The notes under the pieces are model-generated. The model had not been told where the DNA came from and made no database searches. It saw only the letters and a program-made list of their open reading frames with translations. Below are positions 1-64,000 of a DNA stretch of 64,000 nt, one piece after another. The translations under genes and the position numbers were made by a program. Positions within the stretch are counted from its first letter, which is position 1; each line of letters opens with the position of its first letter. The stretch spans positions 186,001 to 250,000 of the forward strand of contig KN834781.1 in the NCBI GenBank assembly GCA_000827265.1, written 5' to 3'. The DNA comes from Collybiopsis luxurians FD-317 M1. Taxonomy: Eukaryota > Basidiomycota > Agaricomycetes > Agaricales > Omphalotaceae.

Positions 1-1429
1 TGTTCTTTCTCAACTGAATTAATCAATGACATATCAGCTTTGTTAGGAGATTGACTAGAAAAGATTAGCAACAGGTACAGGTACTGTTGAATGTGAAAAA
101 ATGCCATTGTCCAAGTCCTGCAAATAGCAAACTCATTGTTGCACATGGATTTGTTGTTTCTTACCAAAACGAGTAAGACATTGATGTAATAATCTTCTTG
201 AATCTTCCTTTGATCCATGACCTAAATCTGTTTTTGATAGTGAAGATACAGCTCTTGACAAAAGTGAAAGGAGTTCATCTGTGGTCAATGACATTTTTGT
301 CATATAATTGGATATATGTAGAACATTGCTGCTTTTGCAGCTCAACCAGATGGAATGCAATTGAAATTGTAATTATCATAAGATAGTTATATACAACAAG
401 GACTGGATTATGACCATTTATATCAGATTGTTTTTGAGCAAGAATAATTGAGTTGGTGCCCACATTAAATGAAGAGATGTTGACTACATCCTGTGGAAAT
501 TCAAATCGGCAATCTGTATTTGATGTATGACCCTTATAGTATACTTTCCTATATTGATGGCAGTAGAAACATTCTCCAATTCTTTTATACTCTTGATCAA
601 ATAACTGTTGCCATTGGGCTTTTCTTTGCTGAATTAGATTCAAAGCTACAATAGAAGAAAAGTTATGATATCATAAAGCTCAGTTTGATTGATCTAATAA
701 ATATTCAACATGAGCTTCCAGCGAAACTTATAGACTTTGAAAACAATCTTCAAATCCACCAATACCTAATGGATAAAGTGAGGGGAACATACCAAGAAAT
801 AAAGATGGATTGTTATACTCAACTATGGGATCTCTGTCATACTGCAAGATGAGGTCAGCAAAAGAGTTTCCAGTTGTGGGCAAAGCTTTGGCTATTGATT
901 GTGCTACAGATGCCATCATGAATCTTGCAGGTACATCAGTGGATTCAGCATCATAAACACTAGTCAATCAAATAAAGCTTCACCTTGCTGTTCTCCTTTG
1001 AGCAATGAAGCTGGATGCATATCAAATCCACTGGTTTCTGTATCAAATAATTCACTCACAGAACTTTCATGATTATATAAGAAGCAGTCATCAAGACCAG
1101 GGAGCAAACCATATTCTGGATACAATGACAGAGTTTGTTCATCTGGAGGAGGAAGACCAATATACCCAAAATGATTGCAACATAGATGATTCAAAAATCA
1201 TGAACAGATACATAACACCACATCAAACAAAAAAGGGTTTAAGCTGATTCATATCCTTTTTATTCAATTTTTGGGGCTCTACTTGAAAAATAACACTGAT
1301 TAAGCCATTAATATCTGCTGGAGCCCAAGGAAACTTTTTAGCTGTCAAACATATATCCATTGGATGGGTGTAAACATTGCTGTGTAACTACAAGAGATCC
1401 TTGGCAGAAGATGAGCCAAACAAGCAACT

Positions 1430-3474
1430 GGTGACTGACAAAGTAACTTGTCAGATTGAAACTCCGCTAACTTGTCCTTACAAAAGTAACTTAAGTTACT
1501 TAAGTTACTTGCCACCAAAGTTACTTTGTCGGCGCAAAGTAACTTGTCAAGTTAGCGGACTTTGAATTTTGAAACTCCGCTAACTTGTTAACTTGTCGTC
1601 AATAGCGCAGCCGCATCAGCTGCGATTAAGGCAGACATCAGAGCTCCGCATAATGTTAAATCCATGCGGCCCTTGCTCCGGACCCCAGTCCAATGTGATC
1701 CTCCTTCATAGCTGCAATGGTATCATGTCAATTAATTAGAAAAATAAGCTCCGTAATTCCAGGCTTTTACAGTAGCGAGTGAAGCCCCAATCATGGAAAT
1801 CATTGCACAGGTGATACAGTTAGAGCCTTGCATGATACGGAGCCCCTTCAAGATGTCTTAATATAGGATATAGCATTAGGGACAGTCAACCCAATACTAC
1901 TGTAATACAGGCAATGCACCTTAAATACTGGATATGTACTCTAATCCTTTCTGCAAATTGGGGACTGCATTTTTAGAAAAGATGCTTCTCCTTCTGAACT
2001 GCCAATTGGCATTCTAACTGTAAGCATACTCCAGGTTCACAATAACAATAGCTCTTTGAAGGCTTTCACTCACTTACTGCCCCTGCACTCACTACGCTCA
2101 TTTTTGAACATTACATTTCATTTAATTGCATTTTGTCTTTCTATTCAAGCAATGCAACACATTGGCATGTTAAGTAATTCCCGGGGTGTTCAAACTGCTT
2201 CAAATTAATCAAACTGGTAATCTCATTCAAATTCTGGATGGATAGTGATGTTGATGCTCTGTTGAGAAGTTTCCTTATCCTGCGAGAGCTTAGTACTGTC
2301 CATGAGATCCCATTTAAATATAGCTACCATGTTTCATACAACCAGATTTGACTGTACTATATTTGGTTTTCCTTGCCTATTTCATTTGCTTCTGCCCATG
2401 TTGTCAGCTTACAGATAAACTATACCCACCACATTCAACCACCTCAGACCCTTGTCCACTATCAACTGAGGTGAGTTAAACCATTCCTTGGCACATACTT
2501 ATACTGATAGTAGCTGCATTGATATCCACATCTTAACAGATAGCATTCAGAAGGAGAAAGAATAGGTTTTGTCTACTTTTCAAATGACATCTAGGAGCCA
2601 TTTTATTTGTACATCAAGCAATTACTTAAATACTATTAACTGCTGACAACCAGGAGTAGAAATGTCGAGGTACAATTAGAATTGAATTTTCAAAACTGGA
2701 NNNNNNNNNNNNNNNNNNNNNNNNNNNNNNNNNNNNNNNNNNNNNNNNNNNNNNNNNNNNNNNNNNNNNNNNNNNNNNNNNNNNNNNNNNNNNNNNNNNN
2801 NNNNNNNNNNNNNNNNNNNNNNNNNNNNNNNNNNNNNNNNNNNNNNNNNNNNNNNNNNNNNNNNNNNNNNNNNNNNNNNNNNNNNNNNNNNNNNNNNNNN
2901 NNNNNNNNNNNNNNNNNNNNNNNNNNNNNNNNNNNNNNNNNNNNNNNNNNNNNNNNNNNNNNNNNNNNNNNNNNNNNNNNNNNNNNNNNNNNNNNNNNNN
3001 NNNNNNNNNNNNNNNNNNNNNNNNNNNNNNNNNNNNNNNNNNNNNNNNNNNNNNNNNNNNNNNNNNNNNNNNNNNNNNNNNNNNNNNNNNNNNNNNNNNN
3101 NNNNNNNNNNNNNNNNNNNNNNNNNNNNNNNNNNNNNNNNNNNNNNNNNNNNNNNNNNNNNNNNNNNNNNNNNNNNNNNNNNNNNNNNNNNNNNNNNNNN
3201 NNNNNNNNNNNNNNNNNNNNNNNNNNNNNNNNNNNNNNNNNNNNNNNNNNNNNNNNNATTCCACTCCAGAGCCCCATCCTCCTCAGGATTCATGTAAAAC
3301 AATGTATGAAGCGACGAATAACCTCATTAATGAATTGATGATAATGTTTTAGTGAAGCTATATTGTGCTGAGCCTCGGCAAGTTAAACTGTCAAGTGTGG
3401 GAAAAAAAAGTTACTTGCAAGTAACTTAACTGAATTGAAAAAGTAACTTGACAAGTTACTTTGCTCACAGTCAC
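1430..3474. mobile_element. Non-autonomous inverted-repeat element inserted in the Helitron ORF, with 8-9 bp target-site duplication
   Basis: The octamer AAGCAACT occurs at 1422-1429 and again at 3475-3482; with one extra C it is a 9-mer on both sides. The left end reads GTGACTGACAAAGTAACTTG from 1431 and the right end, reverse-complemented, reads GTGACTGTGAGCAAAGTAAC, so the ends are short imperfect inverted repeats. Inside both ends the motif AAGTAACTT recurs many times in both orientations, as expected of subterminal transposase-binding repeats. Removing the element and one duplicate joins the Helitron reading frame exactly (AAHVSC to SCLFGSS). No transposase is visible, but 567 bases of the interior are unsequenced. 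An 8-bp duplication would suit hAT-like, 9-bp Mutator-like movement; the class is undecided. Confidence 0.8.
2701..3267. other. Assembly gap (567 Ns)
   Basis: A run of N inside the inserted element. Open reading frames that span it are artefacts. Confidence 0.99.
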
Positions 3475-5060
3475 AAGCAACTAACATGGGCTGCACTAGT
3501 ATGATACAAAGCACATGCCATTTCCTCTGCCCATGTCAAATCCTCAAACTCTACAGGTAATTTTCCACAAAAGAGGTGATTATTGAGAGCCAATTGGGAA
3601 ATTGTGTCCTTCTTCAAAGTGCTACAATATGATCCACATAAGTACATCTTAAAAGATAAATAACTTTCTTCAATAGCAAAAACACCATTAAGATCTAACA
3701 GAAGTCCATCAAGCTCTTGGCATAGATAAATGAAATGAGATGGACTAATGTGGTTTAAGAAAAAGGTATCTATCATCTGTCACCTTCAACTTTGATAAAG
3801 GGGGCCACTCTGATTGGATAAGAAAGGAACCTGTACAATGATGATCTTCAGTGCCACAACAAGCACATATGAAGGGTGGAACATACTGAATACCCTGTCA
3901 GTATTGATCAATGCATTGCAACACTGTTTCTTGACTGATAGGCTGTGGCCAATTATTGGAAGGAAAGTGAAGTTGATTATACTCTTTGAATGCTCCTAAG
4001 TTGACACATGTCTCTTGAAGCTGAATACATTTATTACTAAGTGAGGAGTTAGAAACACTGAGAATACAATCCAAAATAGTAGCAGGATAAGTTTAAAATG
4101 CGAGATTATCAACCACACATGATGCATCATCAATATCTGTCATTATATAACCAGGAGGGGTACCAAATCTGAAGATATACTCATCAGCTACATCCTCATT
4201 AGATAGAAAATACAGCCTCACTAAATGGCCTTCATTTTGTACAACAGATAACACCTGAACTTTTATTGATCTCAGATATTTGGAGAGAAGAGAGTAATAG
4301 AGTACATTTTGTTCTGAAATTGAATCAAATATATCAGCTATATTCTCAAATCAGGTGGATCAGAATAAAGAGAAGGACCAGAACTTAGATGATGATGAGG
4401 ACAAACAACATGCAAATGATTAACTACTTTTTCGCTGAATTTTTCAATTGTGCATCAATGCAAGGCATGATATGTACTTCCAGTTGACTGTAAATCACTG
4501 CAAAATGCAAGTAATTGTTCTTTCAAGGAATAAACCACTTCCAGCTTTTGATATTGAGGGAGAGACAGGATATTTTTGAAAACAAGCAATGGTAATTTTA
4601 TTAATTCATCATCAATATGCTGCAAATACATAGGCGAAAGCCAGGGAGGAGGACAACTCAACACTGACTTTAACACATCTGCGAATGACATTTTCACCGC
4701 TAAGAGGGCGAAAAATGCAGGGAGGATAACCAATTACACCTATTTAAATGACAGACAATAACGGACGGATCTACCGAGAAATCAATTAATGTAATGGTTC
4801 CTGAGCCTTTTCTACTCCACAAGACCCTCCTCTGGAGAGTCGGGGCCATTGAAGCACCGACGCAGTGTAGCGCATTAGGATGTTAAGTCTCTTCCACGAT
4901 GATCAAGCCATTTTGAGATGCTCTTGCGACTGCAATTAATAATCTGCGTCCCGCAACAGTTGGAGTGCATCTTACCAACTTGATGCCCTGCCGTTGGTAG
5001 TGGGCCAACGCTGCCGCGTGGCAGTTACTCGTGCCCTGTGTGGTGGCGCCGATGAGTAAG

Positions 5061-5574
5061 TACAGTGCTTTGCATGATCCTGCGGCCCTTCGGAATCCGC
5101 GCCGCTGTTGATTTGTGTTTATGTGTTTAGCGCGCCTATTGGGTGTTTGTGTAATGAGCGTGCAAACCATGTATGCTGTATGCCATATTTACAGCCCTAT
5201 GAACACTAGCTAATCAGAATATGTACCACTGGTGAGTAAATCAGTGTATGGGAGGCTGGAGTGACGAGCAAGTAATAGTCTAGCAATGGTGTGCCTTATG
5301 ACACAGCTAATGGCACATTGATCCGGTGACTGGGGTACTTGGTGTATCCCGCCATTCAGGGTAAAAAGCAATAAAATTTAGTATGCTGTGGTACTGGCTG
5401 CAACCTACATGGATATAAGGGCTGACTCCCAGAATTCTTGGCAGTTACTGAGGGAGGCATTGAGGAAGGCATTGAGGAAATGGTGCCGGCAGCTGTTGCC
5501 GGGCATCATTACACAAATACAAATAAATAGCGGCGTGTATTCCGAAGGGCCGCAGAATTATGCAAAGCACTGTA
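5061..5574. repeat. Inverted repeat with arms of about 65 bp
   Basis: The left arm (about 5061-5125, starting TACAGTGCTTTGCATGATCC) and right arm (about 5510-5574) are reverse complements with scattered mismatches; the arms flank about 385 bp. This looks like a foldback or miniature inverted-repeat element. I could not find a clear target-site duplication. The rest of 4734-5788 holds no gene that I can support; the last 200 bp should contain the promoter of the oxidoreductase that starts at 5789. Confidence 0.6.
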
Positions 5575-5788
5575 GAGTCTGGTGACTCAAACACTGCCGC
5601 CTCCCTGCTTAGTCTAAACTCGAAACAGATTGTAATTTATTATGATGACAGCTTTAATACATTACCTTGTGTCATCAGTATTATACCATTAATATAAAAT
5701 TGCCTGTCAAGGATCAGGCACAGAATTCCCCACCTCATAAACTCGGCATTCCATTTCATTCCATGCACTCGTAACTCAACCTACTATC

Positions 5789-7022
5789 ATGTCTACACAG
5801 AAAGTTTTATACTTGGAGAAAGCCAAAGGCCCTTTCGTGGTATCTGACGCGCCCATTCTCAAGCCCGGCCCGGGACAGCTCTCTGTCAAGGTTGTCAGTG
5901 CTGCTCTGAACCCGGTCGACTGGCAGATACAGGCGTTCGACTTTGCCATATCAAAGTACCCTGCTATTCTTGGTACTGATCTTGCGGGAGACGTCGTAGA
6001 GATCGGCGAAGGCGTTGAGGGGTTCTCAAAGGGTGATAAAGTGTATGTACTTTGCTTGCTTACTTTTTTCGTGCATTTGGAAGACTCTTTAATGCGTCCT
6101 TCAGCTTCTTCCAAGGTTTCTTTGCCAATGAATTTGCTGGCTTCCAGCAGTACACTCTCGTCCCTGTTGATATCGTCGGCAAGGTCAGCTACTTATTTAT
6201 ATCATACCACTCTGTGAACGCGTAGATCTGATGCCAGTATGACGTATGTGTATATATAGCTTCCTTCCAACATCAACTATGACCAGGCTTCTACCATTCC
6301 TCTCGCGTTCACCACCGCTGCGTTTGGTCTCTTAGGTCCCGCAGGCGCGAACCTAGACCCCACTCTCGAATTCAAGCCCAAGTACTCAGGCCAGCCGGCC
6401 GTCGTCTACGGTGGGAGCACCTCCGTCGGCCAATTCGCCATCCAGATATTCAAACATCTTGGCTACGGTCCAATCATCACCTACGCCTCTGCCCGCCACG
6501 CCGATTTCTTGAAATCCCTCGGAGCGACGCACGTCGTTGATCGCGGACAAGTTCCTTCCAGTGGTTTCGCAGAGGCTGCAAAGAAGATTGCCGGTGCTCC
6601 CATCAAAATTGTGTTCAATTCGGTTATTGACGGGGAGGCTTCGACTATCTCTTTGAATATTGTCGATGGAGATGGTGAAGTAGCGGATGTGGACCCAGAA
6701 GCGAAGAGTCCCGGAGATGGGAGGAAGGTTTATGCGATCTTCGGAAACTCACACCCTTCGAACAATAGGGAGTTTGGTCGAGTGATTTGGAAGGCTTTGC
6801 CAAAGTTAGTGCAGGATGGGTTGATTTTGGTAAGTTCAAGTTTCGAGATCATCCGGATCTCTTATGAGATGGTTGTTCTGATGATTGTTTGATTTCGTGT
6901 AGCCCAATCGGGTGGAGAAGCTTCCGAATGGTCTTGCTGGGATTGACGGTGGTTTGCAGAAGTTAAAGGACAACAAAGTTAGCGGCGTGAAGCTGGTTGC
7001 CTCTCCGCAAGAGACTGCCTAG
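5789..7022 (+). CDS. Medium-chain dehydrogenase/reductase (quinone-oxidoreductase / enoyl-reductase-like)
   Basis: Predicted NAD(P)H-dependent oxidoreductase of the GroES-like plus Rossmann MDR superfamily, cytosolic. Four exons join in frame: 5789-6042, 6105-6183, 6260-6829 and 6903-7022, giving 340 residues, normal for the family. The N-terminal GroES-like part carries GPGQLSVKVVSAALNPVDW and the phrase ILGTDLAGDVVEIGEGV. The central Rossmann part has VVYGGSTSVGQFAIQ (nucleotide-binding glycine loop, about residues 150-165). No catalytic-zinc cysteine set is evident, which places it nearer the zinc-less quinone-oxidoreductase/trans-enoyl-reductase branch; the substrate cannot be told. The start ATG follows CTACTATC and matches the start of the copy at 21449. 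It is the only intact member of a local family of three or four copies. Confidence 0.9.
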
Positions 7023-8200
7023 GGACTATTGAGCTGGTTAATTGTGTACTAGGAATGCAAATGTAAACTTGGAATAGATTAATTTAAGGTGAAATGCACG
7101 TCGAGATGAGGGTGATAGAACTAGACATGCGGAGACGAAAGGGCGAAGGTTTAGATTCGGAGAAAATGGACATTATGGATGTATGCTTGTGATGTCGGAA
7201 TTCATTGCTGGATTTGTATAGGATGGACGCGGAATTGGAATAATTTTTTGAAATGCCCATAATCTGGTAGTCGAAAATGAAATCTGCATGCGATTGTTTG
7301 TCCGCATCATTTTATTTCAGGACCAGTAATCATATTGGCTGCCTATGCTACCCATGCTGTCAATCATTAATCACTAACGCCAGTGTGGCGGAACGGTAGG
7401 AGGGTGTAATTATGCCGCCGAAACTACGTTATTCGGCTTACCTACCATTTAACTGGGTTCCCACGGCCAGATAACTGCGTTATCTGCTAGTTATCTGCCA
7501 AATAGTCTCTGCTCGCCTCATGTTTCTCATTAGAAGCATTGAAAAAAAGATATGATACTAAGACAATGCTGTATTGTCACTTAGAGCTTTTATAAGTCTG
7601 TAGAATGGTGAATTGACAGTGTAAAAAAAGCTTCACTCGAAGTTATCTGCTATGACAGATAACTTTGATGCCGAGACTAACGGCACACGTGTGAACAGAC
7701 ACACAACACAACTTTGAGTGGCTCATTTCATGCTAAATGCATCGAGTTGGCCCTTTGTACCGCGCAGAGCGCGGAAGAAAAATTAGTTGGATATATCTTG
7801 GTATCAATATTCAGAATAACATGCTCAATGCAAGCAAACTAACTTGTAAATGACTTTTTTTGAGTTGTAACTGCGCGTAGCGCGGAAGCAAAAATGGCAT
7901 TCCGCATTTATCAAGAGAAATTACTCTCCACCTGATGCATGTCTACCTCTGGCCTAGTATATGTACTGCGTACTGTATAATTTAATCGCGCGAAGCGCGA
8001 AAGAAAAATTGATATATGGATAATGACGTAATTGGGTAGTCGGCGGGCCGGAGTCCTTTCTTTTTCCTTTCTTTTTCCTTCTTTTTTCAAATTTGGCGGG
8101 GGACTTACCCAGCTAAATGGTGGGAAAACCTTTTATTCACACACCTAAACCTAATTTCCAAAAGTTTCCAGAAGTTATTCTATCGGTCCTACTCATACTT
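7023..8200. other. Gene-free stretch with repeat motifs
   Basis: No coding region is supported. About 100-300 bp after the stop is the 3' flank shared with the remnant at 14885-15140. At 7470-7665 the word GTTATCTGC or its complement recurs four times, suggesting ends of a small transposon. From 7761 three GC-palindromes are spaced regularly (separate entry), followed by a pyrimidine tract of CTTTCTTTTTC units near 8055-8090. Confidence 0.6.
7761..8000. repeat. Three spaced palindromic CGCG-NAG-CGCG motifs
   Basis: Near-identical hairpin words CGCGCAGAGCGCG (7761), GCGCGTAGCGCG (7873) and CGCGCGAAGCGCG (7987), each followed by GGAAG or AAAG and an A-rich stretch, recur at 111- and 115-bp spacing in otherwise AT-rich DNA. 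They could be subterminal repeats of a mobile element or binding sites; there is no adjacent gene to test this. Confidence 0.6.
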
Positions 8201-10204
8201 GGGGGATGTGGGCCATCACGCTGCGCATGTGGCATGTACGAGTCCAGACACTTGTACTGACATACAAGTTTGGAATAGCGCATTCTGATACCGCATTGGT
8301 TATAGAGATTGATGATATGGAATGTACATACAATTGCAGACAGATGGATGGCAGAACTTCATCGAAGTGTATAAGCTCAGCGAGCCAACGGTCTGGCGAA
8401 TGACAACGACTATGAAAAGAGAACGAGTCTTGCTCACAATGAATAGACATAAACAGTATCGCAGGGGTGAAAAACATATCCCACACCTCCAGCAGAGCAT
8501 AATGGTGTCTGGATTGGGAAGCAAGCGACATATTTGCAGAATTGGCAAGACAAGTAGGTGACATGGAAAGTTTTCAGGTTAAGGAGTTGGATGGACAACG
8601 GATGCTTGAGTTTGGAAACTGTGTATTCATGCCGAAATGGGAGGCACCCAATATGAAATGGTTTGCTGAGCTGGGAGAAGTTGATCTAGACGGGGCGATT
8701 AACAGTATGAATGCAGAACACAGAACTGGAGCAGAAAACGTAGTGGACTTCGGGGAGAGAAGAGTGGTGAAAATGGGGAAAGAGGTAAGAATCATTGCAT
8801 TGCATGAACATGCATGAATGTGATTGACAGAGTGATGTAGCATGAGCACAATGAGTCCACAACAAATATACGTAGGGGAATGTCGCATTCTCCTTGGTGG
8901 CTATTCCCAAAGCAGGGAGCGCAAGCATTGCTCATTCTGAGAGTGATAATGCTGTTGGAGGGAAAACACACACAGGTAAGTATGAAGCAAAAAAAACAAA
9001 AAGGAAATAATAACTAACCGCAGATAGAAGAAAAGCAAAAGGAAGCATTCATGTGCAATTGAAAAAGAGGTCTGCTTTTGACGATGAAGCAGAAAAAGAA
9101 GTGGAAGAAGCAAGAAAAAAAAAGAGATGGTGGTTAACGAGATAGGCCAAGATTGAAGGGTAGGCAGCTAACGCGAGCATTCACAAAAACGTTGATGATA
9201 TATAGAGTAGCAATAGGTTAGTGCAAAACAAAAGCATCGGCGAAGCGAGGGCCAAGAAAGTGACTTACGGACACGATACAACAAGAATGGATAAAGAAGT
9301 AAATGAAAGACGACAGAAAAAATCTACTAATAAGTATCAGATATCAACATTAACAGGATAACTTCAATGCAAGCGGATGTCAAGCTCATGGCAGTCAGAA
9401 CACAAGGTGATATCATGCAGAACATAAAGAGAGGGACAGAAACATCTTCAAGAAAGACCTGCAAAAGAAAAGTCTAAGAATGAATAGAGGAGGGTAGAAG
9501 AACGAGAGACAAACTAAGTCAGCAGGGAGAGCATGCAACATGAGAACAACAAAAAGGGAGTACAGGCATTGGGCAATATGATGAGAAGCGATGTAAGGCG
9601 GAGGTGGGACGGCGAGATGGGAAAAAAGATCAATAGAGGGCACAGAAATATGTGGTGTGGCCACAAAACAACCTCAAACTATGTCGCCGCTTATTCTCCG
9701 TTACTTGGCTGTCGTTCTCTTCCTGTCATCCTATGCCCCGTTATCGGGGTTATGATTTCTTACCTTATATCTCCTCCGCCTTCACTTTCAAATGCTTGAT
9801 ATTTCTCTGTCTTCTTCTCTCCTTATTTACTCTCGCTTTTGCCCAATGGCTGTGCTGCCTTCCGGTCGCTTATTCCAATTTTCTACAGTAGAGAGAGAAA
9901 GAAAAAAAAAAAAAAAAAAAGGAAAAAGCGCCAAAGGTATAGAGGGAGCGGGAGAGAGGGCGGTAAGAGGGAAGGGTGCACGGAGCTACATCATATGGAA
10001 AGTAATGTTCATAATAGAGGAAAACGGAGGGAAACGGGAGGAGAAAGCACAGAGGGAAATGGATTGTGGTGGATAAAAGGTCACGCAAATAACGCAAGTC
10101 ACGAAAAGTGTCAAGTCCAAATATGGGGATAAAATTAGATATATCGAGCTGTGAAAGACCGTGGGAAAATGGTCAAGTCCCCTTGCAAGACGATTCCTCC
10201 ATTA
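8201..10204. other. Gene-free stretch; segment near 8205-8260 is shared with 22676-22735
   Basis: No protein was recognised. The short open frames here (for example 8542-8817) have no recognisable motif and no convincing start context. Around 8205 the sequence GTGGGCCATCACGCTGCGCA resembles GGTGGGCCATTGCGCTCTGC just after the oxidoreductase pseudogene at 22660, so the duplicated block extends past the gene. A purine-rich region with an A run of about 19 lies near 9900-9920. Confidence 0.5.
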
Positions 10205-10345
10205 CATTCCGGACTCGTAATTCAGCTCAATCTATCATATACTTGGACAAAGCCAAAGGTCCTATATTCACCTCGAGCGCTTATCGTTATCATTGTGGGA
10301 GGGTTTTCATCAAATCTATCCTGCGGGGGGAGTCGGATGGATAAT
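10205..10345 (+). pseudogene. 5' remnant of an oxidoreductase copy (first exon only)
   Basis: The translation reads AQSIIYLDKAKGPIF, matching TQKVLYLEKAKGPFV at the start of the gene at 5789, followed by CGRVFIKSI in place of PGQLSVKVV. The upstream 20 bases also resemble the leader of the intact gene. Similarity stops near 10345, and the matching 3' end appears only at 14726, so this is half of a broken copy. It cannot encode an enzyme. Confidence 0.65.
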
Positions 10346-10734
10346 TAAAATTCTTGTGTAGTGCACGTGTATCTCCGACGCTCCGTCCTTCCCGCTACTT
10401 CCAGCCATTCCAAATCTGGGACTCTGCTGTGTATAATCTATCTATCTATCTATCCTCATTGACTATGCCGGATCCAGATTCGGATAGCAAGACAGAAAAA
10501 GAGAGAAAAGGGCTATTAAGCTGCTGTGCAGGCTCTTTAATTGGTATCCTTGTCTCAAGTAATCGTATAGATGAAAGGATCCGCACTAGTAGGTACGAGG
10601 CCTATCGAAAGTACAGAATATACCTCATATATTATATTAATAACTTACCTAATAGACAACTCACGAGCAGATGCACAGTGCATTTTTGGACAGAGGATTG
10701 CTGACACTTCGATCAATAGATATGTGATGAATTC

Positions 10735-10900
10735 TATAGCCCTAACTAAGTACAAAGTTCTCAGAACGAAGTATGAGTTCTCGTTTTACCTATAGCCCTA
10801 AGTAAGTACAAAGTCTATAGGTAAAATGTAAGCACTAGATTATTAGAATAGAAAAGGAAGTGAATGTACCCTCAGAACAAAGTATGAGTTCTGAGGGTCA
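10735..10900. repeat. Cluster of short hairpins built from duplicated words
   Basis: Three related inverted repeats lie close together: AGTTCTCAGAACGAAGTATG with TGAGTTCT; CCTATAG...CTATAGG around GCCCTAAGTAAGTACAAAGT; and CCTCAGAACAAAGTATGAGT followed by TCTGAGG. Loops share AAAGT or AAGTATG. It could be a structured repeat end or a cruciform-forming relic. A TATC microsatellite lies upstream near 10436-10455. No gene is seen between 10346 and 12175. Confidence 0.55.
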
Positions 10901-12175
10901 TCGAGAATCGAACAAGTATAAGTAGTAGACAGGAGGAATAAGGATGAAGAGAGAAAATGAAATAGATAACGCTGAAACAACTACACAAGGTTACCCGCAC
11001 GGAAATAGTAAAATATACCTACACCCGCTTTGCCTCCATGGATAGATGTCCCGAATCACGACAGGACACCATCACGCTCACATGATGGATGCGCCTACGC
11101 GTCGTACGTGAAATAGCCTCCATTCTGACAATGTGCTTAGTCTGGTGGCCAGTCCAATGTCTTCAATCAACTTTTATAACTATGTAGTAATGGCATCTCA
11201 CCGGCATCCTCTCGATGCAATTAATCGAGCGTTCTATGTCTACCCTCCCATCCTTGACCTCGCTCACGTGACATTCAACTATGATTTTGCATTGACGATA
11301 TCACGAGAACATCCAACAAGCTAGACAATTTATATGAAAGTCTAACGTCAATTTTGTTCAACTGTTGAACTGCATGCATGAGCCAGGACAGATCAAAATC
11401 AGAATTGAACCTCGGCCAATCTGCCTACTCCAACATGTAACATCATATGAACTTATGGTTGTTTTCATACAGCATAAGCAGTTAGATTGTTGATCAGTGT
11501 GAGTGCTATTATTAGTGAATGATGTACAACATGAGTAGATCGAATGATATGATGTATCATAAACATGAGCACTAGTAATCTCGCTTCGAGACTTAATTGA
11601 AACTGTAACAGCTAGAGTCACTGCTATGAGTGCAGCAAATTTTTTACTAAGTATAGCGTTTGAAGTTAACTGAGCCCTAGCTGATGTACTCATAACCCAA
11701 TTTATTCGAGTGTATGAATGCATTTCCATCACCCTGCACCACATGAGGCCAGCATGTCAAAATATGTTATATTTGGCGCCACGTCAATTGTCGTATTAGA
11801 TGCCACTACCATCATGCCACGATCGCATCAAGTTGTGCCAAGAGCTATCGCCTGAAGCAAAGCGGAGATGTCGATTATCAAGTCTCAAGTCCTGATTTGG
11901 ACTTGGGACTCCACAGACGTGGGATAAGGGCCAAAATTTCCCTTCAACTGCCGTAGTTCAAACCCCGACTTGGCATTGGTATTTGCATGATCGTAGATAA
12001 GACGCTACTGATGATCGCAAGTTGTAAAAATAAATTGACTTCATTCCTGTCTCCAAAATCAGGTGCAGATGCAATGCCATAGTGGGCGTTGCAGCCGGTC
12101 TCAGGATACTTAAATCTGAGTGGCTGCTCTGTGCCATCAGTCTCGCATTGTCTTCCATTGCGGTCGCACTAGAAA

Positions 12176-13761
12176 ATGAGCACCTGGAGCCCAGAAGAAG
12201 TGCAGATTCAAGTGTGAGCTTTATTGCTTGACTCGCTATAACAAATTGACAAAAGTGTGACAATCCATCTGCTTATATTTTTTAGGAACTGGGATCACTA
12301 CGTTGAGGTTATGGAAATTGGTACATCCCCCTATAGTATATAACTTTATCCGATTATTTTATCTGATCCTTCTCCAGTAATTCTAGTGTACGACTGGTTC
12401 CTGACATTGGACAAAGAAGTGGAATACTTCTGGCAACGAGACTGCAAGAAGCTCCCTGCAATACTTTTCTTTATCAACCGATATGCCAGTATTTTTGGGT
12501 TAATTGCAGCTCAAGTTCTCTACTTCTGGCCTAACCTTGTCCATCATGAGGTAAGTGTTAGCATTATGCATTTAGTTCAGAAACACATATTGACTTTCGT
12601 AGCCACAATCAACGTGAGTGTATCGATACAACTGACCTTATTCGCGCTTACCTCTTCCCTCACAGAGGTCTATATGTGGGTGTGTATATACAGATTTTGA
12701 TGTTTATAATTCAGATCAATGTCATTGGTATGATTCCAACCTTATTTTCAATAGTTGCTGATTTCCTGATCTTGTTACTGGCCAGCACTCTTCTTTCTAC
12801 GAGTAGTGGCTTTGTACGGGGGAAGTAGGCGAATTAAAGTGTTTCTTAGTGTGGCAAGTTTGTGCGTTTTTGTCAATTCCGTTGTCAGTAACTCTACAAT
12901 ATCTGGGCGATGCATATTAGTGATATTTCCATTATAGGTACAACTGTATCTAGCGGATTGGCGAACTGATCCTGTCCAAATCCAATCCCCATCAGTGTTG
13001 GAGCAGATAGGCAATGAAACAGTCTTTAGTAAATCGCAGTAAGTTTTCAACCTCTCCGACTGCCAAATGCCGAATTTCACTCCGTACTTGCTGCTCTTAG
13101 AGGATTTTGTATGTCCGGATTTCCTTGATAACTGGGTACGAGCACTCACTCATTCAAGATTTGACCTATCTCTGGATTGGACTGTCTGCGTTTGACCTTT
13201 GCGTCTTCTCTTTGACCTTACGAAAGACTCTTGGGTTCAGTAAAGCCGACACTCCTGGAGGAATAATGACTGTCATCATGCGAGACGGTAAGTAGACATT
13301 GTTTTTTTCACTCTATCCAATTTGGAATTCTGAGACAGTGCAGGTCTTATGTATTTTGGAATCATTACTCTGATGAATTTGGGAAATATACTGATCTTTA
13401 TTGTGAGTCATATTGTCCTCCTATATCTGGGAATTTGGCAGTAATAGGTTCTTTTACTCCGCTCGAAGTTTGCAGCGGTAAGATATCTAAGAACGTTTCA
13501 ATATTTGAAACTTAGATTCTCAACCTAGGAACTGCTGAAGGGCATGTTTACTATTTTTTCTGTTGTGTAAGTCTGGATTTCGGAGTGTATGCGGGAGCTT
13601 ACAGAAGGTTTCTTTCCTAATATTTCAGCCTATCTGGCGTCTTGATGTCACATATGATGCTGAACCTTCGAGAGGACAGAAATCAGCCAATACCATCGCA
13701 GTTATCAGGGATCGCATTTGCTCAACCTGCCAACCATCAGAATAGCACGCTGGTTGGGTGA
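12176..13761 (+). CDS. DUF6533 multi-pass membrane protein (basidiomycete family)
   Basis: Function unknown; the family has several transmembrane helices and is expanded in mushrooms. The first exons join cleanly: 12176-12213, 12286-12320 and 12378-12550, giving MSTWSPEEVQIQVNW, then VILVYDWFLTLDKEVEYFW, the DUF6533 signature, and LPAILFFINRYASIFGL. A later exon starting about 12786 gives LFFLRVVALYGGSRRIKVFL, another near 13150-13289 gives YLWIGLSAFDLCVFSLTLRK, and after an intron ending near 13343 comes the family phrase RDGLMYFGIITLMNLGNILI. The last exon ends SGVLMSHMMLNLRE... with the stop at 13759-13761. The region 12551-12785 (second helix) needs very small exons and I could not settle it. 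All recognised blocks are open, so I favour a live gene. It lies between the two pieces of a broken oxidoreductase copy. Confidence 0.72.
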
Positions 13762-14725
13762 AATCTTTGGACTTCACAATGCAAATCAATCGCTGAACCT
13801 GAAATTAGCTCACAACTATAGTGCACAGAAATTTTGATCTCAATATTTGTACCTTTTATTTCAGATTAGACTGTTGCTATATGAATCACTTATGATTTGC
13901 TGCCTGCCTATAAGTTCGAAGCTTCCAGTCTTATCGCCTCTTCCTGCCCGTTGGTATAAGTATCACTATCAACCCGTACTGCCCAGGACACAAAACACTG
14001 TTCTCTTTTTTGTCCACTCTCGCAATGCTTCCCAGTGTGACATTCAGCTAAGCCGTCGCGTTGTGGCCAGCAGCAATAGACTTCATGCGGGTATGGCCCA
14101 CCAGCTGCTTAATCGGAGCCCGTGTCGGCCCAGCGGTGGTATTCGAGAATTACGTAGGCTAATGTTCGGACGGATCCAGCAGTGTTTCTGACCACAAGCT
14201 CGAACACTGAACCGAGGAGCGCTAAATCAGTGCGAGAAGCGTCTGACTCAGATGAGCCTGCTGCCGCCACAAAGCTCTGAATGTGGTGTAAGGAGCCCAC
14301 AACCTAAGGGAACGCAAATTCGCTGGTGTACGACTTATGTTTGTCCGGGATTGGTTGAATAGATATTGTATACTTAGTCGGTATAAACTGTGCACAGAGA
14401 AGTGACTGCCGTTCATCACAAAATCACTCTGCTTGAGTATTATACATCGAAAGATTGCGCGCGCGCCAATGAGCCCGCTGGCTTCAAGTGCCATTACGGT
14501 CCGGGCTCGAGATACAGAAGACACGAGCAAAAGAGCAGAGAGATGCCACGGATAACTGGCGTCGATTCGATGAAGGAGAATTACGGACATACATGGCTCT
14601 AAGTAATAAAACAAGAAAAGATGGAAGAAATGTTGTATAAGTAAAACCGTAAAATAGGGTCTGAGTATATGCTGTGCGGCGACCAGGAGCAATATGGAAT
14701 GGTAGGGGGTAACGCCGCCTACCTT

Positions 14726-15140
14726 GTGAACCGTAGATCTGATGCTGCTGTGAGGTTTATGAATGTAGAATCGCATGGAGAAACTCTCAAATGGTCTTGC
14801 TGAGATTGACGGAGATTTGCAGAAACTGAAGTACAACAAAGTTAGAGGCGTAAAGTTGGTTGCCTCTCTGGAAGAGACGGCTTAGGCATTCTCGAGCTGA
14901 TTGATTGTTACGACCAGTAGGAACGCAAATGTGAACTCGCCAATGTGACGGATTGATTTAATGGTGAAATGCACATTCAGACGAGGGTAATCGAACCAGA
15001 CACGTTGAGACTCCACGAAAGGTGGGAAGGTTCAGATTTAGAGAAAATAAATATTATATGTAGAGTATTGTGGAGGTGTCCTTGTGATGTTGGAATTTGT
15101 ACAGGGATGGTATGCGGAATTGGAATGGTTTTTTTTTTTT
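14726..15140 (+). pseudogene. 3' remnant of an oxidoreductase copy plus its 3' flank
   Basis: Begins with a piece resembling intron 2 of the gene at 5789 (GTAGATCTGATGC), then skips the central exons and resumes at the last exon: RMEKLSNGLAEIDGDLQKL...GVKLVASLEETA with a stop at 14883-14885. About 250 bp of the downstream flank also match the flank of the intact gene. Together with 10205-10345 it looks like one copy split and internally deleted. Confidence 0.75.
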
Positions 15141-15387
15141 TTAAAAGTCTGTATTCTGCTTGTAATCATGGTGTATGACAGTCGAGAGCCGAACTCGCCA
15201 CATCGTCATATTTCAGAGCTTGTGATTGTATCTACATACAGCGTACGTTATCTTTTCTCTGAGTCGAAGCAGGCCTGGGGGCATCAGAGCGCTAATCACG
15301 AACGAAGCATTGACCGTCCCAGCGTCATAGGAACCCTATAGGCGCCTGCAACTGCACTTACCCACCTAGCACTTATAACTTATTTAT

Positions 15388-16075
15388 TAGGCTCGTTCCC
15401 AGCCTGTCTATGACAGCTAACAACAAAATTGTAGCAATGTTTCGTAAAAACGCACCTTAGTGATCTTGTTTATTGTAAACAAAGATGATGACATCTGCTC
15501 CACCATTGCTCCACCCTTGCTCCACTCTTGCTCCACCCAGCATCAACACCTCGTTTGTTTAAAAGCTTTCATCGACTCTTCGAGGTATAAATTATGTGTA
15601 CTTATGTTCCATTATGTGTACATATAGCTTTTACAATACTACATTGAGAGTCACCGAGAAAGAATAGCATGAAATCACTAGAATCCTACCCATTCAGGAT
15701 CCTAGGGGCCTCGCGGCGCTGTGGAGCAAATGTCATCATCTTTGTTTACTATAAACAAGATCACTGAGGTGCGTTTTTTCGAAACATTGCTACAATTTCG
15801 TTGTTAGCTGGAAGGCCGATCAATGAGGGCCTGTCGATAGACAGGCTGGGAGATCTCGGAACTATTTGGGTGGGTGCGCACGGAGTTTGAGTTTTCATTG
15901 CCGGCCGCACACATGATTTGATTGCGTCAGCTAAATTTTTCCATCGTGTATTCATAGCTTTACATTCCTGTTCATATACACGACAACGACTGCGCTCATA
16001 CGCGATTTTTGTCCTCGTATTCCTTCTTTACCAGCTATTAATCAATATCATCAAATTAATTCTCAATTTTATGCG
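15388..16075 (+). repeat. Left terminal inverted repeat (interrupted by a miniature element)
   Basis: Outer part 15388-15414 (TAGGCTCGTTCCCAGCCTG...), then the 395-bp insert, then 15810-16075. It contains the internal palindrome CTGTCGATAGACAG. The inner end is 2-3 bp before the start codon of the DUF6589 gene. Confidence 0.8.
15415..15809. mobile_element. Miniature inverted-repeat element (MITE) nested in the left terminal repeat
   Basis: The arms 15415-15508 (AGCTAACAACAAAATTGTAG...) and about 15716-15809 are near-perfect reverse complements over roughly 94 bp, with about five mismatches, and include GTTTATTGTAAACAAAGATG. The 210-bp centre has no gene; it holds three tandem GCTCCACCCTT-like units near 15500-15540. 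If the inserted unit starts after TA it would be flanked by TA on both sides, as for Tc1/mariner-derived MITEs; that class assignment is a guess. Confidence 0.75.
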
Positions 16076-16077
16076 TC

Positions 16078-18668
16078 ATGAATCCTTATCAGCTTGTACC
16101 AATTCCAGCGGCGTACGGATATCCTTTTCCACCAGTTTATTGGCCTCAAGCTCCAACCTATACTGTAGCATGTGGAGATACTCTTTGCTGGAACTCCCAA
16201 AATCTTACACGAACTCAGAAACTGCTCGAAATTGTTGCTCTCCTTCGCAAAGACTTTCGCATGAGTCCGATGGAATTCCTCCTCGAAACTAGTCTTAGTC
16301 CTCTTGCAGAATTCTCCAAGCTTCGAAAGAAGTTTTTCCAAACTCAAGCAGTGGAGAAATTCCTGAACACTGTTGAATTGGATGCGCGAGGGAAAGAGAG
16401 GTTGTATAACTGGCTAAGGTTCAAAGCTGTGGAGGTTGTCGAGGGCATTGTCTACGAAGAGATGGAGGGTTTACAGGAGGACTTCATGATGAAGATGCAG
16501 GATGTCACTCCTGAATATCTTCTTCATTTCTCTCTCGATGATTACACAAACATCCTTAAGAATAAATCTTCAGTTCTACGATGTATTCTCCAAAAAGCTA
16601 GCCAAACTAATTGAGCAATCTGAGAGAAAAAGAGGAAGTCTAACCAAGATACTGTATGAACTATTCAGGCTTACTATTGTGCAGTTTCCTCATGATTTTT
16701 CAGCTCATTACAATGATACAATCTCAGCTTGCTCATTTTCGCTCTCAAAATAATCTCGCAATTGCAATTCCTTTCGTATTCTTCCTCTTAAGTACAGCTG
16801 CACCTAAACGTGTCATCAACTTGCTCTCAAGTCTCCACTTCACTCCCTCTGTCAAATCACTCTATGCAGCAGAATCAGCTCTCTCTAGCAAGCAAATGAC
16901 ACGTGCTCAGATGTTTGTTCACACTGCTCCTGGCTTTGCTGAAAGCCATGATAACTATCAGCAGATTACATCAGTCCACATTGAACAATGAGACCTACAG
17001 CCGCCCAAGGTTCAAGTTGGTACAACAACAGTTATACTCTCGCTTCGTAATGCTACAAGATCTGCACTTTCACTCAAGGCGATTCTTGAGCGCCAATCAC
17101 TTGGCAAAATCATAACTTACAATGAAGATGTCCACCCTTCTCTCTCCCAATGAGCAGACCTTATTAACCACGCTTGCATCGCTATCTCACAAATTCTCTT
17201 GACACACTCAAAAATGCATTCGTCTACTCTAGCTGCAGAGCCTGAACTCCAGTACAAGTTGTACAGGCCACCTCCACGCAACTACAAAACTTTTGAGTAT
17301 GTTCTTCACACCAGCACTCAATGAAGGAACCATCAACGGCACAATTCAGGTCAATGACAATATCTACTTCAACCAACTTGCACTCGCTCCTTATGATCTT
17401 GACGACCAAGCTGTCCCTTCCTTCCATGATCAGAAAAGCAATGCACTGATTCGTTCAGCACAAAGGTGACATTGGTGCAATCACACAACTCCAACATCAT
17501 CAGTTGGGACTCAGCTGGTTTCATCTTGAGCTAAACCTTGCTTGGTCTATTCATACTATTCATTGAGGAACTTCATCAGATATAGGCTCTCTCCAGTATT
17601 ATATAGCGCTTCTAGGATGAACACAACTAGGAGGTGAAAAACCAGAATTTGAAACCCTAAAGGCACTCTTCATGGACATTCTTGCTGGTCACATTCTTTA
17701 TTACTTTGAAGTTGTGGCTGGAACAGCTATTGAACAGTTTTTGGAATCATCTCCCTCAGCTACTACCCTTTTGGGCTTCTCACGGAAAATTGCAGAAAGA
17801 TTCTTCTTCGACTCTGCTTTGGAGACCGAACATGCAAAATCCTCTGCTGATTTCTCTCCCTGTAACATTATCCTCCTCAATTGAGACCTTCTACTCTTTT
17901 ATCTGGTTACAACTGGAGTATCATCTGGTGATTTTGGGCAATTAGGAATTCTGCTTGGGCTCTTAACCGCTAGGTTTGTGGGTGGTGGTAACAAGAATTA
18001 TGCAACTGAGCTTCTATTCTTCATTCAGCATCTCAAGAAGGTCTAGCCTGAGCAATTTGTGTAAGTCTTGCTATATCTCATGTCGTTTAAGCTTGGCCTG
18101 ACTCCATATAGGAACATCATGTGTGAAAATTCACTCATAAGCACCTCGGGGTGCACCAATCATTACTACAGTGTTGACAAGAACACAGAATTCAACAACT
18201 TTCAGAAGGTTTGTTTTTATCAAATACATGTGCAGAATACTTAGTCAGCGTCATAGACTTATAGCACTTCAAAAGGACTGCATGTGTCATTTGAGAAACT
18301 CAGAAATATCTCACTGAATATTCCTGTTTATTGAAATATCACGCCTCAGTTCAGTGTCATGACTGACAGCGAATGGGTCCAAACTAGTCACTCTGACACC
18401 AACAAAATATCCCACTATCAGAAAAATATATCTCAAAGTACAAGAAAATCAGATTCACAGGGCGTATGCAATGCTCCAAGTACATGATTCAATGACAGGG
18501 AGGATTCATAAGTTACAATGTCCACAGGTGACATGGCCCATGGTTGATACAATGGAAAAAGGGAGGAGTATGTTACAGGATCAATTGTTTTCAGCATGGG
18601 TCAAACGATGGAAGAAATATGTGTCAGGTAATGGAGAATATGCCAGCAATGAAGAGGAGGAAGACTAA
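16078..18668 (+). pseudogene. DUF6589-type protein of a mobile element, frameshifted
   Basis: Role unknown; DUF6589 proteins are multicopy in Agaricomycetes and their link with mobile DNA is my inference. The first 178 residues are open (MNPYQLVPIPAAYGYPFP...) and include LTRTQKLLEIVALLRKDF and MSPMEFLLETSLSPLAEF, followed by DVTPEYLLHFSLDDY. Then the frame shifts repeatedly. Recognisable blocks follow: FRSQNNLAIAIPFVFFLLST near 16740, HQLGLSWFHLELNLAWSIHT near 17500, FETLKALFMDILAGHILYYF near 17650-17710, LLGFSRKIAERFF near 17790, LLFYLVTTGVSSGDFGQLGI near 17890 and NKNYATELLFFIQHLKKV near 17990, the last two matching the DUF6589 core. It ends in an acidic tail (ASNEEEED). It starts directly after the left terminal repeat. 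Confidence 0.72.
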
Positions 18669-18699
18669 GTAATGTAGAGTAAGCTATGGAGAGGGAAAT

Positions 18700-21060
18700 T
18701 CAATGCATCTTATGCATTTTGGTGAGGTAAGAATTGAGCTGAATTCGGAATCTCATAATTGGCGAGCAGTTGGTGTATTTTGGGGTGATGGAGGACCTGT
18801 CGAAATTGGGCTAGAGGGAGGCACAGGGCTACAAGGAGGGATAGGACTGGATCAATATTGTAATGAACTGCAGGATGATGGTCTCAATGAAAAAGCTGGT
18901 GTGACAGGTCTGGGCTGTTGGTTCACCAATTCAGATACTGATCATGCAAAGAACTCTGACTCAGGTGGTTGAGACTGCGCCATATTTGATACTGACCACA
19001 ACATGAATTCATCATCTGAATCTGCCGGTTCTGAGCCATCTTGTACCTGCTGATTCTTTGTTTGTTGGTTTCATTTGAAGGGTGGATTGTTGTTGTCCCA
19101 GTCCCTGATTTGATGAAGAATATCAAGGGCTATCAGCTTGTGCCACTCTTGACTTTGAGAAAGCAAGCGAGTGACATCCTCAGCTGTGGTAAGCTTTCCT
19201 TGTGGTGCCCAGGCTAGCGTAGTGAAATGTGAAGCAGGAAAAAACTCATCAAAAGAAAAGGAATGGAGTATCAGATGGAAATCCCTGACTATACTGCAGA
19301 AGTTTAAGATGATCTTCAAGTAATTTTTGTTCTGGTACAGGACAATATTTATTGGAGACCCAAGGTGCATCTGCCTTAGACGGTAAAGATATGACTGCAG
19401 AGCCAGGAAAAAAGACTGAGAAGTCTATTTCTTCTCCATGGTTATCACAGCACCAATGTGAAGTGTAGTTGAGGCCTAGAAAGATTTCAACACAGAAACT
19501 GAAATTGAATATGGAAACTTATGTTCTTGAGTGTTATCGCCATTGAAATCTGCAAACCATTTGCAACGGCAGCCTTTTGTATGACAGTAGTCAACAACTC
19601 CGAGAGATGTATGCTTCTCCTTTGGCCCTGGCTGATAATTTGAATCCTTAGCGGCAAGATTTTTGACTGCCCATTTCTCTGCAATCAGTAGGACAAGGCA
19701 TTGACAGTTACTGCTTCAGCCAGCTCGCCCTCCCTGCTGATCAATATTGATCTCATCTCTGGGCACACCAAATATGACCACAAACAGAAGCTGCACAACA
19801 TCTATCCCATTTGATGCCATTTCAGTAGCAATGAGTATACGGACTGTGCCATTTGGATTGCAAAAAGATTTGAAGACAATTTTACAACAAAGATTGGAGA
19901 ACCGCGCATGTAAAACCTCAATTGGCTGGAGAATGTGTGGTACTTCAACTGAAAATGGTTTGGTATTGAGATATTCATGTGGGAGTTTAGATACAAGGTA
20001 GTCTCGAATTGTGATAGCAAGAGCTCAGTCGTCAACATAGACAATTCCTTTTTCAAGCAGTGGTATCAGCCTTGGACAACCCATGGGAGGTATTAAGAAG
20101 TCGAGATTCAATAGATTGGTCTGATTGCCGACCATAGGTTTAACTGCATGAATCAAGTTTGGGCAGTTGGTTGAGCATTCAATGTGCCAGGTGTTTTCTT
20201 CACGCATGTGGAGACTGTTCATTGTGATTGAATGAATACGGGGAGTTAAGGAAGCAGAAAAAACAGCAACAGGGGCACTGGACCTAAGCTGAACCTGGAT
20301 AAGATCACCAATCTGCACAAGTATAGGGCAAAAAGCAGGCTCATTTGCATGAGAGTTTCCAGCTGTTTTAATAAAATGAGGTTCATTGTAATTTAGCAGT
20401 GAGATTCATTTGGACCATTTGGATATGTGTAGAAGATGTCAGAATCTTGGTACGTGTGATCCTCCTTGAACTTGTTCTGGTGATAAAGCAAAATGTCGAT
20501 AGGTTGAATGATTTTCAATTTCCTTAAACAAAGTTAGTTATGTGTTATTTGAAGCATTAGCAGTTACATACCTTCCAGTCCTTTGCTGAGAGTTGAGGGA
20601 CTGTATCTCCATTTATGATAATCGACTTGATTCCAAGCTCATTAAACTCTCAGGCCTAAGGAAAGCTAGAACTAAGGGATGTAGAGCAAACCGTTGGACG
20701 TACATGATTTTCTTGAATCAACTTCAGAGGCAAAATGGAAATAATGATCTTGGAAGGGTCTATCAGAGCTGGGAGTGCCATCGCAATAGTCTTCCCACTT
20801 CCACAAGCTGCCCTCAAAGTAACATCTTTCCCGGCTTCAATGCCAAACACCACTTCAAGCTGATGCCTCCTCAGTCCTTTGGTTCCTCCCATGGCACGGT
20901 CCAATGCTAAAAAACTTCTCCACATCAAGCCAATTTCATCTTCTGTGAGCCTAGAGATAAATTCGGTATCTTCCAGTAAGTCCAAGAACTGGGCAGTAGC
21001 TGATTCTGAGAGCGGATACTGGAAAAGGTCATTCCATAGTCTTTCTGAGATTGAGGCCAT
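18700..21060 (-). pseudogene. RecQ-like DEAD/DEAH-box DNA helicase of the mobile element, degenerate
   Basis: ATP-dependent 3'-5' DNA helicase family (RecQ-like). It starts MASISERLWNDLFQ at 21060, right after the right terminal repeat. Motif 0/I region: LRRHQLEVVFGIEAGKDVTL then AACGSGKTIAMALP (Walker A intact, near 20790). Motif II should read DEAH, but the aligned text near 20380-20394 is NEPHFI, so the catalytic box is lost. Motif III is VAVFSASLTP (family SAT). The C-terminal RecA lobe gives LDFLIPPMGCPRLIPLLEKG, RILIATEMASNGMDV and QQGGRAG (motif VI, near 19725). A C-terminal block SHFTTLAWAPQGKLT lies near 19215 and a Ser/Pro tail follows. Several stops and frame changes break it, so it is a pseudogene. 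Confidence 0.82.
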
Positions 21061-21063
21061 TTA

Positions 21064-21326
21064 AATGCATAAAATTGAGAATTAATTTGATGATATTGAT
21101 TAACAGCTGGTAAAGAAGGAATACGAGGACAAAAATCATGTATGAGTGCGGTTGTTGTTGTGTATATGAACAGGAATGTAAAGCTACGAATATGCAATGG
21201 AAAAATTTAGCTGATGCAATCAAATCATGTGTGCGGCCGGCAATGAAAATTCAAACTCCGTGCGCACCCACCCAAATAGTTCCGAGATCTCCCAGCCTGT
21301 CTATCGACAGACTGGGAACGAGCCTA
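21064..21326 (-). repeat. Right terminal inverted repeat
   Basis: Reverse complement of the left repeat with about 13 transitions. It lacks about 25 bp present in the left outer part (the stretch between CCTGTCTATG and CTGTCGATAG), probably a deletion between the two CTGTC words. It ends at CGAGCCTA before the duplicated CTTATTTAT. Confidence 0.8.
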
Positions 21327-21448
21327 CTTATTTATATAGCAAACCTGTACATGAAATGATTTCAGAACTCGCTTACTCAGAAAACTTTAAATGAGATCAT
21401 TCTATCACTCCCGCTCATACTCATACTCAACCTACAGCTTCATGAATC

Positions 21449-22660
21449 ATGGCTAGTACACAGAAAGTTTTATACCTGGAAAAAGCCAAAGGTGCATTTG
21501 TCATGTCTGATGCACCGATTCTCAAGCCCGGTCCAGGGCAGCTATCTGTCAAGGTTATCAGTGCTGCTCTGAATCTGGCCGATTGGAAGATTCAGGCATA
21601 CGACTTTTTCATTACCAAGTATCCTGCTATTTTTGGTGGCGATATTGCAGGAGACGTCGCAGAAGTTGGCAAAGGCATTGAGGGGTTCTCAAAGGGTGAT
21701 AAAGTGTATGTGCTGTTGCCTGTTCATGTTTCCGTGCCTTTGGCAGGCCCTAATGCCTGCTCCAGCTTCTTCAGAGGTTGGTATTCGAATGAATTCGCCG
21801 GCTTCCAGCAGTACACTCTTGTTCCCGCTGATATTGTTGGCAAGGTCAGTGATTTATGTTTGAATATGTACATTCTGAATACATAGGTTTAATGCCAGCT
21901 CAACATTCATGGATGTAGATTCCCTCCAACATCAACTATGACCAGGCCTCTACCATTCCTCTTGCGTTTACTACTGCCGCATTCGGTCTTTTGGGTCCCG
22001 CAGGCACAGCCCTAGACCCCACACTTGAATTCAAGCCCAAGTATTCCAGCCAGCCGGCAGTGGTTTACAGCGGGAGCACCTCCATCAGCCAATATGCCAT
22101 CTAAATTCTCAAACATCTTGGATACAGCAAAATCATCACCTACGCCTCTGCTCACCACTCCAATTTCCTGAGATCACTTGGAGTGACACATGTCGTTGAT
22201 CAAGGGGAGGTCCCTGCGAGTGGGTTCACAGAGGCAGCAAAGGAAATCGCTGGTGCTCCAATTAAACTGGTGTTCAATTTGGTCATCGATGGTGAGGCTG
22301 CAGGTGTTTGTTTGGACATTCTCAACAGAGATGGGCAGTTGGCAGATGTGAATGGAGAGGCGAAGGGTTCCGGCAATGGAAGGAAGGTTTATCTGATCTT
22401 TGGAAACTTGCACCCTCCAAACAACAGGGAGTTTGGTTGAGTGATTTGGATGGCTTTGCCAAAGTTGATACGGGATGGGTTGATTGTGGTGAGTTTACTT
22501 TTTGAAATTGCTTGGCTTTCTGCACTGATGATTTGTGTAGCCCAATCGCATGGAGAAACTCCTGAATGGCCTTGCTGGGATTGATGGAGGATTGCAAAGG
22601 ATGAAAGCCAATCAAGTGAGCAGTGTAAAGCTGGTTGCTTCACTGCAAGAGACAGCCTAA
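21449..22660 (+). pseudogene. Oxidoreductase copy with two nonsense mutations
   Basis: Full-length paralogue of the gene at 5789 with the same four-exon structure (first exon MASTQKVLYLEKAKGAFVMS; last exon ends SLQETA, stop 22658-22660). Two codons are now stops: TAA at 22102-22104 (CAG in the intact gene) and TGA at 22438-22440 (CGA in the intact gene). The nucleotide-binding loop is changed from GGSTSVGQ to SGSTSISQ. All these changes are C:G to T:A. It lies 114 bp right of the transposon's duplicated target site. Either a pseudogene or, less likely, a gene expressed only as an N-terminal fragment. Confidence 0.85.
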
Positions 22661-24300
22661 GGAGTTGTTGTGGGGTGGGCCATTGCGCTCTGCACGTGGC
22701 AGGTACAAGTTCAGAAACTCTTATCCTGCGAATGATCATATAGTGTACAGTATGCCACCACGTGCGATATTTCACATGAAGGTCTGACTAGATCACACTG
22801 TGATACTATCTCTCTGTCAATTCTGTATTGACATTGGCCATACCCCTTTCCAAGAAAGAAGCATAAAGTCTTTGGTCGTGAATGTGTGTAGTACAAAGAA
22901 TAGGATGTTACTATGACAAAAGTATATATGTGGAAAGAGAAGAGTGTTGCAGCGAGATATTACAACATGCATCTGCGGAAAATGTAAAGATTCAATTGTC
23001 ATAATTAATTCAAACATAGAATAGAACTTACTATATCAGTAAGGATATGCTTGTAGAACATTGGGAAAAACACCAGTGATATTATGTATCTGGTCATACA
23101 ACTCCAACTCCAGTGGGCTCATCAGAGCATCAGAGTAGATGATACTATACCAAATCCTGCTTTCCTCAGTTAACAGATTCTGGGGGTTTACCAACCCTGG
23201 CAATGTGCATGTATCTGGATGGGAGAGGAGATAGCAAAGAAGGAAGGGGACATTGTATTCAAAAAAAGAAAAAAGAATAATAAATTATAACATAGATGCA
23301 ACTTACAGAACAACATGTCCTTCGAACTCAAGCAAACTCAAGTATATCTTGCCCTAGTTGAAGACCCTAGCATCTTCTCCAACATTCTTGAATATCAATG
23401 ACTCCAAATTGACCGTGAGAATATCCAATACAATCCGGGAGTCATTCAGTCATTGCCTACATCACAGAGAATGAAAAATCAGAGTAGTGAGTGACCCATT
23501 CACACAACTTAACCCAAAAACCAGCTCACCACTCCCAGTAATATTTCCATTGCAGATGATGAAGGTCAATTGGCATTTATTGTTGTGATTGAGTGCAGCC
23601 GGTGAGTTGATTGTATGCCAAAGAGAATCTTTGCTGTCAGTGTAATAAGGGACTGGACAGTGGATAAGCTTGCCTTGAAGTTGGGGATTCCATTCCAAAG
23701 TGAGTTGAAGTGCAGACAAGACTGTAAAACAATCAAAGAATTGGTGCAGTTAGCATAGCAGATGAGGTTTGGAAAAGGATTCCAGTATGTACATTTCAAT
23801 ACCATCAATGATTGTACTCAATGGAATAGCTGAAGCAATAATCAGCGTGACATTCGGAGCCTGACAACTCAGTGTCTTCCTGTAATCCATTTTTCCAACA
23901 TAAAAAATGTTGTTGAGACAGTCAACATTGGATGCGCTAAGTGTTGAGTCAAGTGTGAAAAAATGGGCAGATGCAACAAATTTGCTCAGCAGGACAAGGG
24001 TGACTGTAGACTGCATTCAAATTGTATTGGTTAACAGCGAATGTGGATTTTTTTTAAAAAAGAAAATGACTCACTGACTGCAGCTTGATCAATTGAGATA
24101 CCCAGTGATTAATTGTTGGACTGAAGTTCAAGATAGCAGCAAGAACTCGGTAGTGCATTCCAGAACAAAAAAAAGGGCAATTGTAGTGTGCTCAGTGGAA
24201 GGAAGGAAGGAAGTAGATCTGGAAACAAATTCTGAGCCACACATGCATTAGAATTCAGGCAACAATGAAGCCATGTCAAGAGGTGAATGGGTGTATGTAC
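22661..24300. other. No recognised gene; several minus-strand open segments
   Basis: The first 60 bp repeat the block at 8205-8260. Minus-strand open segments at 24016-23750, 23719-23462 and 24336-24109 are bounded by plausible splice sites and could be exons of one gene, but I recognise no domain in them and neighbouring pieces contain stops. I make no functional call. Confidence 0.4.
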
Positions 24301-25210
24301 ACTGTTGTGATCCGATGCTTTGACCGGAACTAGCAACTCCAGTATGAAGCTTAGTAATATTTATTTGTAGATTACTCAGATAATTACTGTGGTATTAGTG
24401 ATACATGGAATGTAGTAGAACTGCTACTTACCTAGTAGACACTTCTAGAATACCTACCATAGAGTATAAAAGGCCTACTCTGAAGGCCAACAACGATAGA
24501 CAATTACTTATCTTACTATCATCATTCCGAGCCTAACAGCTCAGAGGTACCACTGCACACCCTAACCCACAATATACACATGCTAAGTACTCCTGAGAGC
24601 AGTTAATGGTAGACTGGTCCACATCAAGGATCCGGGGATCTATTGTCCAGCTTTCCAAATTGAGCCATGGATACTTCTTCCAGTAGCCGGCCAGCTGTGG
24701 AGAGCCAATAGTGTTGTTCTGTCCCCCTTGTTCAATTTACAACCCTATCTACTACTCTTATGTTTGTCAAGCTTGTCCCTTTCATCATTGATGACCTCCC
24801 TGACAGCTGCAGCAACCAGCTCTGCAGTGTCAGGTTCCATCTCTGCTGATCCAAATCTCAAGGTTTTCAAATTTGGTGGCCCCAAAGTGTCATATTAGCT
24901 GGAGGAATTAGATCGTCAGAATCCTACTTGCAATAGCTAGTAGTTTACTGATTGGTTCAAATTTTGTTTCATCTTGACTGCAGATTCTGTCCAGCAAAGC
25001 ATTGTAGCCTCTTCTGCAAGATGCAGAAGAGTTCAACACCTAATATATCCTTTTGTTGTACAGTTAACTACCCAGCTACCTACCTATCTACTCTCCATCC
25101 TATCAATTGGCTCAGGTCTAACAACAACTTGACTACCAAGCAAAAAGTAAGCTTCATTAAGCTGCACCTGGATTGTAGTAGCAAATGTTCAAAAACCTCA
25201 ATCCTCTAAG
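24300..25210 (+). repeat. Possible LTR-retrotransposon relic
   Basis: From about 24304 (TGTTGTGATCCGATGC) the sequence has LTR-like architecture: a TG start, a TATA box (TATAAAAGG, 24465-24473), and a possible CA end near 24588. A decayed reading begins MDTSSSSRPAVES at 24667. I saw no second LTR and no reverse transcriptase, so this is a weak call; it could be an unrelated promoter. Confidence 0.3.
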
Positions 25211-25996
25211 GATTCTCTGAAGTTGTTAATTGTGAGCTTAATGATAAGTCAGTTTCTGGTCCTCAGGGCTTAGGGAAGGAAAGGTTTACCAGCAGTGCAG
25301 TTGAAAAATCAATTGTCAGTCTTTAGCGAGCTCTTAACTAACCTGCAATGCTACAATTAGAAATTCTCCTGCCAATTCTTCAATGCCCATTAAGCAGATT
25401 ACAGATAGCTGGTCAGTAGTTACACCAGCTATTAATGGTGGAAATGTTTGGATCAAATGTAGCAAATCCAGAGATACCACACTGATTATTGATACTGAGA
25501 TCCCAGATATGTCATGAAGGTGAGTGAGGATTCAGGAATGAGTTGAAATCTTTGTTGCACTCAAGATGGACATGCTTAGCCATGTCAAAAACAAAACAAA
25601 AAAAGTGCACAAATGACAGAAGCACTGCCAAGAAAAAAGTGTTTACCATTTATGAAGCACTAGTTAGGTAAAATTTTTTGCTACATCTGGGATAGTGGAT
25701 TTTATGGATGTGTAATGCATCTTAAGCATGTAGTGATTGCATCTGGTTCTAGGTTAATATAAATGAGTATGAGTACATCATACACAGCACAGAGTATATT
25801 AACTGTGCTGAAAGTATATGCATCTGTACTGACTGCAAAATTGTGGGTAGATATGTCAGGCAGTAATGTAATAAGCATTGAAATTGCATAATGTCCTGAT
25901 CAAGTGATGAATTTGAAGTGAATAATTATAATAATGGATAGCAGGACCCCTGGAATTAGTGAATTTCCCAATTCATTGGTCATAATCATACAGTAG

Positions 25997-28900
25997 TTAC
26001 AAATCCAAGAAGCATTGAGTCCAATTCTTGCCAAACACACAATTTTGGAATGATAGTCTGTTATACCCAATACATGAAATGATGCATTTGGTTCCAGGAG
26101 TCCATAATGTTCTGTGAAAGGGGGGAGAAATCCAAATAAGGGGAGAAGGGATATGGGAAAGTTGAATCCAATCATTTGACAACAGGATCCAATGCAGATT
26201 TACATCAGCTGGACAGTGGGTTAAAGCAGAATGAGGAACATAATTGAGGTGGCATACCATATGATATAGGTGATGATGAGTTGTTATTAGCATGATTAGC
26301 ACTGTACCAGATTCTCACTCTGTCATCAACAGAGCCAGATACAACTCTGGTTCTATCAGGTGAAAATGCTATTGACTGGACAGAATCATTCTGGCCACAG
26401 AAAGGATCACCAATATGAGTGCCAGTGGGGGCATCCCAGATCCTCACTGTCCCATCATCAGACCCAGACACAATGTTGATCTTATCAGGTGAGAATGCTA
26501 CTGACCGGACATAATCATCATGGCCATGGAGAGGATCACCAATCTGAGTGCCAGTGGTGGCATTCCAAATCCTCACTGTCTTGTCATTAGACCCAGACAC
26601 AATTGTGGTCCCATCTGGTGAAAATGCTACAGACTGGATATAATTATCATGGCCATAGAGAGGATCACCAATCTGAGTGCCAGTGGTGGCATCCCAGATC
26701 CTCACTGCCCTGTCTAAAGACCCAAATGCAATCCTGGTTCCAGTAGGTGAAAATGCTACTGACTGGACAGAATCATCATGGCCATAGAGAGGATCACCAA
26801 TTTGAGTGCCAGTGGTTGCATCCCAAATTCTCACTGTCTTGTCATCAGATCCAGACACAATCCTGGTCCCATCAGGTGAGAATGCCACTGACCGGACATA
26901 ATTACTATGGCCATGGAGAGGATCACCAATCTGAGTGCCAGTAGTGGAGTCCCAGATCCTCACTGTCTTGTCATCAGACCCAGACACAATCCTGGTTCCA
27001 TCTAGTGAGAATGCTACAGACTGGACATAATCATCATGGCCATAGAGAGAATCACTAATCTGCATCCCAGTAGTGGCATCCCAAATCCTCACTGTCTTGT
27101 CATCAGACCCAGATGCAATCCTGGTTCCATCAGGTGAAAATGCTACTGACTGGACATAATCATCATAGCCATGGAGAGAATCACCAATTTGAGTGCCAGT
27201 GGTGGCATCCCAAATCCTCACTGTCCTGTCTAAAGACCCAGATACAATCCTGGTCCCATCAGGTGAAAATGCTACTGACTAGACAGAATGATTATGGCCA
27301 TGGAGAGGATCACCATCACCAATCTGAGTGCCAATGGTGGTATCCCAGATCCTCACTGTCTTGTCATCAGACCCAGACACAATCCTGGTTCCATCTGGTG
27401 AAAATGCTACTGACCGGACATAATCATTATGGCCATGAAGAGGATCACCAATCTGAGTGCCAGTGGTGGCATCCCAGATTCTCACTGTCCTATCCAAAGA
27501 ACCAGACACAATCCTAGTTCCATCAGGTGAAAATGCTACTGACTGGACATAATCATCATGACCATAGAGAGGGTCACTGATCTGAGCGCCAGTGGTGGCA
27601 TCCCAAATTCTCACTGTCCTGTCTAAAGACCCAGACACAATCCTGGTTCCATCAGATGAAAATGCTACTGACTGGATATAATCATTATGACCATGGAGAG
27701 GATCACCAATCTGAGTGCCAGTGGTGGCATCCCAGATTCTCACTGTCCTGTCAAAAGACCCAGATACAATCCTGGTCCCATCAGGTGAATATGCTACTGA
27801 CTGGACAGAATGATCATGGCCAAGGAGAGGATCACCAATTTGAGTGCCAGTAGTGGCATCCCAAATCCTCACTGTCTTGTCATCAGACCCAGACACAATT
27901 CTAGTTCCATCAGGTGAAAATGCTACTGACCGGACATAATCATCATGGCCATGGAAAGGATTACCAATCTGAGAGCCAGTGGTGACATCCCAGACCCTCA
28001 CTGTCTTGTCTAAAGACCCAGACACAATCCTGGTTCCATCAGGTGAAAATGCTACTGACTGGACAGATTGATCATGGCCATGGAGAAGATCACCAATCTG
28101 AGTGCCAGTGGTGGCATCCCAGATCCTCACTGTCCCATCACCAGACCCAGACACAATCCTGGTTCCATCACTAGAGTAAACCACACTATGCAATGCTCCG
28201 GCTGTACCCAGTATTCCTATCTGCAGGCCAGGTCTGTTGACCACCTGTTGCTCTATCCTTACCGTTCTTTTCAGTTCAACCCTCAATTTGCTTTTCTTCT
28301 CCAAAAATGGAATAATACTCAGATACAAATGTGGTGTCATTCCATTAACATCACTACTTCCAAATACCATTAATAAATTTCGCAAGTCTAGCAACAAATC
28401 CTTTATGTCTATCAATTCCAAGTTGGTAATTTTCTGACATCTCTTAAGCATTCTGCAATTATGTACTTGTGAAACTGCAACATACCTGTAGCACTACTTC
28501 TAACATTTCTCCACATCTTGGCAATGCTTTTAACAAACTCATAGCTTCTATCCAAAAAACTCCCTTCTCTTGCAAAAATCTTTTCAGATTTTGCATTAAT
28601 TCATTTTGTGGCTCTGCTATTTTAACATGATTGCTCCAAGACTGACAGCAATATTCCACTGTTTCCCCAATATTCTCCCTAATTTTCATATTTAACCCCT
28701 CAACTTTTGAATCTGGTATAAAGGATGATGACAAATCACATATGTTGAATCTCAATTTTTCCAACTGTTGCAAACACATCAAGCTTAGCTGAATATGTTG
28801 TGCAGCACAATCATAAGGTCTTCCAATACTCTGAGAGCTGGTAACAAACTCTGGGAATGATAAATGGAATGCATAAATAGCCCGATTTACTTTTGAGATA

Positions 28901-30905
28901 TAGCAAACTGCATGCAGCCTGGCTATAAGTCCTTCTACAATATCTTCCTCCAGTGATAATAATTCTGCTATTGCTTTGCAAGACAATGGTCTGCTTACAG
29001 TGATTACTGTGTGCAGAATTTGCCATCCCTGCTCCTGCTCATTGGGCTCCAAATCATTAGGAATAGCATCCTGCATCACTTGCATATAAAGCTGTTCAAG
29101 GTCTGCTGGCTTTTCATTCTGTCCCATCAATTTAACAAATCTTTTTTTCTGCCAGGTAAGCTCCTGCACATTTTTCACAAATTTGACTACAGTTGCAGCA
29201 TAGATAAACAGCTTTCCACACAGTTTTGTCATCTTTTCAAGTTCCACTTCTGAAGCAATTTTGTTCAGCTCTGACTCTACATATGTGTGGATATCTTCTT
29301 GAACTTCAGTTTCCTTCACCTGATGTAGAATGAACTCTTTTACTTTTGTGATTTCCCCCAGGCTTGAATGAGAATGCATCAGCTGCTCAATAGCATGCTT
29401 TGGGCGACTAGTAAAGAGAAACTTCATTTTGGGAAGCTTGTTACTCTGAATTGCATTTGTAAGTGGGCTTAATGCCACTTCAACTCCTTCACATTCATCC
29501 AAAGCATCCACCATAACTACTGGCGATTTCATATTTATTTCATTATTTTGCATCAATTTTTGCCAAGGGTCAATCAGAAGCCTGTGCACTTGCTCATCCG
29601 GCTTCTTTGAGGCAATGTCAGGATATCTACTAAGAATATCTCTGAGTGCAAAGGCAAATCTTCTAGAGTAACTGGCTAATTGATATGCCAGGGTGGGAAT
29701 GATCAACTGGTATTCTCTACACCCAGGAATTTGACGAGAGCAAAAGAAAGAGGCAGCAAGAGTGCCTTTTGCATCAAGGCTTTGACAGATGGTCATGGCA
29801 ATTGTGCTCTTTCCTGTTCCCGCCATACCACAGATCCAGTACCCAGAGGGACCATTGGGATCAGAAGCCCACTTTTGGATCTCTTCAAGGATCCTAGCTC
29901 TTGTGCCCGGATGGCAAAACCTACGAGCATATTGTACACCCACGTCTGCATCATAAGATGCTTTGACAGAGTGGTCCAACTTTGCCAGAACAATTCCCTA
30001 CAATCATGCCATTATTTTTTGCATGTGCAGGTCACAAATGATAGTTACCTCCAAGATCTTTCCAGTTTCTGTCTTAATGGCAGAAATCAGTTTCATCTGT
30101 TTGAATTGCATAAGCTCTATTGTTTCACTTGACATTGGACTAAATTTTACCTGGCATTCCTGATATGCATCCTGAATCTCCCTCTTAAAAGTTTCAATCC
30201 TATCAGCTACCTGGTCCTTCTGAATCACATTGTCAAAATTGCCCCACTGCATCTGTTCCTTGACTCTCTTGTTGATTGCTTTAAGATTGCTTCAAGAAAG
30301 CAGTGAGTAATCAACATCATTACCTGAACTTGATTATCTTACTTGGCCAAATCTTGGATGATCATCCATTCAAACACATCCATGTCATCTCTGTTCAGGT
30401 GTTCATGCATAAGTTTTGTGTGCAAGATTAGATCCTTTGCAAGAGCTTGAAGGGACTCTGTATTTCCAGCTACTTTCTATATAAAAGTGTATGTGATTAG
30501 ATGAAACTAATTACATTGAGAACTGACCTTGTAAATGTGGATGCACTCGATAACACCACCTACTGCAGCCTGCAAAGGTGTGAATGGTGCTGAAACTTCT
30601 TTCAGGAACCCCAATACAGTTTCAAATGTATCAACTACAGTCCCAGATCCTAAACCAGACTGCTTAGTAGAAGAGATCTGGAATTCAGTTTCCAGTTCAG
30701 CAGGTTGAGCAGAAAATGCAGTTCCACTCTGACTAGTTACACCAACCCCAGGCTCGGGACCTGCGTCAGACTGATAAGTGGAAGGTACCTGCAATGAAGT
30801 TTCAGAGTCTGAAGCAGCGGTTGACGCCATATTCCCAGCCAGTGTAGCTTTCTGATTCTTCTTTTTTTCGAAGAACTTGTTGAATTTGGTAGCGGTTTTG
30901 CGCAT
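25997..30905 (-). pseudogene. NACHT-WD40 NOD-like receptor gene with a premature stop
   Basis: Fungal STAND/NLR-type receptor, thought in this family to act in self/non-self recognition. N-terminal exons: 30905-30528 (start MRKTATKFNKFFEKKK), 30476-30343 and 30289-30049, all in phase, encode a helical domain (VLGFLKEVSAPFTPLQAAVG). Exon 4 from 29997 carries NACHT: Walker A GMAGTGKSTIA, Walker B VVMVDALDEC, then FLFTSRPKHAI. The WD40 part (28451-26310) has about 15 repeats. A last exon (26208-25997) after a 49-bp intron encodes the family C-terminal cap (DWIQLSHIPSPLIWISPPFH). Two lesions: TAG at 27281-27279 where sister repeats have CAG (repeat 8), and no in-frame splice joins exon 4 (end near 28486) to the frame beginning MLKRCQKITN. 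Both could be sequencing error or real decay; the rest is open. Confidence 0.85.
26310..28200 (-). repeat. Tandem array of about 15 near-identical 129-bp WD40 repeats
   Basis: Each 43-residue unit follows YVQSVAFSPDGTRIVSGS, then two variable residues around D, then TVRIWDATTGTQIGDPL and a GHDD-like end. The framework is almost invariant, while the positions before and after the D (L/D/F/N/V/G and K/R/G/D), and the Y/S and Q/R at the start of each unit, vary. One unit (about 27310-27325) has a two-residue GD insertion. This is the pattern of a homogenised, length-variable recognition array. The unit pattern is seen directly; the binding role is inferred from the HET family. Confidence 0.88.
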
Positions 30906-31437
30906 TCTTGATTTTACTGTGACAATAGCGGTGATGGCACTCGACGAAAAGGGTGGTATGTACAGTTGCTTGTCTCTTTTTGTATCTTCCGACAGCTGAT
31001 AAATTCCCACGGCTAATTATGGTGTCGCTTCAGGCTTCATGAAGAATAGGAACGCAGAGCCCGGTTTGTCAACCCCAACTAAATATGCCGCGTCCACATA
31101 TAGCAATCTTGTTATCGATATCGATTCAGGATATGAAAGATTCCGAACAAAGTTTGCTGTCAAGAGTTAAGACCCTAGTTGACAGCGCGGCGTTGGCAAG
31201 TACCAGACAAATTCCCGCCTTCATTTTCATTTTTTCTTACTGTATCGAAACCCTATCGTCTTGTCGTCATCTTACGGGCTCGTACTGAATCGATAGATGA
31301 AATTCGATGAAATTCAATACCACTTGCAGTGGATCTCCTACTGCACTTAGCAAATAATGGATGCAGAACAATCCGCATGTTATGCGGAGAACGTACCAAG
31401 TGAGAACCCCTCAAGATCCGGGATCTGGATTGAAATC

Positions 31438-31823
31438 TAGGCCCGTAACCGAGTTGTCTAATGAAGACCTGTCGATAGACAGGCTGGTGGATCTCGTAAC
31501 TATCTGCCAGTGTGTGGGTGCGCACGGAGTTTGAACTTGTCGTCGCAACCATTACTACCTGTGCAACAGCTAGTCTTGGGAACAAAAAAGTACCCATATA
31601 TGTACAGATATTAATTTAATACATAGACTTTCAGTGGATCAAGATCTTGCAAAGATATCGCTCATATCGCTCAATGCGTTTAGTAGCATCAGTGGCAATG
31701 CCGAAGAGCCGTCAGCTGTCAGTGCCACAAATTTCAAACTCCGTGCAAACTACCAGCCTGTACATCGACAGCAAATCGACAGGTCCTCATTAAACCTTCA
31801 TAGACAAGCTAGGTACGAGCCTA
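31438..31823. mobile_element. Short non-autonomous relative of the 15388-21326 element
   Basis: It starts TAGGCCCGTAACCGAG and ends CTAGGTACGAGCCTA, and inside each end it carries the same words as the large element: CCTGTCGATAGACAGGCTGG, then GGGTGCGCACGGAGTTTGAA on the left, and CAAACTCCGTGCAAACTACC with CCTGTACATCGACAG on the right. The interior of about 200 bp has no gene. I see no clean target-site duplication, so it may be an old or rearranged copy. Confidence 0.72.
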
Positions 31824-33999
31824 GTTGGATGCGACATCGTCCGAACAACAACCTTTTTTACAATATTCTCAAGGTTCTCCTGATGCTTTCCTGAATCGAT
31901 CCTGCATCATAGCTGCGTAGGTGTTTCCAAGTTTGGTGACTCCAAAGCTTCCCGTTCAATGGAAAGATTGGAATAGCGGAACTTATTCGCCATGGCCTCA
32001 ACTAGGGATTGTTCCGCCTCCCGGCCAAAGCAGCAAGTAAATGTAATGATCATTCCAAGTTGGTAGGTTATACCATATCGAACGTGGGGCGAATTTGACG
32101 AATTTACACTGGTATTTGTGAACAGAAATGAATACTGCGTTCTTCATTGTCGATAGAACCATTTTCCAAAATTTTAACGGTGTCTTCTAGCAATGACACG
32201 TTCATAATTCGTTTTGCGACCGATGTGGTGCTGAGAGTGGATCTTTTACAGAGACTATTGTCGTTGTGGGTAGCTCAGTTTCGAATCGAGCACCATTCAG
32301 ATTGACCCCAGACTATTAATTCTAGCCCATTCAAGCTCTTCAACACACACAATCAGTTACGAATTTGCGCTATGCTCTCCTCAATATCTCCAAAGGAACC
32401 ACTCACATTTTTCGGAATGTGGGCTATGTATCGTACGTTCCCATACAACTCAAACATAATGTCAGACTAACTCCGCCTCGTGCCTAGGCTGACTCTGTAA
32501 TCATAGCATTAAATGGTACTTCCGACACTGCGTACGCCGTTTGCTATTCCATAACGATTCTCCTGTCCAGGCCCATCGGAAGGTACTGTCAAATCTAAAT
32601 CAAAGGCATTCACCGCGTTGGACTTGTTTGTGCACGCACCCGTTTTCATTGCCGTATCCTTGGCCATCAAGATGTGCCAGTTGTCGGGAACGCCTGGAGA
32701 GCCAGAACGCTCATGACCGTTTTCAGCTTGAGCACTGCGTTATTTACTTCCTGAAGGATTTGTTCCCATTACTCTAAGTATGTGCCCGTAGTCCCAGCCC
32801 TTCTAACTATGTGCTAACAGCGGGTTTTTCCAGTTATGGAAGCCTACTAATTGAATGTGACGTGTACGCTGCTATTATGCAACACGGCCATTGGTTCGTA
32901 ATGCTTACCGGCCAAACCAGACTAGTTTGATGGTTGTTTGCTTTCGGTTTCGCCTGCATAGCATACTACCTGTGTGTCGTCACTCACACAATGCTTGTGA
33001 ACGGTTTTTCTCAATTTCATTTCAGTTAGATCTTTCGCCATCCTGGTAACCGTTGTACGTTCATTGCTCGATCGTGTCCTTTTCCAATACTCACAGCACT
33101 CAAAGTACTCTCCCAAGGGTCTACTAAACATAATCATAACTCAATCTAAATATCTACTAGTACATACAACAAAAATTGAAGGCTACAAAGGAACTCCAGG
33201 TCCCGGTGAAGTTTGGACTAGTCAGCAGTCTGACAATGCACTTGACATTCCATCAGAAGCCATTGAAATGCGGGAAGCGGACGAGGGACTCACGATATAT
33301 GAAAAGCAGTTCTCTGATCCCAAATATCTTCACTTCTCAAGTAGTATAGCCATTAGTTATGCTTTACAAGCTTGCTGAGCTTCAGAGTACAAGTTCTGCA
33401 TTAGAGGCCAAGCGTACGGAAGTGTCGATCAACAACTGAAGTTCTCTGGTATGGGACAACATTGTAGACTTACCATTAGAACGCAACGAACGTTATTAGC
33501 AGCCTCTGCGATAAATGTAGGGAAAGGGAATGATGCGGAGAGAAGCGAGATTGCAAGGGTGGGACAAAAACATGAAAGTTTAAACGAAGGTGAATATCCT
33601 AGGACGAAGAAAAGTCCATTTCGCTTGGACTTGTTGGAACATAAAGGGTGAAAGGCGAGGCATCATGAGTGAAATGGGAGGAGTCGAAGACGTAACACGC
33701 AGTTTGTTAATCTCCGTCAATGACAAGTGGCAAAACCGACTCGGACCTTCTGATAGAGAACCCAACGCCCCCATATGCTTTCCCCATACACATAGATGCG
33801 AAATTTCTGAGATGAGCAAGCGAGATTAATGTTAGACGAGAAATAGATGAACACCAGGAAACACACCTCTGTTCTTAATGCCATTGTTGTCAAGAATTCG
33901 GACATAAATAGACACGAGAAATGAGAGATTGAAATGTGAATCATAGACACTGAAAATGACGTTCCTGGGTGATATGCAACACAAGAGAGGGGAAATATA
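31824..33999. other. No supported gene
   Basis: About 2.2 kb between the repeat-rich half and the first gene of the right half. Fragments such as LDLFVHAPVFIAVSLAIKMC near 32615 look membrane-like, but stops surround them. The open frame 33064-33378 (104 residues) has no recognisable motif. It may be a decayed membrane-protein gene; I cannot support a call. Confidence 0.4.
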
Positions 34000-34000
34000 A

Positions 34001-35110
34001 TCAGAGCGAGGAGCTGTGAAGAAGAGACTGGATCGCCTGAGCCACAATCTTTCCAGCCTCTTCGACTTGCTTTCGTTCCTTGTCATCGAGAATACTCTTG
34101 GCTACCCTCTTGGCAGCCCAGCGGTCGGGGTGATAGCGCAGCCTAGCCTTTTCGAGTAGACGTCGCTGTTCATCAGCGCCGAGGAGATCACGTACGAGTT
34201 GGAAGAACTTTTCGACAGACTCCCAGTTGATCTGGACTGCAGTAAGAGTGGAACGGGGGGCCAGAACAGGCCAGGGAATGGTTTTGAATGAGGCACGATT
34301 GGACTCTGAGAACCTAGATTCGTCAAACCTGTCGCATGCACGACGATATTCGGCCACAAGTTCTTTCTGCTGTTGTTTATCCTTCATCCGCTTCGCACGA
34401 GCTGCTTCTTCTGCTTTCCTTCTCTTCTCCGCCTCCGCCTCTGCGGCTTTCCTCTTCCATTCTTCTTCCGCAGCCTTTCGTCGAGCCTCCTGCTGACGGA
34501 GCTTCTCCAACATCTCAGCTAGCTTCCTCATTTTCTCAGCATGCCGAGCGAGGTCCTCCTCCTGAGCACGTCTAGCTTCCTCCGCCTCCTTCCTCCGCCT
34601 CCTTTCGACCTCCTCTTCTGCCTTCTTCCTCGCCCACGCACGAGCACCATTCTGCTGTTCATGAAGATAGCAGTACGCCATCATATTCTCTTTAACAGCC
34701 GCACCCCCGGTGGTCAATTCCAATCCCCCCTTCTTCCGTTTCTCGTAGTACTCAATACATTCCAGGAAGAATTTATCAGGCGGACGCTGGTTCACATGTC
34801 GCCAGCAAAACTCGTACCCGCCTCTGTATCCACCGACGATGCTCTCACATAATCGGTTCTTAGATGGAGCCCAACCGCTGCACCTGTTGGGGGCGCGTGC
34901 ACGACGTTCTTCGATGGATATGGAGAATGTCCAGACGTATTGATTGTCGTGGGTGGAGCAGAAGGAGCCGTAGGAAGCGGATTTGGAGCATTGCTCTCCG
35001 TTGTCCAAGAAACCACTGCATCGATTCGAATTGAGTGGTGGTGCAGAGTAACGCGGTCTCGCCCTCGTTCGAGTGTTGGTCCTACTGGGATAAACGAAGA
35101 ACGCAGACAT
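34001..35110 (-). CDS. Zinc-finger-like / coiled-coil protein with C-terminal HPD motif
   Basis: Single-exon 369-residue protein of unknown function. The N-terminal third has two Cys/His clusters (NRCSGFLDNGEQCSKSAS...FCSTH at about 28-54 and NRCSGWAPSKNRLCES...FCWRH at about 75-104), a third possible Cys-His site near MMAYCYLHE, then a long charged coiled coil rich in Glu, Lys, Arg and Ala (about 160-250). The C-terminal part ends in LLGADEQRRLLEKARLRYHPDRW, where HPD recalls the J-domain tripeptide, although a full J domain is not visible. Similar architectures with an HPDRW-like tail are common among unannotated mushroom proteins. The start ATG (35110) is the first Met of the frame; no intron is needed. 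Confidence 0.8.
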   Translation of the reverse strand: MSAFFVYPSRTNTRTRARPRYSAPPLNSNRCSGFLDNGEQCSKSASYGSFCSTHDNQYVWTFSISIEERRARAPNRCSGWAPSKNRLCESIVGGYRGGYEFCWRHVNQRPPDKFFLECIEYYEKRKKGGLELTTGGAAVKENMMAYCYLHEQQNGARAWARKKAEEEVERRRRKEAEEARRAQEEDLARHAEKMRKLAEMLEKLRQQEARRKAAEEEWKRKAAEAEAEKRRKAEEAARAKRMKDKQQQKELVAEYRRACDRFDESRFSESNRASFKTIPWPVLAPRSTLTAVQINWESVEKFFQLVRDLLGADEQRRLLEKARLRYHPDRWAAKRVAKSILDDKERKQVEEAGKIVAQAIQSLLHSSSL

Positions 35111-35664
35111 CGGTTGGGATCGAGGTGGTAACAGAGAGAGAAGAGATCCAGTCGGTCAGGCTTGCGGCCGGAGGCTTTAAAAGAGAGAACAAAGGGGAAA
35201 ACGCCATTTTCATCGCCAATAGATGCCAAAAAGAACAAAGATAAGCAGGCAATTGAATTCGGGTGACTCGAGAAGTACTATACAATTTGTATTCTATTGT
35301 TGGTGTCATAAACGCGAAAAGTCACAAATGACTCCCTAAGAGGGAAATCGAGTCATGCATGTCAGGTCACATACTTGATAATTATATATCATGAGTAACG
35401 CATTGGCAGACCTTTGAATTCTCAATCTCGAATAATAACGCATATATCATAACTTTGCCTTTCCATGTCCGGCGTATGCTTCTCCGTCATGCTTGGTACA
35501 GTCAGAATTTCATCCTGCAGTCGTGAGGAGGCTGAGATGATCATGAAGAACTTCCGAGTACAAACCTTTTCTGAATGCTCTTTTGACTGACAGCGAGAAA
35601 AATGATGCAGCCGTTTGCATGGAGAGGCGGTGCAAGAACCGGAGTTAAAGGCGAAACAAACCTG

Positions 35665-36624
35665 CTACTCGATAGGAAGCCTCTTTGATTTAAGAGCAGA
35701 GGCCGCAACAGAAGCGGGACTGGTCCGTTTGGCACTCTCATGTCCCCACAGATGAAGAGCCATAAGCTGTTGATCGGCCTTTTCCCATCCGTCGTAAACC
35801 CCGTTCATCATTTCCCGTCGACGAAGACCATGGAAAGCCATATGGTACTGCAATACAGCAGACCAGTCGTAGCGCTGATTCAAAAAATTAAGATGATCAA
35901 TGTATGCAAACAAGCCAGTGACAAGTATGGCGACTACATCGGGCTGACCACCAGAAATAGCAAAGTGCGTGAGGATCCGAAAGTAAAGGGTTAGGGGAGA
36001 GATGATAGCGGAGAGTGATGGGTAATCCTTCGAGGAAGAGGCGCGAGCAAGGAATGTAGCAAGAGAGCCCTCATCGTCGGCCTTGTCGCGTAGTTTAGAG
36101 TCGAGCTTACGGAGATCTATAGGACGAAGCTCGTGGCGCGCAATGTCTAAAAGCATGCTTGCCTCGACTAGAGGAAACATATCAAAAAGAGACTTCCGTG
36201 GTTGAACTGGGGCAGCAGTGAAAGGCGGAAGGGTAGGCAGAGGGGGTGCGGAGGGAAAGCCACTGGTGGACTGTTGCCGTGACTGCAAGGTGCCAATAAG
36301 GAGCTGAAGCAGCTGGTCGCTCGACAATGAATTGAGTGCCCCGATAATTGGAGTTCTGCCTGCAGCAGGATTAGCGACAGGACTACCAGTCGGAGAGGAG
36401 CCGGTGGAATTGCTGGGAGAAGCCAGATCACTCATTGACAAAGGTGAAATAGGACGCGACGACGGAGTGGCAACAGCTTTCAAGGGACGAGTGTACTGTG
36501 GAGACTTTGGTGACGAAGCAATGGTGAACCTGCAAAGAAAAACCTCAAAAGAGGCTATGGAACTCTACGTTATGTGAGATCTCGTGAAAGAAGGAAATGA
36601 GGGAGCCGACGACGTGTGCGCCAT
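35665..36624 (-). CDS. Ser/Pro-rich protein of unknown function (gag-like features possible)
   Basis: The main exon is open from 36529 to 35665. The N-terminal part is low complexity (SRPISPLSMSDLASPSNSTG). The C-terminal half is ordered: SLFDMFPLVEASMLLDIARH, LTLYFRILTHFAISGGQPDV, then YDWSAVLQYHMAFHGLRRRE. The last phrase resembles capsid-like (gag-type) proteins seen in mushroom genomes, which would make this a retroelement-derived or domesticated gene; that is inference. The frame has no ATG before SMSDLA in the main exon. A first exon at 36624-36569 (MAHTSSAPSFPSF...) joins in phase through a 39-bp intron, short for this genome, so the start is uncertain; the alternative start is the Met of PLSMSDLA. 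Confidence 0.6.
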
Positions 36625-37037
36625 CCTATGTACTAGAGGAGCCACAATCGCCACCCAGCGAAGGTGGATGAAGACAAAGTGTCGCTGGCGCGACAATAAA
36701 AGGCACGTGGCTCGTCAACATAGACCTCGGTCAAAAGCAATTCGACACAAGGCAGGAGAGGCCCAGTGCCCAACGTTTCTGGCAAGATTCGAGTCAAAAT
36801 CTGGTGGCGAAAAATGCGCGTTCACTGATATCAGAATGCTTATAGTTATACACAAGCCTCGAAAATTCGTACGTCGTAAATATAAAGGGGATCGGGTAAT
36901 GACAAAAAGAAGAAAAGTACAAGCGATGCGAGGAGCCGGTCAATACATATGCATGCGGAAACAGGTGAAGCGGCTTTACACAGGGCATCGATACAATGGA
37001 GAGTACATATGCAAAATGAAGGCAAAAGTCCCAGAGG

Positions 37038-39651
37038 TCATGACGGAGAAGACCCTTGAGAGTCTGAGCCGGAATCAACTACAGTTGGAACTGGCGCGAC
37101 CTTGTACCGAAATTCGTTGCTCCAGCCCTGTAAGGAGCAAGTAGGATTCCAATACCAATGCTCTTGAACATCTTCAAGCCTAGTAAAGCGAGTTGAGTCA
37201 AGTTCATCTTCACTAAAGATATCGCTGTGACTGGAAGAGAATTTAACTATCAGTACTGGTATTCCATTCATCGAGGGAGCTGTTGTACTCACGCGGATTT
37301 GAAATGGCTTATCAGTGTCATAATGGAATTCACCAACGCCCCGTGGCAGTGCGCGCATCGTAAAAGATCAAAGCCAAAGGAGCGATCAGATGCAAGAATT
37401 TTTTGTGTTTCGTCGCCGAAAGCATTTATCTTATGCGTATGATTGTGGTGATCAACCTGAGAGGAAAGCGATAATTAGAAGTGTCTTCGAAAAAGGAGAG
37501 AAAAATCTGTTTTACATAGGTGATCGCAGCGGGCCATCTCATGAAGAGTCTTCCAGCATTCCAAGCTGGGCTCTGGCGTTCACAGTCTGTACATTCAATA
37601 AGTGGATTCGCATCCCACAAATCTTGAACAGTCGTCGTCATGGGATCGAGGGAGCAAGCTTCGATGACTGTCTTCACTCTCGTAGGGTATTTTTCGCTTA
37701 GAGTGAGGTATCGAGACGTCCAAGGACCCGTGCTGGAGTAGTCGAGTAATTTGATTCGGATGCTATTGGCGTCGGGATTCTCAAAACAGCAGTGATGATA
37801 AAACATTTGAGGGTAGACCAAGGGAAGATTACAGCATTTACTGCATTCGAAAACTGTCGTGGCGAGCTGGAGGCCCGAGATCGTTGCTTCAGGATGTGTC
37901 TTCTGCATAATTTCCACGAGTTCCTGAAGCTTCTTGGGTTTCCACTGATCAATAATGCGGGGCAGATGCTCGAGCAATTTAGACTTCATCAAGTCGGATG
38001 TAATTTCTTCGTCAACAGGCGTGTCCCAGACAAGTCCTTCGAAATACTCATCATTCAAGATATCAGCCTTTCCAGGGAAGGGGTCACGAAGATCCCGACT
38101 GTACTTGATGTTGTTGTATTCCGCAGAAAGCAGGGCCAGTAGCCTAAATCGATGTCGTTCGATGCGAGACCTCCGTTCTTCCGTAAGCCATTGAACTAAT
38201 TCGGTTTTGATATTCTTCCAACCTTGAAAAACAATGTCAGATTTTAAACAAGTAGCCAAAGTAAAATCTTCCATACCATAATCTGTGAGCTTCTTCGATT
38301 GTCGGACTAATTTATGATTGGTGAAATCTTGACCATCCCTCATACTTATCTCAGCTTCTTCGCGCCACCCTATCTTTTCTAGCCGCTCTAAGATTCTAAA
38401 AACGGCCATCTCAGGATAGATAGATGTTGGAGATAGTTGTTGTTGCTTACGCTTCCTTTCGTTGTTCACGGATCTCGTATAATTCATCGCTACGTTGATC
38501 CAGTCTGTCCTGCAGCCACTCCTGGCATTGCCTGCCGTGCTGTAAACTAATTAAAGAGAGTCCTGGCAGACCAGACGTAGGACTTCGTACTGCTTGCTTC
38601 CCAAGGCGTTTTACTGTCTTAATCCTGATCCATCCATATTGTTCCCATGAAGTTTGGAGTGCTTCGTACTCTGCTTTCAATCGGGCGACTATTCCATGAT
38701 GGGTTACAATATATCGACATCCTCGTTTTTGGAAGCGATTTAGAGATGAGCTTCGACGTACTCGCTTATGAACTAACTCACTGGCTACCTGCATCGACTC
38801 ACAAGGCAAGACTTTCTGACGTTCCTCACGAAGTCCAGGAGGCAATTTGGCTATCAAAGCGGGGTCGTCGATAGTGATAAAGCTAAAGACGGCGATGGCT
38901 ATAAGCAAAGGTCAAATGATTATCACATAGAAAATACTCACGACTCCGATGCACAGCTCTTGCAGCACCTCATGCGGAACGACCAGTAAACATTATTGCA
39001 AGGCTTATGACCGCAAACCTGCACAGTAAAATGATCAGTTATAGCGGACGAGTCAACAATCTTTCTGCCCCCACATGACAGTAGGATTCGTAAAGGAGAT
39101 GAGCATATTGAGGCTCATTCAGATCGTCAGGTAAAGATGGAAGGCCTTCGACACTCTTGCGAGCAGTGCGCCAGATATTCTTGGAGGACTTGCTCATCAG
39201 GATACCTCGAAGGTCCTTGGTCGTACGGGCTAGACGAAGGAGATCACCGGGATCGAGATAGCAGAAGATCTGGAACAAAGCACGGTAAACCTACTTGTGA
39301 TGCAGTATCCAGAGTGAGAACTCATACCTCCAGAATAACATCCAGCGGTACGTCCTTTGCCAATTTCTCAAGCAGACCCAATTTTCCTTTGACCTTTCGA
39401 AACTGTTCAGGCATTCGTCGCTTTTTCGAGCTGGATGAAACACGATAATCCTCGTCAACGGATGAGCGTTTCGAACGAGTATCTTTCTTCGCCCTTTTTC
39501 GCGGCCGTTCGTCTTCATCCTCCTCCTTAAGGTCATCTTCTTCGAATTCACTGCCGACAGCATTTGAAATCTCAGTTTCAGACAGATCTTGCATCTGCAG
39601 GTCCGTCGAAGTCTTTGCCTTCTCCTGAATACGCAGAGAGCGTCTTGCCAT
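37038..39651 (-). CDS. F-box protein
   Basis: Probable substrate-recognition subunit of an SCF ubiquitin ligase. It starts MARRSLRIQEKAKTST at 39651. Exon 1 (39651-39328) encodes an acidic and basic nuclear-type linker (DERPRKRAKK), then KDVPLDVILEV. Exon 2 (39269-39075) completes the F-box: IFCYLDPGDLLRLARTTKDL. Exons 3 (39018-38942; VCGHKPCNNVYWSFRMRC), 4 (38898-38451) and 5 (from 38395) follow in phase. Exon 5 has a cysteine pair FECSKCCNLP and LIECTDCERQSP. The next exon begins VDHHNHTHKINAFGDET after a 59-bp intron, and the last exon ends at 37038-37040. Mushroom F-box proteins share the layout of F-box, CH-C-C motif and long helical tail. The target is unknown. Confidence 0.87.
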
Positions 39652-40269
39652 CGTTAGTTGTTATAGTCCAAGAGGATGGGATGGAAGTTTTTGGAACAGT
39701 GAACTAAGACTAAGACTGTGGAGCCCGCCGCCCGCCACTCTTGGTCTCGTGCTCAATTCACGTGATACGCGACACTGGCGGCGCGCGCGGCGTACCGAAT
39801 CGCCGATGCGTATCGAGCTCGAAGTTTGATTCGAGCTTTACATGCGAAGCCTTCTGCAGGATATCCAAGGGTCTGTCAAATTTGGATTACTCCGCCTCGA
39901 AGGAAGTAGACGTGCTCTTTGTTTTTTTTCCCAGTTAACCCTAACCAGCGTCACTCGAATCATACCTCTTCTCTCATCAATTTCAGGAATCTTTGCGGAA
40001 AGTGTCCTTTTCCCCATTCAGCTTGCTCTTCTTTGAGCTATATTTGGTTATCTTCAGGCAAAGTAATGGACTTCAAAAAAACCCCTCGCTCTCCAGTAAG
40101 TAAACAAGTATCGTAATGAGGTTCAACTCAAAGTTATACTCCTACCGCCAAAATACGTATACAAACCTAAGGGTCCACGTATCTCAATCAGTGACTCAAA
40201 CTAGAACCCACATTGTGTAGGCGTTTACAAGAGCTCTAGAGTAATGCCAGAAGAAGTTCTTTGCAAAGG

Positions 40270-40276
40270 TATAAAA
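40270..40276 (+). promoter_or_regulatory. TATA box of the cerato-platanin gene
   Basis: TATAAAA, 60 bp before the start codon at 40336, in a pyrimidine/CA-rich leader. It is typical of strongly expressed secreted-protein genes. Confidence 0.6.
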
Positions 40277-40335
40277 CCAACCCCAGAGCATCTCGTCCAC
40301 CCACCAAAACACATAATTTGTCCACAACCCCAGCA

Positions 40336-40806
40336 ATGAAAATCCCATCGCTGCCCCTCACGCTCTTCCTTTTTCTCTCCACCCTAGCCCCAACCTCTCT
40401 CCGTGTCTCTGCCTCCCAAGTCCGCTTCGACACAGCCTACGACGACCCCTCGCGCTCCCTCGCCACCGTTGCCTGCTCCGATGGCCCCAACGGCCTCATG
40501 ACCAAAGGCTACACGACCTTCAACTCCCTCCCCTCCTTCCCCAACATCGGCGCCGCTTCCGCCGTGACCGGGTGGAATTCCCCCGAGTGTGGGACATGTT
40601 GGCAGTTGACCTCTAGCGATGGAAAGACTATAAACATCCTAGCCATTGATCATACCAATAATGATAATATTAACAATAGCGGTGATGGTGATGCGTTCGT
40701 TGTCTCGCGGGAGGCAATGGACACATTGACGGGAGGGAACGCAGTGGCAGTTGGGACGGCGGATGTTACATCGACGCAAGTTGCTAGATCGCTTTGTGGA
40801 CTGTAG
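40336..40806 (+). CDS. Cerato-platanin family secreted protein
   Basis: Small secreted protein with a double-psi beta-barrel (expansin-like) fold; relatives act at the fungal cell wall, bind chitin oligomers and can be recognised by plants. Intronless, 156 residues. It has a signal peptide of about 25 residues (MKIPSLPLTLFLFLSTLAPT). The mature part begins near SQVRFDTAYDDPSRSLATVA. The four family cysteines are present: ACSDG, ECGTC (two) and SLCGL at the end. Family phrases FPNIGAASAVTGWNSPECGT and INILAIDHT are clear. The length is normal. The start was chosen as the only ATG giving a signal peptide; an upstream in-frame extension to 40261 would overlap the TATA box. Confidence 0.95.
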   Translation: MKIPSLPLTLFLFLSTLAPTSLRVSASQVRFDTAYDDPSRSLATVACSDGPNGLMTKGYTTFNSLPSFPNIGAASAVTGWNSPECGTCWQLTSSDGKTINILAIDHTNNDNINNSGDGDAFVVSREAMDTLTGGNAVAVGTADVTSTQVARSLCGL

Positions 40807-41254
40807 GACCTGAAGCAGTTAGTTTTTTGTTTCATTTCCCTGTGGAAACGGTGGTACTTATTTACTGAACTTTTATTCACAGCTTAAACAGCTTACAAAA
40901 CCCGAGTTCTGTTCAACGTATGAGTCTCTATCATGCTCTCGTCAATTTGTGTATGTACAGTAGCAGTTATGGATAGTCTTGCGTTAAATCCCTTCCCTTG
41001 AATTGAGATGGAGAGTTCCGGAAGGAAACGATAGCGAACCTTAAATTGACCGGACGAGATAGAATATGCTCAGCGATCGGACGACGTTCTCGGATCCAGC
41101 TTCCAGCAGTCTGCCCATATAGGAATTATTAAGCTTGTTCTTTGGTCCCCGTTGAGTCAATTAGACTCAAGGTGACCGGAAGGCTTTGAGATTATGGGTG
41201 CTCTGGATATGAAGAAGTGATTCCGAATACACTCGTTTCTAAATATCGCTGTCG

Positions 41255-41740
41255 TTCATAATACCCCACGCCTTCTGCGCCAAGTCCCTCGCCTCCCTAC
41301 TCGGATCTTCTCTCTCCCCAAGATACTTGAATTTATCCTTCTAAAAACCTCACTGGAGTACACTATACCCAGCCCCGCGGTCCCAGCTTAGTCCTCTCTT
41401 GGCCGCTCGTGAATTCTTCAACGCTTCATTCTTCCTTTCGGTGTACAAGATCCGTACAGCCGCCGCAAATAACCTGCTTTTCCAGCTCTTCAGGATTCAG
41501 CCCTCCCTCCCTAATCTTACCTTTTTCTCTAAGGATCTGAAAAGCCATTATCCTCCAACGCGGGCCGCATAACCTACATGCTGTGAATTCCAATTGAAAA
41601 AGCTCTCCATCGTCAATCAAGCTAAGTACGAAGGCATAGCATTCTCGTCGTCCGATTTCGGCGGAATCCGTTCGTTTGACAGCAGATACCAGTGTCGAAT
41701 GGGCTATGATGAGAGGACTGACGAACTCGAGAGAGAATGT
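41255..41740 (-). pseudogene. Unidentified small gene or gene remnant
   Basis: Open minus-strand text SLEFVSPLIIAHSTLVSAVK...LIDDGELFQLEFTACRLCGP...EKQVICGGCTDLVHRKEER with a possible downstream piece KYLGEREDPSREARDLAQKA after stops. The cysteine pairs and basic C-terminal region recall the C-terminal parts of mushroom BTB/POZ proteins, but no BTB domain is present upstream. It may be a remnant or a small unknown gene. The rest of 40807-42845 shows no gene; the last 300 bp should hold the kinase promoter. Confidence 0.3.
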
Positions 41741-42845
41741 AGATGAATGAGGGGTCCAGTTGTCACAGACTCAAACAACTTAAAAGTAGTCAGTTGGCTT
41801 GCAGACGCATCGATAGAGTCATCGACAATTTCGTCGACTCGGAAGACACTTTATTCTTTAGAGAGGTCATGGTCAGGGAACAAGATAAGCTTTTTTCTCG
41901 GATTATCACTAGTGATACACGCTGCTCGCTGAAGTTGTTGAATATATAGTTCACCTTTCATACTTATTGCGTCAATACGATGGTACCACTAGCAATGTCG
42001 AGCATACATTCGTTCTACACAGGTCACGGTGAGGGTTGGTAGTAGGAACAGTGCCTGTGAACAGAGGCGTGTTGCTTTTTTGGTAAATTGACGCTCTGAC
42101 TCACCTCTGCCTTCCACGCCCTCACGGCCACAATACAACCGCGATGGGAATTTTTCGAGTCAAAGAGACTTTGCCTCAACATCTCTATCAGACATATACA
42201 GCATGTTCAGTCAGGGCATCACTGCTTCTGGAATCTCTAGAGAGTCGAGATTCGACCAATATGATTGATCAATTCGGGTAATCTCTGCCCTTCTGACGCT
42301 CTTCCGCTCTTTTGCACGGCTATAAATCCCTGACATGAGAGAGCACCTTTTTTCTTTCCCTCATACATACCCATTGACCATAACCTGGAATTACCCAGGC
42401 CCTTCAACAGTTCCCTTCACGATTGAAATTTGAATTCCCCAGAAGGCGGAGATAAGTCCCCGTCCCCGCACATCATTCAACTGATTCTTCAAGAGTCAAG
42501 AAGCTTCCTACGCCTTCCCGGACGTAAAACTGGCAGGCGGCGTGCTTCAATTTATAATCGATGTTCAGCTTTTACTTCCAGCATCGATCAGGATTCAAGT
42601 AAGACCTAGTGAGTAAAATATCTCGCCTCCGTACGCATTTTGCCTCAGCTCATTCCCGTTCTATACGTACATTACTAGCTTGCTCAGTTTTGGAATTCTA
42701 GCCGCCAGGCATTCCGATTCAGACTTCTCCTTCCCCAATCCGACTAGCTGATTAGCCGTTTCCTTCCCTCGCTTCCCAGAAAACTCATCTCGTATCCCTC
42801 TTTTTTTCACGAAGCTCTGCCCCATCAACCCGTAAACGACCCGTG

Positions 42846-44595
42846 ATGACGCCCCTGCCCAATACCTGTCCCACTCAACCATCTTTCAACATCGACATAG
42901 ACGCACGACCACACATATTCCCCTCCCCAACTGCATGGGCCTCCTTCTGGTACTCCCTCGCTCCGTGGTTCGAAAAACACGGCTATATACTATACATCCC
43001 TGGATCCCAAACACATTTTGGGCTTTCTGATGGGTTCACTGTCCCTGCTCGCAACACCCTGCCAGGACCTGGCAATCATGATGCGCAGCAAACTCGGAGT
43101 TCGAATCGTGGAGATCCCGATCCACCGTACGCGTTCACGGAGACACCCTCTGGTCTGGAGTATGTCTACGACTCATATTCGCGTACGCGGGGCTCCCAGG
43201 ACAACAACCTGAGCAGCTCCACAAGTCAATCTCAAACCAAATCCCTCGTACCTGTCCAGGTCCCGCCGTTCATCGCGACGAGCAATACAGGACGAGTCTA
43301 TGCAGCCCAAGATTCTTCGGGTCGTCATGTCTATATAAAGATCATTAAGAAAGATTCCGAACAATTCCGAGTTGTAGAGTTGCTCCGGAGGCAGAAGGAG
43401 ACTCCTGGGGTTTTGCCTATATTAGATGTGCTGGAATACGACGACAATGGCGGAGGAGGTGGCGGGTACGCATTCTTAGTGATGCCTAGATGGGGAGATA
43501 TTCCTGGACCCAGTAATCTCTTACGGACCACAGGAGACGTGGTAGAGTTTATACTCGATGTACTAAAGGTAAGAAACCATTTTAAACGAAAAAAAAAGGA
43601 AATTATTCCTTGCGTGATTATCCCTAAAAACAACATTACAGGGCCTCGATACGCTACACTCTCTTCGCATCGCGCATCGTGATATCAAAATCAATAACCT
43701 AGTAATGAACCACCTATTTACTATCCCCATTCGAACCCTTCGGCCTTTGCACCGCCTGCAAATCCATACTACTCAAGATCGTGGTTCGACTAAATCATCG
43801 ACGACACCAATAGTACCCGCCAGATCGAAAACGCGGACATCCGCACTGCACCTTGCCTCAATTCGGGAGTCAATGTCTCACCGTCTCGAATTCGCCATTA
43901 TAGACTTTGATTTTGCAATGGTCATACCGCCGAGTAGAAATGGGAAGGATAGACTACCCTCGACGCTCGCTTGGATGCAGGAATATAGCGCGCTGGACGT
44001 CGCTCAGGGAGAGCTCGTGTACGATCCGTTCAAATACGACGTTGGTGTATTGGGCGTTATGTTATGCGAGATGGTTCAGGTCAGTCGATTTTTTTTAAAC
44101 TTCTGTCCATATTCGTCGGAATAAGACTCGAGCTTCTACTTTTAGAAATATACGCCACTCATCCCGAACCTGGCTCCCCTGCTCGACCGGATGACCACAC
44201 ATGAACTCAAAAAGCGATTTACCGCTCGTGAAGCTCACGCTTTTGCAGAGAAATACCTGCTCTCCGAAAAACAACTTGACCAAAAAGAACTTGTGCCTCC
44301 ATTACCTTATCCTGGGGCCGTCAGCATCAAATACCACCACCTCAATCGCCAATATCGTCATCACAGCCTAACGCCCACGACTAGCAGTAATCCTTGGACG
44401 ACATATGACCGCTGGGCCCACCTACCCGCGTCGTTCTTCAGAGAATTTCCTCAGTGGCAAAAGTACGTCACTCCTCCGCTGCCAAAATGGAAGAGGTGGC
44501 TTAGGAGGTGTTGTGAGACGCCGGAAGGGAGACAACGAGTGAGAGCTGTAAGGAGGGCGCTGGCGGTCGTTGGCATTGGAGAAGGGGAACGGTGA
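42846..44595 (+). CDS. Protein-kinase-like protein with DFD in place of DFG
   Basis: Diverged eukaryotic protein kinase. Three exons, 42846-43568, 43642-44079 and 44146-44595, join in frame to 536 residues. The N-terminal 140 residues are unlike known domains. The kinase part shows GRVYAAQDSSGRHVYIKIIK (glycine-loop remnant and ATP-binding Lys, about 165), hinge YAFLVMPRWGD, catalytic loop IAHRDIKINNLVMN (Asp about 255) and IIDFDFAM (about 327-334), where the usual DFG glycine is Asp. About 65 residues separate catalytic loop and DFD, far more than usual, and are Ser/Thr/Arg-rich. YDPFKYDVGVLGVMLCEM matches the family DVWSLG helix F region. The start is the ATG at 42846 in CGTGATGACG. Likely a mushroom-specific kinase, activity uncertain. 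Confidence 0.85.
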
Positions 44596-47018
44596 TTTAT
44601 CGGGGAGTAAACTCAGACTAGTTTTCGATTCGCTGGTATATTTGTTATGATATGGAAGTTCTATGTTATCTAGAACCATGCCTCTATGTAGTTGAGCCTG
44701 TATATTCCCGTACTTACCTACCTAAGCACTCGAGCCTGAGGTGTACAAAGAAGCCAGGTCATCTTAGAATTTACCGGAGCGATCTGTACCACACGCTCGC
44801 CACACGCTGGACCATTTAGGCCCTTTCGATGGAGTGCGGAGTATGGTAATTTGACATTATCTGGTTACCGTGCCACAACCTTCAGTGCTACTCTTCTCCA
44901 GTCGTTCTGGTCCTGGTTTGTTGAACTCTGTAATTCGTTGAACTCTGTAAAATGAGGAACGTGCCCGGGCGGATTTCTCAAAGTCTCCGTGTGTGCGAAG
45001 TTGTACTTATTTTTTTCTTTATCTTTTTGAAACGAGGTTCTAGTAGAATAATCACTCACCTCGAGTCAATTGAAGTCATTCTTTGGTGCGGGAGAGCTCA
45101 ATTAAACTCAAAGCTACTTGAGGTTGCTGAATGCATATGCTATCTATTAGAACGGGAAGTTTACGATGTGAACGATGCAGAGGACCCTATACTGCTACAT
45201 ATCTTTACGTTTTTTGACTCAATCCAGCAGTTAAAATTACACTGGGGAATCAAGGCCCAAGATTCAAAGTGACCAGGTTGCGCAGCGGATACATTTGATA
45301 AGAACGCAAAAACGGGACCTAGCTTGATTATCACCATTCTGCGCATTGTGGATTCTAGCGAAGTTCATCCACCTCTTCAATTTGCCTCCTGCCCGCCATT
45401 GCTCGCGATCACTAGTTTGGTCCCGGTGCTTCGCTACGCCGAGGGTAGTCTCCACGACACCACCTGGCTACCAGGACAGAGTACATACTCACGTACATTC
45501 CATTAAAGGCGGGACTCATTTCACACATTTTCGGCTTTGTGCGAAGAACTTTTTTTTGGGACACCAGCGACACAATGGTCATGGTACGTTATCAGACTAA
45601 GTACTAAGTACCGGTATACATACTTACGAACATTACAAGGCGGGACCAGCTCCAAGAATTTCGAAGGACTTTCCTTGTGGCAGTGATTACACAGTAATAA
45701 TATAGTATCCTATCCTTTGGCAGCGTAAAGCGAGCCTGGCATTCGAATATATGCTGTCTTCAGAGCTCGTTGCTCATTCTGAACAGCTCGGGCTTTCTTT
45801 TTAGATGGCCCTATGCATATAGCTTGTCCACGGAGGAGATCAAAAAACATCAGATATATGCTATTCTCGTAAAACGTTGCACCCTGGCGTCGGCACTCAA
45901 ATGCGACCGAGATACATCGTTGATTTGTCGCGCGCTTGTTGGGACAAATCACTGGTTAGAAAACTGCCCTTCCGTGATCTACCTCTACTTAGACGGAGGG
46001 CACATTTACGCCTTGCGTAAGTTATCAGGAAAGTCATGGGAGTTCTCGGGGGCGTTGCATGTTCGTCTCCCGTCCCCCCTTCACTTTGCTTACCCACAAC
46101 ATTTTGCTTTTCTGCCTCCAGCATGGGACTTGGATTCAGAGTTCACTATAGGAGGATAATTTGAGTGATATAAATCATCTTCGGCACCTCCAATTCTCTA
46201 TTTAAGATATATATACATATATGCCATATACATCCACGAGATCGACGCTGAATTCCCATACAATATATATAGTAGCAGGGTGGCGTCTTTTTCGGCAAGT
46301 GGTGATAGTTTGCCTCGCAGATGTTCCACTCACTTCTACATATCTACGTACTTATTCGACCAATAAAAGCTTTGGATCTAAATTTCACAGTTCTGTGGCA
46401 GCGCTGGAGATTTTAACAGCGCTGAAGGAGCCTGAAACTGGAACTACAAACTTGATCCGAATTTAGAACCATTGTTGTGACCGAGTACGTGTATTGGATC
46501 TAGCACATCAGTAACAGTGTTCCATTTCAAGGCAAAGACTTCGCGGAATATAAGATACAATATATTAGTTATAGGTAAGTTATACAATATGGCTACAAAA
46601 AATCATGGTATTTAAACGAACGGCCGTGCTGTGAATGGATACATATGTACAATTCAGATTGATACAAAGGAATTGGGCTCGGATATACATGCAGTACATG
46701 GATGTGCCGATCTTTCAACAACGTCTTTGTACGTCTGACGTCCAGAATCACAAACGTAATATTATTCGTTTGAGAAATGCGTAAACACGATGCCTCTTCT
46801 ACTTTCACGGACCCTGGGGGACTGACGGCACATGAGAGATGCGATAATGCAACGGAGATGTGTGCGTTGACGAAATTTGGATTTCACGACGTCACTGCAC
46901 TAGCAGCACGGCGTCCATAGATCCTATTGGAGATTCCAAGCCGGAGGGCGACAGGACCCTTTGGGCTCATGGACAGAAAGAATGTTCTGCGCTTTTGCTG
47001 ATTGTAGAAACTATGGAG
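44596..47018. other. No supported gene (2.4 kb intergenic)
   Basis: Short open frames on both strands have no recognisable motif and no consistent splice structure. An AT-rich stretch with TATATATACATATATG lies near 46205-46222. Confidence 0.5.
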
Positions 47019-49295
47019 TCAAATGGCGGCCATGATCAGTGCGCGTTCCTGCTCCACCTTCCTAGCGTGATCACCTGCGGGTGGACGGACCAGAGTTTAA
47101 AAAGGTAAGAGCTATGAGCGAATGGTATACTTGCCTGCCAGAGGAAAAAATGCACTCAAGGTCTTCATGGCATTTACGAGAACATCTAGCTCCTGCTCCA
47201 GTGCATAAACCGGAAGCGGGGCTGAAACTGAAGCACCGGAGAGAGAGAGCATCTGAATGTATAATTTAGCCACAGTCGTCCAGCATGCCTGTAGCGCGAG
47301 GGTTCAGCCAGAAGTTAGTAGAAGAGGAAAATTGCACCTACACTCATTAGAGGATCTAGCCACTCGTAATCAGCCTGGCTCAGTTGCTTTATGAGACTCA
47401 GGACGTAGTTCGCAGCTTGAACGTTATCCATTTCCAAATTGTTCTTATTGAGATTTATGGTGCAAACGTTTGCGATGGTATGTATAGCGAGCAGTTCAAC
47501 GTCGAGAAACGGAGCTTGACTCCTCCAAGGTTCAAAACCAGAAAACATTGGAAGACATGCGTGAAATCGTTGGAGAGCATTAGAGGTAGAAGTAAACTCG
47601 GCCCAATTGGGATGTACAGCTGTGAACGGTTTCGGTAGATGTACTCGAGGGTCGCAGATGAACACTTACAAGAAGCAATTCGAAAGGTCCTTTCGTACAG
47701 TGCAGCAGCTTTTGCCTTCAAGGAGGGCATATAGACTGGGTTCCCCAATGGATCGAACATCCCAACGGAAGTAATACCGTCATCCTATTCAAAATACAAT
47801 AGATTAGCCATCTGACGTCGCGAGGCAGTTATTTGCCACACTAACTAATGATGCATCGGGCCAGGGAGTCTTAATTCGTCCTTGATGGTGTTCTCCATCT
47901 GGTAAAGCGACCGGTAACCCGTTCGCGACGCTCCAACACCGATCTACCATGAAAACTTGCCAAAACGTTGATATTCGTTCTCGTAATTCGGCGGAGTCTT
48001 TTGGTGGAGTGGTGGCTATTGAAGCAGACGAGCCGGCGGCCGTAAGGGTCATTACCCCAGACGTGGTGGGATCGCCTGCAGAGGGTGAAGAGGATGAACT
48101 CTTGCTCTGGGAAACGTCTGTATACTGGATTTGATGTAAACCCAGGCCCACTGCGAGGCGTGCAGCCGAGAATGAATGACAATAACCTTCCAGAATTCGA
48201 CTGTTCGCGTAAAGATATATCGCTAGAAGACTTGAGGCCTGCACCACGTCCACGAGACGATCCTGGTTATCCAGGGCAACAGTAATTTCACGTAAGGCCC
48301 TGGTAAGGAATGTCGACTCCAGTTCAGAAAAGTAAGGCGAACGGGCGAAATGGCAGGCGAGCAGATATATGGAATTCATGAGGGCTGGATGTGGTTCTGG
48401 TACACCAGCCATTGATTCTCCGTTGGAAAGAATATCTAATCGAGTGGTATCGGAGAAGCACCAACATTGGTGTCGATGTGAGATAAAGATTTCCAGGCTG
48501 AAAATAGTAACAAAAGAGTAAATGATATTAATCAGAATTGAATACCGCACGAAGATCAGAAGGCTACTGACAGGATTTTCTTGTTCTCGAAAGGTAACGG
48601 AGTCGATGGATCCCAATGAGGCATGTCTGGAAACATAGAGTTGGGCATACCCGTGAATGGAGACATTTCGAAGGAAGACTCTCTACTGCCGGTAGCATTG
48701 TCCATGTCTCCCCAGCTCTGACCCCCGGTGAAAGCGAAGGGGCTGCCAGGAACAGATAACGATAACCCCACTGAGGATGAGGACGAGGAACTAGATCCTT
48801 GGCTGGTAGAAGTTGAAGGCCATGCGAGACTGAGTGAAGCGCCACCAAGAGAAATCTGATTTTGATCCACGTCGCCTAATGCACCGACTCCAGGGTCAAC
48901 CTGGTCGAAGAGACCAGGAGAGTCAGTGCTAGAAGAAGCAGAAGCAGCAGGATCCGATCCCTCCAACTCTTTGATTCTGTCCTCTAACATCGCTAATTTC
49001 TCCTTTAGCTTCTGCGTCCGGCTTTTCTGCCTCCGGTCCTCATATTCGCATTCTTCCGGTCGTTTCATTTTGGCGCAGGGGCTACAGACAGGCTTCTGAC
49101 CATCGCATTTCTGCAAAATACTTAGTGTCTCGCTTGTCAAAACCCGATGGAAACGCACTAATTTCCTCTTCCTACAATGCAGCAAATGGGTTGGCCATCT
49201 TTTCAGTGATTAGAGGAGGAATAGAGAGCGCACCTGCAACTCAAGCACGCTAGACCACGCTGTAGAGGTGCACCAGATGTTTTCTTGGGAGGCAT
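47019..49295 (-). CDS. Zn2Cys6 fungal-specific transcription factor
   Basis: Nuclear DNA-binding regulator of the Gal4-type family. Exon 1 starts MPPKKTSGAPLQRGLACLSC at 49295. Two small introns split the zinc cluster, which joins as ACLSCRKRKLKCDGQKPVCS followed by PCAKMKRPEECEYED, with the six cysteines in place. A coiled-coil linker follows (KLKEKLAMLEDRIKELEG), then a Ser-rich region. After an intron comes the fungal_trans domain: HPALMNSIYLLACHFARS, ALREITVALDNQDRLVDVVQ, SFSAARLAVGLGLHQI, and ELRERISTFWQVFMVDRCWS with VANGLPVALPD. Later exons carry SLKAKAAALYERTFRIAS and FTAVHPNWAEFTSTSNALQR. The last exon gives GDHARKVEQERALIMAAI with stop 47021-47019; its upstream intron seems to use a GC donor (GCAAGT). 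Target genes unknown. Confidence 0.88.
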
Positions 49296-52200
49296 GGACA
49301 CTGTTTGAGATGGCGACGGTATGTTTCAAAAGACATTGCGCAAGCGCCTAGTTGTCTGTTTTATACCAATACCTTGGTCGGCAACTAAATCGCGATATCA
49401 GTCCGCGAGTTTTGATATTTTTTTGATCCTGGCAACCCTGATTTACCATGTTTAGACATCAGAGCTCCGTGGAGGCCGTACTGATTTCCGGAGAGGGAAA
49501 ACAACAAACAACAGCTGTTGAATCGCGTTGACATGAAGGGAAGACAAATGTATTCAGACCATGTATTAATTGAACGCCTTTTCGATTGAGACTTCATATG
49601 CTGGTCATAGAACCTCTCAAAGCCCCCCAAAGAGTCTCTATCTTCCACTCTAGCCTTCAAGTTCCGGTCAACGAAATTTCGAAATTCCAGTCAATGATGC
49701 GAGGGCACAGAACGCACCGGTTATCCGTTCTATTAAGCGTGCCAATTCAATTTTGCAATCTGCCAAATTTAGTTCACAAGGCTCACTCTAGCTGTAAGAC
49801 TGTTCCTTCTTCGTCTCGACTGACAATATCATTATCAAAACGAAGCTGTTTTGAAGATTGGATAGGCTCATTACTGGTCCGTTCAAAGGCCTCATTCCAT
49901 ACATACCGGAGAAAACAATTGACCGTACGAGCAAAATGATCGACGGTCTGGAATAAATGAGTGCATTCACAACCGAGGAACGCGCAGAGATATAAATGAA
50001 TTGTGATGGAAATGTAGGCATGTTCATAGTTTCAAAGGATCCCCACATTTGAGAGCCAGAAAGATTCTGACTGACTTGACACACATCGCGTGGAGGGCGC
50101 GATGGTATCAATGATACCATCTGGTTACGGCGGGGGATGTAGGAAACAAATCTCTCCTAGATACTATGAGTATCCAATCGTCGGCTGATTACATGGTACG
50201 GAGAACCAGACGGAACAGACATGCGTTGCTATTACCTCTACATTGACACCCTGGCACCGGAACTTTCTGGCATGCCCATACTTTTTCCAGGAAAAGCAAT
50301 TTGGGGGAAGACGGTTTTCTAAGTATAAGTGCTATCACTCACAGATCCCGTGCTTGACAGAACTTGAACAGCGATTCAGCGCCGCAATTAACGAAAAACC
50401 ATTTGGGTAAAGAGAACTTTACTTTACCTGGTCTGGAAGCCTTCAAAGTCAAGTCTCACATGCTCGGTTCATCCTCGTTTCATGAAACGAGTGCCCCATG
50501 CTTCAAGGGCAAACGGCGCTTCTCGCGGATTTTCCGAAGGGTTCTTCTGGGAATTTTGTGGTCACGACTCGATTTATTTATGGATCAACGATAGCCAGTA
50601 TAAAACTACCTGTGGATCTTTAATTGAAAATTTGACGGTTAGGCGATTTTTCTGCTTACATGTACGACCGTTAACAGCGGATGAAATGAACTGAGTCGCT
50701 GTACGTCTACACTGCGAAAGAAAAAAATTGCTTAAGCTGCATGACGACATGCTAGTAGAAAGACTGACTCACGAAAGACTGACTCACGCAGACTCGATGC
50801 AGGCCTCGGCAAACCGCAGACATGCCAACGTCTTTCCTATTTCAGCATAAGGGCTGGCAGATACCACTGAACAGCTTCCACTTCTAGCCATACTGTTTAA
50901 GTCGCGAAGCAATCTTCGAGATCGAAAACAATGTCGATGTATACTCTGCTAGGAACGAATTGAATTCGTACAGTCTCTGGTCGATGTTGAATAGGATGCC
51001 CCTGGGAAGTAACCATCAGGTTAATAGCTTGATGTGGATCTGTTTGTTGGAAGAGTATGAAGATGTCCACAAGAAGACGACGGGAGTTGCACGAGAGCAA
51101 TCAAAAGTTCAAGCACCAATACCTTGTGGCGGTGATATATGTACTGTATAGTCGCGTTGACCACAGATAGAAGTCGGCGAGTATCGGAGACGTTCATTTG
51201 AGATCTGATGGCAAGTGAGTCAGGATACTAAGATCCCAGCTCTGTTATGCGGGAGCCACGATACGAGATGCCTGGAATGATCTACGATTCTGCCCTGGCG
51301 GGCTTTCCAGTCTGGGTCTTACCCACGCCACTCTTCTCAGCGCCACGTCCTTATCGCAACATGAGCATATGGTGCCTACCAGGGATATCATGGCCTCGGT
51401 GAGTGGAGAGTCAAGAATCTCGTTCGTAAGAGTAAGAACGATAAAGTTTGAGAAGAGAGTGGCGTCGCGGGAGTTAATCCTATCGGCAATCACATGAGGT
51501 GACAAGTCGCGCCAGCTTGTGTCACACATTTTCGTCTCTCTCACCATCGCGGTCCTGGAGGTTGACCGGTCCTCTGTGATCTTGCTTGAATACACTACAG
51601 CGAGGTAGCCTACAATCGTCTAGCTACTGGCCTGATAGGCTTATTGAATTGCGCCAATACAGTGCCATAGTAAGTATCTGAATTTGCCCTGGAGCACGTC
51701 GCGCTTTGACCGACAGACTGTGATGACCGAAGCCGTTGAATCACGTATCCTCAACACAAGATCTTATGGAGTGTTTCCGGATATTATTCCAATGGCGAAA
51801 AACATCGCATGGTAAACCGATGTCGTGGTAAACTTGCTACTTAGCTTTACCAGCCTTCCAGGTGCCGGAACTGCAACCATTTGAAAAAACAACTCCGTAA
51901 TCCCGTTTGTGCTTAGATGTTTGTTCCATGACCAGATAATGGGGATAGCATTTATGCAGATCTACCCTCTCTTCAATTGGTTCCAGTTTTCTAGTTTCCC
52001 TACATTCGTGTTTGCAGAAAGTCTATCAAGCTTATTCAACTAACTGCCAACCCTCTGTTCCAACTCAAATCCCGCTGCTTTCGAGCATTAGCTTCAGTTG
52101 AGAATTTGGTTCTGAATGAATGGGCAGTACTGTTACGTGGTGAGTCTGCGGTTTTGCGGTCGCATTACTGTTAATTCAATTCAAGAATTCAATATTTGAC

Positions 52201-52714
52201 TATGCTGCCTTCCCAGCCTCGCTGCAGCAATTCTTTACTGGATTCACCCAACATTGAAAGAATGGATTCTGCTCGCTCGCAGGCATTCGGTAACGGCGTC
52301 TAATTTAATGCCGCCGCGGACGCAAATAAGACGCCGGCGGTGAGGCCCACGTGTTTCGGTTAATCCAATCGATTTATCTTCCTCAACAGCTTTCAAAGTC
52401 CTTGGTAAGTAAAAGCATTCTGAGGAAGATTCATCTGCTCATACCTGGCTAAACTTCAGCTAGAATCAAGAAGAACCCAGACATCGTGGAAACCTGCACG
52501 ATTTAACGGGTTGTTTTTAATAATCTTCTCGGCTATAGGGTTCTTTGTCCATCCAAGAGATTAAAGGCCTTTTTTTCGGGAAGGGCGAATACTCTTTCGA
52601 ACATTGGTGCGTAATTACACACATGGGGCTTTCATAGTGCCAGGCCTGATCCTCAGAATTCAGTTTCCTAGTTTGGAAAAGACTCGGGTTGAGTCAGACT
52701 TCAAATAACTAATC
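49296..52714. other. No supported gene (3.4 kb intergenic)
   Basis: The longest open frame is 51595-51245 (minus, 116 residues) with no recognised motif. A perfect 10-bp-arm hairpin GATGGTATCA/TGATACCATC lies at 50101-50121. The final 300 bp contain a pyrimidine-rich leader before the gene at 52715. Confidence 0.5.
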
Positions 52715-54405
52715 ATGGCCAATGAAATGTTTATTCCGCCTCTGGGAACACCTCAATCCCCACGTAATCCTCCCGTACTTCCAGCTACAGGTCACGCAAC
52801 TCCTCCTGCCTGGGCCGCAACCCCAGCCACGCCAGGCCAATATCCAATGTTTAACAGTCCAGTAACTGGGACGCCTTATATCCCCCACCTCACTCCGGCG
52901 GGCTCAACCCCTTCAGTGTTATCCAGAGGCACACCATACAACCCTCCACCAGTCCTACCTAACGGGTACTCAGCGGATTATTCGGGATATCCCAATTTTA
53001 ATGCTACCCCGAACTGGACAACCACTCCCATGGGACCTCCACCCGGCGCTTGGCCACAACCGCACCCCTCTCCCTGGCACGCATCGCACGGTGCGCCACC
53101 GCCCGGCGGTGGAGGAACTCCATGGGGCAGAATGAATGCCCCACTCCCGGGAGGGCCGCTGCCGCCGACAATGGGAATACCGCCGCCGCAGGCTGGATGG
53201 GGCCCACCTCCACCAATGCATGGGGGATTCCCGCCTCCGATGATGCCTGGTGGTCCTTGGGGTGGGATGGGCGGTGGAATGGGCGGTGGAATGGGCGGCG
53301 GAATGGGCGGTGGAATGGGCGGCGGAATGGGCGGCGGAATGGGCGGCGGAATGGGCGGCGGAATGGGCGGAATGGGCGGAATGGGTGGAATGGGTGGGAT
53401 GGGCGGTGGGATGGGCGGCGGGATGGGAGGGGCATTCGATATGTCGGGCATGGGAGGTGCTCTACCTCAACCGTTGGCGAGAGCGATAGGCGTCCAAGGT
53501 GACAGAATGGATCTAATGGACGAATTCGCTGCCGGTCCAAACTGTACGTTCCTCTCCCCACTCAATTTCTCTATTTAATCTCCTTCTCACTTCGATACCA
53601 ATCGACAGATGGACCGGTTCTCGAACCCTTCCTCACTCGCGTCCTCCGCGTCGTACCCAGACTCAACCCACTCATCCAACCCGCTCCGATGGAAATAGGC
53701 GACTCAGACCACCCCTACCTCAAGTGGAACATGCTCTGGGCCTCTAACATGGTCCAGCGGTCCTCGGACAACGCGCACACATCCTGGTCCGACGGACGCA
53801 AAAGCCCCGCCACCTTCCCCCGCGTGACCTCCATGCGCCTCCTCCCCAACCTCCTCCCCTTCACCATCGACGTATTCGCTCGTAACCCCGACGTCGGCGT
53901 CACCTGCGGCGACCTCATCGACGCCATCTCCGACTCGATGCGCAAACACGCCGGTCAGGCAGACTTTGACTCACTCCCTCCCGCGCGGAAGAAGGTCGTC
54001 TCGGAGGCGTATCGTCATAATCGGAGTCGGGCGCCTGGAGTACCCGGAGGTGCGCTCGGGGATGGGTTGAGGAGGTTAGACTTTTTGGGGTTGGAGACGA
54101 TGTTTGGTGGGATTAGAGCGGATCCTGATTCTGTGAAGAGGGTTTGTGGGGAGCTTTTACCTTGTACGTGGATATTGGATTGTACGACGAGGTACCCGAT
54201 GACGAGGGATGAGATCTCCGCGCATAACGCGCGGGAGGAGGCTCTCAGGTTGGAGGCGGAGGAACGAGAGAATGAGAGGAGGGATGAAGAACGGAGGAGG
54301 GATGAAGAGCGGGAGGCGAGGAGGAGGAGTAGGAGACACAGTCGGGCTCCTACCGTTGCGACTGTGACGGATGACGATGACCGCTCGACAGTGACCGGTC
54401 GATGA
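52715..54405 (+). CDS. DUF6699 protein with Pro-rich and Gly-Met-Gly-Gly repeat N-terminus
   Basis: Function unknown. Two exons, 52715-53543 and 53609-54405, join as PN-YGPVLEPFLTRVLRVVP to give 541 residues. The first 170 residues are Pro/Gly/Thr-rich (PPPGAWPQPHPSPWHASHG). Residues about 185-245 are a nearly pure GGGM/GGM repeat. The C-terminal half is the DUF6699 domain: LNPLIQPAPMEIGDSDHPYL, VTSMRLLPNLLPFTIDVFAR, DVGVTCGDLIDAISDSMRKH, and GLRRLDFLGLETMFGGIRAD. The tail is a charged helix (EERENERRDEERRRDEERE). The start ATG follows AACTAATC. The domain is common in Agaricomycetes; a second member lies at 58304. Confidence 0.85.
53263..53432 (+). repeat. Coding minisatellite GGCGGAATGGGC / GGTGGAATG
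   Basis: About 15 units of 9 or 12 bp encode Gly-Gly-Gly-Met and Gly-Gly-Met in the first exon of the DUF6699 gene. It is likely length-polymorphic through slippage. All other frames are also open here, which explains long antisense frames. Confidence 0.85.
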
Positions 54406-54969
54406 CAATGGATTTAGATTTGGATTTCATCTATGTACGACCCTGCATTTGCTTTACCTTTCTTGTCTTCTATCTGTTTTCCTTTAGTACTCGATTCCTC
54501 TATCCTGGATGCGTGTGTTTCGTTGTTTTCAGTGCTATGTATCTCTCGTCTGTACCTGTCTACCATATGTATCTTTATGTACCAATCATGCTGCGCTACC
54601 TACTTTGATGGGGTATATCCTCAGAGTTCTCGCCGAGGCACCACTAATGGGTCCATCAAACACAAGAGGGACGATGATGTATACCCTTGAAACAGAATCG
54701 ATACATTCTTCTAGCGAAATGAGAAGAAAAAAAAGTACATCCTTTTTGTACATGGCCTACTTCTGTATGTATGAAAGACCAAATGTCCTTGAGTCCGAGA
54801 TGAAGAAGAAAAAAAAAACACCAAAAATGTAAGTACGACAAGGTCTAATGTGAGGAGTAAAGTATGAGTAGGGAAATTACTATCGGTATGGGCTTAAAAC
54901 GATATGCAATGTGATGATGGTCTGAAAAAAGAAACAGTCAGTACCGAAGTTTAGTCAGAGCAAAACGAA

Positions 54970-55240
54970 ATTCAGAATAAAAAGGCAATATACAATTGTC
55001 CTCATCGAGAATCGGAACAGGTCTGATAGGATATTCATCCTCGAAAAGATTGTCAACAACGAAGGCGTACTCACATTGTACAACTTGATGTTTTGTCGGT
55101 GGGTTGGCGTCATATGGGGTGATACTACAAGATTGGTTCGTTAGCACTGAGCAGAAGGGAACAAAGTAAAAGCAATCATTCAGATAAAAAGGCAATATAG
55201 AGTTGTCCTCACTGAAGTTCGGAACAGGTCTGAATGTGTA
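54970..55240. repeat. Direct repeat of about 52 bp, 207 bp apart
   Basis: ATAAAAAGGCAATATACAAT (54977) and ATAAAAAGGCAATATAGAGT (55184) begin two copies that continue through TTGTCCTC and end CGGAACAGGTCTGA. The segment lies between the 3' ends of the DUF6699 and calcipressin genes. No coding role is supported for 54406-55331. Confidence 0.65.
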
Positions 55241-55331
55241 TCATCACAAAAGCGAAAGCGAAAGGCAAGGAGAAAAAATAAGACGCAAGGAAATTCCACT
55301 CACCAAAAGGGAAAAAGGAAAAATACCCTAC

Positions 55332-56168
55332 TCAAACAAACAACGCAGCTCGCATCGGAGGCATCGCCGTCACAGGTTTCCACTTGGTCCTAGCAGGAGC
55401 AGTCTCTCCATAGACCCAATCATCCTCATCCATCTCGTTATCTCCCCTTGCCGCTTCCCCATCGCAATCTTCCACATAAACACCAACACCTGACCCATCT
55501 TCCGGGTCCAGTAAAATTTCAGGTCCCTTGTGTTGCTGACCGTCCCGCTCCCGCTGCTCAATCTGCAGCTGTTGCAATGCAACCATGAGATCTTCAGCGA
55601 GCGGCGTAGCGTTCGGAGGTTCCTCTTTGATGGGCTCCCAGCCAATGGGTGGTGACCCGGGTGGGGATATAAGAAAGTTTTTCTCTAATTCGGGAGGACG
55701 AAGGTAATTTGCAGCAGGAATGTATGATGCTGAAGAGGACGTGAATGCGGAGGGTGGGATGATTGGATTGGGGTCGGCACGAAACACACGGAGCGTTACT
55801 TCAGATCTGTGCAAACCAAGAAAAGTTATTTGAACGTGAACATTAAGCGTAGAGATGAGATAAACCAACCTGTCTGTTGTTCCACTAAGAACTATAGGAT
55901 CGCAAGATCTTTTTGCGTGTTCTACGGCTTCATCGTCTGTATAAACGACTAGTATCCTTCCGAAAGCCGTCAAAGGGACCCATTGGTTGATTTCTCCGTA
56001 TAAGTCAAAATGGTCACGAAGAACATTGAGAACGGCAGGATGGAAAAATTCTTTGGGCACCTGGGTTATAGCGAGAGAGTTTGTGGGTTTTTGAGGAGGA
56101 GCAGAGAACGTGGAATATGGTGAAGACGGCGTCGAGACGATAAAGGATGAGAGAGCATTCAACGACAT
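55332..56168 (-). CDS. RCN1: Calcipressin (regulator of calcineurin)
   Basis: Binds and modulates the Ca2+/calmodulin-dependent phosphatase calcineurin in the cytosol. Two exons, 56168-55870 and 55806-55332, join as TDR-SEVTLRVF to give 257 residues. An RRM-like N-terminal domain is seen (FFHPAVLNVLRDHFDLYGEI, FGRILVVYTDDEAVEHAKRS). The conserved calcineurin-regulator motif is FLISPPGSPPIGWEPIKEEP; the two Ser in the SPPGSPP stretch are the usual phospho-regulated sites. The C-terminus is acidic with a calcineurin-docking-like region (VYVEDCDG...DEDDWVYGE). The start ATG gives the expected length. The symbol follows the yeast orthologue name. Confidence 0.93.
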   Translation of the reverse strand: MSLNALSSFIVSTPSSPYSTFSAPPQKPTNSLAITQVPKEFFHPAVLNVLRDHFDLYGEINQWVPLTAFGRILVVYTDDEAVEHAKRSCDPIVLSGTTDRLVYLISTLNVHVQITFLGLHRSEVTLRVFRADPNPIIPPSAFTSSSASYIPAANYLRPPELEKNFLISPPGSPPIGWEPIKEEPPNATPLAEDLMVALQQLQIEQRERDGQQHKGPEILLDPEDGSGVGVYVEDCDGEAARGDNEMDEDDWVYGETAPARTKWKPVTAMPPMRAALFV

Positions 56169-56812
56169 GGTAGTGGAGTGGATGATGAAAAAAACGGAAA
56201 TTCGGCTGCAATTTTATGGGTTGGGTCGGCCTGGGAACAAATTGCCAAACATATCCTCAATGAGCGTGCACAGCTCGTCTCTGCGCAGACATCGCAGAGC
56301 CACAGGAAAAGGGATACGTGGTCTGTCGTAATAGTTAACGGATCCATAAGATTCTACAGCTTTTTTGCCAGCTAGGTTCATTTCACCCGTAGCCGACCAG
56401 CTCTAAGCAAACGTTAACATTTGCAATGATAGACGCTGTCATCATTCTCGAATCGAAAGTACTACAACCCTGCCTACTTCCTGACATCTCAGACAGCTGT
56501 AAACGCTCCTTAGTCAAGGCCGACCCTCGTACACATTCCCAAGTCGAAAGCTCTGCCCAGCAAAACTTCTCCAGTTCTCCTCCTCCGAAGATGACAAACT
56601 CCCAAGCGCGTAAGCGGCGCACCGACAAAAGCTGTCCGCTGCGGAAACCACAAATCCGGCACTACTTCTCCTTCCCTCCTGCCGACCTCGTAAGTATCCT
56701 TGATCCGATAGAAAAGAGCTGATCCTAAACTGAACATCTCCATGACCGAGGCGGGAAGAAAAGTCTTGACGTTCTCCTCGCTGTAAATACCATCCTAATC
56801 TGCCCTTGGCTT

Positions 56813-57969
56813 TCAATAGTCCCTCTCTTTCAGACGCTCTTCGACCTGCGCCCGTTTCGCGTTTAGAGCTTGAATCTTCTCTTCTTTCGAAGCGTCATAC
56901 GCAATCGTGGTTTGATTGAATCTGGATCAATATTTATGTTAGGCTATGGTCTCCGAGGCTACCAAAAATCACCACTCACGGATTATCAGGCGATTTCTGG
57001 AATTGCTTGTACAGCAAATCCTTTTGATCAAGATGTTCGTCGTTAGACATCGCAGGTAAAAATTAGCCGTAACACGTACTTTGTATTGCTGTAGCCTGAG
57101 ACCGGGGTGCTAGATGAATCGAAAATTTAATATCAGGCAATATTCGACATAAGATAGAGGGAAATAAGCAATCAAGGAGCTGATGCGCCGAGAATTCTGT
57201 AAAGCTGTAGAACATGAAAAGCGTACCTCTTTCTTCAGATTCGGGAGCTCGCGGTCTTGGTAAGCTTCGAAAGCGGCCTAATACGAGTACGGTTTAGCCA
57301 AATAGACCTCACCGAATCCCGAAGTAACAGTCACCTTGAACCGACGCTACGACGGAAACTATCAGCATCTAAAAGTTGAGATGATCAACAGAATCCTCTT
57401 ACCTCAGGATGCCTTTCGATCCCAGCAGCCTGGCTACCAACACTAGCTTTGTCCATCTTGGCAGTGACAACCTCCAGCAAGTCAATCGCATTATCGATAC
57501 CGGTAGCAGCATAGCTTTCCACTTCCTTCGATTCTTCACCTTCGCCTTTACCACCATCCTCTGCCTTAACACCGCTCAGTCCACCGCCAGCGGCGATGGC
57601 TCCAGGACCAGCGGGTTTAGGCTGAGGCTTCGCAGCAGCTTTCTTGGCTCCAGCTTTCGGAGCCGCCTTGGGTTTCGAAGGGGCGGAAGCTTCCTCTTCC
57701 GCCAAAAGCTTTGCATTTTCAGCCTTTCGAGCCAATTCAGCCTTGCGCTTTTCCTCCTTTGAATCTTTGTCTTTATTACTTTTGGCTCCAGCTTCCCAAG
57801 CAGCAGCTTCTTTTTTCTCCTGCAAAAAAAGTGGCAGGTCAGCTCGAATCCATAGACACAATGGAATTATTACCTTTGCAGCAGCTGCGGCCTCTTGTTT
57901 CTTGGCCTCATTTTCAGCCTTTTTGGCCCTTCCACTTTCTTTCTTCGCGTTACCGCCTTTGGGTGCCAT
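56813..57969 (-). CDS. CCDC124 / Lso2-type ribosome-associated protein
   Basis: Small basic coiled-coil protein; relatives bind idle ribosomes and help recovery of translation. Seven exons join in phase to 251 residues: 57969-57874, 57819-57403, 57346-57335 (12 nt, RRFK), 57277-57227, 57110-57081 (30 nt), 57020-56980 and 56921-56813. The N-terminus MAPKGGNAKKESGRAKKAEN is lysine-rich, the middle is Ala/Lys-rich, then GIDNAIDLLEVVTAKMDKAS and the diagnostic C-terminal block GIERHPERRFKAAFEAYQDR-ELPNLKKEHPGL, DLLYKQFQKSPDNPFNQ. The stop is TGA at 56815-56813. The conserved block can only be read by splicing in the 12-nt exon, which confirms the structure. Confidence 0.92.
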
Positions 57970-58303
57970 TATTTCTTAACTAGAGATGAAAGTTGAGAGT
58001 CAAGATGAGTTGAGAGTCAGGATGAGTCGATTTGTGAACGTTGATGACGCATGTTCGATATCCATTATCTTATCTTATCTATCTTATCTTATCCTTATCT
58101 ACCTATCTACTAATCGATCAATCAAGCGCCCAGGGTTGAACTGCCTCCGCCACCAGTCTGCCCATAATTGCAGCACCTCGTGTTCGCGTCGTGGTCCGAG
58201 ATAATATATTTCACCGTCATATTGATTCAGAACTCTCTATATAACCGCGAACCGGTCTCTTCAATATCCTTTAATCCTCGTACTTCAATTCCCAGCGAAA
58301 ACC

Positions 58304-59216
58304 ATGGATGCAATCAACAAATGGGCCCCAGGAGCTGCTTGTAAGTGCTCCCCCGATGATCTTCATTTACAAGCTCACAAACGCTCTTCTACACAAAGAT
58401 GGACCCGTTCTATCTCAAACGGACTTGTATCTCCTTCAATCGGACCTCCAACTCAACCCAATTCTCGCGGGTGCAAGTCCTAGTTTTCATCTTCTCTTCA
58501 ACATCGCCACAGGTACGCGGCACAGCTTTCTCAAGAAACTACGAACTCTAACGGCGCATTTACCCTTTCTTTCGCCCAGGCCAAACTGGAGGATTCAATC
58601 CAGATGCCAGAGATCGAGATTTAGCTTTTGCAGCCAAGGACGAACCTGCAACGCTACCTCGAGTCAGCCAACTCATCATCATCACCGAAATCTCACCGTG
58701 GTGCACGATCGTGAAGAATGAGAGGGGAGTGACTATGGGGGATGTTTGTACCCAAATCTGGAAAGAGTACGCACCTCACGTAGACTTGTTGTGACCTTGG
58801 GAAGCTTATGCCCACCAATTTGCTGTAGCTACGCGGAACACGACGTAACCGATGCTGAGTTCGCTTCGTTGCCCCCTCGACTGCAGGATCAGGTGAAGCG
58901 TTCAGCGACGATGAGAGGTACGGGTGGGAGTTGGCAGGCGTATTACACACCTGCAGCAACACCGGCGAGGTTCAAGCGCTACGGTGAGTTTTTCTGTAGA
59001 TCCTTTAAGGATTCCTGCCCTCGGTCCTCATATATCTGACGTTCTACTTTCTTCCTTCCCTTTTCCACATGCTGCGTCTCCCTTCTGATTGACCTGAAAC
59101 TAGACTGGCTCCGCGAACGTACCTTCTTCGATTCCCTCCAGCGTAAAGAATCATACATATCGCAGAGATTGGGATACAAAGCTCCAAATGTCTTTGTAAT
59201 GGAATTGACCGCATGA
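58304..59216 (+). CDS. DUF6699 protein
   Basis: Function unknown. Five exons, 58304-58340, 58399-58512, 58580-58766, 58829-58983 and 59104-59216, join in phase to 201 residues: MDAINKWAPGAAYGPVLSQT, LQLNPILAGASPSFHLLFNI, LPRVSQLIIITEISPWCTIV, VTMGDVCTQIWKEYAEHDVT, WLRERTFFDSLQRKES, ending NVFVMELTA. The pattern of two beta segments, a short W...V motif and a helix is that of DUF6699, also present in the gene at 52715. The two are not adjacent duplicates, since the N-terminal extension is missing here. The first intron follows 37 coding bases. Confidence 0.85.
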
Positions 59217-59428
59217 ATACGTATAGGAGTACGGTATACCGATGTTTTGCGGTCAATCTCTTTTCATCTCTGCTCTATATTGTATGTAGGTACCTTGCAT
59301 TTTGTATTTTTTTGGTCGATTTTTGCTAGTCTGTTGTACGTCGCTATGCATGTTTTCTCACTGCTGAATGTTACTCGGTGCGAATAGTTATCCGATCCGG
59401 CATCATTAGGACCGTTGTCCTGGAGAGC

Positions 59429-59850
59429 TTAGGCAGGTCGCGTCTGGGATATCGAGGGAGCAAAAAACACTCTACAGAGAGCGAACCGAGCGAACACGAC
59501 CTCCTCGATAACGGGGCACATGTCTTCTACCACTTTGGACACTGCATCTCCTTGCTTCAGGTTGCCTTTGAAGTCCGCAAGAGGGCGTGTGCGCCCGATC
59601 AGGTGGTCCGAGTCTCGCAGAGGATCAACGTCCATTGCGTCGTCGTCGTTCACGCTGCGCTTGGAGGACGATGTAAAGAAACGTGCTGGGGTAGGTTGGG
59701 GGTTATGTTTTCGCGGTTCAACTTTGTCAAGCAGCATCTTAATATCGCTCTCTTCAGTGTGATCGTCATCATCATCAGGAGGGGTGGTGGGATTCTGTAC
59801 AACTTTAGCTGGGGACTGCGCTTGTTTCGATATGGATGGTTTTCAATCGA
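59429..59850 (-). pseudogene. Probable C-terminal fragment of Ku80 (end-joining protein)
   Basis: The minus-strand reading (DDDDDHTEESDIKMLLDKVE, PTPARFFTSSSKRS, DAMDVDPLRDSDHLIGRTRP, LADFKGNLKQGDAVSKVVED, MCPVIEEVV) resembles the linker and C-terminal helical domain of Agaricomycete Ku80, which binds DNA ends with Ku70. The von Willebrand-like and DNA-binding core of Ku is absent upstream, where another gene begins, and the tail diverges after VIEEVVF. So it seems a stray 3' fragment. The plus-strand frame at the same place (59378-59854) is longer but has no recognisable content. Assignment is by remembered family phrases, hence moderate. Confidence 0.45.
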
Positions 59851-60007
59851 GTAAAAGTGGCTCGTCGTCCTAGAAAATTCGCTCTGATTTTTCCTCTACA
59901 GCCAATCTGAGATCTGCGATTTGTCAAGTACATCATCAAGCGTAAATCCATTATATCACTTTGCCTAGCCTATATACACTATGTACATCATCACATTTTC
60001 CGCCCAA

Positions 60008-62497
60008 TCATACCGGCGGAGTGCATCCAAATGACGTTGCAGCGCCATTTTGAAACGTTTGTTGGACTGCTTTTCCAGATCCATACATGCCTGGAATACA
60101 TCAATCAGCCACTAGCTCGAGCGGGAGGAGGAGAACGCGGGGGGTGGGGAGGGGAAGGGGAAGAGGGGAAAGGAAACTCACCCAAAGCCGCCATCGTCAT
60201 GCTCGCCAAAAACAATATAAGGTTAAATGAGTTCATCAACCAGTTCCCAGTAAAGAATCCTCGTCTCCACCGGGACCAATCCCTCCATGTGTCGCCGGGA
60301 TCCTTCGAGGGCGTGCTCGGGTCAATCACCTCCCCGAACGCGAGCTTATCCTCCTCAGTCAAACCAGCCGCGGCAACTTTCATCTTGTACCCAAGCATCA
60401 GCAGAGGAGGGAAGCTGTACGAGAATTGCATGATGCAGATGGCCGCGACAATACCGGATACTGATGCAACTTGTGGAATGGCCGAACCGACGATGAAAGC
60501 TGGATTTGTAATACGTGATAAGCACTCGTGAATGCCGGTTGCAAATCTTTTTCATTCGCGACTTACCAAGGGCCCAGTATAAGATAACCATAACTGGAGG
60601 AGCGTATGTTAACAAGGTCATTGCATACATAAAAATAACACTCTTACAAGTCCAGATGAAGCGCCCACGTCGGCTAACAAGAGGCGGTCCTTTGAACCAG
60701 CCTTCGATGATACTGTAGTAAGCAACCTCTGTTCAAATAAAGTTCCGAGTATAAGAGAACCCATCTTGACAATCAAAATCATTCGGGAGAGAACTCAACT
60801 GATTCCAATGTTACCATACAATCCAGCGGCAATGATACCGGTGATCAAAGCAAGAACGTTGCCGACGTCCTGCCAGGATTGCTTGCTGACACCTTGGTAA
60901 GCCAGGGGGAGTGTGAATTGCCCTTGGAAGGAGTAGACGAAGAGGCCGTAGAGCAAGTACGCAGTGCAGATCAGCATTTGAGCGCAGACCTAGAGATTGT
61001 ACGTTATTGATAAGTAGGTAATCAGTCTCAGATCGACGTACCATTCCTTTCCAAAAGTCCATGGGCCTCCTCATCTCGGCCAAAAATTCGGGGAAGATCA
61101 TAGCCCCGCCATATGCGAACACCTGAAAGGATTCAAAAAGGCATGTAAGCTTGTATTCTCTTCCAAAAGGTGCAAATTTGCGTGAATGTCATGGCCATAA
61201 CTTGGGGTAGGGAGAGAGAATGCGAAAGGGGGAATTACCCTAAAGGCAACATGTGAGCATGGTACTTCCACCAGTGCATCAGTCAAAGGCTTACATTTGC
61301 ATGATACCGTTAACCTAGCGTAAGATCTCATGTCAGGATTTTCTTTTGAAGACAACAGATTCACAATCCAGACACACCTTATCGAAAAGAGGCAACGTTG
61401 TAAACTTTGCGGTCTGGACAGGTGCCGGGTCGAGACCGAAGGCCGCCTTTGCCGCCGCAAAGTTCGGAGGCGAATGGGCAACGAAACCCATGGAAGTAAA
61501 GATGATCGTCAAGTTAAGCCATACAGCCCTATCAACCGGTTATTCGTGAGTAAGGCAAGCATGTGAGTTTGGTATAACCTTACGAGTTTGCGAAAAATCC
61601 ATATTTCTGCAACGATCGGATCTGACCGAGGAACATGCCGACGAGAGCCCAGATCAATACTTCGATGGAGAAGCAGAAATCGTGATTCGCGGCAAGTTGT
61701 TCGAGCGATTGCCCGTTGGAAAGACAGATGACACCAACCTGCAGAAAGGGACGAATAGTCAGATAAAGAATCTACCTCTCAAAAAGGATAAGTCACCGAC
61801 GTTGATAATCAGTTGCAGGGATTGTAATGCCGTGCAAAGATGTTTAAATTCTTTTCCCAAGCAACGCTCTGCCAAATCGCCGTACGTCTTGATTGGAAAC
61901 TCGTGCGAGTCCAATCTACAAAAGAGTCTCCACAGCTGAAGCCCTGTGAAACAAGCAACGCCACCCACTATCAGTGCACTCACAGTCAGCATCATAAATC
62001 AAGTGACAAAAATTGTTCGATACGCACTGACTACATATAGGACAGCACCTGGAACATAACCGACCTGGGAAAAAGCAAAGGGCGCGTTGAAAGGCCCAAG
62101 GATATCCGTAGTAATGAGATAGAAGACGGAAACCCAGGTTGCCGTTCGGAGGGCTCGACGGGCTTGATCAAGTTCCCGTTCGTATTCGGTTTTCCTAGCG
62201 TGTGCAATTTCGCTATATACGAGCTGTTGAGTATTCAAACAAATGATTTCAATGGAATATTACAAACATTGGCGGTGCATCAGGCTTCGCTTCATTTGCG
62301 CGAGATACAGACGCGAATATGAGATAGTCCCTCAGAGTAGGTTTCTCGATGACTGAGTATGATGTCTTATTATCCTCGAGCAAAAAAGAAGCACTAAAAA
62401 ACTTACTCTGAACTGAATCCTGCTTGAGATCAGGGACAATTTCATGGTTAGAACCTCCTCCGCTAGACTTTTCGTCGCTGATGATTTTCTCCGACAT
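60008..62497 (-). CDS. Amino acid transporter, AAAP/Aa_trans family
   Basis: Integral membrane permease for amino acids, proton-coupled in characterised relatives; location (plasma membrane or vacuole) not determinable. About ten exons. N-terminus MSEKIISDEKSSGGGSNHEI (62497), then YEREL...RRALRTATWVSVFYLITTD (helix 1, near 62140), GPFNAPFAFSQVGYVPGAVL, RLDSHEFPIKTYGDLAERCL, LQSLQLIINV, IWALVGMFLGQIRSLQKYGF, MLICTAYLLYGLFVYSFQGQ, VLALITGIIAAGLYGNIGI, MTLLTYAPPVMVILYWALG, then a hydrophilic loop TEEDKLAFGEVIDPSTPSKD and FNLILFLASMTMAALG. The last exon gives MYGSGKAVQQTFQNGAATSF-GCTPPV with stop 60010-60008. The whole order matches fungal AAAP proteins. Confidence 0.9.
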
Positions 62498-64000
62498 CGT
62501 TGAGCTTGGAAGACGGGGAAGAAAGGGCGTTCACACAGGGAAGAACGGTTGCCGGCTGGGTAAGGTTCTTTAATACGCCTCGGCTTTTGACGGTTCACAG
62601 ATGCCCGATAAGCCTCTGATTGAAAACTATAATTAGGAAGGCAACAAGGAATCCGAGGAAGCACATGGTCACTTTGGTATACACTTGGAGTGTCCAGCTC
62701 CGTACCATTTTCAATTTGGCAGCCGGTGTTAAGTCGGAAGTCGGGAATCCCGCATGGCAGTCCGGAGAGAAATATGCGGTCTTGTTTGGTTGTTTCGCTC
62801 GTTGGATACCAGTCGACCAGGCCGGAAAGACAGAAAGCTTGTTCGGAGAATGGTCGCTCGAGAAAGTAAACGAAAATTATCTCCTCCGCCACTTTCTCAC
62901 GCAATCAAAGCAAACATCTACTAGCGCAGGGGCGGGCTGAATACTGTCTGTGCCATTCGAGACTATTCGGTGTAACAATGCAAATCGAGCTAGCTGAGCA
63001 TGAGGTCCCACGCCAGTTAAAAAAGGACCTCCATTCAAACTGGTGCCAGCTGGTGCCTTGTCCATTCTCTGGAATCGCGGATGAATGTGCAAGCGCGCAA
63101 CAGTCAGTACATGTCCTGAGAAAACAGTACCCTTTTCAGTAATCGATAAGTATCAAAGAATAGCATTCACCATTCTGATAGCTTATTTCGGCCTTCAAAT
63201 ATCTGACCAATAAGCAGGGGAGGGAAAGAAACCCTATAATATATTCGTCGAAGCAGCAACGCATACGATTTGTTGCATTCAATCGAGGATCTATTCCCTT
63301 GGCGTTCGCGTCGGACCACTGCGCTGGCACCTAGATTTACATTTCACAGCTTTGTGAGCGAGACCACGACATTTTTGGTGCATAGATCCATTTATACATT
63401 CAGCGACCGCAGCAGGAGATGCGAGAGCATTTAACGCTGAGAAATACCCCCCGTAAGTCCCACGGCATTAGTCCGAAGTTCTGTTAAGATAACGACCAAA
63501 GTTTTTGACTAGTTGCTAGTCAGCCTAGAAGTATATGTCTCCGAAGTCATCGATGATCGTGCATCTTGAGTATGTGCAGGAGTTCTAACAGCCGTTTCTG
63601 GCGACATCCATCTCCCGCTAGGGGTGCCGCAGAATGATGCGCTATTATAAGCATGTCATTCCAGATAAACCTAAAAACTCAGACCAGATGGTTCCTTGGG
63701 GTAGCTATAGATAGCAATGAAGCCCGGTAGCACGATAGGAAAGGCGTTCCGAGACTGTATGCTTGCGTCGCGGCATACTTACACATTTCTGGACAATTCG
63801 GGATGTTGAGGAAATCGCAGGGTACCAGATTGCAACCATTCAGGTCCGTTCCTGTCGAATGGGAAACGTTTCCGACTTCGACATATTAATTGTCGTGACG
63901 TATACGGTAAGTATGGCTGCAGGAGCAGGACAAGAGGGGTGTCATTGTGAAACCAATGCTTCATTGAATGTTTGAATTTGTACGAGTGTGATCTGTCCGA
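62498..64000. other. No supported gene (window end)
   Basis: The first few hundred bases should be the transporter's promoter. Short open frames such as 62620-62940 (plus) and 62904-62332 (minus) have no recognised content. A gene entering from the right cannot be excluded. Confidence 0.5.

What the first reader, a model, noticed from the sequence alone, without database searches (positions are those of the whole stretch)
15379..21335. A target-duplicating element that pairs a DUF6589 protein with a RecQ-like helicase
Perfect 9-bp direct repeats (CTTATTTAT) flank matching ends (TAGGCTCG...CGAGCCTA) and long inverted repeats, so the whole 5.94-kb unit moved as one. It carries no transposase of a class I recognise; instead it has a DUF6589 protein and a RecQ-like helicase. 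Inference: the DUF6589 protein is the transposase or a recombinase, with the helicase as accessory, and DUF6589 families in mushroom genomes are mobile-element genes.
Basis: partly seen in the sequence, partly recalled or inferred. Interest (0 to 1): 0.9.

Follow-up and report, generated by a model that had tools for sequence, protein, structure and literature searches.

The report
Decayed AcademH-like DNA transposon
This is a decayed jumping gene, probably in a fungal genome, that carries a protein of unknown function (DUF6589) next to a DNA-unwinding enzyme; it looks like a member of an already described transposon type, and it suggests that the unknown protein is the enzyme that moves the element.

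Summary
A 5,939-bp unit (15388-21326) has matching ends and a perfect 9-bp target duplication (CTTATTTAT). It encodes a broken DUF6589 protein (+) and a broken RecQ-like helicase (-), convergent, each starting beside a terminal inverted repeat (TIR). Pfam finds nothing else in six frames. A nested 397-bp repeat splits the left TIR; the right TIR lacks about 28 bp.

It is not a one-off. Of 11 places where both ends of this family were paired, 8 have 9-bp duplications with at most 2 mismatches (6 perfect), against 0 of 110 crossed pairings. One is a 1.77-kb deletion copy keeping the start of both genes. A second element with different ends (C29, 5,568 bp) has the same gene pair and an 8/9 duplication; its 967-bp deletion copy (C28) has a perfect one.

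Helicase plus 9-bp duplication fits AcademH, which I know only through later papers' passages. I file it as probable AcademH: a new member of a known kind. Possibly new is DUF6589 as its transposase ('DUF6589' is in 0 held papers). Neither homology to Academ transposases nor an RNase-H fold could be tested. Two of five DUF6589 loci show no element ends.

The parts
15379..15387 (.). left 9-bp target-site duplication CTTATTTAT
21327..21335 (.). right 9-bp target-site duplication CTTATTTAT
15388..21326 (.). whole element, 5,939 bp including the nested repeat
15388..15413 (+). outer part of the left TIR, cut off by the nested repeat
15811..16074 (+). inner part of the left TIR (15831-16074 pairs with 21067-21310 at 95%; 15811-15812 is the GA repeated beside the nested element)
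21067..21326 (-). right TIR, lacking about 28 bp found in other copies
15414..15810 (.). nested 397-bp inverted-repeat element (90-nt arms, CAGCTAAC ends, flanked by GA); not part of the transposon's own design
16078..18391 (+). broken DUF6589 gene, likely transposase; start codon proposed by eye, 3' end uncertain, Pfam match ends at 18391
19071..21060 (-). broken RecQ-like SF2 helicase gene; start codon proposed by eye, 3' end uncertain
31438..31823 (.). old short copy with the same ends elsewhere in the window; flanks agree at only 5 of 9 letters (by eye)

Best explanation
A cut-and-paste-type DNA transposon, now a fossil, of the AcademH lineage or close to it. The DUF6589 protein is most likely its DDE/D-type transposase: it would bind both TIRs, cut the ends and join them to target strands 9 bp apart, which gives the 9-bp duplication. 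The RecQ-like helicase is most likely an accessory that opens or processes DNA at the ends or at the integration intermediate. Each TIR stops a few bases before a proposed start codon, so the TIRs probably act as mirrored promoters. Short copies were probably moved in trans. Shown: boundaries, duplications, gene pair, a second family with the same pair, deletion copies. Inferred: catalysis, division of labour, promoters, movement in trans, AcademH kinship of the transposase.
For: Perfect 9-bp duplication and inverted ends. 8 of 11 paired places have a 9-bp duplication with at most 2 mismatches, against 0 of 110 crossed pairings. C125 deletion copy keeps the start of both genes. C29 element with different ends, the same convergent gene pair and an 8/9 duplication. 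Its C28 deletion copy has a perfect 9-bp duplication. Pfam shows no other transposase in either element. AcademH makes 9- or 10-bp duplications and encodes a helicase (PMC10045372 passage); DEAD and Helicase_C are attributed to AcademH and KolobokH, and AcademH occurs in Basidiomycota, Ascomycota and Mucoromycota (PMC10799480 passages).
Against: Academ transposase homology and fold are untested. Of five DUF6589 loci, C24 and C133 show no ends in 10 kb; C24's helicase is divergent rather than convergent, and C133 shows none by tblastn. 3 of 11 paired places lack a 9-bp duplication at that register, and the window's short copy agrees at only 5 of 9. No copy seen is free of stops over the whole DUF6589 domain.
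Confidence: 0.8

Rival explanations
1. A superfamily of its own: DUF6589 is a transposase unrelated to the Academ one, and the likeness to AcademH (helicase, 9-bp duplication) is convergent.
For: No Academ sequence was available to show homology; Pfam lists DUF6589 as a family of unknown function.
Against: Helicase with DEAD and Helicase_C, duplication length and presence in fungi all fit AcademH.
Confidence: 0.13
2. A Mutator-like (MULE) element: long TIRs and about 9-bp duplications (recalled traits of MULEs) moved by a MULE transposase, with DUF6589 and the helicase as cargo.
For: Long TIRs and 9-bp duplications.
Against: No MULE or other transposase family of Pfam in six frames of either element; the gene pair recurs with unrelated ends.
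Confidence: 0.03
3. A KDZ element (Kyakuja, Dileera, Zisupton).
For: KDZ elements occur in basidiomycetes (PMC12730594 passages).
Against: KDZ duplications are 8 bp (Zisupton, Dileera) or 7 bp (Kyakuja) in those passages, here 9 bp; no KDZ domain of Pfam reported.
Confidence: 0.02
4. DUF6589 is a tyrosine or other recombinase.
Against: TIRs with a constant-length duplication of varying sequence are a DDE/D signature (recalled); no recombinase family reported.
Confidence: 0.02

Closest known systems
AcademH lineage of Academ DNA transposons (Kojima 2020, Mob DNA 11:15; not held, known here only through passages of PMC10045372 and PMC10799480)
   Same: helicase gene of the DEAD/Helicase_C type, TIRs, 9-bp duplication, two-gene DNA transposon; fungal hosts
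   Different: nothing known to differ; whether the AcademH transposase is a DUF6589 protein was not tested
AcademX lineage
   Same: same superfamily if this is AcademH
   Different: AcademX makes 3- or 4-bp duplications and encodes a nuclease instead of a helicase; no XPG family in either element
Mutator-like elements
   Same: long TIRs, duplications of about 9 bp (recalled)
   Different: no MULE transposase domain found
Kyakuja-Dileera-Zisupton
   Same: basidiomycete DNA transposons of several kb (partly recalled)
   Different: 7- or 8-bp duplications; different transposase families

Membership tests
AcademH | encodes an SF2 helicase (DEAD + Helicase_C) | tested here: met
   criterion from passages (shared there with KolobokH)
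AcademH | 9- or 10-bp target-site duplication | tested here: met
   8 of 11 paired places within 2 mismatches, 6 perfect; C28 perfect, C29 8/9
AcademH | transposase homologous to Academ transposases | not testable with these tools
AcademX | XPG-type nuclease and 3- or 4-bp duplication | tested here: not met
   no XPG family in either element; 9-bp duplications
KolobokH | TTAA target duplication (recalled) | tested here: not met
   duplications are 9 bp of varying sequence
KDZ | 7- or 8-bp duplication and KDZ transposase | tested here: not met
   9 bp; no such Pfam family
MULE | MULE transposase domain | tested here: not met
   no such Pfam family in six frames of two elements; decayed copies could hide a weak match
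Helitron | Helitron replication protein and no target duplication (partly recalled) | tested here: not met
   9-bp duplications; no Helitron domain

The most novel reading that the evidence does not exclude
DUF6589 is the catalytic core of a superfamily of its own: helicase-coupled transposons with 9-bp duplications that resemble AcademH only by convergence, so that a protein family of unknown function would be an unrecognised transposase superfamily.
Probability: 0.13. Interest if true: 0.7.

Novelty: new member of a known kind. Interest (0 to 1): 0.42.

Why it matters
DUF6589 is a Pfam family of unknown function. If it is the transposase of AcademH-type elements, genes annotated 'DUF6589' could be relabelled as transposon genes, and the paired helicase becomes the place to ask why some cut-and-paste transposons need a helicase and what sets the 9-bp stagger. 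The element itself is decayed and of a described kind.

Tried and rejected
Scans of viral contigs and genome contigs with the C12 open frame: 8 and 82 pattern matches, none a relative by tblastn. PDB search with a DUF6589 profile: two chains of an unrelated enzyme, best E 0.043, not believed. MULE, KDZ, Helitron, KolobokH and a recombinase were considered and rejected (see rivals and membership). The nested 397-bp repeat was considered as part of the TIR and rejected because uninterrupted copies exist.

Slips: a filter in my script dropped duplications made of two letters only, which hid AGAGGAGAG at C125; searches show it. Searches translated four loci on the wrong strand; one search used the right one. 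The script did not pair the window's own ends (its right TIR has the deletion); I added that pair by hand. Places: the 30 matches fall at 19 places by my count. I read 18: the window element, its short copy at 31438-31823, and 16 fetched loci (L043-L058); C7:591566 was not fetched. One search left L043, L052, L053, L055 and L057 unpaired and found no end in L045. The short copy at 31438-31823 is not in the count of 11, because saw only one of its ends; by eye its flanks agree at 5 of 9 letters.

Full report
WHAT IS THERE. The unit 15388-21326 (5,939 bp) is bounded by CTTATTTAT on both sides (15379-15387, 21327-21335) and by TAGGCTCGTTCCCAG... / ...CGAGCCTA ends. A blind search for a 9-bp duplication beside 16-bp inverted ends over 15001-21800 returned this one pair (0 mismatches in the duplication, 1 in the ends). 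At 8 bp it returned three pairs inside the inverted repeat, at 10 bp none, and ten shuffles together gave 1 hit at 9 bp. The long inverted repeat 15831-16074 / 21067-21310 is 244 nt at 95%.

WHY THE TWO TIRS DIFFER. Copies elsewhere mostly read TAGGCTCGT(T/A)CCCAGCCTGTCTATGAAGGCC without a break. In the window the left TIR is interrupted at 15414-15810 by an inverted-repeat element (90-nt arms, 94%; ends CAGCTAAC) flanked by GA. It is a separate repeat: a query consisting mostly of it has 33 matches in the assembly, and some of its copies are flanked by TA. The right TIR lacks about 28 bp present in other copies.

GENES. In six frames with X at stops, Pfam (E up to 1) reports only DUF6589 on the + strand (E 7.7e-38, profile 126-410, and a second piece at 0.0032) and DEAD (1.5e-5, just under its cut-off in that frame) and Helicase_C (5.7e-7) on the - strand. 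The DUF6589 frame has an ATG at 16078, with three bases between it and the repeat. The helicase frame has an ATG at 21060, with six bases between it and the right repeat (start codons proposed by eye). The genes converge. Both are broken: the DUF6589 match has 4 TGA, 3 TAG and 1 TAA (some may be intronic) and tblastn needs three frames to cover it. Likeness to RecQ is weak in the window copy (NCBIfam recQ_fam 0.0042; best PDB chain, Bloom syndrome protein, 0.052) and clear in the C29 copy (recQ_fam 2.9e-9; ATP-dependent DNA helicase Q1 2.2e-6).

COPIES WITH THE SAME ENDS. The inner TIR gives 30 matches in the 64.3-Mb assembly (the tool calls such counts lower bounds), at 19 places by my count, of which I read 18. 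Both ends were paired at 11: ten by script and the window by hand. Of these 11, six have perfect 9-bp duplications (window, C125, C84, C93, C7, C45), one has 8/9 (C31) and one 7/9 (C44). Three do not (C110, whose interior holds Ns; C8, where the flanks match over 8 letters shifted by one; C87). Crossing left flanks with the right flanks of other copies gives 0 of 110 pairs with at most 2 mismatches (these pairings are not independent). C125 is a 1,770-bp internal-deletion copy that still holds the first part of DUF6589 at one end and of the helicase at the other. The nine other paired short copies are 323-853 bp and resemble the element at their ends. Longer relatives: C16 (most of the helicase at 90-91%, no end found), C9 (one end plus helicase pieces), and C12 (DUF6589 at 66% DNA identity behind a TAGGCTTG end, 8 of 31 mismatches where the next best site has 15; helicase C-terminus downstream at 44% protein identity; no right end in 10 kb). 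Further DUF6589-like fragments lie at a second place on C12 and on C20; their surroundings were not read.

A SECOND FAMILY. C29 holds a 5,568-bp element with ends CAGACTCC...GGAGTCTG, inverted arms of 45 nt (89%) and 95 nt (83%), and flanks ATGGCATCC / ATGGTATCC (the 9-bp search also returned one pair inside its TIR). Six-frame Pfam shows DUF6589 (1.1e-73) on one strand and DEAD (5.5e-15) + Helicase_C (5.5e-9) on the other, convergent. The only others listed are ResIII (0.0013, below cut-off, overlapping DEAD) and Sod_Fe_N (0.11, not significant). Its DUF6589 is about 20% identical to those of C12 and the window in my alignment. C28 carries a 967-bp copy made of its first 399 and last 565 bases (94% and 91%), flanked by CTCTGTGCA on both sides. 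Two families with different ends thus share the gene pair, its orientation and the 9-bp duplication. That is the strongest argument that the pair is the mobility machinery and not cargo.

RESULTS AGAINST. The PF20231 model has 10 matches at five places: C33, C29, C12, C24, C133. No ends were found in the 10 kb around C24 and C133 (by the duplication-plus-TIR search, by this family's end). C24 has a RecQ-like helicase nearby, but divergent. C133 shows none by tblastn with the window, C29 and C24 helicases.

MECHANISM. Shown: boundaries, duplications, gene pair, recurrence, deletion copies. Inferred: DUF6589 cuts and joins the ends with a 9-bp stagger, the helicase assists, the TIRs serve as mirrored promoters, and short copies were moved in trans. 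Reading motifs by eye is compatible with a DDE/D enzyme: a DN motif (window and C12 HDNY, C24 YDNIN, C29 YDNYD; not found in C133), then (H/G)D in window, C12 and C29 (different or damaged in C24 and C133), then GDxG or GNxG in all five. This is suggestive only; no fold was predicted and no control was run on it.

DECAY. Against C16 the element differs at 270 of 2,854 aligned sites, 246 of them transitions. Against C9 it is 70 of 79 and against C125 84 of 104, but only 307 of 622 against the more distant C12. The close comparisons suggest cytosine deamination; direction of change and mechanism were not tested.

COMPARISON. PMC10045372 (passages) says AcademH generates 9- or 10-bp TSDs and AcademX 3- or 4-bp, and links this to helicase versus nuclease. 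PMC10799480 (passages) attributes DEAD and Helicase_C in transposons to AcademH and KolobokH and places AcademH at low copy in Basidiomycota, Ascomycota and Mucoromycota. PMC8290104 (passages) reports putative non-autonomous Academ elements in a mushroom genome. PMC12730594 (passages) gives the KDZ duplication lengths. The original AcademH paper is not held. 'DUF6589' occurs in 0 held papers; this says nothing about papers outside that library or about Repbase.

VERDICT. A real, decayed transposon; probable AcademH; the useful part is the link from DUF6589 to a transposase.

Noticed in passing
window 15414-15810: Nested 397-bp inverted-repeat element (90-nt arms, ends CAGCTAAC) in the left TIR; many copies in the assembly, some flanked by TA, here by GA.
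   Followed up: partly
window 31438-31823: A second, older short copy with the same ends; its flanks agree at 5 of 9 letters by eye.
   Followed up: partly
window 15388-21326 against L045 (C16), L043 (C9), L044 (C125): Differences between close copies are mostly transitions (246 of 270, 70 of 79, 84 of 104), and several in-frame TGA in the DUF6589 gene look like former TGG codons: a sign of cytosine deamination.
   Followed up: partly
G000 C99, C19, C121 (L069 for C121): XPG_I matches with in-frame stops, possibly remains of AcademX-type elements; only C121 was read, and no transposase was identified there.
   Followed up: partly
L041 5101-8421 (C24): A DUF6589 gene and a RecQ-like helicase lie next to each other but divergent, with no element ends found in 10 kb.
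   Followed up: partly
L039 2185-3360: Open frames that look, by eye, like a retrotransposon polyprotein just left of the C29 element.
   Followed up: no
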